NCBI GenBank assembly: GCA_902827205.1 | Contig: LR792634.1 | Location: 930,001 to 994,000 of the forward strand | DNA from: Methanocaldococcus lauensis | GTDB taxonomy: Archaea > AGJL01 > Methanococci > Methanococcales > Methanocaldococcaceae | DNA length: 64,000 nt | Direction: 5' to 3' | Shown: piece by piece, positions 1-64,000 of the stretch | How the letters are laid out: every line of letters begins with the position of its first letter | Numbering within the stretch: position 1 is the first letter of the stretch | Program-made: the position numbers and the translations under genes | Notes under the pieces: generated by a model | Database searches by the model: none | The model's input: only the letters and a program-made list of their open reading frames with translations | Told to the model about the DNA's origin: nothing

Positions 1-668
1 ACTTATTTATCGGAGAAAATTGAAGATAAAGACAATTAACTAAAATATCCTAAAAATCTCAATAATTTAATAAACTTAATTATTCAAATTCTTCAAAATA
101 GACGACCCTCCGAAATTTGTTAAAATCTTTTAAAATTTAAAAATATTAAATTAAAATCCTCTAAATCAAAAAATAAAAATTTTTAGCGAGAGAAAAGATA
201 TTATGAAAAAGAGGCATTGCTTCCTTTAGGAAGCAATGCATCGGGAGTATAGCAATAGAGGGTTTCCCTCTATGCGGTGTGGAGATCACTATGGGTTTAA
301 AACTCAGACCCCTAAGGGGATGGAAACATTTAAATTTTTAATTTTATTTTAGTATCATAAAAATCCATAGATTTCTATATTTACATATATTTTAAAAGTA
401 ATAACGACTCTCGGTAAATTCTAAAATTTTTATTACAAAATAATAAAAATATCAAAAAATCATTATAATAATTCTAAATATTTATAGAATCTTAATATAT
501 AATAAGAAAAATTTAATTTTTTTATGATTTATTATTATATTTCCTAAAAATTTCCAAGATTGGTATTAATTATTATGAATAAATTTTAAAAATGTGTATG
601 CATAAAGAAAAGTAAATTAATATAATATAGTTTTTCCATACTAATTTAAAATATTATTTTGTGAAACT
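1..668. other. gene-free AT-rich region holding one GC-rich island
   Basis: No protein-coding gene is visible in these 668 bases. Most of the stretch is very AT-rich, with runs of A and T and no GGTGA-type start. The exception is a GC-rich island at about 205-326, listed separately. In AT-rich hyperthermophile genomes such islands usually mark structured RNA. The last 60 bases before topA would hold its promoter and end in GTGAAACT just before the ATG. Confidence 0.6.
205..326 (+). ncRNA. candidate structured GC-rich RNA with CRISPR-repeat-like 3' end
   Basis: The sequence shows a perfect 11-bp hairpin (214-224 pairs with 229-239, loop TTTA), a perfect 8-bp hairpin (255-262 with 266-273, loop TTT), and two competing stems at the 3' end: 293-298 with 306-311, or CCCC 309-312 with GGGG 316-319. 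The last part, about 294-326, follows the layout of Methanocaldococcus CRISPR repeats (GTT-AAAA-TCAGACC, a short palindrome, then GGATGGAAAC). It occurs only once, so it is not an array. It may be an independent small RNA of the kind found by GC screens of M. jannaschii, a mobile-element end, or a CRISPR relic. The strand is inferred from the repeat-like part. Confidence 0.5.
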
Positions 669-3149
669 ATGAGTGTTTTAATTATTTGTGAAAAGCCAAG
701 TGTTGCTAAAAAAATAGCCAATGCTTTGGGAAAACCTAAGAAAAAAACTATCTATAATGTTCCATACTACGAATTGGAAAGAAATGGAAAAAAAATTATT
801 GTTGCGAGTGCAGTTGGGCATTTATTTACGCTTGTTGAAAAAAACAATACTAAATTTGGACATTATCCTGTTTTTAATGTAAAATGGGCGCCAGCAAGTG
901 TTGAAAAAGGAAAAAAATATGTTGATAACTATATAAAGGCATTAAAAAAACTTTCTAAGGAGGTAGATGAAATATATATAGCAACAGATTGGGATATTGA
1001 GGGAGAATTAATAGGTTTTCACGCATTGAAATACTGTTGTGGTAAGACAAAGGCTAAGAGAATGAGATTTTCCTCATTAACAAAAAATGAAATTATAAAA
1101 GCGTTTGAAAATCCTGATGAAATAGATTATGGTTTAGTTGATGCTGGAGAGAGTAGGCATATCATAGATTGGTATTATGGAATAAACTTATCAAGGGCTT
1201 TAATGAATGCTATTAAGGCAGTAAATCAATGGAAAACAATGAGTGTTGGTAGAGTTCAAGGACCAGCATTAGCTTTTTTAACTGAGAGAGAGTTGGAAAT
1301 TAAAAAATTTGTTCCAAAGCCATACTGGGTTATTGAGGCATTATTAAAGGATAATTTAAAGGTAATACATGAAAAAGAGAAATTTTGGGACGAAAAAGAA
1401 GCTAAAAATGTTTATGAAAAAGTAAAAAATGAAAAGTTTGGGAAGGTTGTAGAGATAAAAAGAACTGTGAGAAAGATAAAGCCACTCCCTCCTTTTGACT
1501 TAGGAACTTTACAGAGAGAGGCATACAACTATTTTAAGTTTTCTCCAAAGGAAACCCAAGAAATTGCCCAAAGTTTGTATGAAAAAGGTTTATGTTTGCA
1601 TCCAGATACATTAATTTTATTACCTGATGGAGTTAAGAAAATTAAGGATTTGGATGAAGAAGGAAATATTTTATGTTTAAATAAGGATCTAAAATTAGCA
1701 AAATCAAAATATAAACTTTTAAAAAGAACAGTAAAAGAGAAACTAATAAAAATTACCTTAAATGATGGAACAGAACTTATTGCAACAAAAGAGCATCCAA
1801 TTTTGGTCTATAGGGATAAGTTAATATTTGTTCCTTCTGGAGAGTTGAAAGAAAATGAACAAGTAGTAACACTTAGTTATGGAGAGGTTTATATCCAAAA
1901 AATTAAAAAAATTGAAGAAATTAATTATGAAGGAGAGGTTTATGATTTAACAGTTGAAAAATACCACAACTTTATAGCCAATGGTGTAGTTGTGCATAAC
2001 TGCTCATACCCAAGAACATCTTCTCAAAAATTACCAAAGGATAAAAACTATTTAGAGAATATTTTAAATACTTTAAAGAATCATCCAATTTATGGAAAAT
2101 GGGCTAAAGATATTTTAAATAAGGGAGATTTAAAGCCAGTTGATGGAAAAAAAGAAGACCCAGCACATCCTGCAATACATGTTGTAGATATTCCAAAAGA
2201 TGAAGAATTATCAGAAAAAGAAAAAAAGATTTACGATTTAATTGCAAGAAGAACATTAAGTGCCTTTTGGGATAATGCAGAGAGGGAATATTCAAATATA
2301 AAAATTAACATAAATGGAGAGATTTTTAAACTATCTGGTTCAAGAACATTAAAAGAAGGTTGGCATGAAATTTATTACTTCCCAAAATTTGATGACTGTG
2401 AGTTGCCAAAGTTAAATAAGGGAGATTTAATACCTATTCAAAAAATAACTATAACTAAAAAAGAAACTCAACCACCTAAAAGATACACTGTTGCAAGTAT
2501 AATTAAGGAATTGGAGAAGAGAAAGTTAGGAACTAAGGCAACGAGGGCAGAAATCATTGAGAAATTAATAAAAAGAGGGTATGTTGTTGATGATGGCTCA
2601 TTAAAAGTAACTGACTTAGGAATTTCAGTCGTTGAAACTTTAAAAAAGTTCTGTCCAGAAATTATTGACGAAAAAATGACGAGAGATTTAGAAGAGAAGT
2701 TAGAAAAAATACAGTTTAGAAAGATTAAAAAAGATGAAGTTTTGGATGAGGCAGAACAAAAATTAAGGAAAATTTTAGAAGAATTTAAAAAGAAAGAAAA
2801 AGATGTAGGAATGTTCCTTATAAAAAAGTTAGATTCTAATAATACTAACTCAAATACAAAAGAAAATAAAGAAAATACAGCTGAAAGTAAAAAAGTTGTT
2901 GGAAAATGCCCTAAATGTGGTGGAGATTTAATTTTAAAGAAAGGCAAATATGGTGAATTTTACGGCTGTTCTAATTATCCTAAGTGCAAATATACTGAAT
3001 CAATAAATAAAGAGGTTATAAAGAAATGTCCTAAATGTGGAGGAGAGTTAATAATTAGAGAAGGAAAGTATGGAAAGTTTTTAGGATGTTCAAATTATCC
3101 AAAGTGTAAATATACAGAAAAATTAAATAAAAAGGTGGATAAAACATGA
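669..3149 (+). CDS. topA: DNA topoisomerase I (type IA) containing a mini-intein
   Basis: Type IA topoisomerase that relaxes negatively supercoiled DNA through a 5'-phosphotyrosine intermediate. The Toprim domain is at the N-terminus (CEKPSVAKKIA near residues 7-17, acidic DWDIEGE near 105-112). The catalytic tyrosine lies in CSYPRTSS at about residue 447. Two C4 zinc ribbons (CPKC...CSNYPKCKY) end the protein at about 747-820. Of the 826 residues, 136 (309-444) are an intein, leaving a 690-residue mature enzyme. The stop overlaps the ATG of the downstream methyltransferase, so the two genes are probably co-transcribed. GTGAAACT precedes the start. The family call is very secure; splicing activity is inferred from intact motifs. 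Confidence 0.96.
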   Translation: MSVLIICEKPSVAKKIANALGKPKKKTIYNVPYYELERNGKKIIVASAVGHLFTLVEKNNTKFGHYPVFNVKWAPASVEKGKKYVDNYIKALKKLSKEVDEIYIATDWDIEGELIGFHALKYCCGKTKAKRMRFSSLTKNEIIKAFENPDEIDYGLVDAGESRHIIDWYYGINLSRALMNAIKAVNQWKTMSVGRVQGPALAFLTERELEIKKFVPKPYWVIEALLKDNLKVIHEKEKFWDEKEAKNVYEKVKNEKFGKVVEIKRTVRKIKPLPPFDLGTLQREAYNYFKFSPKETQEIAQSLYEKGLCLHPDTLILLPDGVKKIKDLDEEGNILCLNKDLKLAKSKYKLLKRTVKEKLIKITLNDGTELIATKEHPILVYRDKLIFVPSGELKENEQVVTLSYGEVYIQKIKKIEEINYEGEVYDLTVEKYHNFIANGVVVHNCSYPRTSSQKLPKDKNYLENILNTLKNHPIYGKWAKDILNKGDLKPVDGKKEDPAHPAIHVVDIPKDEELSEKEKKIYDLIARRTLSAFWDNAEREYSNIKININGEIFKLSGSRTLKEGWHEIYYFPKFDDCELPKLNKGDLIPIQKITITKKETQPPKRYTVASIIKELEKRKLGTKATRAEIIEKLIKRGYVVDDGSLKVTDLGISVVETLKKFCPEIIDEKMTRDLEEKLEKIQFRKIKKDEVLDEAEQKLRKILEEFKKKEKDVGMFLIKKLDSNNTNSNTKENKENTAESKKVVGKCPKCGGDLILKKGKYGEFYGCSNYPKCKYTESINKEVIKKCPKCGGELIIREGKYGKFLGCSNYPKCKYTEKLNKKVDKT
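1593..2000 (+). mobile_element. TopA mini-intein (136 residues, no homing endonuclease)
   Basis: An in-frame protein-splicing element inside topA. It begins with Cys1 (CLHPDTLI) after the extein residues KGL and ends VVVHN before the +1 Cys of CSYPRT. The N-terminal splicing block with ATKEHPIL (Thr-x-x-His type) is near the middle, and the C-terminal block (GEVYDLTVEKYHNF followed by HN) is complete. There is no LAGLIDADG motif, and 136 residues is close to the minimum for a functional Hint fold, so it cannot home by itself. It sits two residues before the catalytic tyrosine. Confidence 0.93.
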
Positions 3150-4306
3150 TTCCGAAATTGTATGTTGATTTTGGAGGTTATTCAGCAATAGAAAAAGGAA
3201 ATTTAATAATTCCAAGAGAGAATATTCTAAATAAAGAAGATTTTGATAAAATAGAAATTGGAGAGGTAGTTGATATATATTCAAAGAGAGGGAAATTTTT
3301 AGGAAGAGGTTTTAAAAATCCAAGAGAAATTAGAATAATGACACTAAAAAAAGAAAATTTGGATGAAAACTACATAAGAGAGAAAATAATTAAGGCTAAT
3401 GAATATAGAGTAAATTTTTTAGGATTTAAAGACACTTATAGGATGGTTTATACTCAATCAGATTGGTTAAATGGTTTGGTTATTGACAAATATAATGATA
3501 TTGCAACAGTTCAAATATTCAACTACGGTATTGAAAAAATGAAAGATGTAATTGTAGAGACACTTTTAGATTTAGGGATAGATAGTATTTATGAAAAAAG
3601 TTCTGGAAGGAATAGGAAAAGAGCAGGATTGCCAGAGGTTGAGGGTATATTAGTTGGAAAGAAAACAGAGACAATTATTAAAGAAGGGGATGCAAAATTT
3701 AAAGTAACCTTTGATGGACAAAAAACAGGCTTTTTCTTAGACCAAAGAGAGAATAGATTGGCTATAGAGAAGTTTATAAAAGAAGGGGATAGGGTTTTAG
3801 ATGTTTGTTGCTATACTGGTGGATTTTCTGTCCATTGTGCAATTAAAGGGGCTGAAGTTGTAGGAGTAGATTTGTCAAAAAAGGCATTAAAAGTTGCTGA
3901 GGAAAATATGGAATTAAATAATATTCCAAAAGATAGATATGAATTTATAGAAGGAAATGCATTTAAGGTTATGGAAGAGTTTATAGAGAATGGAAAAAAA
4001 TTTGATATTGTTATCTTAGACCCTCCTGCATTTGCTCAATCAAAAAAAGCTTTGAAGGATGCTATTAGGGGCTATCATATGTTAAATAGATTTGGAGCTA
4101 AATTGGCTGATAGATTGTTAGTAACTTGCTCTTGCTCTCAACCATTAGAGCCAGATGCATTTAAAGCGTTAGTTATAGATGCATGTCTAAAAGCAAAAAA
4201 ATGGGCTAAAATCATTAAATATGGCTCACAAAGTCCAGACCATCCAATAACTTCTAAAGGAACAGAATACTTAAAGTGTCTATTTTTAAGTTTAGAAAAA
4301 ATTTAA
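3146..4306 (+). CDS. PUA-SAM rRNA methyltransferase (RlmI/COG1092-like)
   Basis: Predicted SAM-dependent RNA methyltransferase, 386 residues, resembling the bacterial RlmI (23S rRNA m5C1962) family. The N-terminal third looks like a PUA domain (VVDIYSKRGKFLGRG). The Rossmann SAM-binding motif VLDVCCYTGGFS is near residue 218, the catalytic-loop motif VILDPPAF near 290, and TCSCSQ near 327 supplies candidate catalytic cysteines. The start codon overlaps the topA stop, suggesting an operon. I recall the M. jannaschii homologue next to topA. The exact target nucleotide in this organism is inferred, not shown. Confidence 0.85.
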   Translation: MIPKLYVDFGGYSAIEKGNLIIPRENILNKEDFDKIEIGEVVDIYSKRGKFLGRGFKNPREIRIMTLKKENLDENYIREKIIKANEYRVNFLGFKDTYRMVYTQSDWLNGLVIDKYNDIATVQIFNYGIEKMKDVIVETLLDLGIDSIYEKSSGRNRKRAGLPEVEGILVGKKTETIIKEGDAKFKVTFDGQKTGFFLDQRENRLAIEKFIKEGDRVLDVCCYTGGFSVHCAIKGAEVVGVDLSKKALKVAEENMELNNIPKDRYEFIEGNAFKVMEEFIENGKKFDIVILDPPAFAQSKKALKDAIRGYHMLNRFGAKLADRLLVTCSCSQPLEPDAFKALVIDACLKAKKWAKIIKYGSQSPDHPITSKGTEYLKCLFLSLEKI

Positions 4307-4325
4307 TTTTATTTTTGGTGAAAAT

Positions 4326-4925
4326 ATGAGATATGTTGCCTATAAAATTTATCCAGAAGAATTCTTAAAAAATGAAGTTGTTGAAAATTCTTTAATTATA
4401 GAGGGTAGAAAAGTTAGAAGAGTAAGAATTTTAGGAAAAGTGGAAAATATAAATGTTGGAGAAATTTTATCTTTTTATGTTGATGGAGTAAATGTTAAGT
4501 ATTTTGAAGATAAACCAGTTTATATCAAAGAGAGAGATATTGTTGATGTAATTGGAAGACCAAGAACATTCAATGGAGATAAATATTTAATGGCTGAAAT
4601 TATTAAAGTTAGAGATGAAAAGTGGATAAAACTTAGAGATTTAGAAATAAAAAAGACGAGAAAATATTTATTAGAAAATGCTGAATTGGTTGATGAGGAA
4701 ACTGAAGAGGAAGAAATTGAAGAAGATATAGAAATTGAAAATTTAGATCCAGAAATTATAAAAGAAAAAATATTATCCATTATTGAAAAATTTGGAGAAA
4801 TTACATTTGAAGAACTCTCTGGTATGGTTAAACTTTCAGAGGAAGAGTTAGAAAAGTATTTATCTGAATTAATAGAATCTGGAGACATATTTGAACCAAT
4901 GCCTGGAGTTTATAAAATACAGTAA
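4326..4925 (+). CDS. RPA-associated OB-fold protein
   Basis: 199-residue protein resembling archaeal RPA-associated (RPA32-like) proteins encoded near single-stranded-DNA-binding functions. The N-terminal half looks like an OB fold (VRRVRILGKVENI, then VDVIGRPRTFNGDKYLMAEII). An acidic linker (DEETEEEEIEEDIEIE) joins a C-terminal winged-helix-like segment ending FEPMPGVYKIQ. A strong GGTGAAAAT site precedes the ATG, and the gene follows topA and the methyltransferase closely. A role in single-strand binding during replication or repair is inferred from the family. Confidence 0.75.
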   Translation: MRYVAYKIYPEEFLKNEVVENSLIIEGRKVRRVRILGKVENINVGEILSFYVDGVNVKYFEDKPVYIKERDIVDVIGRPRTFNGDKYLMAEIIKVRDEKWIKLRDLEIKKTRKYLLENAELVDEETEEEEIEEDIEIENLDPEIIKEKILSIIEKFGEITFEELSGMVKLSEEELEKYLSELIESGDIFEPMPGVYKIQ

Positions 4926-4940
4926 ATTGGAGGTGGAACA

Positions 4941-5498
4941 TTGCTATTAGAAGAAACTTTGAAATCCTGTCCTATTGTAAAAAGAGGTGAGTATCATTAT
5001 TTTATTCACCCAATAACTGATGGGGTTCCAATTGTAGAGCCAAAGTTATTGAGAGAAGTTGCAATAAGAATAATCAAAATTGGAAACTTTGAGGATGTTG
5101 ATAAAATAGTAACTGCCGAGGCTATGGGAATACCTTTGGCAACTATTCTCTCCTTATATACTGATATACCCTATGTAATTATGAGAAAGAGAGAATACAA
5201 ATTACCTGGAGAAATTCCTGTTTTTCAAACTACTGGTTATAGTAAAGGGCAATTATATTTAAATGGAATAAATAAAGGAGATAAAGTAGTAATTGTAGAT
5301 GATGTTATATCTACGGGAGGAACGATGATTGCTATAATTGAGGCATTAAAAAAAGCAGGGGCTGAGATAAAGGATATTATATGTGTTATAGAAAGAGGAA
5401 ATGGTAAAAAAGAAGTTGAAGAAAAAACTGGCTATAAAATTAAAACATTAGCTAAAATTGATGTTGTAGATGGAAAAGTTGTAATTTTAGATAAATAA
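4941..5498 (+). CDS. hpt: hypoxanthine/guanine phosphoribosyltransferase, TTG start
   Basis: 185-residue purine-salvage phosphoribosyltransferase that joins hypoxanthine or guanine to PRPP. The PRPP-binding motif [13 protein letters not shown] is near residues 111-123, and the N-terminal part (GDEYH-like GEYHYF, then [15 protein letters not shown]) matches archaeal Hpt. The start is TTG, chosen because GGAGGTG lies just upstream and no in-frame ATG fits the domain. It is 15 bases from the preceding gene and probably in the same transcript. An adenine-specific role is less likely given the archaeal Hpt-like N-terminus. Confidence 0.88.
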
Positions 5499-5519
5499 TC
5501 AATTGCATGGTGAAACTGA

Positions 5520-6146
5520 ATGGACATAAGAAGTATAAATCCTACAAAGATTGTATGCGTTGGTTTGAATTATATAGACCACGCTAAGGAGTTAAATATG
5601 GAAATTCCCGAATATCCAATAATATTTTTAAAACCCACATCATCTATAATTTACAACGAAGATTATATTATAAGACCAAAAATTTCCAAAAGAGTTGATT
5701 ATGAAGTTGAATTAGCAATTGTTATAGGAAAAAAATGTAAAAATGTTAAAAAATCAGAATCTGAGGATTACATAATGGGATACACAATTTTAAATGATGT
5801 AACAGCAAGAGATTTACAGCAGAAAGATGGGCAATGGACGAGGGCTAAGTCATTTGATACATTTTGTCCAATAGGTCCAAGAATAGTTAAAGACATAGAC
5901 CCAATGAACCTAAATATTGAGTGTAGAGTTAATAATGAAGTTAAACAAAAATCCAACACTAAAAATATGATTTTTGATGTCTATGAATTGGTAGAATTTG
6001 TTTCATCAATAATGACACTATATCCTGGAGATATTATTTCAACTGGTACTCCTCCCGGAGTTGGAGAGTTAAAAGCAGGAGATGTCGTAGAGTGTGAAAT
6101 TGAAAATATAGGAATTTTAAGAAATTATGTTAAAGACGAAGAATAG
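5520..6146 (+). CDS. fumarylacetoacetate hydrolase (FAH) family protein
   Basis: 208-residue FAH-fold protein. It carries VGLNYIDHAKEL near the N-terminus, the metal-ligand region VDYEVELAIVIGKK near residues 60-73, NDVTARDLQ near 92-100 and the C-terminal GDIISTGTPPGVG loop. The family includes hydrolases, decarboxylases and isomerases acting on beta-keto acids. The substrate in methanogens is unknown and cannot be read from the sequence. It follows hpt by 21 bases and is likely transcribed with it. The ATG is preceded by GGTGAAAC. Confidence 0.85.
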   Translation: MDIRSINPTKIVCVGLNYIDHAKELNMEIPEYPIIFLKPTSSIIYNEDYIIRPKISKRVDYEVELAIVIGKKCKNVKKSESEDYIMGYTILNDVTARDLQQKDGQWTRAKSFDTFCPIGPRIVKDIDPMNLNIECRVNNEVKQKSNTKNMIFDVYELVEFVSSIMTLYPGDIISTGTPPGVGELKAGDVVECEIENIGILRNYVKDEE

Positions 6147-6248
6147 TGAGTGTGCAAAAGGTAAATTTAATAAAATGTTTAACTTACCTATTTTTAAAAA
6201 GAAATTATCTAAATTTATCGTTTTTAAGATTTTAATGGTGATATTTAT

Positions 6249-7022
6249 ATGGAAAAGCCAATTATTTGTAGAATAAAAAAGATTATAGAAGAAAGTCCTA
6301 CAGTAAAAACATTTGTAATAGATAGAGATTTTGATTTTAAGCCAGGACAGTTTGCAATGCTTTGGATTCCAGGAGTTGATGAAAAGCCATTTAGTTTTTC
6401 TTCAAAGAATAGTTTCAGCGTAGCAAAAGTAGGATATTTTACTGAAAAAATGCATGAATTAAAAGAAGGAGATATAATAGGAGTTAGGGGACCTTATGGA
6501 ACATATTTTGAGCCCGTTGGAGATAAAATCTTGGCTGTTGCTGGAGGTATAGGAGCGGCTCCAATAATTGCGGCAGTTGAAGAATTTTCAAAGCAAGGGA
6601 TTGAAATAACAACTATATTGGGAGCAAGGACTAAAGATGAATTGTTATTTTTAGATAGATTTGAAAAAGCAGGGAGATTAGAGATTTGCACAGATGATGG
6701 TAGTTTTGGATTTAAAGGCTTTACTACTGAAAAAATGAAAGAAGTTCTTAAAGAAGAGAAATTTGATTTAATCATTACTTGCGGACCAGAAATAATGATG
6801 AAGAAGGTTGTAGATATTGCCAATGAATATAATATTCCAGTTCAAGTTTCAATGGAGAGATATATGAAGTGTGGTATTGGCATCTGTGGGCAGTGTTGTG
6901 TAGATGATGAGGGGCTGTGTGTATGTAAGGATGGACCGGTATTTTGGGGAGATAAATTAAAATTCATTAAAGAGTTTGGGAAGTATAAAAGAGAGTCCTC
7001 TGGGAAGGTTATTAAGATTTAA
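6249..7022 (+). CDS. pyrK: dihydroorotate dehydrogenase electron-transfer subunit PyrK
   Basis: 257-residue iron-sulfur flavoprotein that passes electrons from PyrD to NAD in pyrimidine synthesis. The N-terminal FAD domain has EKPFSFSS near residue 44. The NAD-binding GGIGAAPIIA is near 100, and the C-terminal cysteine cluster (CGIGICGQCC...CVC, about residues 213-232) binds a 2Fe-2S centre. The ATG is preceded by GGTGATATT. No pyrD gene lies in this window, so the subunits are encoded apart. Confidence 0.92.
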   Translation: MEKPIICRIKKIIEESPTVKTFVIDRDFDFKPGQFAMLWIPGVDEKPFSFSSKNSFSVAKVGYFTEKMHELKEGDIIGVRGPYGTYFEPVGDKILAVAGGIGAAPIIAAVEEFSKQGIEITTILGARTKDELLFLDRFEKAGRLEICTDDGSFGFKGFTTEKMKEVLKEEKFDLIITCGPEIMMKKVVDIANEYNIPVQVSMERYMKCGIGICGQCCVDDEGLCVCKDGPVFWGDKLKFIKEFGKYKRESSGKVIKI

Positions 7023-7104
7023 TATTCACTTAATTTCCAACATTTATTTGGTTATTCATACTTTGTTTTTAATTATTTGTAAAAAATTTCATGCTGTGAT
7101 CAGT

Positions 7105-8250
7105 ATGATAAAGTTTGGCGAGGCAGTTTTAGGGAATGAGATTAAAGCAATAGTTAATGTATCTATTGGAAAAGGTAAAGATATAGATAATATATTTACC
7201 AATGCTTTAACAAGGGGAAACTGTATATTTGCCAATTTGAGACCTAATTTAATAGTTAAGCCATTAACCTTAGTAGTTCCAAGACATAATATTGAGAGCA
7301 ATATACAAGATGAGCTATTTCAAGGAGTTATTCAATATGCAGTTGCTAAGGCTGTTGCTGATTTAGATTTAGATGAAAATTTAAAGGTTGTTGTTTCTGT
7401 CAATGTCCCAGAGCTTCCAATAACAAATTTAACAAAAAGAAAGATCTTCCAATACTTTTATGCTTCAACAAAGTTAGCTATAAACAGAGCTTTAAATGAA
7501 TATCCTTCAAGAGAAAAGGTAAAGAAAGAGAAGTATAGAGCTTTGCATCCATTAGTTGGGTTTAGAGATGTTAGATTAGAGTATCCTCCATATCTACAAA
7601 TTGCTTTAGATGTTCCAACAATGGAGAATTTGGAGTTTTTATTGCAAAATATCCCAAAGAGCGACCACATCATCTTAGAGGCGGGAACTCCATTAATTAA
7701 AAAATTTGGTTTAGAAGTTATTGAGATAATGAGAGAGTATTTTGATGGCTTTATTGTTGCTGATTTAAAAACATTAGATACTGGAAGGGTTGAGGTTAGA
7801 TTGGCTTTTGAAGCAACTGCTAATGCTGTAGCAATAAGTGGAGTAGCACCAAAATCAACAATAATTAAAGCAATTAATGAATGCCAAAAATGTGGTTTAA
7901 TAAGTTATTTAGATATGATGAATGTCTCTGAACCTCAGAAATTATATGAGTCATTAAAATTAAAGCCAGATGTTGTTATTTTACATAGAGGTATTGATGA
8001 AGAGACTTTTGGAATTAAAAAAGAGTGGAGGTTTAAAGGAAACTGCCTATTAGCAATTGCTGGAGGAGTTGGAATAGAGAATGTTGAAGAGCTATTGAAA
8101 GAATATCAAATATTAATTGTTGGTAGAGCGATTACAAAATCAAGAGACCCTGGAAGAGTAATTAGAATGTTTATAAATAAGATGGGCTATGATATAGACA
8201 CTTATAGGCTTTATTTTGATGAGGATGAAGATGTAGGGGAGGAATTATGA
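7105..8250 (+). CDS. fae-hps: bifunctional Fae/Hps (formaldehyde-activating-like and hexulose-6-phosphate synthase)
   Basis: Fusion protein of 381 residues. Residues 1-160 resemble formaldehyde-activating enzyme, and the rest is a 3-hexulose-6-phosphate synthase TIM barrel (LQIALDVPTMENLEFLL, ILEAGTPLIKKFG, IVADLKTLDTG, AIAGGVG). In archaea it releases formaldehyde from hexulose-6-phosphate while making ribulose-5-phosphate for nucleotides. The frame stays open upstream to 6976, inside pyrK, but ATG 7105 gives the family-like N-terminus MIKFGEAVLG. The usual Fae AHID segment with the catalytic His is not recognisable (GNEIKAIVNVSIG). The stop overlaps the next gene by four bases. Confidence 0.9.
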   Translation: MIKFGEAVLGNEIKAIVNVSIGKGKDIDNIFTNALTRGNCIFANLRPNLIVKPLTLVVPRHNIESNIQDELFQGVIQYAVAKAVADLDLDENLKVVVSVNVPELPITNLTKRKIFQYFYASTKLAINRALNEYPSREKVKKEKYRALHPLVGFRDVRLEYPPYLQIALDVPTMENLEFLLQNIPKSDHIILEAGTPLIKKFGLEVIEIMREYFDGFIVADLKTLDTGRVEVRLAFEATANAVAISGVAPKSTIIKAINECQKCGLISYLDMMNVSEPQKLYESLKLKPDVVILHRGIDEETFGIKKEWRFKGNCLLAIAGGVGIENVEELLKEYQILIVGRAITKSRDPGRVIRMFINKMGYDIDTYRLYFDEDEDVGEEL

Positions 8251-9506
8251 ATTTAGATGTATGGCTAAATATTCAACCAACAAAAAGACTTTACACAATA
8301 AAAGAGGCTTCAAGAATATTAACAAAAAAGTTCGGTAAAGAAATTAAAGAGCATAATATTTCATATTTAGTTCAATATGGAAGAGTTACAAAGTATAAAA
8401 TCAAAAATAGGGTTTATGTAGACATTGATGAGGTTGAGAATTATTACAAAAAATTATTTTTTGAAAAAAGGAAGGAATGGGAAGAAAAATTAGGATTTAA
8501 ATTAGATTGGGATTTAGCATTTGATTTATTATCTGAAAAGGAAAGAACTAAGCATGTTCATGGAATACATCCATATAAAGGAAAATTTATTCCACAATTG
8601 GTAGAATATTTTTTAAAGAAGCATTTTAATGCAGGAGATATTATAATAGACCCATTTATGGGCTCTGGGACAACATTAGTTCAGTGTCTTGAAATGGGAA
8701 TTCATTCTATAGGAATAGATATTTCTCCATTTAACTGCTTTATTCTCCAAGAATTAGGGCAGAATTAAACTTTTATCTAAATTTAATTAAAGATTGCAAT
8801 GATGAAACTATAAAAAAAGTAGCAATGATAATTTTAAGTAGAACAGCAAGGTCTGTTAGAGGAACTACACACTTTGATTTGGCTACACTAAAAGAGCCTG
8901 TATTTAACCCATACTATTGCTATAAGCATAAAAAAATTTGCAAACCTGTTCATACAATTTTAAGACACTTGGAGGAATATACAAAGGATGTGATTAATAG
9001 AATAGAGGAATTTTCAAAGATTAGAAAAGAGGCTTATTATTTAATCATCAATGGGGATTCAAGAACCGTTGATGTTGAAGAAGAGTTAAAAAAACACAAA
9101 AACTTTTATGAACTTTATAAAAAAAAGAAAATTGATGGTATTTTTACTTCACCCCCTACTTAGGGCAGATTGACTATCATGAACAGCACGCCTATGCCTA
9201 TGAGCTTTTTGATATTCCAAGATTAGATGAATTAGAAATAGGACCTAAATTTAAAGTAGTTCTAAGAAGGCTCAGAAAGAATATATTGAGAGTATGTCAG
9301 AAGTTTTAATAAATATGAAGAGATTTTTAAAAGAAGATGCAAAGATTTTTATTGTTGTTAATGATAAAAAGAACTTATATAAAGAGATTTTTGAAAAAAG
9401 CAATCTTATTTTAGTTAAAGAGTTTAAAAGACCTGTCCTAAATAGAACAGAGAGAGACAGAAATCCATACTATGAAAGTATCTTTGAATTAAGAATAGGG
9501 GAATGA
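8247..9506 (+). pseudogene. MjaII-like DNA methyltransferase, broken by about three frameshifts
   Basis: Remnant of a type II DNA methyltransferase that I match, from memory, to M.MjaII. The first piece (8247-8768) has an N-terminal HTH-like region, HPYKGKFIPQ and the SAM motif DPFMGSGTT near residue 138. The frame then shifts near 8750; the shifted frame continues RAELNFYLNL and runs to 9163. A second shift falls inside the catalytic TSPPY motif at the C5 run about 9152-9156, followed by LGQIDYHEQHAYAYE. A third lies near 9250-9270, before AQKEYIESMSEVLINM. All pieces align to one protein of about 420 residues, so this is recent decay or sequencing error. Confidence 0.85.
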
Positions 9507-9508
9507 TT

Positions 9509-10618
9509 ATGACATTAAGTAATGAAATTATAGAAAAAATTAGTATTGAAACAATAAGAGTATTAATATCAAGATTTGAAACAATCCCTGATGAAGATAT
9601 AAAAATAAGAAATATGCCTTTCCACATTGCTTTTTTAAGAGCATTTTATGGAAAACTTAATATAAATGATGACGATGAAGCATTAAAGTTTTTAACTCTA
9701 TCACAGTGGTTTCATGGGCTAAGCACAACGTTAGGGCAAAGTTATTTCGAAAATATTGCACATATTTTATCTAACGGTGAAAAAAAGACATTTAAAAATT
9801 ATAAGATTAAAAAAAGTGTTAGAGATAAAATATCAGAAATTATAAATGATTTAAAAAGTGGTGATAGATTACCAAATGTAGAAGAAGAAAATAAAGAATT
9901 AAAAGAGGCAATTTTAGAAGATTCTGAATATGTGATTGGTTTAGAATTTACAGCAGATGTTTATTTTGAAGACAAAGATAAAATAGTTATGATTGAATTA
10001 AAGACAGTTAAGCCTAATTCTGGAGTAGCAAGAGGAGAAAAACAGAAGATTCTTTATGGAAAAGCCCTTATGATGCAAAGAAATCCAAAAAAGAAAGTGT
10101 ATTATTTTATTGGCTTTCCTTATGACCCAACAGAAAATTCAAAAAATCCTTGTGGATATGACAAAGAAAGGTTTATGAAAAGTTTGATAGAATTTTCTAA
10201 GTATTTTGACAGAAAAGAAGTTTTAATTGCAGAAGAATTATGGAGTTTTTTATCTGAAGAAAAAAATACTATGAAAAATATATTGGAAATTATTAATTCT
10301 ATAGCAAAACCTGATTTTAAAGAAAAGTTTGATTTTATAAATACATTTCCATTCATTAATCAAGATAAATTATAGACTAAAGAAGCCATTGATGAACAAA
10401 AATTCAAAAAATATGTTGAAATTCTTCAAGAGTGGAATCTATATTCTGAAATTAAATGTGCTAAAGCGGTAAAAGAAATGAGCACATTAAAATTACCTTC
10501 AAAGGATAGAAGAACTTTTGAAAGACTAATTAATAATTCAATGTTTAACAATAATAAATATAATGAAAACAGGAAATTGAAAATATTAAACTTATATTAC
10601 AAATACTTCCAAAAGTAG
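9509..10618 (+). pseudogene. TdeIII/MjaII-like restriction endonuclease interrupted by in-frame TAG
   Basis: Type II restriction endonuclease of the TdeIII/MjaII kind, beside its cognate methyltransferase. The PD-(D/E)xK-like core is visible as GLEFTADVYFE...IVMIELKTVKPNSG. The frame reaches TAG at 10373-10375 after about 288 codons. The same frame then stays open for about 80 more codons (TKEAIDEQKFKKYVE...YYKYFQK) to TAG 10616-10618. Codon use in the extension looks coding, so the stop is probably a recent nonsense mutation. Methanocaldococcus is not known to use pyrrolysine. The truncated product might keep activity; this cannot be judged here. Confidence 0.78.
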
Positions 10619-10626
10619 GGTTAGCT

Positions 10627-11748
10627 ATGTATGATTTTGCAATTATAGGCTCGGGAGTGGCTGGTTCTACATTAGCTAAGGAATTAAGTGAAAAGTATAA
10701 AGTATCTGTATTAGAAAAAGGAAGTAATCCAAAATATGTTTTGGAAGGGAAAAATGTTGAAATTAATTATGTTTACGGATTGGGAGGAAGTGCAGTATAT
10801 TCCTTAGGCAATGCGATGAAAATTGATATTAAAGGATACAAAATAAAAAAAGACATATATAAAGAAATTTGGGAAGACTTAAACATTAAAGCTCCAGATG
10901 ATGATTTCTTAAATGATATTGACAAAAAATTTATTGAATTAGGGTTTAAAAAGATGGAGAAATTTATTGACTTTGATAAATGTAATAAATGTGGAGAATG
11001 TGCAAGAAAGTTGTGTAAAGCAAAATGGACTCCATTAAATTACTTAAAAGATTCAAATACTGATATATTTACAAACTTTAATGTAAGGGATATAGAATAT
11101 TGCGGATACTATGAAATTATAGATGAAAATGGAAAAAAAATTAGAAGTAAAAATTTAGTTATATCTGCTGGTGGAATAAACAGTCCAAGGATTTTAAAAA
11201 AATTAATTGATGATGAAAATATTGGAAAAAATCTCTTTGTAGATATTTTTGTAACAGTTGGAGGAATTTTAAAAGATAGTTATTTAAATAAAGATGTTTC
11301 TATGCTCGTTTATAAAAAATACAAAAATTTTATGCTATCAACACATTACTCAAAACTCCTCTATAATGAAATAAAAAAAGATTATAAGGATGTGGAAGAG
11401 AAGGATATTGTTGGGATTATGATAAAAATTAAAGATGAAAACTGTGGAGAAGTTTTAGATAAAAATACAGTTAAAGAGATAACTAAGGAGGATTTTAAAA
11501 CACTTGCAAAGGGTGTAAGTGAAGCAACAAAATATTTATACAAGTTAGGTGTTGATGATGATATTTACACAACTATTCCCAGAGGTTCTCATCCAGGGGG
11601 TAGTTTAAGTTTAGTTGTTGATAATTTTGAAATTAAAGAAAATCTATATGTTTGTGACGCCTCTCTATTTAAAGAATCCTTAGGAGTTCCACCAATTGTT
11701 TCAATAATAGCGTTATCTAAAAAATTTGCCAGAGAAATGTTATTATAG
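10627..11748 (+). CDS. GMC-like FAD oxidoreductase with cysteine cluster
   Basis: 373-residue flavoprotein. It has an N-terminal dinucleotide-binding motif IIGSGVAGSTLAKEL (residues 5-19), a CNKCGECARKLC cluster near residue 119 that may bind an Fe-S centre, and a GMC-oxidoreductase-like C-terminus (RGSHPGGSL, then DASLFKESLGVPPIVSI). Substrate unknown. It lies between the degraded restriction-modification pair and methanogenesis marker 14, with no obvious operon partner. A role in methanogen redox chemistry is a guess from the neighbourhood only. Confidence 0.75.
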   Translation: MYDFAIIGSGVAGSTLAKELSEKYKVSVLEKGSNPKYVLEGKNVEINYVYGLGGSAVYSLGNAMKIDIKGYKIKKDIYKEIWEDLNIKAPDDDFLNDIDKKFIELGFKKMEKFIDFDKCNKCGECARKLCKAKWTPLNYLKDSNTDIFTNFNVRDIEYCGYYEIIDENGKKIRSKNLVISAGGINSPRILKKLIDDENIGKNLFVDIFVTVGGILKDSYLNKDVSMLVYKKYKNFMLSTHYSKLLYNEIKKDYKDVEEKDIVGIMIKIKDENCGEVLDKNTVKEITKEDFKTLAKGVSEATKYLYKLGVDDDIYTTIPRGSHPGGSLSLVVDNFEIKENLYVCDASLFKESLGVPPIVSIIALSKKFAREMLL

Positions 11749-11818
11749 GAAAAATATAAAAAATTCAAAAATGAAAATTTAATTAGATAGAATCATCCCA
11801 TAAATAGGGGGTTATAAA

Positions 11819-13276
11819 ATGGGAATTTTTGATATAATTTCAAAAATGTTTAAAAAGGAGAAGACAAAAATTGCCTATGCAAAGTCACAAAGTGTTGATT
11901 TAATTGAATTAAAGAGAAATCCATACTACATAGTGGCATCAGTAGAACTGGGGAATACAACAACTAAATCTATTATTACAGCCACAAATATGGATACTGG
12001 AAAAACTTATATAATTAGTAAGTATGTAAAAATGACAAGAGATGTTAGAAAACCAAAAAAAGGAGAAGAAGTTTTTGGAGAAACATTGTGGGGAGTTAAA
12101 TTAACAAGGGAAGCTGTTGCAGATATGGTTAAAGAGGTTTTATTAAAAAGCTTAGAGAAAGCTGGTTTAACTGTTAATGACTTACACTTTGTAGTAAGAA
12201 GTACTGGAGTTACTGCAGGATTTGCTTCTCCTGAAGAAGTCGGAGAGATGATTATAGCTTTAGCCCAAGGTTGTATGAAAGCTGGAATACCTCCAGCAAA
12301 GATGACTCCAGCAATGACTAAAGAACAAATTCCAAAGCCTTTTGACAAATACTCATTCTTAGATAAAATTATTTTTGATGGAGCAGTTACTGGAGTTCTT
12401 CCACCAACAGGAAAAGAAGTTGTTGCAAACGAAATGGAAGGAGAATTAGTAACAGCAGGAATAAAAGTTGGATGTAAATGGACTAATGTAGATTTTAGAA
12501 ATCCTTGTATGAGTATTGACTTTGGAACGACATTGGCAGGTAGAATTACTAACGATACTTTACCATATGCAAAAGTTATTGGCAATCTGTGTGGATTGGC
12601 GGGAGCTATAGCGGATGCAATTGCAAGAGGTTCTGGAAAAATTGATGAAAAAACAGGGGCGGCATTAGATTTAGCAAATGTAAAAGGAAAAGCAAATGAT
12701 GAGTTGGCAAGAGAGTATGCAGAAGAGATTCATAAATATATTATTATTAAGGAGGTTCCAAAGGATGTTGATAGATTTGGAACTGTCCCAGTAGACCCAA
12801 AATCTGCAGAAAAGGCAGGAACTACACTTATTGGATGTGATGTTGGTAAAAATGGAAGTGATTTAATTAAGTTAGAGGAGTTAGGTAGGGAGTTAGTTGA
12901 AAAAAGTAATATTCCTACATTAATGTGTTGCTTAGATTATGTTATGAGTGAAGTTGTTAGGAGATTGGTAGAATTGGCTTATAAAAAAGGATTAATATGT
13001 GATAAATCAGCAGTAGGAATTACAGGAAGAGCAGGAATTACAGGAAAAAAACCAGAGTTAATTATTGAAAAACTCAAAACCTTAGAAATTTGGGATAGTG
13101 TAGAGGAGAATGTTGTATTTGTTGAGGATGGTTTGGCATTGGGAGCAAGTGTTATGGCAAGATGTATGAACTGTTTAGGTACTCCTTCTGTTCCATTAGG
13201 AGGAGTTAGAGGAGGGGGTTGTATATTAGGTTTAAGAAGAAAGTGGCAAAAAGAGAGAGGAATGATAAGGGATTAG
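11819..13276 (+). CDS. methanogenesis marker protein 14
   Basis: 485-residue protein matching methanogenesis marker 14, found in nearly all methanogens and of unknown function. An ASKHA-type phosphate-binding segment is visible (VASVELGNTTTKSIITA near residues 40-56), with a second glycine-rich region (MSIDFGTTLAGR near 230) and GITGRAGITGKK near 400, suggesting an ATP-dependent activator of the 2-hydroxyacyl-CoA dehydratase activator type. The C-terminus is glycine-rich and ends LRRKWQKERGMIRD. GGGGGTTATAAA precedes the ATG. Confidence 0.88.
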   Translation: MGIFDIISKMFKKEKTKIAYAKSQSVDLIELKRNPYYIVASVELGNTTTKSIITATNMDTGKTYIISKYVKMTRDVRKPKKGEEVFGETLWGVKLTREAVADMVKEVLLKSLEKAGLTVNDLHFVVRSTGVTAGFASPEEVGEMIIALAQGCMKAGIPPAKMTPAMTKEQIPKPFDKYSFLDKIIFDGAVTGVLPPTGKEVVANEMEGELVTAGIKVGCKWTNVDFRNPCMSIDFGTTLAGRITNDTLPYAKVIGNLCGLAGAIADAIARGSGKIDEKTGAALDLANVKGKANDELAREYAEEIHKYIIIKEVPKDVDRFGTVPVDPKSAEKAGTTLIGCDVGKNGSDLIKLEELGRELVEKSNIPTLMCCLDYVMSEVVRRLVELAYKKGLICDKSAVGITGRAGITGKKPELIIEKLKTLEIWDSVEENVVFVEDGLALGASVMARCMNCLGTPSVPLGGVRGGGCILGLRRKWQKERGMIRD

Positions 13277-13453
13277 TTTAATAACTAAATCAAAGTAATT
13301 ATTATTTTTTATATAATATTTGATTAATTTTTATTACAATATCACAACTACTATTTTTTATACCAAAACCAACATTCTATAATCAGACTAATGATTATCC
13401 AATTACTCAATAATTAATTTATTTAAGTTTAACAATATTTTTATGTGATGATT

Positions 13454-16400
13454 ATGGTTCATGTTGCATGCTCTGAGAGAATGAGAAAATATTTTGAAAA
13501 TATTATTAAGGAAGTTGAAAGATGCTATAAAATTGCTGAAGAGTGTAGAAAAAAAGGACTTGACCCAGTTGATGACGTTGAAATCCCTTTAGCGTCAGAT
13601 ATGGCTGACAGAGTTGAAGGATTGGTTGGGCCTAAGGGAGTTGCTGAGAGAATTAGAGAGTTAGTTTCAGAGTTAGGTAAAGAACCGGCGGCATTAGAAA
13701 TTGCTAAAGAAATTGTAGAAGGTAAATTTGGAGATTTTGATAGAGAAAAAAAGGCTGAGCAGGCCGTTAGGACAGCATTAGCAGTATTAACAGAGGGTAT
13801 TGTTGCCGCTCCATTGGAGGGAATTGCAGATGTAAAAATCAAAAAAAATCCTGATGGAACTGAATATTTAGCAATATATTACGCAGGACCTATAAGAAGT
13901 GCTGGGGGGACAGCTCAGGCATTGTCAGTATTGGTAGGAGATTTCGTTAGAAAGGCTTTAGAGTTGGATAGATATAAGCCAACTGAGGATGAGATTGAGA
14001 GGTATGTTGAAGAGGTTGAATTGTATCAATCAGAAGTAGGTAGTTTCCAATATACTCCAACGGCTGATGAGATTAGAACAGCTATAAGAAATATACCAAT
14101 TGAGATTACTGGAGAGGCTACTGATGACGTTGAAGTTTCTGGACATAGAGATTTACCAAGAGTTGAGACAAATCAACTAAGGGGAGGGGCTTTATTAGTT
14201 TTAGTTGAAGGAGTTTTATTAAAGGCTCCAAAGATATTAAGGCACGTTGAGAAGTTGGGAATAGAAGGATGGGACTGGCTTAAAGGATTGGTAAGTAAAA
14301 AAGAAGAAAGTGAGGAAGAAGATAAAAAAGATGATGAAGAGGAGGAAAGTATAGAGGGAGAGGAAGATATTGAAATGGAAGGATATTGGAGAGATATTAA
14401 AATAGAGGCTAATAAAAAGTTTATAAGTGAAGTTATTGCTGGAAGACCAGTATTTGCTCATCCTTCAAAGGTTGGTGGATTTAGATTAAGATATGGAAGG
14501 AGTAGGAATACAGGGTTTGCTACTCAAGGCTTTCACCCAGCATTGATGTATTTAGTAAATGAATTTATGGCTGTTGGTACTCAGTTAAAGACAGAAAGAC
14601 CTGGAAAGGCTACATGCGTAGTTCCAGTTGATAGTATTGAGCCGCCAATTGTAAAGTTAAAAAATGGAGATGTTATTAGAGTTGATACAATAGAGAAAGC
14701 TATAGAGGTTAGAGATAAAGTTGAAGAAATCTTATTTTTAGGAGATGTTTTAGTAAATTATGGAGATTTCTTAGAGAATAATCATCCTCTACTTCCAAGT
14801 TGTTGGTGTGAGGAGTGGTATGAACAGATTTTAATATCTAAGAATATAGATTATGATAAAAAATTTATAGAAAATCCAAATCCTGAAAAGGCTGTAAAAT
14901 TTGCGTTAAAAACAAAAACTCCTCTACATCCAAGATTTACATACCATTGGCATGATGTTTCCAAAGAAGAAATTATATTATTGAGAAATTGGCTGTTAAA
15001 AGGATATGAAGATTATTTTGATAATAAAAAAGTTTGGATTGTTGATTTAAAGACAGAAGAAGATAAAAAAGCCAAAAGAATTTTAGAGTTAATAGGCTGT
15101 TGCCACTTAGTGAGAAACAAAAAGGTAATTATTGAAGAGTATTATCCATTACTTTACTCCTTAGGATATGATGTTGAAAATAAAAAAGATTTAGTTGAAA
15201 ATATAGATGAAATTTTAAAAACTGCAAAAAATAGTATGCATCTAATTAATTTATTAGCCCCCTTTGAAGTTAGAAGAAACACCTATGTTTATGTTGGAGC
15301 AAGAATGGGAAGGCCAGAAAAAGCGGCTCCAAGAAAGATGAAACCTCCAGTTAATGGATTGTTCCCAATAGGTAATGCTGGGGGGCAGGTTAGATTAATA
15401 AACAAGGCAGTTGATGAAAATAACACAGATGAAATTGAAGTTTCTTATGGAATATGTCCAAACTGTGGAAAAACTTCCCTATATAGAGTTTGTCCATACT
15501 GTGGAAATAGAGTGGAGTTAAACAAGTTTGGTAAAATTACTGCTCCTTTAAAAGATTATTGGTATATCGCATTAAAAAGATTGGGAATAAATAAGCCAGG
15601 AGATGTTAAATGTATTAAGGGGATGACATCAAAGAAAAAAATTGTAGAACCATTAGAAAAAGCTATATTAAGGGCTATAAATGGAGTTTATGTATTCAAA
15701 GATGGAACTGCAAGATTTGACTGTACTGATGTTCCTATAACTCACTTTAAGCCAAATGAAATAAATGTTAGCGTTGAAAAGTTGAGAGAGTTAGGTTATG
15801 ATAAAGATATATATGGAAATGAGTTAGTAGATGGAGAACAGATAGTAGAGTTAAAGCCACAGGATGTTATAATTCCAGAAAGTTGTGCAGAATACTTTGT
15901 TAAAGTAGCAAACTTTATTGATGATTTATTAGAAAAATTCTATAAAGTTGGAAGATTTTACAATATAAAAACTAAAGAGGACTTAATTGGTCATTTAGTC
16001 ATTGGTATGGCTCCCCACACATCTGCTGGAATGGTTGGAAGAATTATTGGATATTGTAAGGCAAATGTCGGTTATGCTCATCCATATTTCCACGCGGCAA
16101 AGAGAAGAAACTGCTTCCCACCAGATACTGAAATTTTAGTAAATATAGATGGAAATGTTGAAAGAATAACAATTAAAGAACTTTATGAGTTGTTTGATGA
16201 AAATAAGGAGATTTTTGAAAATGGAGCATATATTAGAAAGAAACCAAAGAGAAATATTAAAGTTTATTCATTTGATGTAGAAAATAAAAAAGTTGTTTTA
16301 ACAGATATTGAGGAAGTTTTAAAAATGCCTTCTCCAAACCATCTTATAAAAATAACATTAGATGGTAATAGGGAATTTACAACAACTTATAACCATCCAG

Positions 16401-18322
16401 TATTGGTTTATGAAAACAATAAGTTTATAAAAAAATTAGCTATGGATGTTAAAGAAGGGGACTTAATACTAATTCCAAAGATTGAGTTTGAAGAGGAAGA
16501 TATAGAGGAAATTGATTTATTGAAAGAATTTTCAAAAGAGGAGTTTAAAGATTTATGGAATATTTTGAGGGTTAGAAGAATTAGTAATTGGATTAGAGAA
16601 AAGATTGATAAAAAATTAATTAGAGAGTTGAAGTTAAATGATTATTTAAGACATAATACTATACCACTAAATTTATTGTTGGAAATTCTTAAAAAATCAA
16701 ATTTAACCTTAGATGATGTTCCAAAAGATTGTTATATTGCCGTTAGGAGAGATAAGGTAAATATTAAAAGAATTGTTAAAATTGAGCCATTATTAAAGGT
16801 TATTGGCTACTATCTTTCTGAAGGTTACGCAAGGGAATCAGAAAGTGTTTATCAATTAAATTTCTCAAATTCAGAGAAAGAAATAAGGGATGATATTAAA
16901 AAATCTATAAGAGAAGCATTTGGAAATGTTAAAATCTATGAAAATGAGAAAGAAGGAAAATTAACATTATCATCAAGAGTAGTTTATCTATTCTTTACAA
17001 GAGTTCTAAAGATTGGAAAAAAGGCAAAGTCAAAGAGAGTTCCAAGTTTTATATTTAAACTGCCAAAGGAGAAAGTTAAACTTATGTTATCAACATACTT
17101 TGCAGGAGATGGAAGTGCAATAAAAACTGCTCCAAGAGTATCTGTTTATAGTGCAAATAAATCATTGCTTAGAGATATTGATTTGTTGCTGAACAGATAT
17201 GGAATTAAAACTTATTGGACTGTTGATAAAAATGCAAACGAAAGAGAAGGGAGTGTAGTGAAGAAATACTATGAAAATAAAGGAAAAGAAGTTCCAAAAT
17301 CTGTTGTTTATGCTTTAAACATTACTGGTTATTACTATGAAATATTCTTTAAAGAAATTGGATTTAGTGTCAAAAGAAAACAGGAAATTTATAATTTACA
17401 TAAAGATAGAAAATGGTTAGAGGATATTTCTGAGGAGGAATTTGGTTGGTTGGTTAGTGTTAGACAAGTTGAAAAAATAAAAGCAAATGATGGCTTTATT
17501 TATTCATTAAACGCCAAAAATTTCCACAATGTAATAATAGAGGAAAATATATTGACATCTCAATGTGACGGCGATGAAGATTCTTTATTTTTGCTTATGG
17601 ATGCGTTTTTGAACTTCTCCAAGATATTTTTACCAGATAAAAGAGGAGGACAGATGGACGCTCCATTGGTTTTAACTACAATATTAGATCCAAAGGAGGT
17701 TGATGGAGAAGTTCATAATATGGATACAGTTTGGAGATATCCATTAGAATTTTACGAGAAAACATTAGATATGCCCTCTCCAAAAGACGTTAAAGAGTTA
17801 ATAGAAACTGTTGAAGATAGGTTAGGTAAGGTAGAGCAGTATGAAGGAATAGGATATACTCATGAAACGAGTAGAATTGATTTAGGTCCAAAAGTTTGTG
17901 CTTACAAAACCTTAAATACTATGCTCGATAAAACTACCGCTCAACTGGCAGTGGCTAAGAAAATTAGAGCCACAGATGAGAGAGATGTCGCTGAAAAAGT
18001 TATTCAATCTCACTTTATTCCCGACTTAATCGGTAATTTAAGAGCATTTTCAAGGCAGGCAGTTAGATGTAAGTGTGGAGCTAAGTTTAGAAGAGTTCCT
18101 TTAAGAGGAAAATGTCCAAAATGCGGCTCTAATTTGATATTAACAGTATCAAAAGGAGCCGTTGAGAAGTATATGGATGTTGCTGAGAAGATGGCTAACG
18201 AATACAATGTAAATAATTATATAAAACAAAGATTAAAAATAATTAGGGAGGGGATAAATTCAATATTTGAGAATGAGAAAAGTAAGCAAGTTAAGTTAAG
18301 TGAATTCTTCAAAATTAGCTAA
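13454..18322 (+). CDS. polC: DNA polymerase II (PolD) large subunit DP2 with intein
   Basis: Catalytic subunit of archaeal family-D polymerase. Without the intein it is 1138 residues, the usual DP2 size. DP2 signatures include [32 protein letters not shown] followed after splicing by [19 protein letters not shown] (acidic catalytic motif), and zinc modules [19 protein letters not shown] and CKCGAKF...CPKCGSNL. An acidic insertion (about residues 280-310) is a flexible linker. ATG 13454 is preferred over the upstream ATG 13445 because GTGAT lies directly before it. The small subunit DP1 is not in the window. A 484-residue intein interrupts the active site. Confidence 0.96.
16112..17563 (+). 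mobile_element. DP2 (PolII) intein with LAGLIDADG endonuclease, ending in Gln
   Basis: In-frame intein of 484 residues. It starts with Cys1 (CFPPDTEIL) and shows the [11 protein letters not shown] splicing block. The endonuclease domain has two LAGLIDADG-like helices ([11 protein letters not shown] and [11 protein letters not shown]). The C-terminal block is [21 protein letters not shown], followed by the extein Cys of CDGDED. The last residues are Ser-Gln, not the usual His-Asn. Gln-terminated inteins at this DP2 site are known from Pyrococcus, so splicing is plausible. Confidence 0.93.
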
Positions 18323-18355
18323 ATTTTAAATTTAACTTTATTTTTGGTGATTATT

Positions 18356-19234
18356 ATGAAAATTTTACCTTTAGCCTCCGAAAGTTTGGGAGTAAGGTCT
18401 ATGGCTACCTATGTTAAAACAAAGGATGTTAGTATATTAATAGACCCAGGGGTAGCCATAGCTCCAAAAAGATCTGGTTTAGAACCTAACGATATTGAAT
18501 TTAAAATATTAAAAGAATTAAGAAAAAAGATTAATGAATATGCAAAAAAATCAGACATTATAACAATATCTCATTATCATTACGACCATTATACTCCATT
18601 TTTTGATGATATATACTTAGAGTCAAAAGATTACGCCAAAGACATATATAAAGATAAGATTTTGTTAATAAAACATCCAACTGAATTTATTAATAAAAGT
18701 CAAATGGATAGAGCAAAAAAATTCTTAGATAATGTTAAAGATATTGCAAAAAAAATTGAATATGCTGACAATAAAACATTTAAATTTGGAAATACAGAGA
18801 TAAAATTCTCTCCTCCATTTCCTCACGGAAAAAATGATAAGTTAGGATATGTTTTAATAACAACAGTTAAAGAGGGAGAATTTAAATTTATGCACACATC
18901 AGACACTCAAGGAATTCTTTCAGACGATGTTAGAGATTACATTGTAAATGAGAAACCAAATTTAATATACATTGGAGGACCTCCAACCTATATGATGCAT
19001 AGATATGGAAAGAAAAACTTAGAGAAAACCAATGAAAACTTAAAATATATAGTTGAAAATACTGGAGCTGAAATAATAATTGACCATCATTTATTAAGAG
19101 ATAAAAAGTTTAGAGAAAGAATAAATATTGACTTTAAGACCGTTGCTGAATTTTTAGGTAAGAAAAATTTGTTATTGGAGGCTTATAGAAAAGATATTAA
19201 GAAAGGAAAAACTATAGAGGAGTTATTTGGATAG
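18356..19234 (+). CDS. UPF0282 metallo-beta-lactamase-fold protein
   Basis: 292-residue protein of the UPF0282 family, a branch of the metallo-beta-lactamase fold. The metal-binding signature SHYHYDHYTP is near residues 68-77; further ligands are visible in FPHGKND, HTSDTQG and IIDHHLLRD. Probably a two-metal hydrolase, but the substrate is unknown. The ATG at 18356 follows GGTGATTAT; an in-frame TTG at 18344 lies upstream and is less likely. I recall the same neighbour of polC in M. jannaschii. Confidence 0.85.
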   Translation: MKILPLASESLGVRSMATYVKTKDVSILIDPGVAIAPKRSGLEPNDIEFKILKELRKKINEYAKKSDIITISHYHYDHYTPFFDDIYLESKDYAKDIYKDKILLIKHPTEFINKSQMDRAKKFLDNVKDIAKKIEYADNKTFKFGNTEIKFSPPFPHGKNDKLGYVLITTVKEGEFKFMHTSDTQGILSDDVRDYIVNEKPNLIYIGGPPTYMMHRYGKKNLEKTNENLKYIVENTGAEIIIDHHLLRDKKFRERINIDFKTVAEFLGKKNLLLEAYRKDIKKGKTIEELFG

Positions 19235-19351
19235 ATTAATTAATTCAGAGTTTTTTATTTTTTTATTATTGACTTAAACCAAAATATATAAAAGGTTGGA
19301 TTATCAAATAATTAAATTATTTTATTAAAATAAATAAAAATTGTGAAAATT

Positions 19352-20386
19352 ATGATAGTTAATAACAAAATATTATTTTTTATTATTCTATTTATTTTAA
19401 TGGCATTAACTTTTATTTTAGTAATTCAACTAATTCCAATGGATAGAGGAGTCCCTGCAATTTCATATACGCACTTTAAGGTTGAATATCAACATTTAGA
19501 TAACAATGGCTGTTTAATCTCATATATAATATATAATCCATACAATTTCAGTAAAAAATCACCAATGCTTGGAGAAATTCCAGAAGAGATTTTAAATAAT
19601 ACTGAAATTATAATTGTTGATTATAGACTACTTCCAACTACTGTTAAAGAATATGCTCCTAAAAATTATAAATTTTCAAAAGTAAATTGGAACAAAGATA
19701 TGATTAATCTAAGTAATGATATAATTGAAGTTATAGATATTCCTCTTGAACCAAAGGCATATACAATATTTCCAATGTATTGTGTATTTAAAAATCCCCC
19801 AGTTTATCCTTATGGAAAATTGATAAAGGCAAACATTTCAAAAATTGGAAATAATACTTACGAATTAGAATATAATGTGGAACCTAACTGGACTTTAAAT
19901 TATATTATTTTAAATTATATTATAATTTTAGTTCCGCAAAAGGTTGGCTATGATGAAGAATATAAAATAGCTGTAATTGAATATAAAAATAATATATCAA
20001 AAGAGATTGAAAAGATTAAAGGGAAATATGGATTATTTATTTTTGAAAATGAAACTGATGAACTATTTAATGTTTTATCAAAATATTATGATGTTAAACA
20101 TCCAGAAAACTATACAATAGAACAGAGAGCAATTGGAAACCTAATAATTTCAAAAGATTTCTTAGGCTACTATCCAGAATATTATGGCTATTACACTAAT
20201 GGAAAATATTATGAGATTGTTTTGAAAAATACCTCTGGAAAATTGATATTTTATTCTACTGGAAAGCCAATTGTAATAATCAACATAATCAACATAAAAT
20301 TATCAAAACATTATGTTAATAAACTATACTTTGAAAATAAAATTACGGAGGTTCATCAGGAAATCGTAGTTTCTTATGAGAATTAA
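19352..20386 (+). CDS. membrane-anchored extracellular protein of unknown function
   Basis: I do not recognise the family. The N-terminus is one strong hydrophobic helix (ILFFIILFILMALTFILVIQL, about residues 6-26) that would act as a signal anchor, placing the remaining 310 or so residues outside the cell. That part is rich in Tyr, Asn, Ile and Pro and looks beta-rich, with many potential N-x-S/T sites. No catalytic motif is visible. GTGAAAATT precedes ATG 19352. It stands alone, just upstream of the C/D box sRNA. Confidence 0.7.
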   Translation: MIVNNKILFFIILFILMALTFILVIQLIPMDRGVPAISYTHFKVEYQHLDNNGCLISYIIYNPYNFSKKSPMLGEIPEEILNNTEIIIVDYRLLPTTVKEYAPKNYKFSKVNWNKDMINLSNDIIEVIDIPLEPKAYTIFPMYCVFKNPPVYPYGKLIKANISKIGNNTYELEYNVEPNWTLNYIILNYIIILVPQKVGYDEEYKIAVIEYKNNISKEIEKIKGKYGLFIFENETDELFNVLSKYYDVKHPENYTIEQRAIGNLIISKDFLGYYPEYYGYYTNGKYYEIVLKNTSGKLIFYSTGKPIVIINIINIKLSKHYVNKLYFENKITEVHQEIVVSYEN

Positions 20387-20408
20387 ATATATTCAATCAT
20401 ACTATTAA

Positions 20409-20470
20409 GCGTCGATGATGAAAGTTACCCCCACTGACATTGATGAGGAAATCGGCACTGTCTGAGACGC
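20409..20470 (+). ncRNA. C/D box methylation-guide sRNA
   Basis: All parts of an archaeal C/D sRNA are present in order: terminal stem GCGTC (20409-20413) with GACGC (20466-20470), C box ATGATGA (20415-20421), D' box CTGA (20434-20437), C' box TTGATGA (20440-20446) and D box CTGA (20462-20465). The D' guide is antisense to TGGGGGTAAC, which resembles the conserved GUAACU region of 23S rRNA helix 69. If so, the fifth-nucleotide rule puts the methyl group on the G one base before GUAAC. The D guide reads GAAATCGGCACTGT; I cannot assign its target. Confidence 0.88.
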
Positions 20471-20490
20471 ACCATTTTAAAATATAGTAT

Positions 20491-21852
20491 ATGGGAATTA
20501 CTATGCTAATAGATGAGATTATAAACAATTTAAAAGAAAATGAATTTTTAAATTTATCTCTTTTAACTAAAAGTAATAAAAATAGAGTATATTATGCTGT
20601 AAGACAGCCAGATGGTAATGTAAAGGTTGTTTTACCTTTTATTTTTAAAAATGACAATTTTTTAAAACTTTCTGAATATAGAGATGGGATAGAAGGGGCT
20701 ACACAGAGGGTTATTGAAGAAATAAAACAAGAAATAATTAATAAAAAGAGATTTTTGCCATTGGCAGGATATTTTGGTAGAATATATAAAGCGTTGTATG
20801 AGCCACTTACAGTAGTTAATTGCGACTTAAATTTGGGTTATGATTTGTGGAGAGTTGATAACTACAATTACATTGAAAAAGATAAAATATATTTACTTTT
20901 AAGAATGATTTTTAAAGAAAAAGATGCTAAAACTATTGCTGATCAAATAAATGATTTATGTATCGAACTAAATGAATTTATTAAAAACATTCCAATTAAT
21001 TTATTAATAGAAGAAGCAAAAAATATAATAAATCAAAAATATCTTAGAAATCTTTTAGATGATCTTAATTTAGTGTGTTTTATTGGCAACAACTCAAAGC
21101 CAGCAAGAAAATATACTGATGTTAGGAAGCATTACAGAATTGCTGGACCTAAGGAGGTAAATATACCCTTCGAATGTCCAAAAGAGTTAGAGCCAATAGA
21201 AATAGAATTAAAATATGAAAAAAGAGTTAAAGGTTTAGGAATCAAAAAGAAGGAGATTTTTATAATTACTGGTAGAAATGCTCAGGGAAAAACTACACTA
21301 TTACAGGCTATTGAGAGTGGAATGGATGATCACTTAATTGGAGATGGAAGAGAATATATAATTACTACTAAAAGTTTATCTAAGGCTTCAACTGGTAGTA
21401 TGGAAATGAGTGGGCAGGATATAAGTTTATTTTTTCAAAAATTGCCACCAGGACTTAAAGGAAGTCCAAAATCAGTTTATGGGACTGCCTCTGGTTCAAT
21501 GTATATGGCTTATCAAATACAGAGAGCAATAAAAAATAAAACTAAGCTTATTTTGATTGATGAGGATAACTCTGCTGTAAATCTCCTTGTTAGTGGAGTT
21601 TTAAGTAAGTGGTTTGAGGGAGTTGAATCTTTGTCTGAAATAATTATTGAAAATAGAGAAAAGTTAGGAGATAGTTCATTTATAATTGTTACGAGTTCCT
21701 TAGATTTATTAACAGCCTTGGGAGATAGAGCAATTTATTTAGAAAATCATAAAGTTCATTATCTTGATTTAGATTACTTTAGAGAGGAGTTAGGAAAATT
21801 TTATTTAGAGTTAGCGGCAAAAATCCTTAACTTAAAAAAACTTAAAAAATAG
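20491..21852 (+). CDS. predicted ABC-class ATPase
   Basis: 453-residue protein resembling the predicted ABC-class ATPase family. A Walker A motif GRNAQGKTTLLQAI lies near residues 262-275. A Walker B-like segment KLILIDEDNSAVNLL is near 353-367 and is followed by a SSLDLL segment. Residues 1-240 are an unassigned N-terminal domain. No membrane segments or transporter partners are seen, so a soluble role such as nucleic-acid or maturation chemistry is more likely than transport. ATG 20503 is an alternative start. The next gene follows after 15 bases. Confidence 0.75.
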   Translation: MGITMLIDEIINNLKENEFLNLSLLTKSNKNRVYYAVRQPDGNVKVVLPFIFKNDNFLKLSEYRDGIEGATQRVIEEIKQEIINKKRFLPLAGYFGRIYKALYEPLTVVNCDLNLGYDLWRVDNYNYIEKDKIYLLLRMIFKEKDAKTIADQINDLCIELNEFIKNIPINLLIEEAKNIINQKYLRNLLDDLNLVCFIGNNSKPARKYTDVRKHYRIAGPKEVNIPFECPKELEPIEIELKYEKRVKGLGIKKKEIFIITGRNAQGKTTLLQAIESGMDDHLIGDGREYIITTKSLSKASTGSMEMSGQDISLFFQKLPPGLKGSPKSVYGTASGSMYMAYQIQRAIKNKTKLILIDEDNSAVNLLVSGVLSKWFEGVESLSEIIIENREKLGDSSFIIVTSSLDLLTALGDRAIYLENHKVHYLDLDYFREELGKFYLELAAKILNLKKLKK

Positions 21853-21867
21853 TAAATTGGGATAATT

Positions 21868-22335
21868 ATGGAAAAAGAGCGTAAAATAACACTGATAGGT
21901 AGTAGGTTAGCAAAAACTGGGAAGGAATTTATATACTTAGGAATGATTGAAGAATGTAACAACTGCAAATTTAAAAGATTATGCCATGGAAACTTAGAAG
22001 TAGGAAGATTATATAAAATAATTTCTGTTAGGTCAGCAAATCATCCTTGTCCAGTTCATGAAGATGGTGTTAAGGTGGTTGAAGTAGTTTTGGCAGATTT
22101 AACAATTATGGTAGAATCAAAAAAAGCTATTGAAGGAGTTATTTTAAACTACGAACCAATAAATTGCGATAATTTTGACTGTGTGTATTATAATTTTTGC
22201 AAACCAGAATTCATAAAAGAGGGGGAAAAATTCAAAATAAAAAATGTTATAAATGAAAAAATCAACTGTCCTAATGGAAAGTCATTAAAAAAGGTTGTAA
22301 TTGAATTAATTGAAAACAAAGAAAATAAATTATAA
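21868..22335 (+). CDS. UPF0179 family cysteine-rich protein
   Basis: 155-residue protein of the archaeal UPF0179 family. Conserved cysteines are grouped as [10 protein letters not shown] near residues 30-39, HPCPVH near 56, then [12 protein letters not shown] and a late CPNGKS. The pattern suggests an Fe-S or zinc site. Function is unknown. It closely follows the ABC-class ATPase and is probably co-transcribed with it. The 240 bases after it hold an insertion-sequence-like end, not another gene. Confidence 0.82.
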
Positions 22336-22371
22336 AATTTTTTATACTTTTGATTAAATAACACTCTGAAA

Positions 22372-22410
22372 TCCTCTCCGCCCTAAAGGGACGAAGATTC
22401 CCATAGAGGA
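22372..22410 (-). mobile_element. IS200/IS605-type right-end remnant
   Basis: A solitary GC-rich hairpin in AT-rich DNA. TCCTCT (22372-22377) pairs with AGAGGA (22405-22410), and inside it CCCT (22381-22384) pairs with AGGG (22387-22390). On the minus strand the order GGGAATC, CGTCCCTTTAGGGCGG, AGAGGAT matches the form of IS605-family right ends that follow tnpB genes. No transposase gene is present beside it, so this looks like a solo end or a non-autonomous element. Confidence 0.5.
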
Positions 22411-22422
22411 CACTTACTATCA

Positions 22423-22441
22423 TTTCTCATTTTCATAGCAT
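22423..22441 (-). repeat. 19-base repeat shared with 32028-32046
   Basis: The 19 bases are the exact reverse complement of 32028-32046 next to the TnpB remnant. Together with the following bases they form an inverted repeat (ATTTTCAT, AGC, ATGAAAAT; 22429-22447). This links the two IS-like islands and suggests both come from one element family. Confidence 0.7.
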
Positions 22442-22574
22442 GAAAATAGGTTATATTCCATAGGTTCCATTGGGATACCATAAAATAATCAATATAATTC
22501 TAAATAATATAGAACTTACATACTTTCTATAAAGCAGAGTTCCTTAGCAACAATTTATGGTAAGGTGGTAAAAT

Positions 22575-23255
22575 ATGCATATTGTTGGAGTTTTAGATAT
22601 TGCAAAGGATATATTAAAGGCAAATAAAAGATTAGCAGACAAAAATAGAAAACTTTTAAATAAACATAATGTTGTTGCCTTTGACTTTATGGGGGCAATA
22701 GGTAGTGGAAAAACATTATTAATTGAAAAATTAATTGAAAATTTAAAGGATAAATATAGAATTGCATGTATTGCAGGAGATGTTATAGCAAAATTTGACG
22801 CTGATAGAATGAAAAAGCATGGAGTTGAGGTAGTTCCATTAAATACTGGTAAAGAGTGCCACTTAGATGCTCACTTAGTAGGGCATGCATTAGAGGATTT
22901 AAATTTAGAGAATATAGATTTATTGTTTATTGAAAATGTAGGAAACTTAATCTGTCCAGCAGATTTCGATTTAGGAACTCACAAAAGAATTGTAATTGTT
23001 TCAACAACTGAGGGAGACGATACAATAGAGAAACATCCAGGAATTATGAAAACTGCTGATTTAATAATAATTAATAAAATTGATTTGGCAGAGGCTGTTG
23101 GAGCAGATATAAAAAAGATGGAAAATGATGCTAAAAGAATTAATCCAGACGCAGAAGTTATTTTATTAAGTCTAAAAACTATGGAAGGATTTGATAAAGT
23201 TTTAGAGTTTATTGAAAAGAGTATTAAAGAGGTTAAAGAATCTAATAAATCATAA
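22575..23255 (+). CDS. hypB: hydrogenase nickel-incorporation GTPase HypB
   Basis: 226-residue SIMIBI-class GTPase that loads nickel into [NiFe] hydrogenases. Motifs: P-loop GAIGSGKT near residues 39-46, GDVIAKFDADR, metal-site TGKECHLDAHLV near 95-106, ENVGNLICPADFDLG near 115-130, and NKIDLAEAVG near 166. The histidine-rich N-terminal tail of some bacterial HypBs is absent, as usual in methanogens. A GGTGGTAAA site precedes the ATG. Its end overlaps the converging TauE-like gene by about 14 bases. Confidence 0.95.
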   Translation: MHIVGVLDIAKDILKANKRLADKNRKLLNKHNVVAFDFMGAIGSGKTLLIEKLIENLKDKYRIACIAGDVIAKFDADRMKKHGVEVVPLNTGKECHLDAHLVGHALEDLNLENIDLLFIENVGNLICPADFDLGTHKRIVIVSTTEGDDTIEKHPGIMKTADLIIINKIDLAEAVGADIKKMENDAKRINPDAEVILLSLKTMEGFDKVLEFIEKSIKEVKESNKS

Positions 23256-24042
23256 CTAATCCTACTCCTCCCAATATGGTGCCAAGAATTATTCTTAAAT
23301 ATCTTGGAGAAATTTTTTGATGAATATGTAATCCTAATTTTGAGGAGTATATTATTGGAGCTACTGTAATTAATGCTATTGGTATTGACACATAGCCAAC
23401 ATTATAAATATAATTTTGAGTGTTTGCCGTTAAGTATGTAATTACTCCACCAATTGAAATTAAAGGGACTACACTTATTGTAATTTTTATTACTCTTTTA
23501 ATTGGATATTTAAATAAAGACATTATTGGAATAATGGTTATACCTCCGCCGATACCAAATAAACCTGCCAATGAACCAGCAATAACCCCACAAACAATAA
23601 AATGGACAATGCTTCCATTATAAAATTTGTAATGATCTCTATTTTCTTTTGATTTTATTAAATATACACCAATTATTATTAAAAAAATTCCAAAGAGTTT
23701 TTTTAGGATGTAAGTGTTGATATAATTAACAACTAAAAAACTACTAAGTTTTGAAAAAACTAATCCTGTAATTCCTAATGCAATTATAGATTTCCACTCG
23801 ATATTAAAATTTTCATAATGTTTCATATGTCTAATAAATGATACAATGGAATTTATAAAAACAACAAATAGAGATGTTCCTATAGCAAATTTTATACCAT
23901 TAGGGATTCCTAAATAATTAAAAACTATTACTAAAATTGGAGCAACTAAAAAACCTCCCCCTAAACCACATAAACTTGCTAAAATCCCAATTATAAAGCC
24001 TAAAATTATAAACAAAGGTATAAATAAAAATATATCTATCAT
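23242..24042 (-). CDS. TauE/SafE-family membrane transporter
   Basis: Predicted anion or sulfite exporter of the TauE/SafE (UPF0721) family with about eight hydrophobic helices. The duplicated family signature is visible as ILASLCGLGGGFLVAPILV near the N-terminus and SLAGLFGIGGGITIIPIMS in the middle. ATG 24042 is preferred because GAGATGAT lies just before it; an upstream GTG at 24078 is also open and would overlap the DUF63 gene. Substrate unknown; sulfite, sulfoacetate or another small anion are typical. Confidence 0.82.
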   Translation of the reverse strand: MIDIFLFIPLFIILGFIIGILASLCGLGGGFLVAPILVIVFNYLGIPNGIKFAIGTSLFVVFINSIVSFIRHMKHYENFNIEWKSIIALGITGLVFSKLSSFLVVNYINTYILKKLFGIFLIIIGVYLIKSKENRDHYKFYNGSIVHFIVCGVIAGSLAGLFGIGGGITIIPIMSLFKYPIKRVIKITISVVPLISIGGVITYLTANTQNYIYNVGYVSIPIALITVAPIIYSSKLGLHIHQKISPRYLRIILGTILGGVGLVMIY

Positions 24043-24070
24043 AATTATCATCTCAATTTTAATCTCAATT

Positions 24071-24874
24071 TTAAACACCCATAGCCATTCTAAATAAATC
24101 TCTAAGTCCTGGGGCTAATCCAAGAGCCATTATACATAGTTTTATAATATTCCTTATATTTATGTCATCAACTTCTTTATTTAAAATATATAAAATTACT
24201 AAAACTACCAAAAGTTTAAAAGGAATAAAGGCATAAACCCCAAAGTGTTCCATTAAAAATCTTGGTATTGGATGTTGTTCCCAGTAACCATAAAGTCCAA
24301 TTCCTATTGTTGTGGCTGATGCATCAATTAACTGCCCTATTATTACATAACTGTCAATTTTTGATTGAAGAATGTTTAAATTTAATATTTTATCTAAATA
24401 TTTAATTAAATAGTAAAAAAATCCTACTAAAATTATAATATATAAAATTACTTCAAAATGTTTAAGATGTTGTAAAAATATGAAAATAAAATATAATAAA
24501 GGAATTAACCCAACTATTGCTGAAATCTTATAATAGTTCTCTTTAAAAACAATTCTTGAAGTTAAAATAGTTACTATAAAAAATCCTCCAACTAAAAAAA
24601 TAATTCCAGGTGTTATTGTTAAAAAACTTCTTTCAATATATCCGCAATCAACTAAAGCCCTCATTAAGGCAATTAATACTGAAAATATAATGCCCGGAAT
24701 TGCAAATTTCTCATCTATATTTACATTTAACTTTCTCAAAGCTCTATAAAATAAATACAATGCCAATGCTAAAATAGTTCCATAGGTTATTTCCTGAATT
24801 ATATTATAGCCAGTTCCATATTCTGCTGGATAAATATAATATTTGTAAATAAAATTTTTTATTTCCTCTATCAT
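24071..24874 (-). CDS. DUF63 family integral membrane protein
   Basis: About 267 residues with seven or eight hydrophobic helices. The archaeal DUF63 pattern is visible as [16 protein letters not shown] near the N-terminus, [19 protein letters not shown] in the middle and [19 protein letters not shown] later. Function is unknown; conserved polar residues within helices hint at an enzyme or transporter. ATG 24874 has GAGGGACAA just upstream; ATG 24886 is the alternative. It overlaps or nearly touches the TauE-like gene downstream and lies 19 bases after trm14, suggesting one transcript. Confidence 0.8.
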
Positions 24875-24892
24875 TTTGTCCCTCAAAAATTT

Positions 24893-26038
24893 TTATAATG
24901 TTAAGTAGAATACTTTTGTCATTAATCCACCAAACATAACATTAAACTTCTCTTTAATCTCTAAGTTACTTTTTATTACTGCCTCTTTGAATAATCTATC
25001 CTCTGCTGTTATAACTATAAGCCTTGAATTTCCATGCATAATATTCTTTGCTGACATTAAAAATTCATTATATAGTTTTTTAACCATTCTTTTACTTCCC
25101 ATCCTTATGCCGTATGGAGGATTTACTATAATAACATCAACACTATCAAATAAATCCTGCAACTTAGTAGCATCTCCACAGACAAACTTTATAGTGTCTA
25201 AAACTCCTGCACTTTTAGCGTTTTCTTTTGCTCCCTCTAAATATTTTTGGTTTTTATCTAAACCAATTATATTATAATTATTTCTATTTTCTACAACTTC
25301 CTTTTTTACTTCATTTAAAAGATCTTCTCCAAACATATTCACAAATATAAAACCATATTTCTTTTCTCTAAATTTGCCGGGTGGGATATTTCTTTTTATT
25401 AATGCTCCTTCAATTGGAATGGTCCCACTACCACACATAGGATCTAATAATATCTCATCATCCTTCCAATCACTTAAATAAATTAAAGATGAGGCAATAG
25501 TTGAATCTATATGTGCTGGATGATTAAAAACTCTATAACCTCTTTTATCTAACGCTGTATCTCCTGTTGTATCAATTCCAATAATTAATTCATCAAATAC
25601 TATTTCCACTCTAACAATAACATCTGGATAATCTAAATTTACCTTTAATCTCACATTTTTATCTTTTTGATATGATTTTATTAACGCCTCTCCCGCAACT
25701 CTTCCAATGTCTATTGATGTAAAATTATGCTCTCCAATTCTTAACGGTCTAATGGCAAAACTTTGAAATTCTTTAATATAATTAGTCCAATCAATGTTAT
25801 AAACTCTGTCATAGACATCTTCTAAGGAGATATTTGGAATTTTTTCTTTATGCAATAAAATATTTAACCTTTTTATAGTCCTTGAAAAATAGTTAATCTT
25901 AGGAATTAAATATAAATCTCCACTGAAAAATATTCTACCTTTTCCTTCTCTAACTTCTCTAATTTTTCCTCTAAATTCTTCAATCTCTTTCTTAGATATT
26001 TTTTCCAATCCTGGAGATAATGTAACATAGAAATCCAT
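24893..26038 (-). CDS. trm14: THUMP-domain tRNA (guanine6-N2)-methyltransferase Trm14
   Basis: 381-residue RNA methyltransferase. Residues 1-165 form the N-terminal ferredoxin-like and THUMP regions (FYVTLSPGLEKISKKEI). The Rossmann domain has LLDPMCGSGTIPIEGAL near residue 196 and the amino-methyl catalytic motif VIIVNPPYGIRMG near 305. From memory it corresponds to the M. jannaschii enzyme shown to make m2G6 in tRNA. GAGGAATTTTT precedes the ATG. It heads a minus-strand group with DUF63 and the TauE-like transporter. Confidence 0.88.
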   Translation of the reverse strand: MDFYVTLSPGLEKISKKEIEEFRGKIREVREGKGRIFFSGDLYLIPKINYFSRTIKRLNILLHKEKIPNISLEDVYDRVYNIDWTNYIKEFQSFAIRPLRIGEHNFTSIDIGRVAGEALIKSYQKDKNVRLKVNLDYPDVIVRVEIVFDELIIGIDTTGDTALDKRGYRVFNHPAHIDSTIASSLIYLSDWKDDEILLDPMCGSGTIPIEGALIKRNIPPGKFREKKYGFIFVNMFGEDLLNEVKKEVVENRNNYNIIGLDKNQKYLEGAKENAKSAGVLDTIKFVCGDATKLQDLFDSVDVIIVNPPYGIRMGSKRMVKKLYNEFLMSAKNIMHGNSRLIVITAEDRLFKEAVIKSNLEIKEKFNVMFGGLMTKVFYLTL

Positions 26039-26239
26039 AAAAATTCCTCGTTACAGTTTTATTATAGATAACAGGTAGACATATTTATATCAAATTTTAC
26101 CAACTTAACATTCTACGAGAGTATATTTTTGATTACTTATTTAGGTACATTAGTACTGAATACAAATCGAAAAATATATATACTCATAAGTGATAAAATA
26201 TAGTGCGTGAATTATACACAACTATTCACAGGTGAGACA

Positions 26240-26941
26240 ATGGATGTAAATGAAATCAGAGAATATGGGAAAAAGTTAATGGAATTAATGATGTTAGATA
26301 AACCATTTGTTGCTGTAAAATTGGCTAAATCAGAAGAAGAAATACCTGAAGGATATGAAGAATTACCAGAAGAAAAAAGACACTGTGAAATGATTCAACT
26401 TGCAAGATTAGAGAGAAAGAAATTATATGCAACAGTTGATAAACATTTATGTAAGGGAGGAGCTTATGCTATTGGTGTTTTCAAAAATCCACCAGAACCA
26501 TTAGCAACAGGAAAATTGTATGTTAAGTTAGGAAACTTCAAAGATGAGGAAGCTGCTAAAAAAACAGTTGAGGCAATTCCAAAAGTTGAAGAAGAGATAT
26601 ATGCCTCAATATATGCTCCTTTAGATGAAACTGACTTTGTTCCAGATTCAATAATATTCATTGGAGAGCCATTATATGCATTAAGATTGGTTCAGGCAAT
26701 GCTCTACCATAAAGGAGGAAGGTTCCAGGCAGATTTCTCAGGAATTCAGTCATTGTGTGCTGATGGTGTAGCGGCAGTTTATACAAGAAAAGCACCAAAT
26801 ATGACCTTAGGATGTAACGGTTCAAGAAAGTATGCTGGAATTAAGCCAGAGGAAGTTGTTGTTGCCTTCCCACCAGAAAAATTAAAAGACATTGTTGAAG
26901 CAATTGAACACTTTAGACAAGTATGGACTTGTGGTCATTAA
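26240..26941 (+). CDS. DUF169 family protein
   Basis: About 233 residues of the DUF169 family, common in methanogens and anaerobes, with no known function. Visible features: KPFVAVKLAKSEEEIPEGYE at the N-terminus, a conserved HCEMIQLARLERKKLYAT segment, HLCKGGAYAIG, and a C-terminal CNGSRKYAG followed by CGH. The scattered cysteines could bind a metal or cofactor. ATG 26240 is chosen because AGGTGAG lies just upstream at 26229-26235; the frame extends to GTG 26207. A thioredoxin and a small cysteine protein follow closely, suggesting a redox context. Confidence 0.82.
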   Translation: MDVNEIREYGKKLMELMMLDKPFVAVKLAKSEEEIPEGYEELPEEKRHCEMIQLARLERKKLYATVDKHLCKGGAYAIGVFKNPPEPLATGKLYVKLGNFKDEEAAKKTVEAIPKVEEEIYASIYAPLDETDFVPDSIIFIGEPLYALRLVQAMLYHKGGRFQADFSGIQSLCADGVAAVYTRKAPNMTLGCNGSRKYAGIKPEEVVVAFPPEKLKDIVEAIEHFRQVWTCGH

Positions 26942-26973
26942 ATAAATTTATTTTAAATTTGGAGGGATAATAT

Positions 26974-27231
26974 ATGTCAAAAGTGAAAATTGAACTCTTT
27001 ACATCACCTATGTGTCCTCATTGTCCAGCAGCTAAGAGAGTTGTTGAAGAAGTTGCAAGTGAAATGCCAGATACTGTTGAAGTAGAATATATAAATGTTA
27101 TGGAAAATCCACAAAAGGCTATGGAATATGGGATAATGGCTGTTCCTACAATTGTAATTAATGGAGAAGTTGAATTTGTGGGGGCTCCAACAAAAGAGGC
27201 ATTAGTTGAAGCAATTAAGAAAAGATTATAA
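26974..27231 (+). CDS. trx: small thioredoxin/glutaredoxin-like protein
   Basis: 85-residue redox protein with the active-site CPHC at about residues 13-16 and the cis-proline loop AVPTIVIN near 58. From memory it is nearly identical to the structurally known M. jannaschii thioredoxin, which is glutaredoxin-sized. It exchanges dithiols with target proteins in the cytoplasm. GGAGGGATAA precedes the ATG. It lies 32 bases after the DUF169 gene and 13 bases before a small cysteine protein. Confidence 0.95.
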   Translation: MSKVKIELFTSPMCPHCPAAKRVVEEVASEMPDTVEVEYINVMENPQKAMEYGIMAVPTIVINGEVEFVGAPTKEALVEAIKKRL

Positions 27232-27244
27232 AAAGTGAAAAACT

Positions 27245-27436
27245 ATGAAGTTAAGAATTGTGTGTAAGGATGAAAATATTTCTAACAATGATGAACTTTC
27301 CATAAAATGTGAGGTTTGTAGAGGAAAAGATATAGTAACAATGATAAAAATACTAAAAGAAGAATATGATATTGATGAAGTAATTATACCAAACTGCGAA
27401 ATCCTTAAACATAGATGTGAATATTTAATTCAATAA
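27245..27436 (+). CDS. small conserved protein with CxxC motif
   Basis: 63-residue protein of unknown function. It carries CEVCRG near residues 24-29 and two more cysteines late (NCEILKHRCEY), so a metal or disulfide site is possible. It begins 13 bases after the thioredoxin gene, with GTGAAAAACT before the ATG, so it is very probably in the same operon. I recall a small gene at the same place in M. jannaschii. Confidence 0.75.
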   Translation: MKLRIVCKDENISNNDELSIKCEVCRGKDIVTMIKILKEEYDIDEVIIPNCEILKHRCEYLIQ

Positions 27437-27465
27437 TATTATTTATTTTTTATTCTAAAATTAAT

Positions 27466-28656
27466 TTAAAATCTTATATATTTAAATATTGTATCAAACT
27501 TCGTTGTTTGATACCCTATAACTGCCCCTATCGATGATGGAACTGCAAAATCAAAGCCAAAAATCTCTGTACATAAAACAGCTCCTCCCAAAGGAGCATT
27601 AGTTGAGGCAGATAATGATGTAGCTATTCCTAAAACTATATATGGGACGGGATTAGCTCCAATAATACTACCAAATATTGCTCCAGAAATCGCTCCAATA
27701 CACATAGATGGAAATATCAAACCTCCAGGAACTCCAGAACCTACTGTGAAAGATGTTGCAAATATCTTCCCAATAAGTATTAAAACCAATAATATCAAAG
27801 AATATTTTATAAAAAATAAATCTTTTATAAGATCTAAACCTAAACCAAAAATTTCTGGAATAAAGTAGCCAATTACTGCCACTATAATTCCACCAATCAA
27901 TGTTTTAATACAGTAGGGTAGTTTAATAGTATCAAAGGTTGAAGATATTTTTCTATATGTTTTTATGTAAAGATATGCAATAAAAGAACAAAAAAACGCC
28001 CCAATTATAAACCAAATAAAGTCCATTGGATGTAAAGTATAGATAAAATAAACATTAAATAAATGTCTTTTTCCAGTGCTGAGATAATAAATAATATAAC
28101 CTACGACACTTGCAATAATTGGGGGTAAAATGTTAATATAGCTAAAGTTTTCGTGCTCAATAATCTCACATGCTAATATTGCAGTTCCTAAAGGAGCGGC
28201 AAATGCCCCACTTAATCCTCCTGCAATTCCGGTAATTATAACTAACTCTCTATTTCTTAACTTCAATAATCTATATAGCTCATCAGCAAAGGATGCACTT
28301 GATTGAACACAAGGTCCTTCTTTCCCAGCACTACCTCCAACTGCTATAACTATCCCAGCCAATAAAACTTTTAAAAGTCCTTTAATCCAAGTTAATGGAA
28401 TATTGTTATTTAACGCCTTTAAAACTCTATCTATTCCAGAACCTTTCAATTCATAAATGTAATCTACAAATAATCCACAAATAAAAAATACTATTGGAAT
28501 TAATAAAATATTATTTTTTTCTGGGAAGTGTTCTATAATAATTGATAAAATAATAGAACTTAATCCTCCAACAATTCCAATTAGTGAGGCAATACTTATC
28601 CATTTTAACATTTTTATTAATCTATTTATTTTTTTACTAACAATATTCATAATCAT
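27466..28656 (-). CDS. ClC-family chloride channel or exchanger
   Basis: 396-residue integral membrane protein of the ClC family. The three selectivity-filter regions are visible: GSAGKEGPCVQ near residue 107 (GKEGP), GSGVPGGLIFPS near 300 (GxFxP-like, with Leu-Ile in place of Ile-Phe), and a late tyrosine region. There are roughly ten hydrophobic helices, and no C-terminal CBS domain. The Glu in GKEGP is the gating or proton glutamate of exchangers. GGAGGAATATT precedes the ATG. It converges on the small cysteine protein gene. Confidence 0.92.
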   Translation of the reverse strand: MIMNIVSKKINRLIKMLKWISIASLIGIVGGLSSIILSIIIEHFPEKNNILLIPIVFFICGLFVDYIYELKGSGIDRVLKALNNNIPLTWIKGLLKVLLAGIVIAVGGSAGKEGPCVQSSASFADELYRLLKLRNRELVIITGIAGGLSGAFAAPLGTAILACEIIEHENFSYINILPPIIASVVGYIIYYLSTGKRHLFNVYFIYTLHPMDFIWFIIGAFFCSFIAYLYIKTYRKISSTFDTIKLPYCIKTLIGGIIVAVIGYFIPEIFGLGLDLIKDLFFIKYSLILLVLILIGKIFATSFTVGSGVPGGLIFPSMCIGAISGAIFGSIIGANPVPYIVLGIATSLSASTNAPLGGAVLCTEIFGFDFAVPSSIGAVIGYQTTKFDTIFKYIRF

Positions 28657-28738
28657 AATATTCCTCCATAATAAAATAATTACTATATATAATATTTAAT
28701 ATTTTTTGAAAATTTATTTTAAAGTTTCTGGTGAAATT

Positions 28739-29209
28739 ATGATTTCAAAGACAGCAAAAATAGCAAAAACTGCTATAATCGTTGGAGATGTAACCATTGG
28801 AGAGTATTCTTCAGTTTGGTACAACGCTGTAATTAGAGGAGATTTAGAAAAAATAATAATTGGTAATTATTCTAATGTTCAAGATTGTTGTGTAATTCAT
28901 TGCTCTAAAGGATATCCAGTAAGAATTGGAGATTATGTTTCAATAGGGCATGGAGCAGTAGTTCATGGCTGTATTATAGAGAATAATGTCTTAGTTGGAA
29001 TGAATGCTACAATATTAAATGGAGCGAAAATTGGAGAAAATTGTATAATTGGGGCCAATGCATTAGTTACTCAAAATAAGGAGATTCCACCAAACAGTTT
29101 AGTTTTAGGAGTCCCTGGTAGAGTGGTTAGAACTTTAACAGATGAAGAAATTAAAAGTATAAAGGAAAATGCTTTAAGGTATGTTGAACTATCTAAAAAT
29201 CTTAAATAA
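28739..29209 (+). CDS. gamma-carbonic-anhydrase-like hexapeptide-repeat protein
   Basis: 156-residue left-handed beta-helix protein of the gamma-carbonic anhydrase/ferripyochelin-binding group. Hexapeptide repeats run from TAIIVGDVTIGEYSSVWYN to IIGANALVTQNKEIPP. The zinc histidines are present in CCVIHCS, IGHGAVVHGC. The C-terminal helix (EEIKSIKENALRYVEL) is typical. GGTGAAATT before ATG 28739 fixes the start over the upstream in-frame ATG 28706. Whether it hydrates CO2 is not certain. Confidence 0.88.
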   Translation: MISKTAKIAKTAIIVGDVTIGEYSSVWYNAVIRGDLEKIIIGNYSNVQDCCVIHCSKGYPVRIGDYVSIGHGAVVHGCIIENNVLVGMNATILNGAKIGENCIIGANALVTQNKEIPPNSLVLGVPGRVVRTLTDEEIKSIKENALRYVELSKNLK

Positions 29210-29274
29210 AGAGCATAAATAATAAATAATAGGTATTTAAAATTTTAAATAAAAATAAATTGTAGGTGATATTT

Positions 29275-29691
29275 GTGGTAAATTTAGGATTTGTTATTGC
29301 CGAATTTAATAGAGACATAACCTATATGATGGAAAAAGTTGCCGAAGAACACGCTGAATTTTTAGGGGCTACTGTAAAATATAAAATTATAGTTCCAGGA
29401 GTTTTTGATATCCCCTTAGCTGTAAAAAAATTGTTAGAAAAAGACGATGTCGATGCTGTTGTGACAATTGGATGCGTTATTGAAGGAGAAACAGAGCATG
29501 ATGAAATTGTTGTCCATAACGCCGCAAGAAAAATAGCAGATTTAGCACTACAATATGATAAACCAGTAACTCTTGGAATTTCAGGGCCAGGAATGACAAG
29601 ATTACAGGCACAGGAGAGAGTAGATTATGGTAAAAGGGCTGTAGAGGCGGCTGTTAAAATGGTTAAGAGATTAAAAGCCTTAGAAAAATAA
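29275..29691 (+). CDS. ribH: 6,7-dimethyl-8-ribityllumazine synthase
   Basis: 138-residue riboflavin-pathway enzyme that condenses 3,4-dihydroxybutanone phosphate with the ribitylaminopyrimidine. Motifs: [12 protein letters not shown] at the start, [12 protein letters not shown] near residue 42, [21 protein letters not shown] near 65-85 with the catalytic histidine region, and [13 protein letters not shown] near 100. The start is GTG 29275, set by AGGTGAT at 29264-29270. hisE follows 16 bases later; the pairing is not functional but probably a shared transcript. Confidence 0.93.
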
Positions 29692-29707
29692 AATTTTTGG
29701 GATATTT

Positions 29708-29998
29708 ATGATTTTAGAAGAAGTTTATGAAATTATTAAAAAAAGAATAGAGGAAAAGCCGGAAAATTCTTATGTGGCAAAATTAACAACTGATGATGAA
29801 AAGAAATCTGCAATAAATAAAATATGTGAAAAAATTGGAGAAGAATCTACGGAGTTAATTTTAGCCGCTAAAGATGACAAAAAAGATGAAATCATTTATG
29901 AGGCGGCAGATTTAATATTTCATACAATGGTTTTGTTAGCATACAAAAATATAGAGTTTAAAGAAATATTACAAGAATTTGAAAGAAGAAGAAAATAA
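29708..29998 (+). CDS. hisE: phosphoribosyl-ATP pyrophosphatase
   Basis: 96-residue all-helical enzyme of histidine biosynthesis that removes pyrophosphate from phosphoribosyl-ATP. The family core is clear: [42 protein letters not shown], with the acidic Mg-binding residues in EEST and EAAD. Length is normal for a stand-alone HisE. It sits directly behind ribH. Confidence 0.93.
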
Positions 29999-30071
29999 AA
30001 AAATAAAAAACAACTTAAATCTTAAAAATCTTTTCTTTATAAATTATTTTTATATTTTTACTTTTTTAAAC

Positions 30072-30962
30072 TTATATATTTGTAACAAACTCCCAGAATG
30101 ACTTAACTGCACTTGGGTTTTTAGGTCTTCTACTTTTAACTAAATATAGGTATCTTACAATGTCTAAATCTTCTACAGGAACTATTTTAACTAAACCAGC
30201 ATCTTCTGCCTTTTTTGCTGGAATTTCAGAAACTATACTAACTCCATATCCCTCAGATACTGCTGTAATTACTGCTGAATGACTACCTACTCTCATTACT
30301 ACATTTAAATCCATTATTGAATAACCTTTCTCATTTAAGGCTTTTATAAACGCCTCTCTTGTACCTGAACCTACTTCTCTATCTATGTAATCCTCTTTTA
30401 AAATATCCTCTAATTTAGCAACTCCTTTTTTAGCAAGTGGATGATTAGGAGGAACAATTAAAACTAATCTATCTTTACCAATAATCGTATATTCATAATT
30501 TTTGTTTTTTAAGTAGCCTACTGCTGCTATGTCAGCCAATCCTTCATCTAACGCTTTGAAACATCTCTCAGAGTCAGATATAGTCATTTCAAAATCTACA
30601 TTTTTATATGAATTCTTATATTCTTTAATTATTGAAGGGAGTATATGTTCTCCAGGAGTTGTAGAGGCATAAATTCTAATAATCCCCTCAGGATTTTCAT
30701 GTATTGCTCTCATAAGCATTTTAGATTCATTTAACAAATCTAAAATTCTCTCAGCTCTTTCATATAAAATTTTTCCTTCCGGAGTTAAATCTACACCTTC
30801 TGGTGTTCTTAAAAATAGTTGAGCATCAAAAAATTTCTCTAATGCTGATATATGATTACTTACAGTACCCTGCGTAATTCCTAATCGTTTAGCTGCCTTA
30901 GAAAAACTTTTTGTTTTACTTGCCACTATAAATGTTTGAAAATAACTTATTTTTGGATCCAT
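30072..30962 (-). CDS. LysR-family transcriptional regulator
   Basis: About 296 residues. The N-terminal winged helix (FSKAAKRLGITQGTVSNHISALEKFF, about residues 18-43, with LFLRTPEGVDLTPEG after it) is classic LysR, followed by a two-lobed ligand-binding domain (IRIYASTTPGEHILPSII). It probably responds to a small metabolite; the regulon cannot be read from sequence. ATG 30962 follows AGGTGAATA; an in-frame GTG at 30971 is the alternative. TTTATATA at 31020-31027 is a probable promoter. Confidence 0.9.
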   Translation of the reverse strand: MDPKISYFQTFIVASKTKSFSKAAKRLGITQGTVSNHISALEKFFDAQLFLRTPEGVDLTPEGKILYERAERILDLLNESKMLMRAIHENPEGIIRIYASTTPGEHILPSIIKEYKNSYKNVDFEMTISDSERCFKALDEGLADIAAVGYLKNKNYEYTIIGKDRLVLIVPPNHPLAKKGVAKLEDILKEDYIDREVGSGTREAFIKALNEKGYSIMDLNVVMRVGSHSAVITAVSEGYGVSIVSEIPAKKAEDAGLVKIVPVEDLDIVRYLYLVKSRRPKNPSAVKSFWEFVTNI

Positions 30963-31019
30963 ATTATTCACCTATGTTTTGTATTTTGTAATTCCTATTA
31001 AGATAACTAATAATAGATA

Positions 31020-31027
31020 TATATAAA
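31020..31027 (-). promoter_or_regulatory. probable TATA box for the LysR gene
   Basis: On the minus strand the sequence is TTTATATA, the archaeal TATA consensus, about 58 bases upstream of the chosen ATG. No clear operator is seen next to it. Confidence 0.5.
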
Positions 31028-31089
31028 GTTAATGTATTGTCATAAATTGAAAAACATAAAACTATCAATTACTTATATATTAATATATA

Positions 31090-31734
31090 TTAATATCCTG
31101 AAAAATCCTCTAAAACTACAATGTTCTTTTTTGTGTCATAAATAAAATAACTCTTGGGAGAAGGATTTACAATAATTGTTTTTCCTATTTTGTCAATACA
31201 CCTACTCTCGTGTATATGACCACATGCACAGAATATAATATTATCATTAAACTCTTCAATTATTTTTCTTATAGATTTACTTCCAACATGAATATCATTA
31301 TTTAAATCAATAATATCAGCCATAGTGTTATAAGGAGGGACATGAGTTATTAAAAATACATTTTTTAGATTTCTTACTAAATTTAAAAGTTTACAGTATA
31401 GTTCTTCCTCAGTATATTCATTTGGTGTATTAAAAGGAGTTTTATTACTTCCACCTAAACCAACAAAATTTATATTTTCAACTTTTTTTACTTTCCCATC
31501 TATGTTTAGTCCGTAATTGTTTAATTCATCTATAACTTCTTTAGTGTCACAATTCCCTGGAATGCAAAAAACATCCATATGGTCTGATAACTCAGACAAC
31601 TTTTCTATAATCTCAATATTTCTTCCAAAGTGAGTAATATCTCCAGAGACTATTAAAACATCTGCAAAATCCTTAAATTCTTTAATTATTGGGGGAAATC
31701 TACCATGTAAATCTGTAATTCCTACGATTTTCAC
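31090..31734 (-). CDS. calcineurin-like metallophosphoesterase
   Basis: About 214 residues with the full metallophosphoesterase motif set in order: DLHGRFPP, VSGDITHFG, PGNCDT, THVPPYN and CGHIHESRC. These ligate two metal ions. Small archaeal members of this group act on phosphodiesters, but the substrate here is unknown. The start is probably GTG 31734, because GGTGAG lies just upstream; GTG 31743 is also open. It stands alone beside the degraded TnpB locus. Confidence 0.85.
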   Translation of the reverse strand: MKIVGITDLHGRFPPIIKEFKDFADVLIVSGDITHFGRNIEIIEKLSELSDHMDVFCIPGNCDTKEVIDELNNYGLNIDGKVKKVENINFVGLGGSNKTPFNTPNEYTEEELYCKLLNLVRNLKNVFLITHVPPYNTMADIIDLNNDIHVGSKSIRKIIEEFNDNIIFCACGHIHESRCIDKIGKTIIVNPSPKSYFIYDTKKNIVVLEDFSGY

Positions 31735-31849
31735 AAATCTCACCGTGAGTTTTATATACTTGAAATTAATTGATTATTTTATGAAGGCCCGAAATAGTTT
31801 CTTAATTTTTGTAACACCACAATATATAAATATCTTTAGTTAATTAACC

Positions 31850-32000
31850 GACGAGAGGGCTCTGCCTTCGAGGTTAATATAAATGCTTATAAATTCCTTT
31901 TATGGGGCTGTCTCTGTTCAGCCCGAAGTCCAATGCACCTACAGAGAGCTTGGTAATCTCGATGAATCTGTAGGTTGAGAACGACCCATTTCTATAGCTA
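31850..32000. ncRNA. GC-rich structured island near the TnpB remnant, strand unclear
   Basis: Three features stand out from the AT-rich background: GGGCTG (31905-31910) pairing with CAGCCC (31919-31924); ACCTACAG pairing with CTGTAGGT around a nested GAGA/TCTC stem, at about 31938-31976; and a GC-rich edge, GACGAGAGGGCTCTGCC, near 31850-31865. In IS200/IS605 loci the omegaRNA and right end lie beyond tnpB, which is the position of this island on the minus strand. It could instead be an independent small RNA. Confidence 0.45.
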
Positions 32001-32027
32001 TCAGTTTACCATAAATTAAGTTATTAA

Positions 32028-32046
32028 ATGCTATGAAAATGAGAAA
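32028..32046 (+). repeat. 19-base repeat shared with 22423-22441
   Basis: Exact reverse-complement match to the bases beside the solo IS605-like end near hypB. Its presence next to the tnpB fragment supports the view that both islands derive from the same element family. Confidence 0.7.
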
Positions 32047-32129
32047 CGGTCTTGGGATTCACCCAATGTAATAATATATGGGCGAGTATAAACAATTATG
32101 AAATTTAGTTAGATATTTTTCATTATAAT

Positions 32130-32285
32130 CGACTTTATAGACCACATTGGGATTGGGCGTCATCAATTTCCGAATGGAAATCTCTGCCCCTGTCATGGAC
32201 ATAAAACCCTTATGGTTTTTAAGTTCTCGTCGCTTCACTCCGAGATAACCCCCGAGCCACCCATAATATCTTTGGTAATTCTTTA
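32130..32285 (-). ncRNA. GC-rich segment at the 3' side of the tnpB fragment, possible omegaRNA remnant
   Basis: On the minus strand, immediately after the last TnpB-like codons, the base composition jumps (GGGTGGCTCGGGGGTTATC, later GACAGGGGCAGAG and GCCCAATCCCAATG). TnpB guide RNAs overlap the gene's 3' end and continue into the right end, so the position fits. I cannot draw one convincing secondary structure by eye, and no catalytic TnpB core is left to use it. Confidence 0.35.
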
Positions 32286-32712
32286 ATTTTATCAAAAAAC
32301 CATTTATCTTTAATGTTTAAAATTAGGTATTCTTTTCTTGGTTTTATCATTATTCTTATCTCTCTTTTGTCTTTATCGTATTTTATTAATGTTGTTTTAA
32401 CTCTAACAAATAACCTTTTAACTATCGGTTTTGTTTTTGTTCTATAACCATTTTTATACTTCGATTTCCAACTATTTAGGATAGAATAGGAGGTTTTAAT
32501 AATACCATCGATATAATGAGAGACATAATTCCAATTCTTTAGCAGTTTGTTTCTTAAATTTCTTTTGAATTCATTAGATTTCGGTAGTTTTGGTTTGTCT
32601 TTTTTTAGTCCATTCGATATTATTCCAAATTAATGTCTATGCATTCGTTTAGTTTTTCTCTGCATTCGGTTAAAAAGGACTTAAGTTGATAGTTATGGCT
32701 AATCTTATAAGA
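32219..32712 (-). pseudogene. TnpB (IS200/IS605 OrfB) N-terminal fragment
   Basis: On the minus strand the pieces ISHNYQLKSFLTECREKLNEC, then WNNIEWTKKRQTKTTEI in a shifted frame, then a long piece beginning KKDKPKLPKSNEFKRNLRNK and running through KTSYSILNSWKSKYKNG and RTKTKPIVKRLFVRVKTTL resemble the N-terminal third of TnpB. At least two frameshifts separate them. The RuvC catalytic residues and zinc finger are absent; after PKIL the frame runs into GC-rich sequence and stops at 32219-32221. It is therefore a dead remnant, truncated by deletion. Confidence 0.7.
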
Positions 32713-32721
32713 TATACTTGT

Positions 32722-33834
32722 CTATGAAAAATTAAACAGCTTCAAATGGCAATATTTCTCATACTCAACATTATTATTTTTGAATATACTTTCAACAGTG
32801 TTTAAAATCTCTCCATAACTATATTTTTTATTTAAATCTATATTATCCTTTAAAATTTTTCCAGCATCATCATCTCTTATATTTTTTATTAAAAATATTA
32901 CAGAGCCATTTAATATTGTTGGATTTTTTAATATCTCATCTCTATCTCCATCTGTAATTCCCAAAATTTTTATTCCAAATCTTGATAATATATCTCCACA
33001 TACTGTTGTAGTATCATCTCCAATAGTTATAGCACATATAACATCCTTATCTTTAATCATCTCTAAGACATCTTCTCCCGAGTGATTAACAAAAATAACA
33101 TATCCTTCATTTATATCTTTATTAACAATTTTTGGTTTTGTTGGATGCCTCCTTAAAATTCCAGTTTTTATTACAGCCTTTTTTAAATCAATATTTTTTA
33201 ATTTTTCAACTCCCTCTTTTTTTAATTCTCCTCCAATAATATCAACAATTTTTCCATTCTCAGAAACTAAAATAACTTCATTACTATCTGCTTTTCCTAT
33301 AACGACACCATTAACTAATATCGATTCTCCAACATCTATACCATGAACTTTTCTATAAACTCTCTTCCCATTCTCCCAAATCTCTAAGCCGTTACTTATG
33401 CATCTTTCAATTCTCAAATTTAATTCTTTTGATAGATAGTTAGCAATTTCTTTTACAATTTTTGAGCCATTATCGTTCCAAATTATTATTGTTCCATCTT
33501 TTTCTCCAGGTCTTTCAATTTGAATAATTGGTTTATCTATATTTGCTCTTTCAACTACAATTTTTCCAAAAGTATGTCCAGTAATCTTTGACTTTCCATA
33601 GTTCATTAATATTAAAATATCACTGTCAGATAACTTCTTTAAAGATTGAGAGGGCATTAATTTTTCAGAAATGTCTATAATATCTTCCAATTCATTATCT
33701 ATAACTGCCACTCTTCCCATTGTTCCTCCTAACTTGGCCTTAACTTCTCCAAATTTCTTTAATAAATTTATAATTTTTAATGCGTAGCCGCTATCAACAA
33801 TCTCTGGACCATGAACAACAACCCCTATTTTCAT
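32722..33834 (-). CDS. DUF2117 family protein
   Basis: 370 residues, resembling the methanogen DUF2117 family. The N-terminus (KIGVVVHGPEIVDSGYALKII) and GGTMGRVAVIDNE suggest a Rossmann-like domain; the middle (GIDVGESILVNGVVIGKADSNE) looks beta-rich, and the late part (ICAITIGDDTTTVCGDILSRFG) has a nucleotide-binding look. Function is unknown. It begins one base after the stop of the PAPS-reductase-like gene, with GGTGAATTA before the ATG, so the two are one transcript and may act together. Confidence 0.75.
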   Translation of the reverse strand: MKIGVVVHGPEIVDSGYALKIINLLKKFGEVKAKLGGTMGRVAVIDNELEDIIDISEKLMPSQSLKKLSDSDILILMNYGKSKITGHTFGKIVVERANIDKPIIQIERPGEKDGTIIIWNDNGSKIVKEIANYLSKELNLRIERCISNGLEIWENGKRVYRKVHGIDVGESILVNGVVIGKADSNEVILVSENGKIVDIIGGELKKEGVEKLKNIDLKKAVIKTGILRRHPTKPKIVNKDINEGYVIFVNHSGEDVLEMIKDKDVICAITIGDDTTTVCGDILSRFGIKILGITDGDRDEILKNPTILNGSVIFLIKNIRDDDAGKILKDNIDLNKKYSYGEILNTVESIFKNNNVEYEKYCHLKLFNFS

Positions 33835-35271
33835 TTAATTCACCATCTTATACTTCCATCTCCATAAACCTTTTTTTATCCATTCTTCTCCTAAATTATT
33901 CTTTTTAGCGTATTCCTTTAAGATATTTTCCCATTTAGCCCATAACTCTGGAAATTCTTTTTTAATTTTATTCATTTCACCCATTTCCATAGCTGGACAT
34001 ATAAAACATCCAATTCTGTCGAAGCCTTTTTCATACAGTTTATTGTAAGGGGCATTTTCCTTTAATAAATATATCCAAACATGTAAAGAACTCCAATGAT
34101 ATATTGGTAAAGCATTTATTTGTTTTTTAATGTAAGTATTTCTATAAATCATTCTTTTTTTTGCTCTACTAAAACTTTCATACTTTCTAATTCCAACAAA
34201 TGCTAAAACATCATCTTTATAATTATCTTCAATAAATTTTTTTAAAGGTTCCAATTTACAAATTTTAGAACACCATCTATTATCTCTTGAAGGAATTCCG
34301 TATTCTTTAACTTTCTCCCAAAAATCTTCGCCTTTTAATCTTATAATTTTAATATTATAATATTTTTCTACATCTTCAACATTTTTTAAAGTTTCCTCAA
34401 ACTCTAAGCCAGTATCTATAAACACAACATCAATATTTTTTCCTAATGCTTTTAAAGTTAAAATTAATGTTGCTAAACTGTCCTTTCCGCCAGAAAACGC
34501 TACCATAACTGGCTTTTTTAATTTTTTATAGGTATTTTTTATAAATCCAATGGCATTTTTTTCATAGGATTCAATAACTCCTTTATTTGCTTCAACCATT
34601 ATTTTAAATGCATCCTCTAAACTGTTATAAATCTTTTTAGGTTTATAATTTTCATTTTCATTATCAGATTTAATAAAAAATCGAACCTTAACAACTTTAC
34701 CTTTTTCCATCTCTTTAATTTTTTCAGAAGAAACTACAGATAAACCTACACCAACTACTCTGTTATTTTCATCTAATATAATAACATCATCTTTTTCTTC
34801 AATATCATTAGTAAATTCAACGATTCCGGGCTTTAAAATAGAACCTTTTCTATTTTTTAAAATATCAACGATATCGTTTTTTATTTTGACTATTTTTTTA
34901 TATGCTCCCTTTTCCATTAAATCTCTCGCTCCACTTAATTTTAATTTAATTTTCCATTTTTCTTTATTTTCATCAAAGTATAAGATATATTTAACTTCTC
35001 CATCAACTATAACTTCATATGCCTCTTCATTTCCAGGCAGTTTATTTAATAAAATTATTTTTCCATTTAATACATTTTTTGCACCAAATTCTTCCTCAAT
35101 GACTTTGTTTATAAAATCAATATCATACTGAAATCCTAATCTTGGATCTCCTGGAGGTGTTAATTTTACCTCTTTAGCCTCAGAGCCACAAACTTCGCAG
35201 ATTCTACCTAATAAAGGAATATTACAATTATTACACCACTTCACGTGAATCTTTCCAATATATGTTTTCAT
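33835..35271 (-). CDS. PAPS-reductase-like protein with zinc ribbon and PUA-like domain
   Basis: About 478 residues, matching the archaeal phosphoadenosine-phosphosulfate-reductase-like family (M. jannaschii MJ0973 type). Order: an N-terminal zinc ribbon (CNNCNIPLLGRICEVC), a PUA-like middle domain (about residues 130-200), the PP-loop motif AFSGGKDSLATLIL near 258, and a late cysteine pair CFICP. Related PP-loop enzymes adenylate or thiolate their substrates; in methanogens the true reaction is unknown. GTGATACTT favours ATG 35271 over 35280. It forms a transcript with the DUF2117 gene. Confidence 0.82.
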   Translation of the reverse strand: MKTYIGKIHVKWCNNCNIPLLGRICEVCGSEAKEVKLTPPGDPRLGFQYDIDFINKVIEEEFGAKNVLNGKIILLNKLPGNEEAYEVIVDGEVKYILYFDENKEKWKIKLKLSGARDLMEKGAYKKIVKIKNDIVDILKNRKGSILKPGIVEFTNDIEEKDDVIILDENNRVVGVGLSVVSSEKIKEMEKGKVVKVRFFIKSDNENENYKPKKIYNSLEDAFKIMVEANKGVIESYEKNAIGFIKNTYKKLKKPVMVAFSGGKDSLATLILTLKALGKNIDVVFIDTGLEFEETLKNVEDVEKYYNIKIIRLKGEDFWEKVKEYGIPSRDNRWCSKICKLEPLKKFIEDNYKDDVLAFVGIRKYESFSRAKKRMIYRNTYIKKQINALPIYHWSSLHVWIYLLKENAPYNKLYEKGFDRIGCFICPAMEMGEMNKIKKEFPELWAKWENILKEYAKKNNLGEEWIKKGLWRWKYKMVN

Positions 35272-35348
35272 AAGTATCACACTTAAAAAGAAACTTTTTT
35301 ATACTTAAATTAATAATAACCAAATAATTATTAAAAAGGTGAGTAGTT

Positions 35349-35651
35349 ATGGACATTACACAATTTATTCCTGACATTGGAGGAGGATTTATTATTGGAT
35401 TTGTTGTAGGATGGGCTGCAAAAAAGGCGATAAAAATAGTAGCGTTTTTAATAGGTATCTATATATTAAGCTTACTTTACTTAGCAAAAATAGGAGTTAT
35501 AAGTATCAATAAAGATGCTTTTTTAGCATTAATTGGAAACTTTGAAAGTTCTTTAATAGTTTTTGGAAATAAACTTGTTGGTTTAATACACTCCCTTTCA
35601 TTTGGAACCTCATTCTTAATTGGCTTTGGGTTAGGATTTAAAAAAGGTTAA
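35349..35651 (+). CDS. FUN14-like small membrane protein
   Basis: 100 residues with two or three hydrophobic helices and glycine-rich ends ([17 protein letters not shown] near the start, [13 protein letters not shown] at the end), the pattern of prokaryotic FUN14 proteins. Function unknown. GGTGAGTAGTT precedes the ATG. It is divergent from the PAPS-reductase-like gene and convergent with the ATPase pseudogene. Confidence 0.72.
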
Positions 35652-35896
35652 TTTTATTATTATAAAACTCTTTTTATAGCGTTCCAGATTAAATAACTTT
35701 GAGGTTTTAACGTACCTTCAATAGGATCTAAGAATAAAATATTCTCTTTAACTAAATACATATACACTGGAGGAGGAATTTCTCTTTTTGAGATTTCATA
35801 TTTATTTTTAAACATTTTTAATGCTTTAATTATATCATCTTTTTTAACCTCTATGACTTTATTTCTTATTTCTATTTTTGGCTCAATATAATCTAA

Positions 35897-35928
35897 AATA
35901 TCTAAAAACATCAATATCTAAAAACATC
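35897..35928. repeat. 16-bp tandem duplication inside the ATPase pseudogene
   Basis: The plus-strand unit AATATCTAAAAACATC occurs twice back to back (35897-35912 and 35913-35928). Removing one copy restores the frame and gives the natural reading [12 protein letters not shown] on the minus strand. Confidence 0.92.
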
Positions 35929-36487
35929 TCCAACTTCGAAATCTCATCCTTAAGCATAAAATTTAAAATATCATCTAATTTATTATACCTCATCTCATCA
36001 ATTACGCTATAAATGTCTGAAGGTTTCCCACCAACATAATAATATATTTTCTCTTTCTCTTCATTTGAGAGTTTTTTATTTAAAATATTTTTTGCTAAGA
36101 AGTCCATAAACCTTAAGGCAGTTCTTTATCAAAATCATCCACTAAAATATATTTAGCTCTACCGTCAAGCATTGCCTCATTATATACTTTCTCAATAAAC
36201 AAACTATCAGAAGATATACATAAGACACGGCAGAGATGTAATTCTTTAGTTAAATTAATAAAGTAATTAAATAGTTCATAAATTAAAAATCCATTAATTT
36301 TTAACTCCAACAAAACATTAGTAATATACTTGAAGACATTTTTAGGGCTTTTTTTATCTAATAACTCATTTAAAGTATTTTTTGGGATTGGAATTCCACT
36401 AACAACTGGTATGTCTTTAATAATCCCTTTGATTATATCTAATGGTTTCTTATCTTCACTATATTCTTCAAACAAAACATCTACAAT

Positions 36488-36535
36488 TAGACGAAAACTG
36501 AAAGTTTTCGTTGCTCGAAGCTTCGCTTCGAAATT
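36488..36535. repeat. double palindrome inserted in the ATPase gene
   Basis: Two adjacent hairpins: CGAAAACT (36492-36499) with AGTTTTCG (36503-36510), and TCGAAG (36515-36520) with CTTCGA (36526-36531). The block interrupts the ATPase reading between KYE and VDVLFEEY and changes the frame. Its compact, paired form and clean edges suggest an inserted palindromic element, not drift. Confidence 0.7.
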
Positions 36536-36748
36536 CATATTTAGAGATAAAAATCCCTCTGAGATTTATATAAAATACTACATACTTATTTTTGTCTAAC
36601 ATATTATTAATTATTTCAATAATTAGAACTGTTTTACCTGAATTTATAGGTCCAAAAATAAAATAAATGTCATCTGGCTCTCTATTTATTATATTAATAA
36701 ATTCTTCTATCTCTTTTTCCCTATCAAAGAATTTCATTGTATTCACCA

Positions 36749-37369
36749 TTAAAATGAGTTTAGTGTATTCTTTTTATCCAACACATTATGTATTATAGTT
36801 ATACAATGATTAGCATGCAACTCTAAAGGAGATAATGAAATTTTTTTAGCTTTAATCTTATCTAAAAATTTCTCATCCTCTTCTCCAATTCCTATGTGGT
36901 CTCCAAGTATAAAAACAGGATTTTTTATATCAACATTTTCTACATCCTCCCCATTTTTGTGCAAATAGTAAATATTCTTTCCTTCATTGATTTTTTCTAA
37001 AATTAAATCTCTAAATCCTAATCTCTTTACATAAATTCCGGGTGTTGATAAAATCCAATTATTTTTTTCATCTTCATCAGTTTCTTCAAATTTTTTTAGA
37101 GCCTTTTTTATAAATATGGCTATATTTCTTTCATCAGGTGAAACCTTCTTTAATTCACTACCAACAAACTTTATACAAACTGGTGGATTTGGTTGCCCAT
37201 ACAATACTGCATAAAAAATTACATCCCTCCTTATATCATGAGATAAAAAGAAGGCATCGCTAACACATCTACACAATAAATCCAATCTTCCACAACTTCC
37301 TGGTAAATCTTTTAAATTTATGTTTGAGGATGTTATTGTTTTATTTGCCTTAAATATAAATTCTCTCAT
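36749..37369 (-). CDS. trmY: tRNA pseudouridine(54) N1-methyltransferase
   Basis: 206-residue SPOUT-class methyltransferase that makes m1-pseudouridine at tRNA position 54. Family signatures: [26 protein letters not shown] near residues 22-45, [10 protein letters not shown] in the middle and the knotted SAM site [15 protein letters not shown] near 152-166, then [15 protein letters not shown]. Length is normal. Its ATG overlaps the stop of the upstream PhoU-like gene by four bases, and its own end touches the ATPase pseudogene start. Confidence 0.92.
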
Positions 37370-38217
37370 ACTCTACCCCTTTTCAATCTCTCTGGAATTG
37401 GACTTCTTGGAATGTTGTGATAAAGTTCTAAGGCGATATCCACAATATTAACGCATCTATCTCCAAATCTTTCAATGTCTTTTAAAAACATACCAAATTG
37501 AACATAAAAGTTTAAGTCCTCTTTTTTGTTTTGTAGAACTTTGTTTAATAATTCTTCAAGATTTTCATGTAGTTTTTCTTCAAGGTTATAAATTTTAGTT
37601 TCTTTCTTTTTATTTATAACAACATCAACTGCCTCAATTAGCATTTCTTTAAGAATGTTAAAAATTCTCTCAATGTCATTTTCAATATTTTCATCTAATC
37701 TAAGACCATGAATAATTTCTTCAGCAATGTTTGCTATATAATCTCCTAACCTTTCAAGATTTGATGCAATACTGGCAAATGCATTTATATAATTTCTCGG
37801 TAAGTATTTTAGTGCATTCATACTTAAAAGCATCCTAATTTCTTCCTCCATCTTGTTTAATTCATAATCTTTAAGTATAATATCCTCTGCCAATTTTTTA
37901 TCGTTATTTTTTAAAGCGTTATATGCTAAATTTAGGTTATCTAAGAGCGTATCTCTCATCTTTTCCAATGTAGTTTTTATCTCTTTCATTAGTAATATTA
38001 TGTATTCGTCAAATTCTAAGTTTAATTTATGCAATTTACTCATATCAACAACATAAGGATGTTTAACAATTTTTTCTTCAATTAATGGCTTTAAAAGTTT
38101 AGCAACATATCTTCTACTAATTCCAAGTTTTTCAGCTATTTCATCTTGTGTTTCTGGTTCATCTTCAATAATAACCCTTATGATTCCTGCTAATGTAGCC
38201 TCTTTACCTCTTAACAT
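37366..38217 (-). CDS. PhoU-domain regulator with N-terminal HTH
   Basis: About 283 residues. The N-terminal helix-turn-helix ([24 protein letters not shown]) is followed by two PhoU three-helix repeats with the metal-binding pattern ([16 protein letters not shown] near residue 160 and [18 protein letters not shown] near 260). PhoU proteins link phosphate transport to gene control; the HTH fusion is usual in methanogens. GTGATAAT favours ATG 38217 over 38235. It overlaps trmY, so the genes share a transcript. No Pst transporter is in the window. Confidence 0.88.
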
Positions 38218-38345
38218 ATTATCACATAATTTCATATTTTATGTAATTAAATACATTTGTTGTATATTAAAGTATTATACTAAAATATATAAAATTTGTC
38301 TAAAATAAAATCACAAAAAATAACAAAGAGTAAAATAAATAACCT

Positions 38346-39671
38346 TTATCCATCAAAATTAACCATAGACGAGGCAAAATAAGGATTAGCAACTGGGTGA
38401 TTGTGTAAATAACCAGCTAAAACCCTTCCATTAAAAATTCCATCTAAATTGTTTATTATTCCTCTACCTCTTAATATTTTATATGCAAATCTCTCCTCTT
38501 TTATATTAACCAATTTTGAGTAATGAAATTCATGCCCTTTAAATGTTAATCCTTTCCTTCCAACTAAGCAATTTTCTAAGAACTCTGCTTTAACATAACT
38601 TAATCCTTGAACTTTCTTATCCATTATAGACGAGCAGTTTAATAAACCAACCATAGGAGTATTGTCAATAGATTTAGTTAAATACATCAAACCCCCACAC
38701 TCTCCATATATATAACCGTCAAATTCTCTAATACTTTCAATCATCTCTTTATTGTTACTTAACTCCTCTTTAAAAATCTCTGGATATCCTCCTCCAATGT
38801 ATAAAATATCTGCATCTGGAACTTCACAATCATTTAATGGGCTAAAAAATTCTATTTTAGCTTTATTTTCTTTTAGGGCATCAAAAATGTCCCAATAATA
38901 AAAATTAAATACTTCATCATAAGCAACACCTATTTTTTTATAATTTTCATTAATCTCCCACAAAAAAACATCATCTATATCTTCATAATCTTCATCTGCA
39001 ATTTCAACAATCTTTTCCAAATCTAAATATTCTTCAACTAAATTTCCCCAAGTCTCTATTTTTTTATTAATTTCTTCTAAGTTTTCTGGTGTAGGAACTA
39101 AACCTAAATGCCTACCTTCCACTTTAAAATTTTCATTTCTTGGAATAAAGCCAACTATTTCCACATCTGGGAGATAATATTGCATTGCCTCTTTTAATTT
39201 CTTAATATGTTTCTCACTTCTAACTAAATTAAAAATAACTCCACTAATTTTTACATTATCAAAGTTTATGAAACCTTTTATTATTGCTATTGCACTTCTC
39301 GTTAGACTCTTTGCATTGACTATAAGGATTATAGGACTATCTAAAGCCTTAGCTATACTTGCAGTGCTTCCTATATCGTCTATAGGAGATAATCCCTCAT
39401 ATAATCCTCTAACACCTTCAATTATACTTATATCCTTATTTTTTGAATGTTTTTGAAAAAGATATTTTATTTGCTCATTATTCATAAAAAAAGAATCTAA
39501 ATTTCTTGATTTATTCCCAGTGGCTATATTATGATAAGTTGGGTCAATATAATCTGGGCCCACTTTATACCCTTGAACATTATACTTTTTAGACAACGCC
39601 TTCATAATTCCAGTAGATATAACTGTTTTCCCTACTTCACTTGATGTTCCAGCAATAACTACTCTCTTCAT
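38346..39671 (-). CDS. cfbB: Ni-sirohydrochlorin a,c-diamide synthase CfbB
   Basis: 441-residue amidotransferase of the CbiA/CfbB family. In methanogens it amidates Ni-sirohydrochlorin on the way to coenzyme F430. The ATP-binding start ([18 protein letters not shown]) and [15 protein letters not shown] precede a C-terminal class I glutaminase domain with the Cys-containing [11 protein letters not shown] near residue 327 and GHEFHYS near 376. GGAGATATTT precedes the ATG. CobB-type cobyrinate amidation is the alternative, but a single methanogen protein usually does the F430 step. A CfbE-like gene lies elsewhere in the window. Confidence 0.88.
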
Positions 39672-39802
39672 AAATATCTCCTATTTTTTGGTTAATTTCT
39701 AATATTACTTATTAATTAAAGGCTTTGTTAAATAAATAGTTCCATAACTAACTCCTATATCTATCTAATGATAATAATTAATAAAATATAAATAAAATAT
39801 AT

Positions 39803-40324
39803 TTAGATTAGACCAAGATTTTTCATAGAGAGATAGAGTTTTTTCTTACAGTTGGAACAAAACTCCTCTTCTTTATAGTCAGTATCATATAGAGAATTTG
39901 AGAAGTGCATAACACACTTAGGATTAGGACAGTGAGATAAACCAAAAACATGTCCCATTTCGTGAGTAACTTCTTTTCTAACTCTTGAGAGAAAGAGTTC
40001 TTCATTATCTGAATATAACCTTGCGTAAGAGACTATACATCCTCTAAATGGATAAGCAATTCCAAAGACGAAGTTAAGCCCATTAGAGTAGAGGTCGTAG
40101 GGAGTTATTGCAACGACAAAGAGAGCATCAGAAGGTTTATTAATAAGGGCATTTTCAAGTTGTATATCTGCAAGTAGTTGATAATCCCTTGAACCTCTAA
40201 CATCTGGAGGGATTATTCCCTCAAAACGAGGTAATAGTTTGAACTTTTCTCTGATAACCTTTTCAGTTTCTTTCTTAACAGAGGGAATTGAATCTCCAAC
40301 AGAAAAGAGGGAACAAATAGCCAT
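39803..40324 (-). CDS. amzA: archaemetzincin, zinc metalloprotease
   Basis: About 173 residues with the archaemetzincin signature HEMGHVFGLSHC near residue 125, then CVMHFSNS (Met-turn) and CSNCKKKL, which together give the family's four conserved cysteines. It binds catalytic zinc through the HExxHxxGxxH histidines and a second structural zinc. Natural substrate unknown. ATG 40324 follows GGGATGATT; 40330 is the alternative. It is divergent from the aminotransferase gene. Confidence 0.93.
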   Translation of the reverse strand: MAICSLFSVGDSIPSVKKETEKVIREKFKLLPRFEGIIPPDVRGSRDYQLLADIQLENALINKPSDALFVVAITPYDLYSNGLNFVFGIAYPFRGCIVSYARLYSDNEELFLSRVRKEVTHEMGHVFGLSHCPNPKCVMHFSNSLYDTDYKEEEFCSNCKKKLYLSMKNLGLI

Positions 40325-40401
40325 AATCATCCCTTAGTCCTTATATATATGAAATTTTTAATACATTATTTTGTAATTAATGAACCTTATATATTATTAT
40401 A

Positions 40402-40414
40402 TGGACACTGTCCA
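40402..40414. promoter_or_regulatory. perfect 13-base palindrome, possible operator
   Basis: TGGACACTGTCCA sits between amzA and the divergent aminotransferase gene, just after an AT-rich TATA-like run (TTATATATTATT). Six-base arms around a single central C are the form of a dimeric repressor site. Position, about 38 bases before the aminotransferase ATG, would let it block initiation. No regulator is identified. Confidence 0.4.
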
Positions 40415-40451
40415 ATAAAATATAGATGATGATTTTTAAGGATGTGAAAGA

Positions 40452-41579
40452 ATGATAAGTGATAGATGCAAAAATATAAAACCATCTGCAATTAGGGAGA
40501 TATTTAATTTAGCAACCTCTGACAGTATAAACTTGGGAATTGGTGAGCCTGATTTCACAACTCCTAAGCATATTATTGAGGAAGCAAAAAAAGCATTGGA
40601 TGAAGGTAAAACTCATTACTCTCCAAATATCGGAATTACTGAATTAAGGGAGGAGATTAGCAATAAGTTAATGGAAGATTACAATATAAATGTTAATAAG
40701 GATAATATTATAATAACCTGTGGAGCATCAGAGGCTTTAATGCTGTCTATTATGAGTTTAGTTAATAAAGGAGATGAGGTTATTGTATTTAATCCATCTT
40801 TTGTATCTTATTTTTCATTGGTGGAATTTGCTGAGGGAAAAATTGTAAATATAAACTTAGATGAAAACTTTAATGTGGATTTAGAAGATATTAAAGAAAA
40901 AATAAGTAAGAAAACAAAATTAATAATATTCAATTCTCCAGCAAACCCCACTGGAAAAGTTTATGACAAAGAAACAGTAAAAGGTTTGGCAGAAATTGCT
41001 GAGGATTACAATTTAATTATTGTTTCTGATGAAGTTTATGATAAAATTATTTATGATAAAAAACATTATTCCCCAATGAAATATACAGATAGATGTATAT
41101 TAATTAATGGATTTTCCAAAACTTATGCAATGACTGGTTGGAGGATTGGTTATTTGGCAGTTTCAGATGAATTAAATAAGGAGTTGGATTTAATCAACAA
41201 TATGATAAAAATTCATCAATATAGTTTTGCATGTGCCTCTACTTTTGCTCAATATGGGGCTTTAGCCGCTTTGAGAGGAAGTCAGGAATGTATTAAAAAT
41301 ATGGTTAATGAATTTAGAAGGAGGAGAGATTTAATTTATAATGGATTAAAAGATATTTTTAGAGTTAATAAACCAGAAGGAGCATTTTATATTTTCCCTG
41401 ATGTGTCTGAATATGGAGATGGAGTAGAGGTTGCTAAAAAGTTAATTAAAAATAAAGTTCTATGCGTTCCAGGTGTAGCCTTTGGAGAAAATGGCTATAA
41501 CTATGTAAGATTTAGTTACGCTACAAAATATGAAGATATAGAAAAAGCTATTGAAATAATAAGAAAAATCTTTGAATAA
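40452..41579 (+). CDS. class I aminotransferase, probably aspartate-type
   Basis: 375-residue PLP enzyme. Landmarks: INLGIGEPDFTTPKHI near residues 31-46, GASEAL, FNSPANPTG near 163-171, SDEVYDKIIY, and the Schiff-base lysine in NGFSKTYAMTGWRIGY near 225. Length and sequence closely match what I remember of M. jannaschii MJ0001, annotated as aspartate aminotransferase. Substrate preference is not proven by sequence. GGATGTGAAAGA precedes the ATG. Confidence 0.88.
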   Translation: MISDRCKNIKPSAIREIFNLATSDSINLGIGEPDFTTPKHIIEEAKKALDEGKTHYSPNIGITELREEISNKLMEDYNINVNKDNIIITCGASEALMLSIMSLVNKGDEVIVFNPSFVSYFSLVEFAEGKIVNINLDENFNVDLEDIKEKISKKTKLIIFNSPANPTGKVYDKETVKGLAEIAEDYNLIIVSDEVYDKIIYDKKHYSPMKYTDRCILINGFSKTYAMTGWRIGYLAVSDELNKELDLINNMIKIHQYSFACASTFAQYGALAALRGSQECIKNMVNEFRRRRDLIYNGLKDIFRVNKPEGAFYIFPDVSEYGDGVEVAKKLIKNKVLCVPGVAFGENGYNYVRFSYATKYEDIEKAIEIIRKIFE

Positions 41580-41591
41580 ATTTTTTATTTT

Positions 41592-43061
41592 TTATTTTTG
41601 ATGCTTCTCTTTCCATTCTCTTAATATTCTATCCCAGTTCTTTCTTAAAAATTCTCCAACTTGTGATGAATCTCTTGTTCCAACTACACAAGTCCAGCCA
41701 GTTTTATCCTCAATATCACCTCTTGTTGATGCCGCTAATGCTGGAAGAATAATTATTCTATGATTAACTTTATCTGCTATTCCTGTCTCTTCAATTAATT
41801 TTTTAGCATTCTCTCCATTATACTGCCCTCCTGCAACTGAAACATCAACTGCCTTTCCTCCAGTATCCATAACTAACAACCAGCAAGTAACATTATCTTT
41901 TTCAAAGTCCCCAGTTACTGTATAGAATGTTAATGAGAAGTTTGTTGTTAATATGACTGGGCTATTCTCGTCTGGATTACCAATTGGATATAAGCCAGGT
42001 TCAACCGCTTGTGGTTTTCTTGGGTCTGTATAGATATTCTGTCTCAATGTTAGTATTGGCATCAACTCCCAAATATCTAATCCGTGTATAATTAAAGCGT
42101 CTGCATATCTATTTAGTAATGTTCCTGCAATTGTAGCCTCATACATTTTAGCAACAACTTCTTTATCGTCAAAAAATGTTGAGATTGGGCAGTCATTATT
42201 TAAAGCGTAATAATAGGCATTTATTGGTAAATTTAATATTGGAAATCCTAAGTATTTATCTTCTTTCTCAATAGCACTTCTTCTAATCATTACATTTAAA
42301 TCTAATGTTTCAGCGATATTTTCAGGATATGTGTATGGTTCTAAAACTAAATCCTCAATGCCATTAGCTAAACACTTTGCCGCCATATTTTTTAACTCTT
42401 TAACATTGTTTGATGATAGAACTAAAACAACATCTTTTTCTTTTTTAAGTTCTTTAATAACTTTAATCATATCATTTAAATTATCTTTTGTTGCGGCATA
42501 AACCATAACTTTTGATTTAACAATTTTTAAGGCCTCTTTTATAATCTCAGGATTTAGAGAAGCAATACATATAGGCATATCTGTTTCTTTTTTTACAATT
42601 TCAATGGCTTTTTTAAATTTCTCTATATCTCCTGATGCATTTCTAATTACAATAAAATCTAATTTTAGTTTTTCTCCAGTTCTTTCAAATGTAAAGTTCT
42701 CTATTTCTTTGGCTCTACTTTTAATTTCTTCCTCGCTTAACTCATCGCTAATATCTACACCAATTGGTGTGGGATTAAAAAATGACAATTGGTATCTATA
42801 CATTACTTCGTCTCCACCCATAACAGCTTTTCTTTTATCATTACCAAACCAAACTTCTTTTACTGGTGGAGATAGAAGTTCTATTAATTTCTTTCTATTT
42901 TCTTCAAATTTTGGAGTATTGAGAATTGGACACTGATCTACTGTTGCTTCTTTTTCTAATAATTTAGCGGCAAATGCCATACACGATGGCTGACCACATT
43001 TTTTACAGTTTGTTTTTGGTAGTAGTTTATAAATATCCATTACACTAATCTTTTTTGGCAT
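41592..43061 (-). CDS. cdhE: acetyl-CoA decarbonylase/synthase gamma subunit
   Basis: 489-residue corrinoid/iron-sulfur subunit that carries methyl groups between tetrahydromethanopterin and the A-cluster of the ACDS complex. The N-terminal 4Fe-4S motif CKKCGQPSCMAFAAKLL (with a later QCP) is at residues 19-45; the middle is a TIM barrel, and the C-terminal part (GGKAVDVSVAGGQYNGENAKKLIEE) binds the corrinoid. AGGTGATTAA precedes the ATG. It follows cdhD by about 20 bases. Confidence 0.95.
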   Translation of the reverse strand: MPKKISVMDIYKLLPKTNCKKCGQPSCMAFAAKLLEKEATVDQCPILNTPKFEENRKKLIELLSPPVKEVWFGNDKRKAVMGGDEVMYRYQLSFFNPTPIGVDISDELSEEEIKSRAKEIENFTFERTGEKLKLDFIVIRNASGDIEKFKKAIEIVKKETDMPICIASLNPEIIKEALKIVKSKVMVYAATKDNLNDMIKVIKELKKEKDVVLVLSSNNVKELKNMAAKCLANGIEDLVLEPYTYPENIAETLDLNVMIRRSAIEKEDKYLGFPILNLPINAYYYALNNDCPISTFFDDKEVVAKMYEATIAGTLLNRYADALIIHGLDIWELMPILTLRQNIYTDPRKPQAVEPGLYPIGNPDENSPVILTTNFSLTFYTVTGDFEKDNVTCWLLVMDTGGKAVDVSVAGGQYNGENAKKLIEETGIADKVNHRIIILPALAASTRGDIEDKTGWTCVVGTRDSSQVGEFLRKNWDRILREWKEKHQK

Positions 43062-43080
43062 TTAATCACCTCAAAGTTAT

Positions 43081-44271
43081 TTACGCCTTAGCTACAATCC
43101 ACTCGTAATTGTTAGTATTTAATTTAACTTCTCCAGGCTTGGTAGTTAGTGCTTTACCAATTTCTTTTAAAGTTTTTACAGATATTGGATTAAGCATCAT
43201 GAATAAATCTACTCCACACATCATCATTGTAATTCCAGTTGTAATTTCCCACAATGGTAATCTATACTCCCTTGGTCCCCATTCTGGATTATTCATCCAC
43301 GCCTCTCTTGCACCAATAGCGTTGGTAGTTCCAGAAGACATAGGCATATTAACTAACTCGTCCCCCTTCAAACCATTTAATCTCAATCTAACCATTGCAT
43401 TAATAGAAAATTCAATACCATAACCTAATGCACATGTTGTAGGATCCATAACAATTCTATTAGGATCTAAACCTGCCTCAATTAACTTTCTGTTTAAATC
43501 TCTAGCCATATTTGGATCCATAATAGACCATGCTAATACATTGTGATCATATTTCATAGCGGCATCTACTATTTTTTTATAATCTAACTCTAAGTTTGCA
43601 GATGCTAATAAGCATCTATCCCCCTCAGTCACTTCAGCACACGCCTCTAAAACTAACGGATCTTTTTGAGGATTACCACTACCTCCAATAACAAATGGAA
43701 CATCTACTGCCTGTAATAAATCTTCCATCAATTTTGCCGCTTCTTTTGGACTTTTATCTTTAATTTTTGGATCAGTTGATATGTGGTGGATAGTTATCAT
43801 ATCTGCCCCAAACTCTTTAACACACTTTTTAGCCCATTCGCAGGGATCTTCCATAACATCCTGGAAAAACTGTCTAATCGGTTTAGGTAATCCAGGCATT
43901 GGCATATCAAATATATCGAAAGTAACTACTGGAGGATTAGGTTGGGGTTCTTCAAATCTATATAAAGCTTTTTGTCCTCCAATCTTTACAACCTTACCTC
44001 TACCACCTTCAGATTTTGGCTTTCCAAATTGAACTTCTCTTATATATCCAGGATATTTTTCAATTGGAGGCTCCCAGTCTAATTCAGGAACATCTTTAAT
44101 CTCAATTATTCCTTCCTCAACTAATTTTTCTTTTATTGATGGTGTTTGAGGAATAACTACTGGAGGAGCTGAAGGAATGTTTATTATTAATTCATCTGCT
44201 GTAATTTGAATATTTTCAATCTCTATTTTACCAACTTTTTCAATAATTTTTATTAATGAATTCAAATCCAT
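43081..44271 (-). CDS. cdhD: acetyl-CoA decarbonylase/synthase delta subunit
   Basis: About 396 residues, the small corrinoid-protein partner of CdhE. Its TIM barrel is seen in VVTFDIFDMPMPGLPKP, ADMITIHHISTDPK, VPFVIGGSGNPQKDP and RIVMDPTTCALGYG. Start ATG 44271 is set by GGGTGATTTT just upstream; the frame is open to 44301. cdhD and cdhE form an operon behind a clear TATA box. The other ACDS subunits (alpha, beta, epsilon) are not in this window. Confidence 0.95.
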   Translation of the reverse strand: MDLNSLIKIIEKVGKIEIENIQITADELIINIPSAPPVVIPQTPSIKEKLVEEGIIEIKDVPELDWEPPIEKYPGYIREVQFGKPKSEGGRGKVVKIGGQKALYRFEEPQPNPPVVTFDIFDMPMPGLPKPIRQFFQDVMEDPCEWAKKCVKEFGADMITIHHISTDPKIKDKSPKEAAKLMEDLLQAVDVPFVIGGSGNPQKDPLVLEACAEVTEGDRCLLASANLELDYKKIVDAAMKYDHNVLAWSIMDPNMARDLNRKLIEAGLDPNRIVMDPTTCALGYGIEFSINAMVRLRLNGLKGDELVNMPMSSGTTNAIGAREAWMNNPEWGPREYRLPLWEITTGITMMMCGVDLFMMLNPISVKTLKEIGKALTTKPGEVKLNTNNYEWIVAKA

Positions 44272-44326
44272 AAAATCACCCAATTTGTCATTATAAATCA
44301 TTACAAATTAAAGTTAGTGAAATTCA

Positions 44327-44334
44327 TATATAAA
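44327..44334 (-). promoter_or_regulatory. TATA box for cdhD-cdhE
   Basis: Minus-strand TTTATATA, about 56 bases before the cdhD ATG, preceded by a purine-rich TFB-like element. It fits the archaeal consensus well. Confidence 0.6.
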
Positions 44335-44521
44335 CATTATTATTTTAATTTTATCTCCTTTTTTAAAGGAAATTTTTCAAAAAATAAAGAATATTTTAAT
44401 TTATCTTATACTTATTCAAATTTAAATATCAATTTTATTGATTGGGGATATTAATATGTATGTAATAACTTTTAAATATTAAAAATAATATTATACCTTT
44501 TGCTCAAATAATTATTAATGT

Positions 44522-44610
44522 GGCGCGGGGTACCGGGCTTGGTAGCCCGGGGCGGACTTCAGATCCGTCGAGGGCGGATGCCCTCGGGGTTCGATTCCCC
44601 CCCCGCGCCG
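44522..44610 (+). tRNA. tRNA-Sec (anticodon TCA)
   Basis: The 9-bp acceptor stem GGCGCGGGG (44522-44530) pairs with CCCCGCGCC (44601-44609), with discriminator G at 44610. The D stem is a long 6-7 bp helix (CCGGGC with GCCCGG), the anticodon loop is CTTCAGA, the extra arm is a 7-bp hairpin (CGAGGGC with GCCCTCG), and the T arm is GGGG/CCCC. Long acceptor, long D stem and large variable arm are specific to archaeal selenocysteine tRNA. The CCA end is not encoded. Confidence 0.97.
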
Positions 44611-44628
44611 TTATTATTTTGTGAGATT

Positions 44629-45543
44629 ATGGAGAAGATATATTCAAAATTTGGAAATATTAAAGATTTAAAGGAAATAATTTCTGGATTAACTAATTTT
44701 ACAGGAATTATTAGAATAGACAATGCTTTTTTATATTACATTAATTCAAAGCTAATTTCATCCAAGTTAGATGGTAAAGAGGAAGATTTAGAGGAAATTT
44801 TTCAGATAATTCCAGATACTTTTTTAATAGAAATTTATGAAGGTTCAGAGGAGGAAGTAAAATATGCTTTAAGAAACTTTAAACCAGAAGAATCTATTGT
44901 TGAAATTTCAAAGCTAAGTTTGGTTTTTGGAGATAATGTAATTCTAAATTCATATAATGACATATATAAATTTCTAATGAGTGGATGTAATAAAGTTACC
45001 TTCATACCAAAGAGATTTAAAGATGAGAAGGCAGTGGTTATTTACAAAAACTCAAAAGAAATTTTTGCTATATATTTTGGAAAAAAAACATTGTTTGGAA
45101 AAAAAGCAATTAGTAAGTTAAAAACTACATTTGCTGTTAGTGAGATTATTGCAAAGATTGAAATCCTATCTAACAAAGATTTGAATATATTTAAAAATAA
45201 ATATGCCGAAGGTTTTATATTTGGAGGAGAGTCATTTACAGATATTATTAAAAAGATAATGTCTTCAAAAGAGCCAATAATCTTAAAAAACGCTTCATTA
45301 TTAGATGCTCTATCTTATGGAACATCTTTAATTAAAATTGAAGGTAGTAAAGAAGGATACATTATATCTAAGAATGGAAAGCCTATTTACGCTTTTTTAG
45401 AGAATTATAATGGTGAAAGGAGTTATAGACTAATAAAGAGTATGTGTATGGTTGAAGATGTTAAATTTCACATATATAGCTTATCAAAGGAGGAGTATGA
45501 TTTATTTAAAGGCTTTAAAGAAAATAAAGTTCCAGTCCAATAA
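44629..45543 (+). CDS. protein of unknown function beside tRNA-Sec
   Basis: 304 residues, soluble, rich in Lys, Ile and Glu, with no catalytic motif I recognise. It may belong to one of the methanogen-restricted DUF families (DUF2226 is possible, not certain). The start ATG is only 18 bases after the tRNA-Sec 3' end, with GTGAGATT between, so it may be transcribed together with the tRNA. The frame is open upstream through the tRNA, but this is an artefact of GC-rich sequence. Confidence 0.65.
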
Positions 45544-45567
45544 TTTAATAAATTATTAAATTATAAA

Positions 45568-46035
45568 TTATTCTTTGTTTAACATTTTTATAGCTAATTG
45601 ATATGCCTTTTTTAGATCTCCAGTTTCTAATATACATTTCTCAGCAACAGCTTTGGGGATTCCTTTTTTAACAAAAACTTCAACAGCCTCTTTAAAAAAT
45701 GGACTATTTTTTATAATCTCTTCAGCAAGTTCTTTTTTTAATTCCATATATTCCTCAGGGGTTATATTGTTTTTAGCAAGTTCATAATCTCTATAAGGGC
45801 AAGGTTTAGTTATCTTACAACACCATACTAAACTACCAAAACATGTATTTTTCCCTAAGCCAAGTTTTGTCCTTTTTCCAAACTCTTCTTTTATTCTTAC
45901 AAATTCTTCTGGTGATAACTTTAAAATTTTTAAAGCCGTGTGGATAGGGCAGTATTTTATTGGAGGACAACAAAAGGCTAATCCTCTCAAATCTCCACCT
46001 CTACATATATGAGAAGGAGCATTATCCCAGCCCAT
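45568..46035 (-). CDS. methanogenesis marker protein 9
   Basis: 155 residues. The N-terminal cysteine-rich part (APSHICRGGDLRGLAFCCPP, then YCPIH, CFGSLVWCC and CPYRD) is the signature of the methanogenesis marker 9 domain and probably binds an Fe-S cluster. The C-terminal half is helical, with a UBA-like KGIPKAVAEKCILETGDL. Function unknown. AGGTGAAATC precedes the ATG; arfB ends five bases upstream, so the two are in one transcript. Confidence 0.83.
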   Translation of the reverse strand: MGWDNAPSHICRGGDLRGLAFCCPPIKYCPIHTALKILKLSPEEFVRIKEEFGKRTKLGLGKNTCFGSLVWCCKITKPCPYRDYELAKNNITPEEYMELKKELAEEIIKNSPFFKEAVEVFVKKGIPKAVAEKCILETGDLKKAYQLAIKMLNKE

Positions 46036-46039
46036 GATT

Positions 46040-46717
46040 TCACCTAATTAGTTCTTTTATTTTTTCTATAACCTTATTTATACTATCTTCCAAAATCTTT
46101 TTACCAAGTTTTTCATCTAACTTAACTCTAAACCTTTCAACGATTTTTGCCTCTTCATCTATAATTTTATTATTTTTTCTTGCCTCTGTTAATCCAACCA
46201 TTCCAACCTCTGGATATTTTTTAAAATTATTATGCTCCTTTAAAAGTTCATCATTGACTTTTGCTATTCCTATTGTATAACCAACAGAAACCTCCTCCGT
46301 AGAGGCATGTGTAAAAGTTATATTTATCATCTCTACTTTTGCATCAAACTCATATTCTAAATCCTTTAAAAATCTTTCAATTAATACATTTCCTCCATGA
46401 CAATTAACTATTAAAAACTTCTCTACACCAATTTTTTTACCTTCATTTATTAAAAATCTCAAATAATGATAAACATCTTCTGGCTTATTATGGATGCCAT
46501 GCTTTACATAATCATACTCTGTAGAAGGAATAACTACTCCTAAAAACTTAGCTCCAGTTAAAATAGATGCCATTAAGGCAATGTAAGAGGCTATCTTTAT
46601 ATCAGTATCTATTGGCAAAACAGCTCCATGATTTTCTAAAAAAGAGCCTAATGCTATAATCCCTATTTTATGGACTTTTTCATTCAATATATTACCAGAT
46701 GATAATCTAAGTTGCAT
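46040..46717 (-). CDS. arfB: FAPy deformylase ArfB (creatininase family)
   Basis: 225 residues. Archaeal ArfB removes the formyl group from 2-amino-5-formylamino-6-ribosylaminopyrimidinone phosphate, an early step of F420 and riboflavin synthesis. Metal-binding creatininase motifs: [12 protein letters not shown] near residues 28-39, [11 protein letters not shown] near 109-119, and a late [11 protein letters not shown]. Length matches the M. jannaschii enzyme (MJ0116). It lies in the group marker9-arfB, near nop10 and aIF2 alpha. Confidence 0.9.
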
Positions 46718-46782
46718 ACTCTCACTAACAATTTAATGATTACAAAAATAGGAACATATAAAAATAAATTAAAAAATTAGGA

Positions 46783-46965
46783 TTAATTATCCTTAGTTTC
46801 CTTATTCTTATTCTTTAAGGCTCTTTTTAGCATTCTTCTATATTTTCCCCACCTATCTTCTAAGGAAAATCTTGGTGGCTTTGGAACTACGGTTTTTTCT
46901 CCACATTTTGGGCAAACATCTTTTAAAGTGTATGTTCCACACTTTAGACATTTTTTCATTTTCAT
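46783..46965 (-). CDS. nop10: H/ACA ribonucleoprotein subunit Nop10
   Basis: 60-residue zinc-ribbon protein of the pseudouridylating H/ACA RNP. The two cysteine pairs CLKCGTYTLKDVCPKCG are followed by the linker KTVVPKPPRFSLEDRWGKYRR, the hallmark of Nop10. AGGTGTAGAG precedes the ATG. It follows aIF2 alpha by 17 bases, a common archaeal arrangement. Confidence 0.95.
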   Translation of the reverse strand: MKMKKCLKCGTYTLKDVCPKCGEKTVVPKPPRFSLEDRWGKYRRMLKRALKNKNKETKDN

Positions 46966-46982
46966 CTCTACACCTATTTTAA

Positions 46983-47774
46983 TTATTTCTTACTTTCTTT
47001 GTAGTATGTTCCTTCTCCACCTAATTTCTTTATCGTTGATACTGCTTTTTCACAAACCTTCTTTAAAACTTCTTCTCCACTCTTGTAATCTGGAGCTATG
47101 ACTAAAACTCTATACTTAGGAGCCCCAATGTAAGTTATTTTAACCTCTACATCTTCGTAAGGATTTGCTTTTAATGCAGTTGTTAATGCTTTTTTTATTC
47201 TTTTAATTCCATCTGGGGCATAGGATTTCATCTCAATTATTCCTTCAACTTCAACATTTGTTAATTCAATACTTTCCTTAGCAACTTCATATAAAACATT
47301 TTTCCATTCTTCACTAATATCTAAATCATCTAAAACTTCTTTTCCTTCAATAACCATCGTTTCAAATGCGTTATATAATTCTCCAAACTCATCCTCTAAC
47401 AAATATCCTACGTCTTCCCAAGCCTCCTCTAAACTCTTACCCAACTTCTCAGCCGCTCTTTCAAGCATCTTTGAAGCTCTTTGGAATCTCTTCCATTCCT
47501 GAACTTTTGCTCTCTTTTGCTGTTCAGTAACTCTTTTTAATGATAAATCAATATGCCCCTTCTTTTCATCGACTCTTAAAACCTTTGCCACCACCCTCTG
47601 CCCAACTTTAACGTGATCTCTAATGTTTTTTACCCATCCTGATGTAACTTCTGAGATATGAATCATTCCTTCCTTGCCAGGATACTCTAATAACTCTACA
47701 AAGGCTCCATAAGGTTTAACCTCCTTTACAGTTCCTATAACAATATCTCCTTCCTCTGGAAATTCTCTCCTCAT
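46983..47774 (-). CDS. eif2a: translation initiation factor aIF2 alpha
   Basis: 263 residues. An S1 RNA-binding domain (EGDIVIGTVKEVKPYGAFVELLEY, IHISEVTSGWVKNIRDHV) is followed by a helical domain and a C-terminal alpha-beta domain. It binds the gamma subunit and helps deliver initiator tRNA. ATG 47774 follows AGGTGTC and gives the usual MRREFPEEGD start; the frame runs to 47891 without a good site. The 230 bases upstream to the cfbE-like gene hold only AT-rich promoter sequence. Confidence 0.95.
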   Translation of the reverse strand: MRREFPEEGDIVIGTVKEVKPYGAFVELLEYPGKEGMIHISEVTSGWVKNIRDHVKVGQRVVAKVLRVDEKKGHIDLSLKRVTEQQKRAKVQEWKRFQRASKMLERAAEKLGKSLEEAWEDVGYLLEDEFGELYNAFETMVIEGKEVLDDLDISEEWKNVLYEVAKESIELTNVEVEGIIEMKSYAPDGIKRIKKALTTALKANPYEDVEVKITYIGAPKYRVLVIAPDYKSGEEVLKKVCEKAVSTIKKLGGEGTYYKESKK

Positions 47775-48005
47775 AATAGACACCTCATAATAGCGATTAA
47801 GAAATTGCATTAATAATAATTTAATCAACTTTATTTTAAAGTTTTGGATGATAAAATTTAGATTTAGATTTCTCACAATTATTTTAGTCATAACTTATCA
47901 TTAGATACTATCAACAAATCTATTTTTATACCATTATCATTTTATATTATCATTAGTATCTCAATTAATTATTAATTAAATTATAAGTTAAAAGTGGTGT
48001 AATTT

Positions 48006-49207
48006 ATGTTATTACTCATTGATGTTAATCATGGAGCTTTACAATTATCTGAGGAGTATTTAAACTTAGGTTATGATGTAGATGTTTGGGATATTTATCA
48101 AAAAACAAAAAAATCAGAGAGTTTTTACAATAAATATAAAGAACTAAAAGAAAGATTTAGAAATATTAATTTATTCTATGATAAGCCAAATTTTGAAAAA
48201 TATGATAAAATTATAGCCCCAATACACTGTCCAATAGATATTGAATTTATTCCATTTACTGATGCTGTTTCTGAAATTTTAAAAAAAAATATAATAATAT
48301 ACATAAAAAAATAATAAATGTAACTGGAGTTAAAGGAAAAACAACAACTACGACTTTAATAAATCATATTTTAAAGGAAGATTATACAACTTACTTACAC
48401 AATTCAAATTTTGGTTCAATTGCGCCACCAACAATTTTATCTATCTTAAACAAATTGTATATAGACAAATACGATTTTTTTATATTTGAGACTTCCTTAG
48501 GATTGATTAGATGTAAGTATGGAGTTATAACAAATGTTTTGGAAAATTATAAAATTGCTAAAGGATTGAGAGATGCATTAACTGCCAAATTCTCATCTTT
48601 AAAAAATGCTGAAATTGCATTTATAAATAAAAATGACATTATTAATTATAATATAAATGTTAATCATAACCATTTAAATGTTATTGATACTAACAAAGTG
48701 AAGATTTTAAGTAAATATCCTTTAAAATTCAAATATATGAATGAAACATTTAAATTTAATAAAAAAATATTTGGATTGCATTTTATTGAAAATTCATTAT
48801 TTGCCATTGAGATTTGCAAAAATTTGCTAAACATAGAAGAAATAAAAGGTAGATTAGAATCTTTTGTTATAAAAAATAGAATGTATGTGGAAGAAATTAA
48901 CAATAAGGTTTTAGTTAAAAATATAAATCCAGGTTTAGATTTGAAATCTATTTATTATGCAATAAGAGACTTTTTAACAATTTTTGAAGGAGATATTTAT
49001 ATTGGAGGAGATTTTGGAATAGTTTGTGAAGAAATAGATATAAAAAAACTTGTTGAAGTATTAAAAAACTTTAATTGTAATTATATATTCGTTGGAGAAA
49101 TTGGAAAAGAATTGAATAAATATTTAAATGGAAAGTATATTGACAAATTTGATGAAAATAAGATTAAAAATAACTCCCTAATTATCCTTAGAGAAAAAAT
49201 AATCTAA
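48006..49207 (+). CDS. cfbE: Mur-ligase-like protein, probable F430 synthetase CfbE, with internal -1 frameshift
   Basis: Joined, the two frames encode about 400 residues of a Mur-ligase-like protein. The first part (48006-48314) has LLIDVNHGALQLSEEYLNLG and VDVWDIYQK. The second begins INVTGVKGKTTTTTLINHIL, the Mur ATP-binding motif, followed by FETSLGLIRCKYGVITNVLEN. CfbE closes the final ring of coenzyme F430, which methyl-coenzyme M reductase needs, so loss would be hard to explain. The frames meet at A7 (48305-48311), read A_AAA_AAA, followed by UAA (48312-48314); a -1 slip gives a seamless protein. It may be recoding, transcript slippage or sequencing error. Confidence 0.68.
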
Positions 49208-49857
49208 AAAAGATTTCTATTTTTCATCATCCTTGGGATTAAAGCCATTATCACACTCTCTCTACACAAATCTTTTCTTATTATATGGTTATCAGTTAAA
49301 TAGCCAATCAATCCAACATTTTTCCCAATGTCTTTAATTCCTGTCAATTTTTCAGCAATTTTTCCCCCTTCAATTCCTTTTAATATATTTTCAGCCACAA
49401 TTTTAGGATATTCAAATCCTTGAGACATTCCAACAGTTTCTTTTATGCCATCATAAACTACACATACATGTATATCTACATAATGCCCTCCAACATTTAT
49501 TAACCCTGCCTCAATTCCTACTCCATAAGAGCATTGAACTTTATTAAAGGCATTCTTTGCCCTATTTAACGCCCCTTTATAAGTTTCTTCCAATCCTATG
49601 GGATGGGATGAGACATTACTCTCTACATCAACACCTATAACTTCCACAGTTCCCAAAACTTTTTCAAAACCTTCTTTAACTGCCTCAATTTTCACTGGAT
49701 TTAGAGAGCCAACAGCAACAACTCTAAACTTATGTCTCGCCATACTTAGTTTTCTTGCCTCCTCTATACATTTTTCATTTTTACATAAAAATCTTCCAAA
49801 TAAAAAGATTTCTGCCTCTTTACCACATATTTCACATTTTTTATTTCTTAAGTTCAT
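49204..49857 (-). CDS. DUF84 inosine/xanthosine triphosphatase with zinc finger
   Basis: About 217 residues. An N-terminal zinc knuckle (CEICGKEAEIFLFGRFLCKNEKC) precedes a house-cleaning NTPase domain of the YjjX/DUF84 type: VAVGSLNPVKIEAVKEGF near residue 50, SSHPIGLEETYKGALNRA near 85, YGVGIEAGL near 113. It probably hydrolyses ITP and XTP. The zinc finger fusion is seen in archaeal members. ATG 49857 has GTGATTGTT just before; 49866 is the alternative. It converges on the cfbE-like gene, overlapping by four bases. Confidence 0.85.
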   Translation of the reverse strand: MNLRNKKCEICGKEAEIFLFGRFLCKNEKCIEEARKLSMARHKFRVVAVGSLNPVKIEAVKEGFEKVLGTVEVIGVDVESNVSSHPIGLEETYKGALNRAKNAFNKVQCSYGVGIEAGLINVGGHYVDIHVCVVYDGIKETVGMSQGFEYPKIVAENILKGIEGGKIAEKLTGIKDIGKNVGLIGYLTDNHIIRKDLCRESVIMALIPRMMKNRNLF

Positions 49858-49968
49858 AACAATCACTTATGAATTTTTAAAATATTGGTTAATAATAGAA
49901 GAATATTAAAGTATTTATAAATTAATTGTAATAATGATAGTAACTAAATTAGAAAGAGGGGATTTACT

Positions 49969-51792
49969 ATGGGTAAAAAAAACACTAAAGATAAAGTTCA
50001 AAAACTAAGATGTCCAATAGTTTGTGTTTTAGGTCATGTAGATCACGGTAAAACGACACTATTGGACAAAATCAGAAAAACGAGAGTAGCTAAAAGGGAA
50101 GCGGGAGGAATTACTCAACATATTGGAGCGAGTGAAATTCCTATAGATGTAATAAAAAGAGTATGTGGAGACTTATTAAAGATGTTAAAGGCTGATTTAA
50201 AGATTCCAGGATTGTTAGTTATTGACACCCCAGGACACGAGGCATTTACATCTCTAAGAAAAAGAGGAGGAGCTTTGGCTGATATAGCCATATTAGTCGT
50301 TGATATAAATGAAGGATTTAAGCCACAGACAATTGAGGCAGTAAATATTTTAAGACAGTATAAAACTCCTTTTGTTGTAGCGGCAAATAAAATTGATCTA
50401 ATCCCAGGTTGGAATTCTAAGGATGTTCCCTTTATATTAAACTTTAATGAAAAAGTTCAACATCCTAATGCTTTAACTGAATTTGAGATAAGGTTATATG
50501 AAAATGTAATAAAGCCTTTAAATGAACTTGGATTTGACGCTGACTTATATTCAAGAGTTCAAGATGTTACAAAGACAGTTTGTATAATTCCAGTCTCAGC
50601 AATTACTGGAGAAGGAATTCCAGATTTGTTAATGATGGTGGCAGGTTTAGCACAGAAGTTTTTGGAGAAGAGATTAAAACTCAATGTTGAAGGTTATGCA
50701 AAAGGGACAATATTAGAGGTTAAAGAGGAAAAAGGTTTAGGAACAACGATAGATGCCATAATATACGATGGAATTGCAAAAAGAGGAGATTACTTAGTTG
50801 TAGGATTGCCAGATGGTGTTTTAGTAACAAGAATTAAAGCCTTATTAAAGCCAAAACCATTGGATGAAATGAGAGATCCAAGAGATAAATTTAAGCCTGT
50901 AAATGAAGTTGTAGCCGCCGCTGGGGTAAAAATAGCTGCTCCTGATTTAGATAAAGTTATTGCAGGTTGTCCTATTAGAATAGTTCCAAAGGATAAGATA
51001 GAGGAGGCAAAAGAGGAGATAATGAAGGAAGTTGAAGAGGCAAAGATAGAGGTTGATGAGGAAGGAATTTTAATTAAGGCAGATACTATAGGCTCCTTAG
51101 AGGCTTTAGCAAATGAATTGAGAAAGGCAGGAGTTAAAATCAAAAAGGCAGAGGTTGGAGATATAACTAAAAAAGATGTTATTGAAGTTGCCTCATATAA
51201 GCAGAGTAATCCTCTGTATGGAGCTATTGTTGGCTTTAATGTAAAAATACTACCAGAGGCTCAAAAAGAAATAGATAAATACAAAATAAAAGTATTCCTA
51301 AATAATATAATTTACAAATTAGTTGAGGACTTTACAGAATGGGTTAAAAAAGAAGAAGAAAGAATGAAATATGAAGAATTTGAAAAGCTTATTAAACCAG
51401 CAATCGTTAGAATTTTGCCAGATTGTATATTTAGACAAAAAGATCCAGCAATTTGTGGAGTAGAAGTTTTATATGGGACTTTAAAAGTAGGGTATCCACT
51501 AATGAGAGAAGATGGAATGCAACTTGGCTATGTTAGAGAGATAAAAGACAGAGGAGAAAATGTTAAAGAGGCAAAATCTGGAAAGGCAGTATCTATTGCT
51601 ATAGAAGGAAAAGTTATGTTAAAGAGGCATGTAGATGAAGGAGATCTTATGTATGTAGCAGTTCCAGAAGAGCATGTAAGGGAACTATATCATAAATATA
51701 TGGATAGATTAAGAAACGATGAAAAAGAGGCACTATTAAGATATATGGAGTTAATGCAAAAACTAACAAATAATATATTCTGGGGTAGATAA
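49969..51792 (+). CDS. infB: translation initiation factor aIF5B (IF-2 type), intein-free
   Basis: 607-residue GTPase that promotes ribosomal subunit joining. The G domain shows GHVDHGKTTLLDKI near residue 23, DTPGHEAFTSLRKRGG, and NKIDLIPGW; domains II-IV follow. M. jannaschii infB is known to carry a large intein in its G domain; here the reading through the G motifs is uninterrupted, so this copy is empty. GAGGGGATTTACT precedes the ATG. No operon partner is obvious. Confidence 0.97.
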   Translation: MGKKNTKDKVQKLRCPIVCVLGHVDHGKTTLLDKIRKTRVAKREAGGITQHIGASEIPIDVIKRVCGDLLKMLKADLKIPGLLVIDTPGHEAFTSLRKRGGALADIAILVVDINEGFKPQTIEAVNILRQYKTPFVVAANKIDLIPGWNSKDVPFILNFNEKVQHPNALTEFEIRLYENVIKPLNELGFDADLYSRVQDVTKTVCIIPVSAITGEGIPDLLMMVAGLAQKFLEKRLKLNVEGYAKGTILEVKEEKGLGTTIDAIIYDGIAKRGDYLVVGLPDGVLVTRIKALLKPKPLDEMRDPRDKFKPVNEVVAAAGVKIAAPDLDKVIAGCPIRIVPKDKIEEAKEEIMKEVEEAKIEVDEEGILIKADTIGSLEALANELRKAGVKIKKAEVGDITKKDVIEVASYKQSNPLYGAIVGFNVKILPEAQKEIDKYKIKVFLNNIIYKLVEDFTEWVKKEEERMKYEEFEKLIKPAIVRILPDCIFRQKDPAICGVEVLYGTLKVGYPLMREDGMQLGYVREIKDRGENVKEAKSGKAVSIAIEGKVMLKRHVDEGDLMYVAVPEEHVRELYHKYMDRLRNDEKEALLRYMELMQKLTNNIFWGR

Positions 51793-51818
51793 TCTTAATA
51801 TAATTTTTTAGATACTTT

Positions 51819-52763
51819 TTAGATTTTATTATTGTCTAATATTTTATTATATATTTTGATAGCTTCTTCAATCTTACCTAACTTTTCATAGATTTTTGCT
51901 TTATGAATTAGTGCATCGATGACCAAAAGGATGTTATCTTCATTAGTTTCAGAAATAATTTCATCATAAATTTTTAATGCCTTATCATATAATTCTAAAA
52001 GTTCATAAATAATCCCTTTGTAAAACTTTGCCTCAACATCCTTTGGATACTTCTTTAAATATTTGTTTAAATATATCAATGCTTTTTTATAATTTCCTGT
52101 ATTTAACATAATATGTCCGATATCTTTGTATGCAAGAATCCAGGTTTTATCTAACTCAATCGCACGATGTAAAGATTCTAAAGCTTCTTTAAATCTTCCT
52201 AACTTTTTTAATATTCTTCCTCTTAAATACCAAGCATATGCATCCTTTTCATTAATCTCTATTAATTTATCTAAGCATTTAAGAGCCTCTTCAAATCTAT
52301 TGAGATTTTCAAGTAACATTGCCTTCTGTCTCCAAGCAGATGTAAAGTTATTATTTATAGATAAAAGTTCATCAAAGCATTTTAATGCTTCTTCATACAT
52401 TCCTCTTTCAATTAATATTAATCCTTTATGAAACTGAGACAAAAAACATTTTGGAGAGATTTTTGAAAGCTCATCAATGTGTTTTAAGGTGTTATCGTAA
52501 TCACCTTTAGCAAATGTTAAACAGATTAAATAAGAATCTCCAAAAGAGGACTCTTTTTTTTCTTTTTTAAGTTCTTCAAAATATTTTATAGAGTTTTCAA
52601 CATCACCCATAATCCTTAATATAGCCGCTTTTAGATACAAGGCTAAATCATTATTTGGATCTAATGATAATGCTTTATCTATATTTTCTAATGCATCTTT
52701 AAAATTACCTTTATCAGCACATTTAAATGCTTTAATTACATAATCTAAAGCTGTTCGATTCAT
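51819..52763 (-). CDS. tetratricopeptide-repeat protein
   Basis: 314 residues made almost wholly of TPR helix pairs; about eight repeats are visible, for example KDALENIDKALSLDPNNDLALYLKAAI and EEALKCLDKLIEINEKDAYAWYLRG. No signal peptide or catalytic domain is seen, so it is a cytoplasmic scaffold or adaptor. M. jannaschii has a TPR gene at the same place beside infB. GTGATGTAA precedes the ATG. Confidence 0.88.
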   Translation of the reverse strand: MNRTALDYVIKAFKCADKGNFKDALENIDKALSLDPNNDLALYLKAAILRIMGDVENSIKYFEELKKEKKESSFGDSYLICLTFAKGDYDNTLKHIDELSKISPKCFLSQFHKGLILIERGMYEEALKCFDELLSINNNFTSAWRQKAMLLENLNRFEEALKCLDKLIEINEKDAYAWYLRGRILKKLGRFKEALESLHRAIELDKTWILAYKDIGHIMLNTGNYKKALIYLNKYLKKYPKDVEAKFYKGIIYELLELYDKALKIYDEIISETNEDNILLVIDALIHKAKIYEKLGKIEEAIKIYNKILDNNKI

Positions 52764-52904
52764 TTACATCACTATCTTAATTAAATATTTTAAAATGTTT
52801 AAGATAATAAGATAATAATAAAATATTTTAAAATCGTGGAGAATATTTATATTTTATGTTTGGATTTCGTAATTAAATTAAAAATTGTACAATAAAAAAT
52901 TACA

Positions 52905-53315
52905 TTAATATCTTACATAGATACTATATAGTTTATTTAATTTATTAACTGTATTACATAATTTATTTTCAATAATATTTTCAATTGTATTTATAGCCCC
53001 TGTTGGACATACTTCTTTACAAATTTCAATATCTCTTTTATAACATCCATTACACTTTATTGCTACTCCATCAATTCTTATAGCCCCAAAAGGACAAGCT
53101 AAGGCACATAAGCCACAGCCTATGCATTTTTCTTTTATAACCACTACCTTGTTGTTAATTCTTTCAATAGCCCCCTCTGGACATGCATATAAGCAAGGAT
53201 TTTTTTCACAGTGCATGCACTTAATTGGAAATTCCTCAAAAATTATTCCATTAACTGGACAACTTCTTTCGCATCTTCTACATCCTACACAAGAGCCAAC
53301 ATTAACTACAACCAT
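52905..53315 (-). CDS. porF: PorF, ferredoxin-like protein of the pyruvate oxidoreductase operon
   Basis: 136-residue polyferredoxin-like protein. It has several cysteine motifs: [45 protein letters not shown] and [19 protein letters not shown], enough for about four 4Fe-4S clusters. Thought to carry electrons from pyruvate oxidoreductase to anabolic acceptors. Last gene of the por operon, 21 bases after porE. GAGGAGTAATTT precedes the ATG. Confidence 0.9.
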
Positions 53316-53336
53316 AAATTACTCCTCCATAAATAT

Positions 53337-53831
53337 TTATGGCTGAATCTTAGCATTTACTGTAATTTTTGAGAGTAAATTGTTATCTGCTTTTTCTGTT
53401 GGTTTATAAAATTTACTAAACAACTCCAAACTTTTATCTCTCTTAGCAAATATCAACTCATTTACATCTACGAGTTCTAAACATCTCTTTGAACATGCTT
53501 TAACACATGCTGGTTCCTCTCCATTACACAAAATACATTTGTATGCTTTATCCTCCATTAATATAGCACCAAAAGGACATGCTAAGGCACACAATCCACA
53601 TCCAATACAAATTTCATCATTTAAATATACATAACCATCTTTATGCTCAATTGCTGAAACTGGACAAACTTCTTTACAAGGGGCTGAAGCACAGTGTTGG
53701 CAAACTATTGGTATATACTTCCCATCTTTCTCTATAATACTAATTCTTCCTACTTTGTTTTTCTCCATACATGCCTTAACACAATCCCCACAGTTATCGC
53801 AGATATAGTTTGTCATAATTATCTTTTTCAT
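53337..53831 (-). CDS. porE: PorE, ferredoxin-like protein of the pyruvate oxidoreductase operon
   Basis: 164 residues with Fe-S motifs [46 protein letters not shown] and CILCNGEEPACVKACSKRC. It resembles PorF but has a longer, cysteine-free C-terminus. In Methanococcus, porE and porF are needed for efficient pyruvate oxidoreductase electron transfer (established for the genus relative). AGGTGATAGA precedes the ATG. Confidence 0.9.
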   Translation of the reverse strand: MKKIIMTNYICDNCGDCVKACMEKNKVGRISIIEKDGKYIPIVCQHCASAPCKEVCPVSAIEHKDGYVYLNDEICIGCGLCALACPFGAILMEDKAYKCILCNGEEPACVKACSKRCLELVDVNELIFAKRDKSLELFSKFYKPTEKADNNLLSKITVNAKIQP

Positions 53832-53894
53832 TCTATCACCTAAGTATCAAATTTAATAAATAAAATAAAGATAAAAAATATAGATATTTGGTGA

Positions 53895-54782
53895 TTACAA
53901 ACCTAACAATTTACATTTTTCATCTATATATCTTTGAATTCTTTCAATATCCTCATCAGTTAAGTGCCTATATCTTTTTTGCATTTTCAAATACTCTCTA
54001 ACTGGCTTTCTCTTAGATGGTTTGTAAGTAATTCTAAACTCTCCATTTTCAATTTCATACAATGGGAAAACTCCTGTTTCTACAGCCAATCTGCCAATTT
54101 CTATTGTTTTGTGTGGAGGATATCCCCAACCTGTCGTGCAAGGTTGTAAAACCTGTATAAATTTAGGTCCTTCAATACTCAATGCCTTTTTAACCTTTCT
54201 TATGAAATCTTCTGGATAGGATATACAGGCAGTTGCTACATATGGAATTCCATGTGCCGCCATAATCATAGCAACATCTTTTTTAGGTCTATCTTCTCCC
54301 TTAATTTTTGAACCTGCTGGAGATGTGGTTGTAGAAGCCATAAAAGGAGTTGAAGAACTTCTCTGTATTCCAGTGTTCATATATGCTTCATTATCATACA
54401 TAACATATAACATATTATGTCCTCTCTCCATAGCCCCACTCAATGCCTGAAAACCAATATCTGCTGTTCCACCATCTCCTCCAATTGCTATAACATTTAT
54501 TTTTTTATTAGCAAACTTACCTCTCTTTCTCTTCAATGCCTTTATTGCTGATTCTACACCACTTGCAACTGCTGCAGCGTTTTCAAACGCTACATGAATC
54601 CAAGGAACTCTCCAAGATGTTTCTGGATAAGGGGTGGTCATAACCTCTAAACATCCTGTGGCAGTTGTTATAATTGTATCCTTTCCAGCGGCTTTTAATA
54701 ACAACCTTGCAACAATTGCCGCTCCACATCCTGCACATCCTCTATGACCGGGAGCAAAGAATTCCTCTCTTGGAAATTGCAT
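53895..54782 (-). CDS. porB: pyruvate:ferredoxin oxidoreductase beta subunit
   Basis: 295 residues binding thiamine pyrophosphate. Motifs: [14 protein letters not shown] near residue 15, [19 protein letters not shown] near 43, TPP-binding [14 protein letters not shown] near 100, and a late [19 protein letters not shown] precedes the ATG; it follows porA by 18 bases. With the other subunits it makes pyruvate from acetyl-CoA and CO2 in autotrophic growth. Confidence 0.95.
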
Positions 54783-54800
54783 AATTTCACCTACAAAGAT

Positions 54801-55961
54801 TTATTCTTTTAATCCAATCCAGGCAGTTTTATCATCTTCTGCCTTTTCTACATCATTAATTATTGTTTTTATATCCTCAATTCTTATATCTCTCCCACCT
54901 AAACCAACGATATAGTTGCAGATTTTTTTATTTTTTAAAATTGATGTCATCTCAATACCTAAAGATCCCTTGTTAAATCCTAATGAAATGTTTTTATCCA
55001 ATACTGCAATATTTTCAGCGTCTTTTAAAAGTTCTTTAACATCTTCCTTTGGAAATGGTCTATATGTCCTTATTCTTAATAATCCAACTTCCTTACCTTC
55101 TTTTTTTAGTTCATCAATAACATACTTTATAGTTCCACAAACAGAACCCATTGCTACTAAAACAGTATCTGCATTCTCTAAGTTGTATGCTTCAACTAAA
55201 CCATTACCATACTTTCTCTTAAACCACTCACTAAACTCCTCATTAACATCTTTAATAACTTTTTTAGATCTCTCCATAGCGTCTTCAATCTGTTTTCTTG
55301 TCTCCATATAGCAATCTGGAACTCCTACAGGTCCTTGGGTTATTGGTCTATCTGGATCTAAATAAGCATGTTTTGGTTCATAAACACCTAAAAATTCTCT
55401 AACTTTTTCTGCCTTTGGAATAACTACTGGCTCAACTGTATGAGTTAATATAAATCCATCTAAACAGACCATTACAGGCAGTAACACATCTTCATTCTCT
55501 GCAATTTTGTATGCTTGAATAATACTATCAAGTGTTTCCTGATTGTCCTCTATATAAATTTGAATCCATCCAGTATCTCTCTGTGATATAGAATCTTGAT
55601 GATCGTTCCATATGTTTATTGGTGCAGATAACGCTCTATTTGCGACCATCATAACTATTGGTAATCTCATTCCAGAGGCTATAAATAAAACTTCGTGCAT
55701 CAATGCTAAACCTTGAGATGCAGTTGCTGTAAATGTCCTTGCTCCAGTTGCCGCTGCTCCAATACACGCAGACATTGCTGAATGCTCGCTCTCTACCTTT
55801 ATGTATTCAGCGTCCAACTCTCCATTTGCCACAAATTCAGCCAACTTTTCAACACATGTTGTTTGAGGTGTAATTGGATATGCAGCTATAACATCGACAT
55901 CAGCCAATCTTGCCGCTTCAGCAGCAGCGGATGTTCCAGTAATAACCTTAACCTCACACAT
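54801..55961 (-). CDS. porA: pyruvate:ferredoxin oxidoreductase alpha subunit
   Basis: 386 residues. The N-terminal domain has AAYPITPQTTCVEKLAEF near residues 25-42 and KVESEHSAMSACIGAAATGARTFTATASQGL near 56-86, the usual alpha-subunit signatures; the C-terminal transketolase-like domain follows (VLVAMGSVCGTIKYVIDEL). It is the fourth gene in order after porC-porD. Belongs to the same transcript. Confidence 0.95.
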   Translation of the reverse strand: MCEVKVITGTSAAAEAARLADVDVIAAYPITPQTTCVEKLAEFVANGELDAEYIKVESEHSAMSACIGAAATGARTFTATASQGLALMHEVLFIASGMRLPIVMMVANRALSAPINIWNDHQDSISQRDTGWIQIYIEDNQETLDSIIQAYKIAENEDVLLPVMVCLDGFILTHTVEPVVIPKAEKVREFLGVYEPKHAYLDPDRPITQGPVGVPDCYMETRKQIEDAMERSKKVIKDVNEEFSEWFKRKYGNGLVEAYNLENADTVLVAMGSVCGTIKYVIDELKKEGKEVGLLRIRTYRPFPKEDVKELLKDAENIAVLDKNISLGFNKGSLGIEMTSILKNKKICNYIVGLGGRDIRIEDIKTIINDVEKAEDDKTAWIGLKE

Positions 55962-56022
55962 TTTTTCCCTCCAAAGAATAATATTTTAATTTAAATTAAT
56001 TAATTAAGTTTTATTTTCTTCT

Positions 56023-56283
56023 TTATTTCTCTTCTCTAACCTTAGTTATTGCATTTACAGGGCATTCGTTCATACAGATTAAACATCCTTTACAGTAATC
56101 GTAATCTATTTTAAAATTCCCATTTTCATCTTCTTGAATAGCCCCCTCTGGACAGAAGATATAGCAATTTTCACACTTTACACATTTATTATTATCTAAA
56201 ATAGGTCTAAATGTTCTCCAACTACCTGTTTTATTTCTAATTGAATTTCCTGGTTCATAAATAATTGCGGCAATTGTTACCAT
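56023..56283 (-). CDS. porD: pyruvate:ferredoxin oxidoreductase delta (ferredoxin) subunit
   Basis: 86 residues with two 4Fe-4S motifs, CVKCENCYIFCPEG and CKGCLICMNECPVN, that lead electrons out of the enzyme. ATG 56283 is chosen because GGGGTGTT lies just upstream and the resulting length is the usual one; the frame is open to 56307. It follows porC by 40 bases. Confidence 0.95.
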   Translation of the reverse strand: MVTIAAIIYEPGNSIRNKTGSWRTFRPILDNNKCVKCENCYIFCPEGAIQEDENGNFKIDYDYCKGCLICMNECPVNAITKVREEK

Positions 56284-56322
56284 AACTATAACACCCCATT
56301 TACCCATATTTACTAATTTATT

Positions 56323-56859
56323 TTATCCATACTTCTTTATCATTTCATTATATGCAATTTCAGCCACTTTAGCATTTTTTTCTCCCAACTCTCCTTTAAA
56401 TTTCTCCATTATTGCCTTCTTTACAGATTCAATACTAACAAGTTTAGTAACCCCAGCAAATGCTCCGACCATTGCAGTATTAACAATAGGTACTCCTAAA
56501 ACATCTAAGGCAATTCCTGTTGCATCAATTGTATATGTTTTAACTCCTAAATTTATGTCATCTTTAACTGTATTAATTACAACAGCCCCATTTTCCTTTA
56601 AACCTTCAACAACATTGATAGTTTCAATTAAAGAGGAATCCTGAACAATAACATAATCAGGATTGTATATTTGGCACCTCAATTTAATTTTTTTATCATC
56701 AATCCTTGTAAATGCCATAACTGGTGCTCCTCTTCTCTCTACGCCAAAGAACGGAAATGCCTGAGAATATTTACCATCATAGAAAGCAGCAACAGCCAAT
56801 ATTTGAGCGGCAGTAACGGCCCCTTGTCCTCCTCTTCCGTGGAATCTAACTTCTATCAT
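56323..56859 (-). CDS. porC: pyruvate:ferredoxin oxidoreductase gamma subunit
   Basis: 178 residues; first gene of the operon porC-D-A-B-E-F. Signature [19 protein letters not shown] near residues 4-22, then [20 protein letters not shown] near 35-54. GGGTGAGTAA precedes the ATG, and a TATA box lies 50 bases upstream. Gene order matches that known from Methanocaldococcus and Methanococcus. Confidence 0.95.
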
Positions 56860-56908
56860 TTACTCACCCTAAATTGTCATTATCAATCATTAACAATCTT
56901 TAAAGTTA

Positions 56909-56916
56909 TATATAAA
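56909..56916 (-). promoter_or_regulatory. TATA box for the por operon
   Basis: Minus-strand TTTATATA, about 50 bases before the porC ATG. It is the only good promoter in the gap and would serve all six por genes. Confidence 0.6.
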
Positions 56917-57063
56917 TTTTTTGAGATTTCGTTAATTATCGAAAATTGTTTAGGCATAATTACCTGTTTTATATAGAAATTTTTATATTTTTTATTATAC
57001 TAAAATGTTAAATATACTTAACATAATGTAAAGGAATATTAACATTATAGATAATGTAAAACT

Positions 57064-57614
57064 ATGGAAACAAAAACCAAAATAAAATTTATATTAGCTA
57101 TCGATAATTTAGTTGTTATCCTCTTATCCTTATTAATTAAAAATCTAAAGTTGTTATTATCTTTCCTATTGGTGATGTTTGTAATTTGGTTATTTATTAA
57201 TAAAAAAGATATAAATGAGAGGTTATATGAAAATTTTTTAGCGTTAAGTATTGGATTTATTGAAGGAATTTTAATATTCTTATGTATTGTTTATAATAGA
57301 GTATTTTTTATAGTTAAAGGACTATTAATATTAACTTTTCTAATTATTTTATTGGTTTTATTTCCAAGATATAATTTATTATTTTGAAATTTTAGATGAA
57401 TTTGTGGAAAATCTTAAGCAGAAATCTGGATTTTTAACATAAGTGTCATTTTTTGGATTTTTAATTTCTTTGGAAGTATTTTTACATATATTTTGGATAA
57501 ATAATCATAAGGATATTTTGACTGATATTTTTGATTTTCTTACAACATTGGGATTAATAATGACTATAAATCTCTTAATTTTGCAATTCTATACATTTAA
57601 AAAGTTCTTATAGT
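57064..57614 (+). pseudogene. membrane protein partner of the XRE regulator, broken
   Basis: The first frame (57064-57387) encodes four hydrophobic helices (KFILAIDNLVVILLSLLI onward). It ends just as a second frame becomes coding: FEILDEFVENLKQKSGFLT, then an in-frame TAA near 57430, then VSFFGFLISLEVFLHIFW and further helices up to the stop at about 57611-57613. The whole resembles the multi-helix membrane proteins (DUF2178 type) that methanogens encode just before small XRE regulators. One frameshift near 57375 and one nonsense codon suggest a decayed gene. Confidence 0.65.
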
Positions 57615-57620
57615 GAAAAA

Positions 57621-57821
57621 ATGAAAAATAAATTAAAATATTACAGAGTTTTACATAATCTAACTCAAGAAGATTTAGCAAAAAAATTGGGGGTTAGTAG
57701 GCAAACGATTATAGCTATAGAAAAAGGAAAGTACTGCCCATCTTTAAAATTAGCATTTAAAATAGCAAAATTTTTTGGAGTTAAGATTGAAGATATATTT
57801 ATTTACGAGGAAGACGAATAA
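57621..57821 (+). CDS. small XRE-family transcriptional regulator
   Basis: 66 residues, almost all helix-turn-helix (NLTQEDLAKKLGVSRQTIIAIEKGKYCPS at about residues 13-41, then a C-terminal VKIEDIFIYEED). This compact form, without a sensor domain, usually works with an adjacent membrane protein, here degraded. GTGAAAAA precedes the ATG. It probably represses its own small operon. Confidence 0.9.
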   Translation: MKNKLKYYRVLHNLTQEDLAKKLGVSRQTIIAIEKGKYCPSLKLAFKIAKFFGVKIEDIFIYEEDE

Positions 57822-57854
57822 TTAATTAATATAATATTTTAAGGGTGAAAAATA

Positions 57855-58151
57855 ATGATAAAAGAGATTACTGAGGAAAAATTAGAAAATTATTTTAAAA
57901 GAACTGAAGAAGCAATAAAAATTATTAAAAAAGGACTACCACCAAAAAGAAGTCTTTTATATGATGTTGCTAAAGATTTTTTATTGATGATCGAAAGTTA
58001 TTTTGAAGATGCAAAGGTTTTTAAAGAAAAGGGAGATTATGTAACTGCTTTTGCCTCTTTAAATTATGCCTATGGCTGGATAGATGCAGGAGTTAGGTTA
58101 GGTTTATTCGATGTTGGAGATGATGATGTAAGATTTACATTAGCCAAGTGA
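57855..58151 (+). CDS. DUF357 family small helical protein
   Basis: 98 residues, all-alpha, matching the archaeal DUF357 family: [18 protein letters not shown] near the start, [39 protein letters not shown] near residues 45-85. Function unknown; the second part resembles HEPN-like helical domains. GGGTGAAAAATA precedes the ATG. It follows the XRE gene by 33 bases. Confidence 0.82.
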
Positions 58152-58202
58152 GAAATATTTAATATATTTTGTTTATAGTTTTAGATTTTTATGATTTAAT
58201 GA

Positions 58203-58928
58203 TTATTCTCCAAATACCTCTTTAAAACACATAATTTCTTCAATTTGGAGTTTTATAGGATAACCTACAATTATGTCATTTTTTCTTTTTATATTTTTTA
58301 TGAAATCCTTTTTTATATTTTTTAAAGAAATTAGATAATCTTGCCAATTTCCATTGTAATTTTTCCTTCTTTTTAAGTAATTTTCCATAGATTTTAAAAC
58401 ATCTTCATTTATCTCATTTGCAAATGGCAAATATATTGCTTTTTTTGCATTTATATTACACTCACAACCATAGAGATAAAAGGCAATTAAATCATTCTCT
58501 TCTATAACTTGTTTTACAATATCTTCCACACCTTCAGTTCCAACCCATAAGCTATCTTTTATCTTTAAGTATTTATTTATAACATCTAAAATCCTTGATT
58601 TTTTATATCTTCTTTCTTCATCTGACAAATAAGATTTATTCCCAAGGACAATGCATATATCAAAATCATAGGATGTATATAAATCTAATAACTCAAAAAC
58701 ATCCTTTCTTTTACTCTGCACAGTTAAAACAGCATTTTTTAAATTTTCTAAAATATTCTCATCTGTTAGTGGTGTCTTTTCAGCGTCTATAACATGATAA
58801 TCAAAGAACTTATATATATTATTGTTTAATTCAATTAATGTATTTTGGTTAATTTGGCTTAGTTTTGTTGCTATACTTAACATAATATCACAATAGACAC
58901 TAAAGTTAATTTTCAAACAGTTTTCCAT
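58203..58928 (-). CDS. protein of unknown function, methanogen type
   Basis: 241 residues, soluble, mixed alpha/beta, with CFDICIVLGNKSYLSDEE-like nucleotide-fold features in the middle (DFDICIVLGNKSYLSDEERR near residue 108) and a cysteine pair CECNIN near 155. I do not recognise the family. Only a weak ribosome site precedes the ATG. It converges on the DUF357 gene and stands apart from the mevalonate cluster. Confidence 0.65.
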   Translation of the reverse strand: MENCLKINFSVYCDIMLSIATKLSQINQNTLIELNNNIYKFFDYHVIDAEKTPLTDENILENLKNAVLTVQSKRKDVFELLDLYTSYDFDICIVLGNKSYLSDEERRYKKSRILDVINKYLKIKDSLWVGTEGVEDIVKQVIEENDLIAFYLYGCECNINAKKAIYLPFANEINEDVLKSMENYLKRRKNYNGNWQDYLISLKNIKKDFIKNIKRKNDIIVGYPIKLQIEEIMCFKEVFGE

Positions 58929-59012
58929 TTCTATAGTATATTATAGTCTTTAACAAACATACAATACAATAAAAATACAAACTACCTACTATAAAAGATT
59001 TATTTAAAGGTT

Positions 59013-59408
59013 TTAATTCTCAATAGGTTTAAATTTGTATCCATAGGTTATAACTCCATCGTCTCCATCTTCTTTGATTCTTCTAAATACTGCCTCTACT
59101 GGCATACCTATATATACATCCTCTGGCTTGCAATCTACTATTTGCCCAGTAATTCTTGGTCCTTCCTCTAATTCAACAATTGCTATTACATAGGGAGTTT
59201 GCTTTTCAAAGTCCTTAGGGGCTACATGAACTACTGAGTAAGTATAAACCTTCCCCTTACCACTTAATTTTATTTCTTCAAACTCTGTCTTTCTCCTACA
59301 CTTTGGACAAATTTCTCTTGTTGGGAAATATATTGTTCCGCAATTTTTACATCTTACTCCAATTAAGTTGTATCTCTCTTTTATATGCCTCCAACTTCTT
59401 ACTACCAT
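59013..59408 (-). CDS. DUF35 zinc-ribbon OB-fold protein of the thiolase/HMG-CoA synthase complex
   Basis: 131 residues. A zinc ribbon (CKNCGTIYFPTREICPKC, residues 19-36) precedes an OB fold (GKGKVYTYSVVHVAPKDFEKQTPYVIAIVELEEGPRI). In archaea this protein bridges acetoacetyl-CoA thiolase and HMG-CoA synthase and channels the intermediate; both enzymes are encoded a few genes upstream. GGGGATAAAT precedes the ATG. Last gene of the cluster. Confidence 0.9.
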   Translation of the reverse strand: MVVRSWRHIKERYNLIGVRCKNCGTIYFPTREICPKCRRKTEFEEIKLSGKGKVYTYSVVHVAPKDFEKQTPYVIAIVELEEGPRITGQIVDCKPEDVYIGMPVEAVFRRIKEDGDDGVITYGYKFKPIEN

Positions 59409-59410
59409 AT

Positions 59411-59584
59411 TTATCCCCTGATAAAAATTTTGTTATTATTTAAATCAACTTTTACTATTTCTCCAACGAATTCTTTTTTTTCTCCAAATATGTCAATGGC
59501 TATAATTTTATCTCCTTCTTTTTCTACAATAATAACATCTTCCATAACTAACTCATCATTAAAGTATAAGTTGCAACTGCACAT
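59411..59584 (-). CDS. CooT-like small protein
   Basis: 57 residues, MCSCNLYFNDELVMED at the start and IDIFGEKKEFVGEIVKVDL later. The Met-Cys start and ELVMEDVIIV, then DIFGE...GEI order match CooT-family proteins, small dimeric nickel- or RNA-binding proteins. It sits between a cysteine-rich gene and DUF35, with TGATGAGTT before the ATG and only two bases to the next start, so it is co-transcribed. Its role in this cluster is unknown. Confidence 0.75.
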   Translation of the reverse strand: MCSCNLYFNDELVMEDVIIVEKEGDKIIAIDIFGEKKEFVGEIVKVDLNNNKIFIRG

Positions 59585-59590
59585 AACTCA

Positions 59591-59779
59591 TCAACTCGCA
59601 TCTTGGTTTTCTTCAACATCTATATCAATAGTTCCATTTTCATATGCATAAAGTTCGTTAATTTTTGAAGAAATTAATAAATCTATTAATAATATTAATC
59701 TACATTCTCCTCCTATCCACATCACACAACGGTCTTTTTTACATATATCCTTTATAAAGGGACAATATTTTTCTATCAA
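59591..59779 (-). CDS. small cysteine-rich protein, TTG start
   Basis: 62 residues with [21 protein letters not shown] at residues 6-26, four cysteines that could bind a metal, then a helix. Function unknown. The start is TTG 59779, overlapping the stop of the membrane protein gene upstream, with GTGAG before it. Position between CooT-like and membrane genes suggests it belongs to the same operon. Confidence 0.65.
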
Positions 59780-60006
59780 TTTCTCACATTCATATCTTCT
59801 TTATTAAATGGTAAATATGAAATATTTAATTTAATTCTTTCATATATTAAACCAAAAACTATGCAAAAGCATGCAAATATTATTGCAAAAACCCACAATA
59901 GTATTGTTAATCCATTAATGAAGTAATATTCTACTATAAAATCTAATATAACAAATCCAATAAGTAATGCAAAGAATTTAATCAATAGTTTTAAAAATTT
60001 ATCCAT
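59776..60006 (-). CDS. small two-helix membrane protein
   Basis: 76 residues with two hydrophobic helices ([19 protein letters not shown] and [21 protein letters not shown]) and a short charged C-terminus. Function unknown. AGGGAAATT precedes the ATG; it follows the thiolase by 12 bases and overlaps the next gene, so it is part of the mevalonate-entry operon. Confidence 0.7.
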
Positions 60007-60018
60007 AATTTCCCTCTA

Positions 60019-61224
<1,206 letters not shown>

Positions 61225-61249
61225 TTAAATTTTGATTTTGAATTATTAT

Positions 61250-62287
61250 TTACATTCTAATTTTCTTTCTAAATTTGGCATATATTGCATAATCAATGTA
61301 TTCTTTTCTTTCTATATAATAGGAAGTTCTTTGGGCTTTATCTTTAACATCTTTTATTCTATTTGTTACTGTTATATCAAAGGCATCACTTCCCGCCCCA
61401 CTACCATAAGAAACAGCTAAAATTCTCTCTCCCCCCTCGCAGTTGTCTAAAACATTTGATAACCCCAAAGGAACAGCTCCTGAATATGTATTTCCGATAT
61501 ATGGAGTTAATAGCCCAATTTTATACTGCTCTTCTTTAAATCCTAATATTTTAGCAACTCTAATGTAAAATTTCCCATTTGGTTGATGAAATACGCAGTA
61601 ATCATAATCTTCTGGCTTTGTTCCCATTTTTTCCATTAAGCCCTTAGCGGCATTTATAACATGTTTAAAATAAGCAGGTTCTCCAGTAAATCTTCCTCCG
61701 TGTCTTGGATAAGGTTTTCCTTCCCTCCTCCAAAAGTCAGGAGTGTCTGTTGTAAATGAATAAGTTCCATTGAATTCAGCAATAACCTTAGACTTTCCAA
61801 TTATATAGGCTGCCCCTCCAGCTGCGGCGGTATATTCTAACGCATCTCCCGGAGCCCCCTGTGCTGTATCAGCCCCTACTGCTAAGCCATAATTAATTAA
61901 TCCACTTTCAACCAATCCCATACACATTTGAATTCCAGCAGTTCCAGCCTTACACGCAAATTCTAAGTCAGCAGCTGTTAAATCAGGAGTAGCGTCAATA
62001 GCCTCAGCAACTATTGTGGCAGTTGGCTTTACAGCGTAAGGATGGCTTTCACTTCCAACATACACTGCTCCAATATCTCTTGGATCAATTTCAGCTCTTT
62101 TTAATGCATTTCTTGATGCCTCAACAGCTATTGTTGCTGTATCTTCATCCAAACTTGGAACTGCCTTTTCATAAACTAAGAGACCTTTTTTTATTGATTC
62201 TGGATCTTTGTTCCATACTCTTGCAATTTCATCAACTTTAATTCTATACTTAGGAATGTATGCTCCATAGCCAACTATACCTACCAT
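61250..62287 (-). CDS. hydroxymethylglutaryl-CoA synthase
   Basis: 345 residues. Condenses acetoacetyl-CoA with acetyl-CoA. Motifs: [17 protein letters not shown] at the start, catalytic Cys in [17 protein letters not shown] near residue 112, [17 protein letters not shown] near 235 with the catalytic His, and [12 protein letters not shown] near 295. Forms a channelling complex with thiolase and DUF35. GGTGGAATT precedes the ATG. It follows the HTH regulator by 17 bases. Confidence 0.94.
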
Positions 62288-62304
62288 AATTCCACCGAAA
62301 AATT

Positions 62305-63003
62305 TTATTTTATCTCATTCAATACTTTTATAAGGTCTTTTAAATCTAATTGTGTAGTTATTAATGGAATATTATCAATTTCTGCCAATTTTATAGCTAA
62401 TTTATCTATCTTCGTTTTATCTATTCCCTGCAAAACTACAACTCTTGGTTTCATTATACTAACTCTAACTGCGACCATTGGACTCCTTCCAGTAGAGACT
62501 TTTGAAAAAATTAACGCCCTTTCAGTAGTCCAACCATATAGATGATAAAAATCATCTCCATTCATCTCTAATATTGCCTTTATACTATCTACAACCGTAT
62601 GCCCATAAATTGGAATATCTAAGTTGTTAGTATTTACGACAAATTCTCCATCTATTAAATCAACAAATTCTTTTAAAGGAATTGGATTTTCATACTCCTT
62701 TATTGATAAAATTGCTTTAATAGAAGGACTTTTATTTAAGATTTTATTCAATGCTTTTATAGTATGTCCTCCTCTCTCTTTATCAATTTCTATCAATGCA
62801 AGAACATATTTCTTTATTATATTAACTCCAGGATTCTTTCTTCTTCCAACTTCATAATCACTAATAACAGAAGGAGATACATTTAAATATTTTGCTAATT
62901 CAATTTGTTGGATATTGAATAGATTTCTCCATTTTTTTAAAGCATTTCCTGGATTTTCTGACAAAACAATATCTCCAATTATGTATGTAATAACCTTCTC
63001 CAT
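62305..63003 (-). CDS. HTH regulator at the head of the mevalonate-entry operon
   Basis: About 232 residues. An XRE-type helix-turn-helix ([27 protein letters not shown], about residues 30-56) is followed by an unassigned domain with [22 protein letters not shown]. It is always next to HMG-CoA synthase in methanogens as far as I recall, suggesting control of the pathway. GTGATTATT favours ATG 63003 over 63012. A TATA box lies just upstream. Confidence 0.88.
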
Positions 63004-63036
63004 AATAATCACAAAATTAAAATAGTTCTAAAATTA

Positions 63037-63044
63037 TATATAAA
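63037..63044 (-). promoter_or_regulatory. TATA box for the regulator-HMG-CoA synthase-thiolase-DUF35 operon
   Basis: Minus-strand TTTATATA, about 34 bases before ATG 63003. It is the only clear promoter before this string of same-strand genes (short gaps to 59013). Confidence 0.55.
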
Positions 63045-63211
63045 ATTTTTGATTTTTGTTGAATTGTATTTTGTTAATTGTCGTAGTTGTTGAATATAAA
63101 ATAATCAAAAAAGAACCTTAAAAAGTCAAAATTTAGATATAAAATAGAGATTGAAATAAAAAAGAAATTATTATAAAGAATAAGTAAAAAATAAAAAATC
63201 AAAATTAAAGC

Positions 63212-64000
63212 TTATTCCTTCTCCAATCCACACATTTTTCTTAATTCTTTACCAACTTTTTCAATTAGATGTTCTCTCTCCAATCTTCTTAAAGCATTTA
63301 ACTGTGGAGCCCCTGCAATATTCTCTAAACTCCACTCTTTTGCAAATTTACCTTCTTGTATTTCTTTTAATATTTCTTTCATTGCTTTTCTTGATTCTTC
63401 ATTTATAACTCTTGACCTTCTTGTTAATCCGCCATATTCAGCAGTATTTGAAACGTTTTCCCACATTCCTTTTAAACCTTTTTGATAAATTAAATCTACT
63501 ATTAATTTTAACTCGTGGCATGTTTCAAAGTATGCCATCTCTGGAGCATAGCCAGCCTCAACTAAAGTTTCAAATGCCGCCTTAATTAACTCAGTAACTC
63601 CTCCACATAAAACAACCTGCTCTCCAAATAAATCTGTCTCTGTCTCTTCTCTAAATGTTGTCTGTATAACTCCAACTCTTGTTAATCCAATACCCTTTGC
63701 CATTCCTAATGCAATTTGTAAGGCATCCCCTGTATAATCTCTTTCAACAGCCACTAATCCTGGAACTCCAAACCCCTCTTCATAAGTTTTTCTTACCATT
63801 GCCCCTGGACTCTTAGGAGCAACCATTGTTATATTAACATTCTCTGGTGGTCTTATTAACCCATAGTGTATATTGTAACCATGAGAGAAACTTATTGTTT
63901 TTCCTTCAGTTAAGTAAGGTTCGATCTGTTTTTTATAAACTAATGGTTGAACCTCATCTGGTATCAATATGTGAATAATATCTGCTTTTTCTGAAGCCTC
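63212..64000 (-). CDS. ilvC: ketol-acid reductoisomerase, N-terminus beyond window
   Basis: Partial gene; its start lies past position 64000, and the frame is open to the edge. The enzyme isomerises and reduces acetolactate with NADPH in branched-chain amino acid synthesis. Visible: [52 protein letters not shown], then the knotted domain [24 protein letters not shown] with metal-binding acidic residues, and [12 protein letters not shown]. The visible part is about 263 residues. Confidence 0.95.

Follow-up and report, generated by a model that had tools for sequence, protein, structure and literature searches.

A 45-bp Double-Hairpin Unit in an Interrupted Methanocaldococcus ATPase Gene Is Very Probably a Copy of a Mobile Palindromic Repeat of Methanococcales

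Introduction

Suyama, Lathe and Bork reportedly described 141 repeat elements in three groups in 2005; three copies of one group, MJRE2, are said to lie in coding regions, and MJRE elements reportedly average about 100 bp. The publication of palindromic repeats with coding potential in Methanocaldococcus jannaschii (Suyama et al. 2005) is cited in PMC2229807 and PMC2996958. Rickettsia palindromic elements (RPEs) and their Wolbachia equivalents are selfish palindromes whose hosts are protein genes unrelated to one another, with the reading frame kept (PMC2229807, PMC10969869). An earlier note on the DNA considered here held that such elements were not known from methanogens; the 2005 publication contradicts this, and, as coding palindromes have already been published from M. 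jannaschii, the copy described below is classed with a known kind.

Results

The window, i.e., the whole 64,000-bp stretch of DNA analysed, covers C1:930001-994000 of a 1,479,331-bp Methanocaldococcus-like chromosome (genome G000). A double-hairpin unit (Table 1) lies here in a minus-strand gene for an MJ1010-type ATPase (Pfam PF01637 and PF21690), extending from 36749 to 35660. The earlier note was right about two adjacent hairpins, but gave arms of 8 and 6 bp, and each is in fact one pair longer: hairpin 2 has perfect 9-bp arms (36491-36499/36503-36511) and hairpin 1 perfect 7-bp arms (36515-36521/36525-36531), both around 3-nt loops. A 3-nt linker joins hairpin 1 to hairpin 2, and a CTAAT-like end completes the unit. 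By chance, no copy of such a double hairpin would be expected in the window. The folding energy of the 45-nt unit is -12.7 to -13 kcal/mol, a z score of about -4 that none of the shuffles equalled, and a covariance model built from seven copies (R1) scores 36486..36530 at 74.5 bits. A search of Rfam gave nothing relevant around 36486-36530.

Table 1. Coordinates of the double-hairpin unit, of the ATPase gene parts around it and of two units at a shared site in another ATPase family.
Feature	Position	Strand	Sequence or remark	Basis
Double-hairpin unit, 45 bp	36486..36530, or 36487-36531 (one-base ambiguity)	-	CGAAGCGAAGCTTCGAGCAACGAAAACTTTCAGTTTTCGTCTAAT in coding orientation	Filled/empty alignments
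Hairpin 1	36515..36531	-	TCGAAGC-GAA-GCTTCGA; outer pair borrows one flanking base	Pairing and covariation
Hairpin 2	36491..36511	-	ACGAAAACT-TTC-AGTTTTCGT	Pairing and covariation
Unit 3' end	36486..36490	-	CTAAT, kept in close copies	
ATPase N-terminal part, Walker A region	36531..36749	-	2 bp fewer than in any other filled gene, at ~36532-36537	
ATPase continuation, different frame	36113..36485	-	~20 codons including the Walker B motif absent at ~36298	
ATPase C-terminal remains	35660..36107	-	Two more open frames, 35883-36107 and 35660-35914	
IYFN/IYFNGG-site units	L204 (G041:C1:1412400-1414100) and L223 (G015:C26)			

As the earlier note had seen, the ATPase coding sequence is split, with a different frame on each side (ORFs 36468-36749 and 36113-36538, both on the minus strand), and the edges are sharp, closely related empty genes delimiting an exact 45-bp unit. 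Its claim that the insertion had changed the frame did not hold: 45 bp are 15 codons, and the unit lies in frame in the intact ATPases of two relatives, G008 and G001 (open frames of 386 and 392 codons). The C-terminus of the filled ATPase of G008 is identical to PDB 3bjo, named MJ1010, and G008 is therefore M. jannaschii. In the window, the frame is broken because 2 bp that all the other filled genes possess are missing directly beside the unit. In addition to its broken frames, the window gene lacks the Walker B stretch, which is present in all intact paralogues. The window gene is a pseudogene; it lost the 2 bp adjoining the unit, either at the insertion event or later, and decayed.

At the position of the window hairpins, an intact paralogue from the same genome shows KYEDF-IEVLFEEY. 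On the DNA level, the filled site reads GATTT[CGAAGC...CTAAT]TATTGA and the empty one GATTTTATAGA, a difference of 45 bp with one base ambiguous. The earlier note took intact paralogues containing the palindrome in frame to speak against insertion. Such paralogues were found, but since there are empty genes as well, they do not count against an insertion. In a tree of 21 ATPases, the window gene has as its sister G041:798131 (support 100/98), which comes from the same species and is empty, and filled genes are dispersed over the tree in a way that forces at least three changes. An AlphaFold model of MJ1010 (17 sequences) had pLDDT below 50 in the insert region and was uninformative on surface exposure.

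A search for further copies, as suggested in the earlier note, found a second one in the same genome, at C1:665656-665704, in frame within cobN (PF02514). Its peptide in the cobN frame, RSFASSNENRRFSSN, differs from that in the ATPase frame, EAKLRATKTFGFRL. cobN was located in all 13 remaining Methanocaldococcus genomes, and the site was empty, with an exact 45-bp gap, in the 11 that entered the DNA alignment. These include G041, which is of the same species as G000, i.e., filled and empty states of this site occur within a single species. A net gain of 45 bp over empty homologues was seen in cobN, the MJ1010-type ATPase, a DUF234 ATPase (G041:1044558), an intein of an M. jannaschii helicase and hemC (G027). 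Further in-frame copies reside in mtnA (G014), in a polyferredoxin gene (G027), at the start of a HAD-type phosphatase gene (G011), in another ATPase of G015 (the homologue in G001 being empty) and in an IS transposase gene of G002 and G023. With further copies and empty sites, insertion is demonstrated, and the notion of a small palindromic element that enters genes much as the Rickettsia elements do was well founded. Stops are lacking in four of the unit's six frames, and all four are in use among the gene copies: +0 in cobN and the DUF234 gene, +1 in the ATPase, -0 in the HAD phosphatase and -1 in the IS transposase. An insertion of 45 bp therefore adds 15 residues, and the gene stays open.

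Several of these hosts deserve separate comment. The Hel308-like helicase intein (L210, G008 ~C1:1064378) represents a mobile element hosting a mobile repeat; an assignment of the copy at 1064378 to lysyl-tRNA synthetase was wrong, the protein being an intein-bearing helicase whose intein holds the element. Another ATPase family carries two different units in frame in nearly the same position (following IYFN in one case and IYFNGG in the other) in two genera. The polyferredoxin gene L235 (G027:C1:956415) appears to have two or more tandem units between its ferredoxin domains. The rve-type IS transposase gene (L134, L135 and L136 in G002; L228 in G023) bears two copies of a related unit, and L135 resembles a deletion through recombination between them. 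The same rve-type IS was found in another genus, so that an IS could carry the unit between species.

Within Methanocaldococcus, R1 matched 12 of the 14 genomes, with 15 matches in G000 and 35 in M. jannaschii. Across the order Methanococcales, matches occurred in 20 of the 36 genomes, reaching 69 in one genome. The G002 copies were left out of the model, the MAFFT alignment of all copies having misplaced their hairpin 1. Across 96 copies, in an alignment fitted to the model and hence leaning towards the structure, 97.5% of pair cells were standard, 14 of the 16 pairs had changed on both sides, and 262 cells were compensatory vs. 75 in shuffles, while slid structures dropped to 39-51%. The exact hairpin-2 pattern, searched in all genome contigs, gave one related match, in Methanothermococcus (L047); matches in Olleya and Aquibacillus were taken as chance, and viral contigs gave none.

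Many intergenic copies are enclosed in a longer palindrome. Much of the wider family is more diverged and longer, and the 45-bp unit may be only one of its branches. The second hairpin of a unit may itself contain a further, nested unit (G006:431155 vs. G008:13497, at a TnpB end; G011:700783 vs. G008:191194). The 3' ends of some tnpB genes contain a related two-hairpin motif (L142 at G008:C1:12000-15000, L178, L234, L240 and G000:C1:539527), in whose second hairpin another unit is nested in frame, at the same place, in M. jannaschii and others.

Loops of the GNA/GNNA class (model strand, stems of at least five pairs) made up 49 of the 71 first loops and 51 of the 79 second ones, counts that come from non-independent copies and from a model whose training loops were mostly GAA. 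When a G-C pair closes them, such loops form the class of extraordinarily stable DNA mini-hairpins, GCGAAGC melting at 78 degrees C (PMC4686876). Between some otherwise near-identical copies, the loop is inverted, GAA vs. TTC on the same stem, as in the window ATPase vs. G041:391826 and in the ATPases of G008 vs. G001. Such swaps would be expected if hairpin tips were occasionally inverted. Together, loop class and loop inversion support, but do not prove, a life as single-stranded hairpins.

Discussion

Overall, we consider it very probable that the unit in the window belongs to a mobile palindromic DNA repeat found in Methanococcales and is akin to the coding palindromic elements of M. jannaschii; it would move non-autonomously as DNA. 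From presence and absence among the compared sequences we infer movement. The unit was inserted whole, and with polarity, both into genes that are unrelated and into further copies of the unit; there is no consistent target duplication, one shared base (T) being the rule and up to two occurring in cobN. The left flanks at six compared sites (GATAT, GATTT, GCTTT, GCAAT, GAAAT and GATTT) fit GNWWT, and those in mtnA and hemC do not. Such a picture would suit a non-autonomous unit moving as DNA, most likely by way of a single-stranded hairpin intermediate, with cutting and joining after an A/T-rich GNWWT-like site; selection would remove the insertions that break genes.

What might mobilise the unit is a more speculative matter. 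A resident Y1/RAYT transposase was rejected as the mobiliser by reason of its absence from the window genome: the Y1 domain (PF01797) was absent from G000, G041 and G008, and among the 14 Methanocaldococcus genomes it was detected only in G001 and G011, the G011 copy being broken. It is tempting to suppose that single-strand transposition of the IS200/IS605 type (Y1) is nevertheless at work, with the CTAAT end as the right cleavage site and relatives at TnpB 3' ends as the source. Hairpins near both ends, the lack of target duplication, the six fitting flanks, the Y1 genes of G001 and G011 and a 62-bit R1 match in a TnpB 3' end, in the same peptide frame (VEAKLPVRKTEGFPLMV beside FEAKLRATKTEGFRLII), all point this way. 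However, the three genomes devoid of the Y1 domain and the deviating mtnA and hemC flanks do not, and the TnpB tails might merely host an insertion; we regard this route as possible but rather doubtful. A different scenario, which we would call unlikely and put forward tentatively, is that the double hairpin, at a fixed size of 45 bp, is still moving in Methanococcales, in some hosts with no transposase gene, through host processing of very stable single-strand hairpins, and continues to feed 15-residue peptides into CobN, HemC, MtnA and similarly conserved enzymes. Local errors can make palindromes, so the hairpins could in principle have formed in place, or been left by a simple deletion, with no mobile element involved; the second copy in an unrelated gene, the many relatives and the exact empty sites refute such an origin, and its probability is negligible. 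Double hairpins in coding sequence also look like the translational bypass elements of yeast mitochondria (a case mentioned in PMC6649704), which would leave the unit untranslated. Every intact copy compared is exactly 45 bp longer than its empty counterpart, in frame and free of stops, which makes bypass unnecessary and, in our opinion, highly improbable.

How one ATPase site came to be filled repeatedly is a more balanced question. Recombination among paralogous ATPase genes (gene conversion), in place of repeated insertion, would explain why filled genes are scattered over the tree with the element at the identical base in all of them, and the gene family is large and located differently in each genome. 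However, no other filled ATPase remains in the window genome as a donor, and the inner branches of the tree are poorly supported. Moreover, on both sides the flanks of the window copy are nearer to the empty sister (87-88%) than to filled genes (73-84%), and a converted tract would therefore need to be short. We hold the chances of gene conversion to be about even; the site may have been refilled by either process, and the data favour neither.

The order-wide spread, the presence and absence within a species, the exact 45-bp unit, the self-nesting and the loop class could not be found in the papers searched, and the repeated filling of one ATPase site is also counted as new here. Coding palindromes thus form a family across an archaeal order, in conserved metabolic genes included, and are not confined to Rickettsia or to one M. 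jannaschii genome. As a copy varies within one species and the empty sites have precise edges, movement becomes testable in the archaeal case; the same applies to the reason for the single size and the four open frames, and to the effect of a sudden 15-residue insertion on a hyperthermophile enzyme.

Finally, we would like to compare the unit with known systems. The double-hairpin elements of fungal and algal mitochondria are likewise small mobile two-hairpin units, but they are organellar, GC-rich and mostly non-coding. REP/RAYT systems and palindromic MITEs derived from IS200/IS605 (e.g., haloarchaeal PATEs) share hairpin units and the lack of a clear target duplication. Unlike REPs, our unit has no GTAG tetranucleotide at the hairpin foot and no RAYT/Y1 enzyme in the window genome; unlike MITEs, it has neither terminal inverted repeats nor a consistent target site duplication, consisting of two separate hairpins with ends (CGAAGC and CTAAT) that are not mutually inverted. 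RPEs resemble it in their in-frame insertion into unrelated genes, a likeness by description in which no sequence relation is expected. The RPEs are alphaproteobacterial and about 105-150 bp long, the unit archaeal and 45 bp long. The MJRE elements differ in their reported average length of about 100 bp, the unit seemingly being an inner module of longer intergenic elements. Compared by description, however, they come from the same genus, are palindromic and multi-copy, as the unit is in M. jannaschii, where MJ1010 carries the 45-bp form and copies lie inside open frames (MJ1010, the helicase intein and TnpB) without breaking them.
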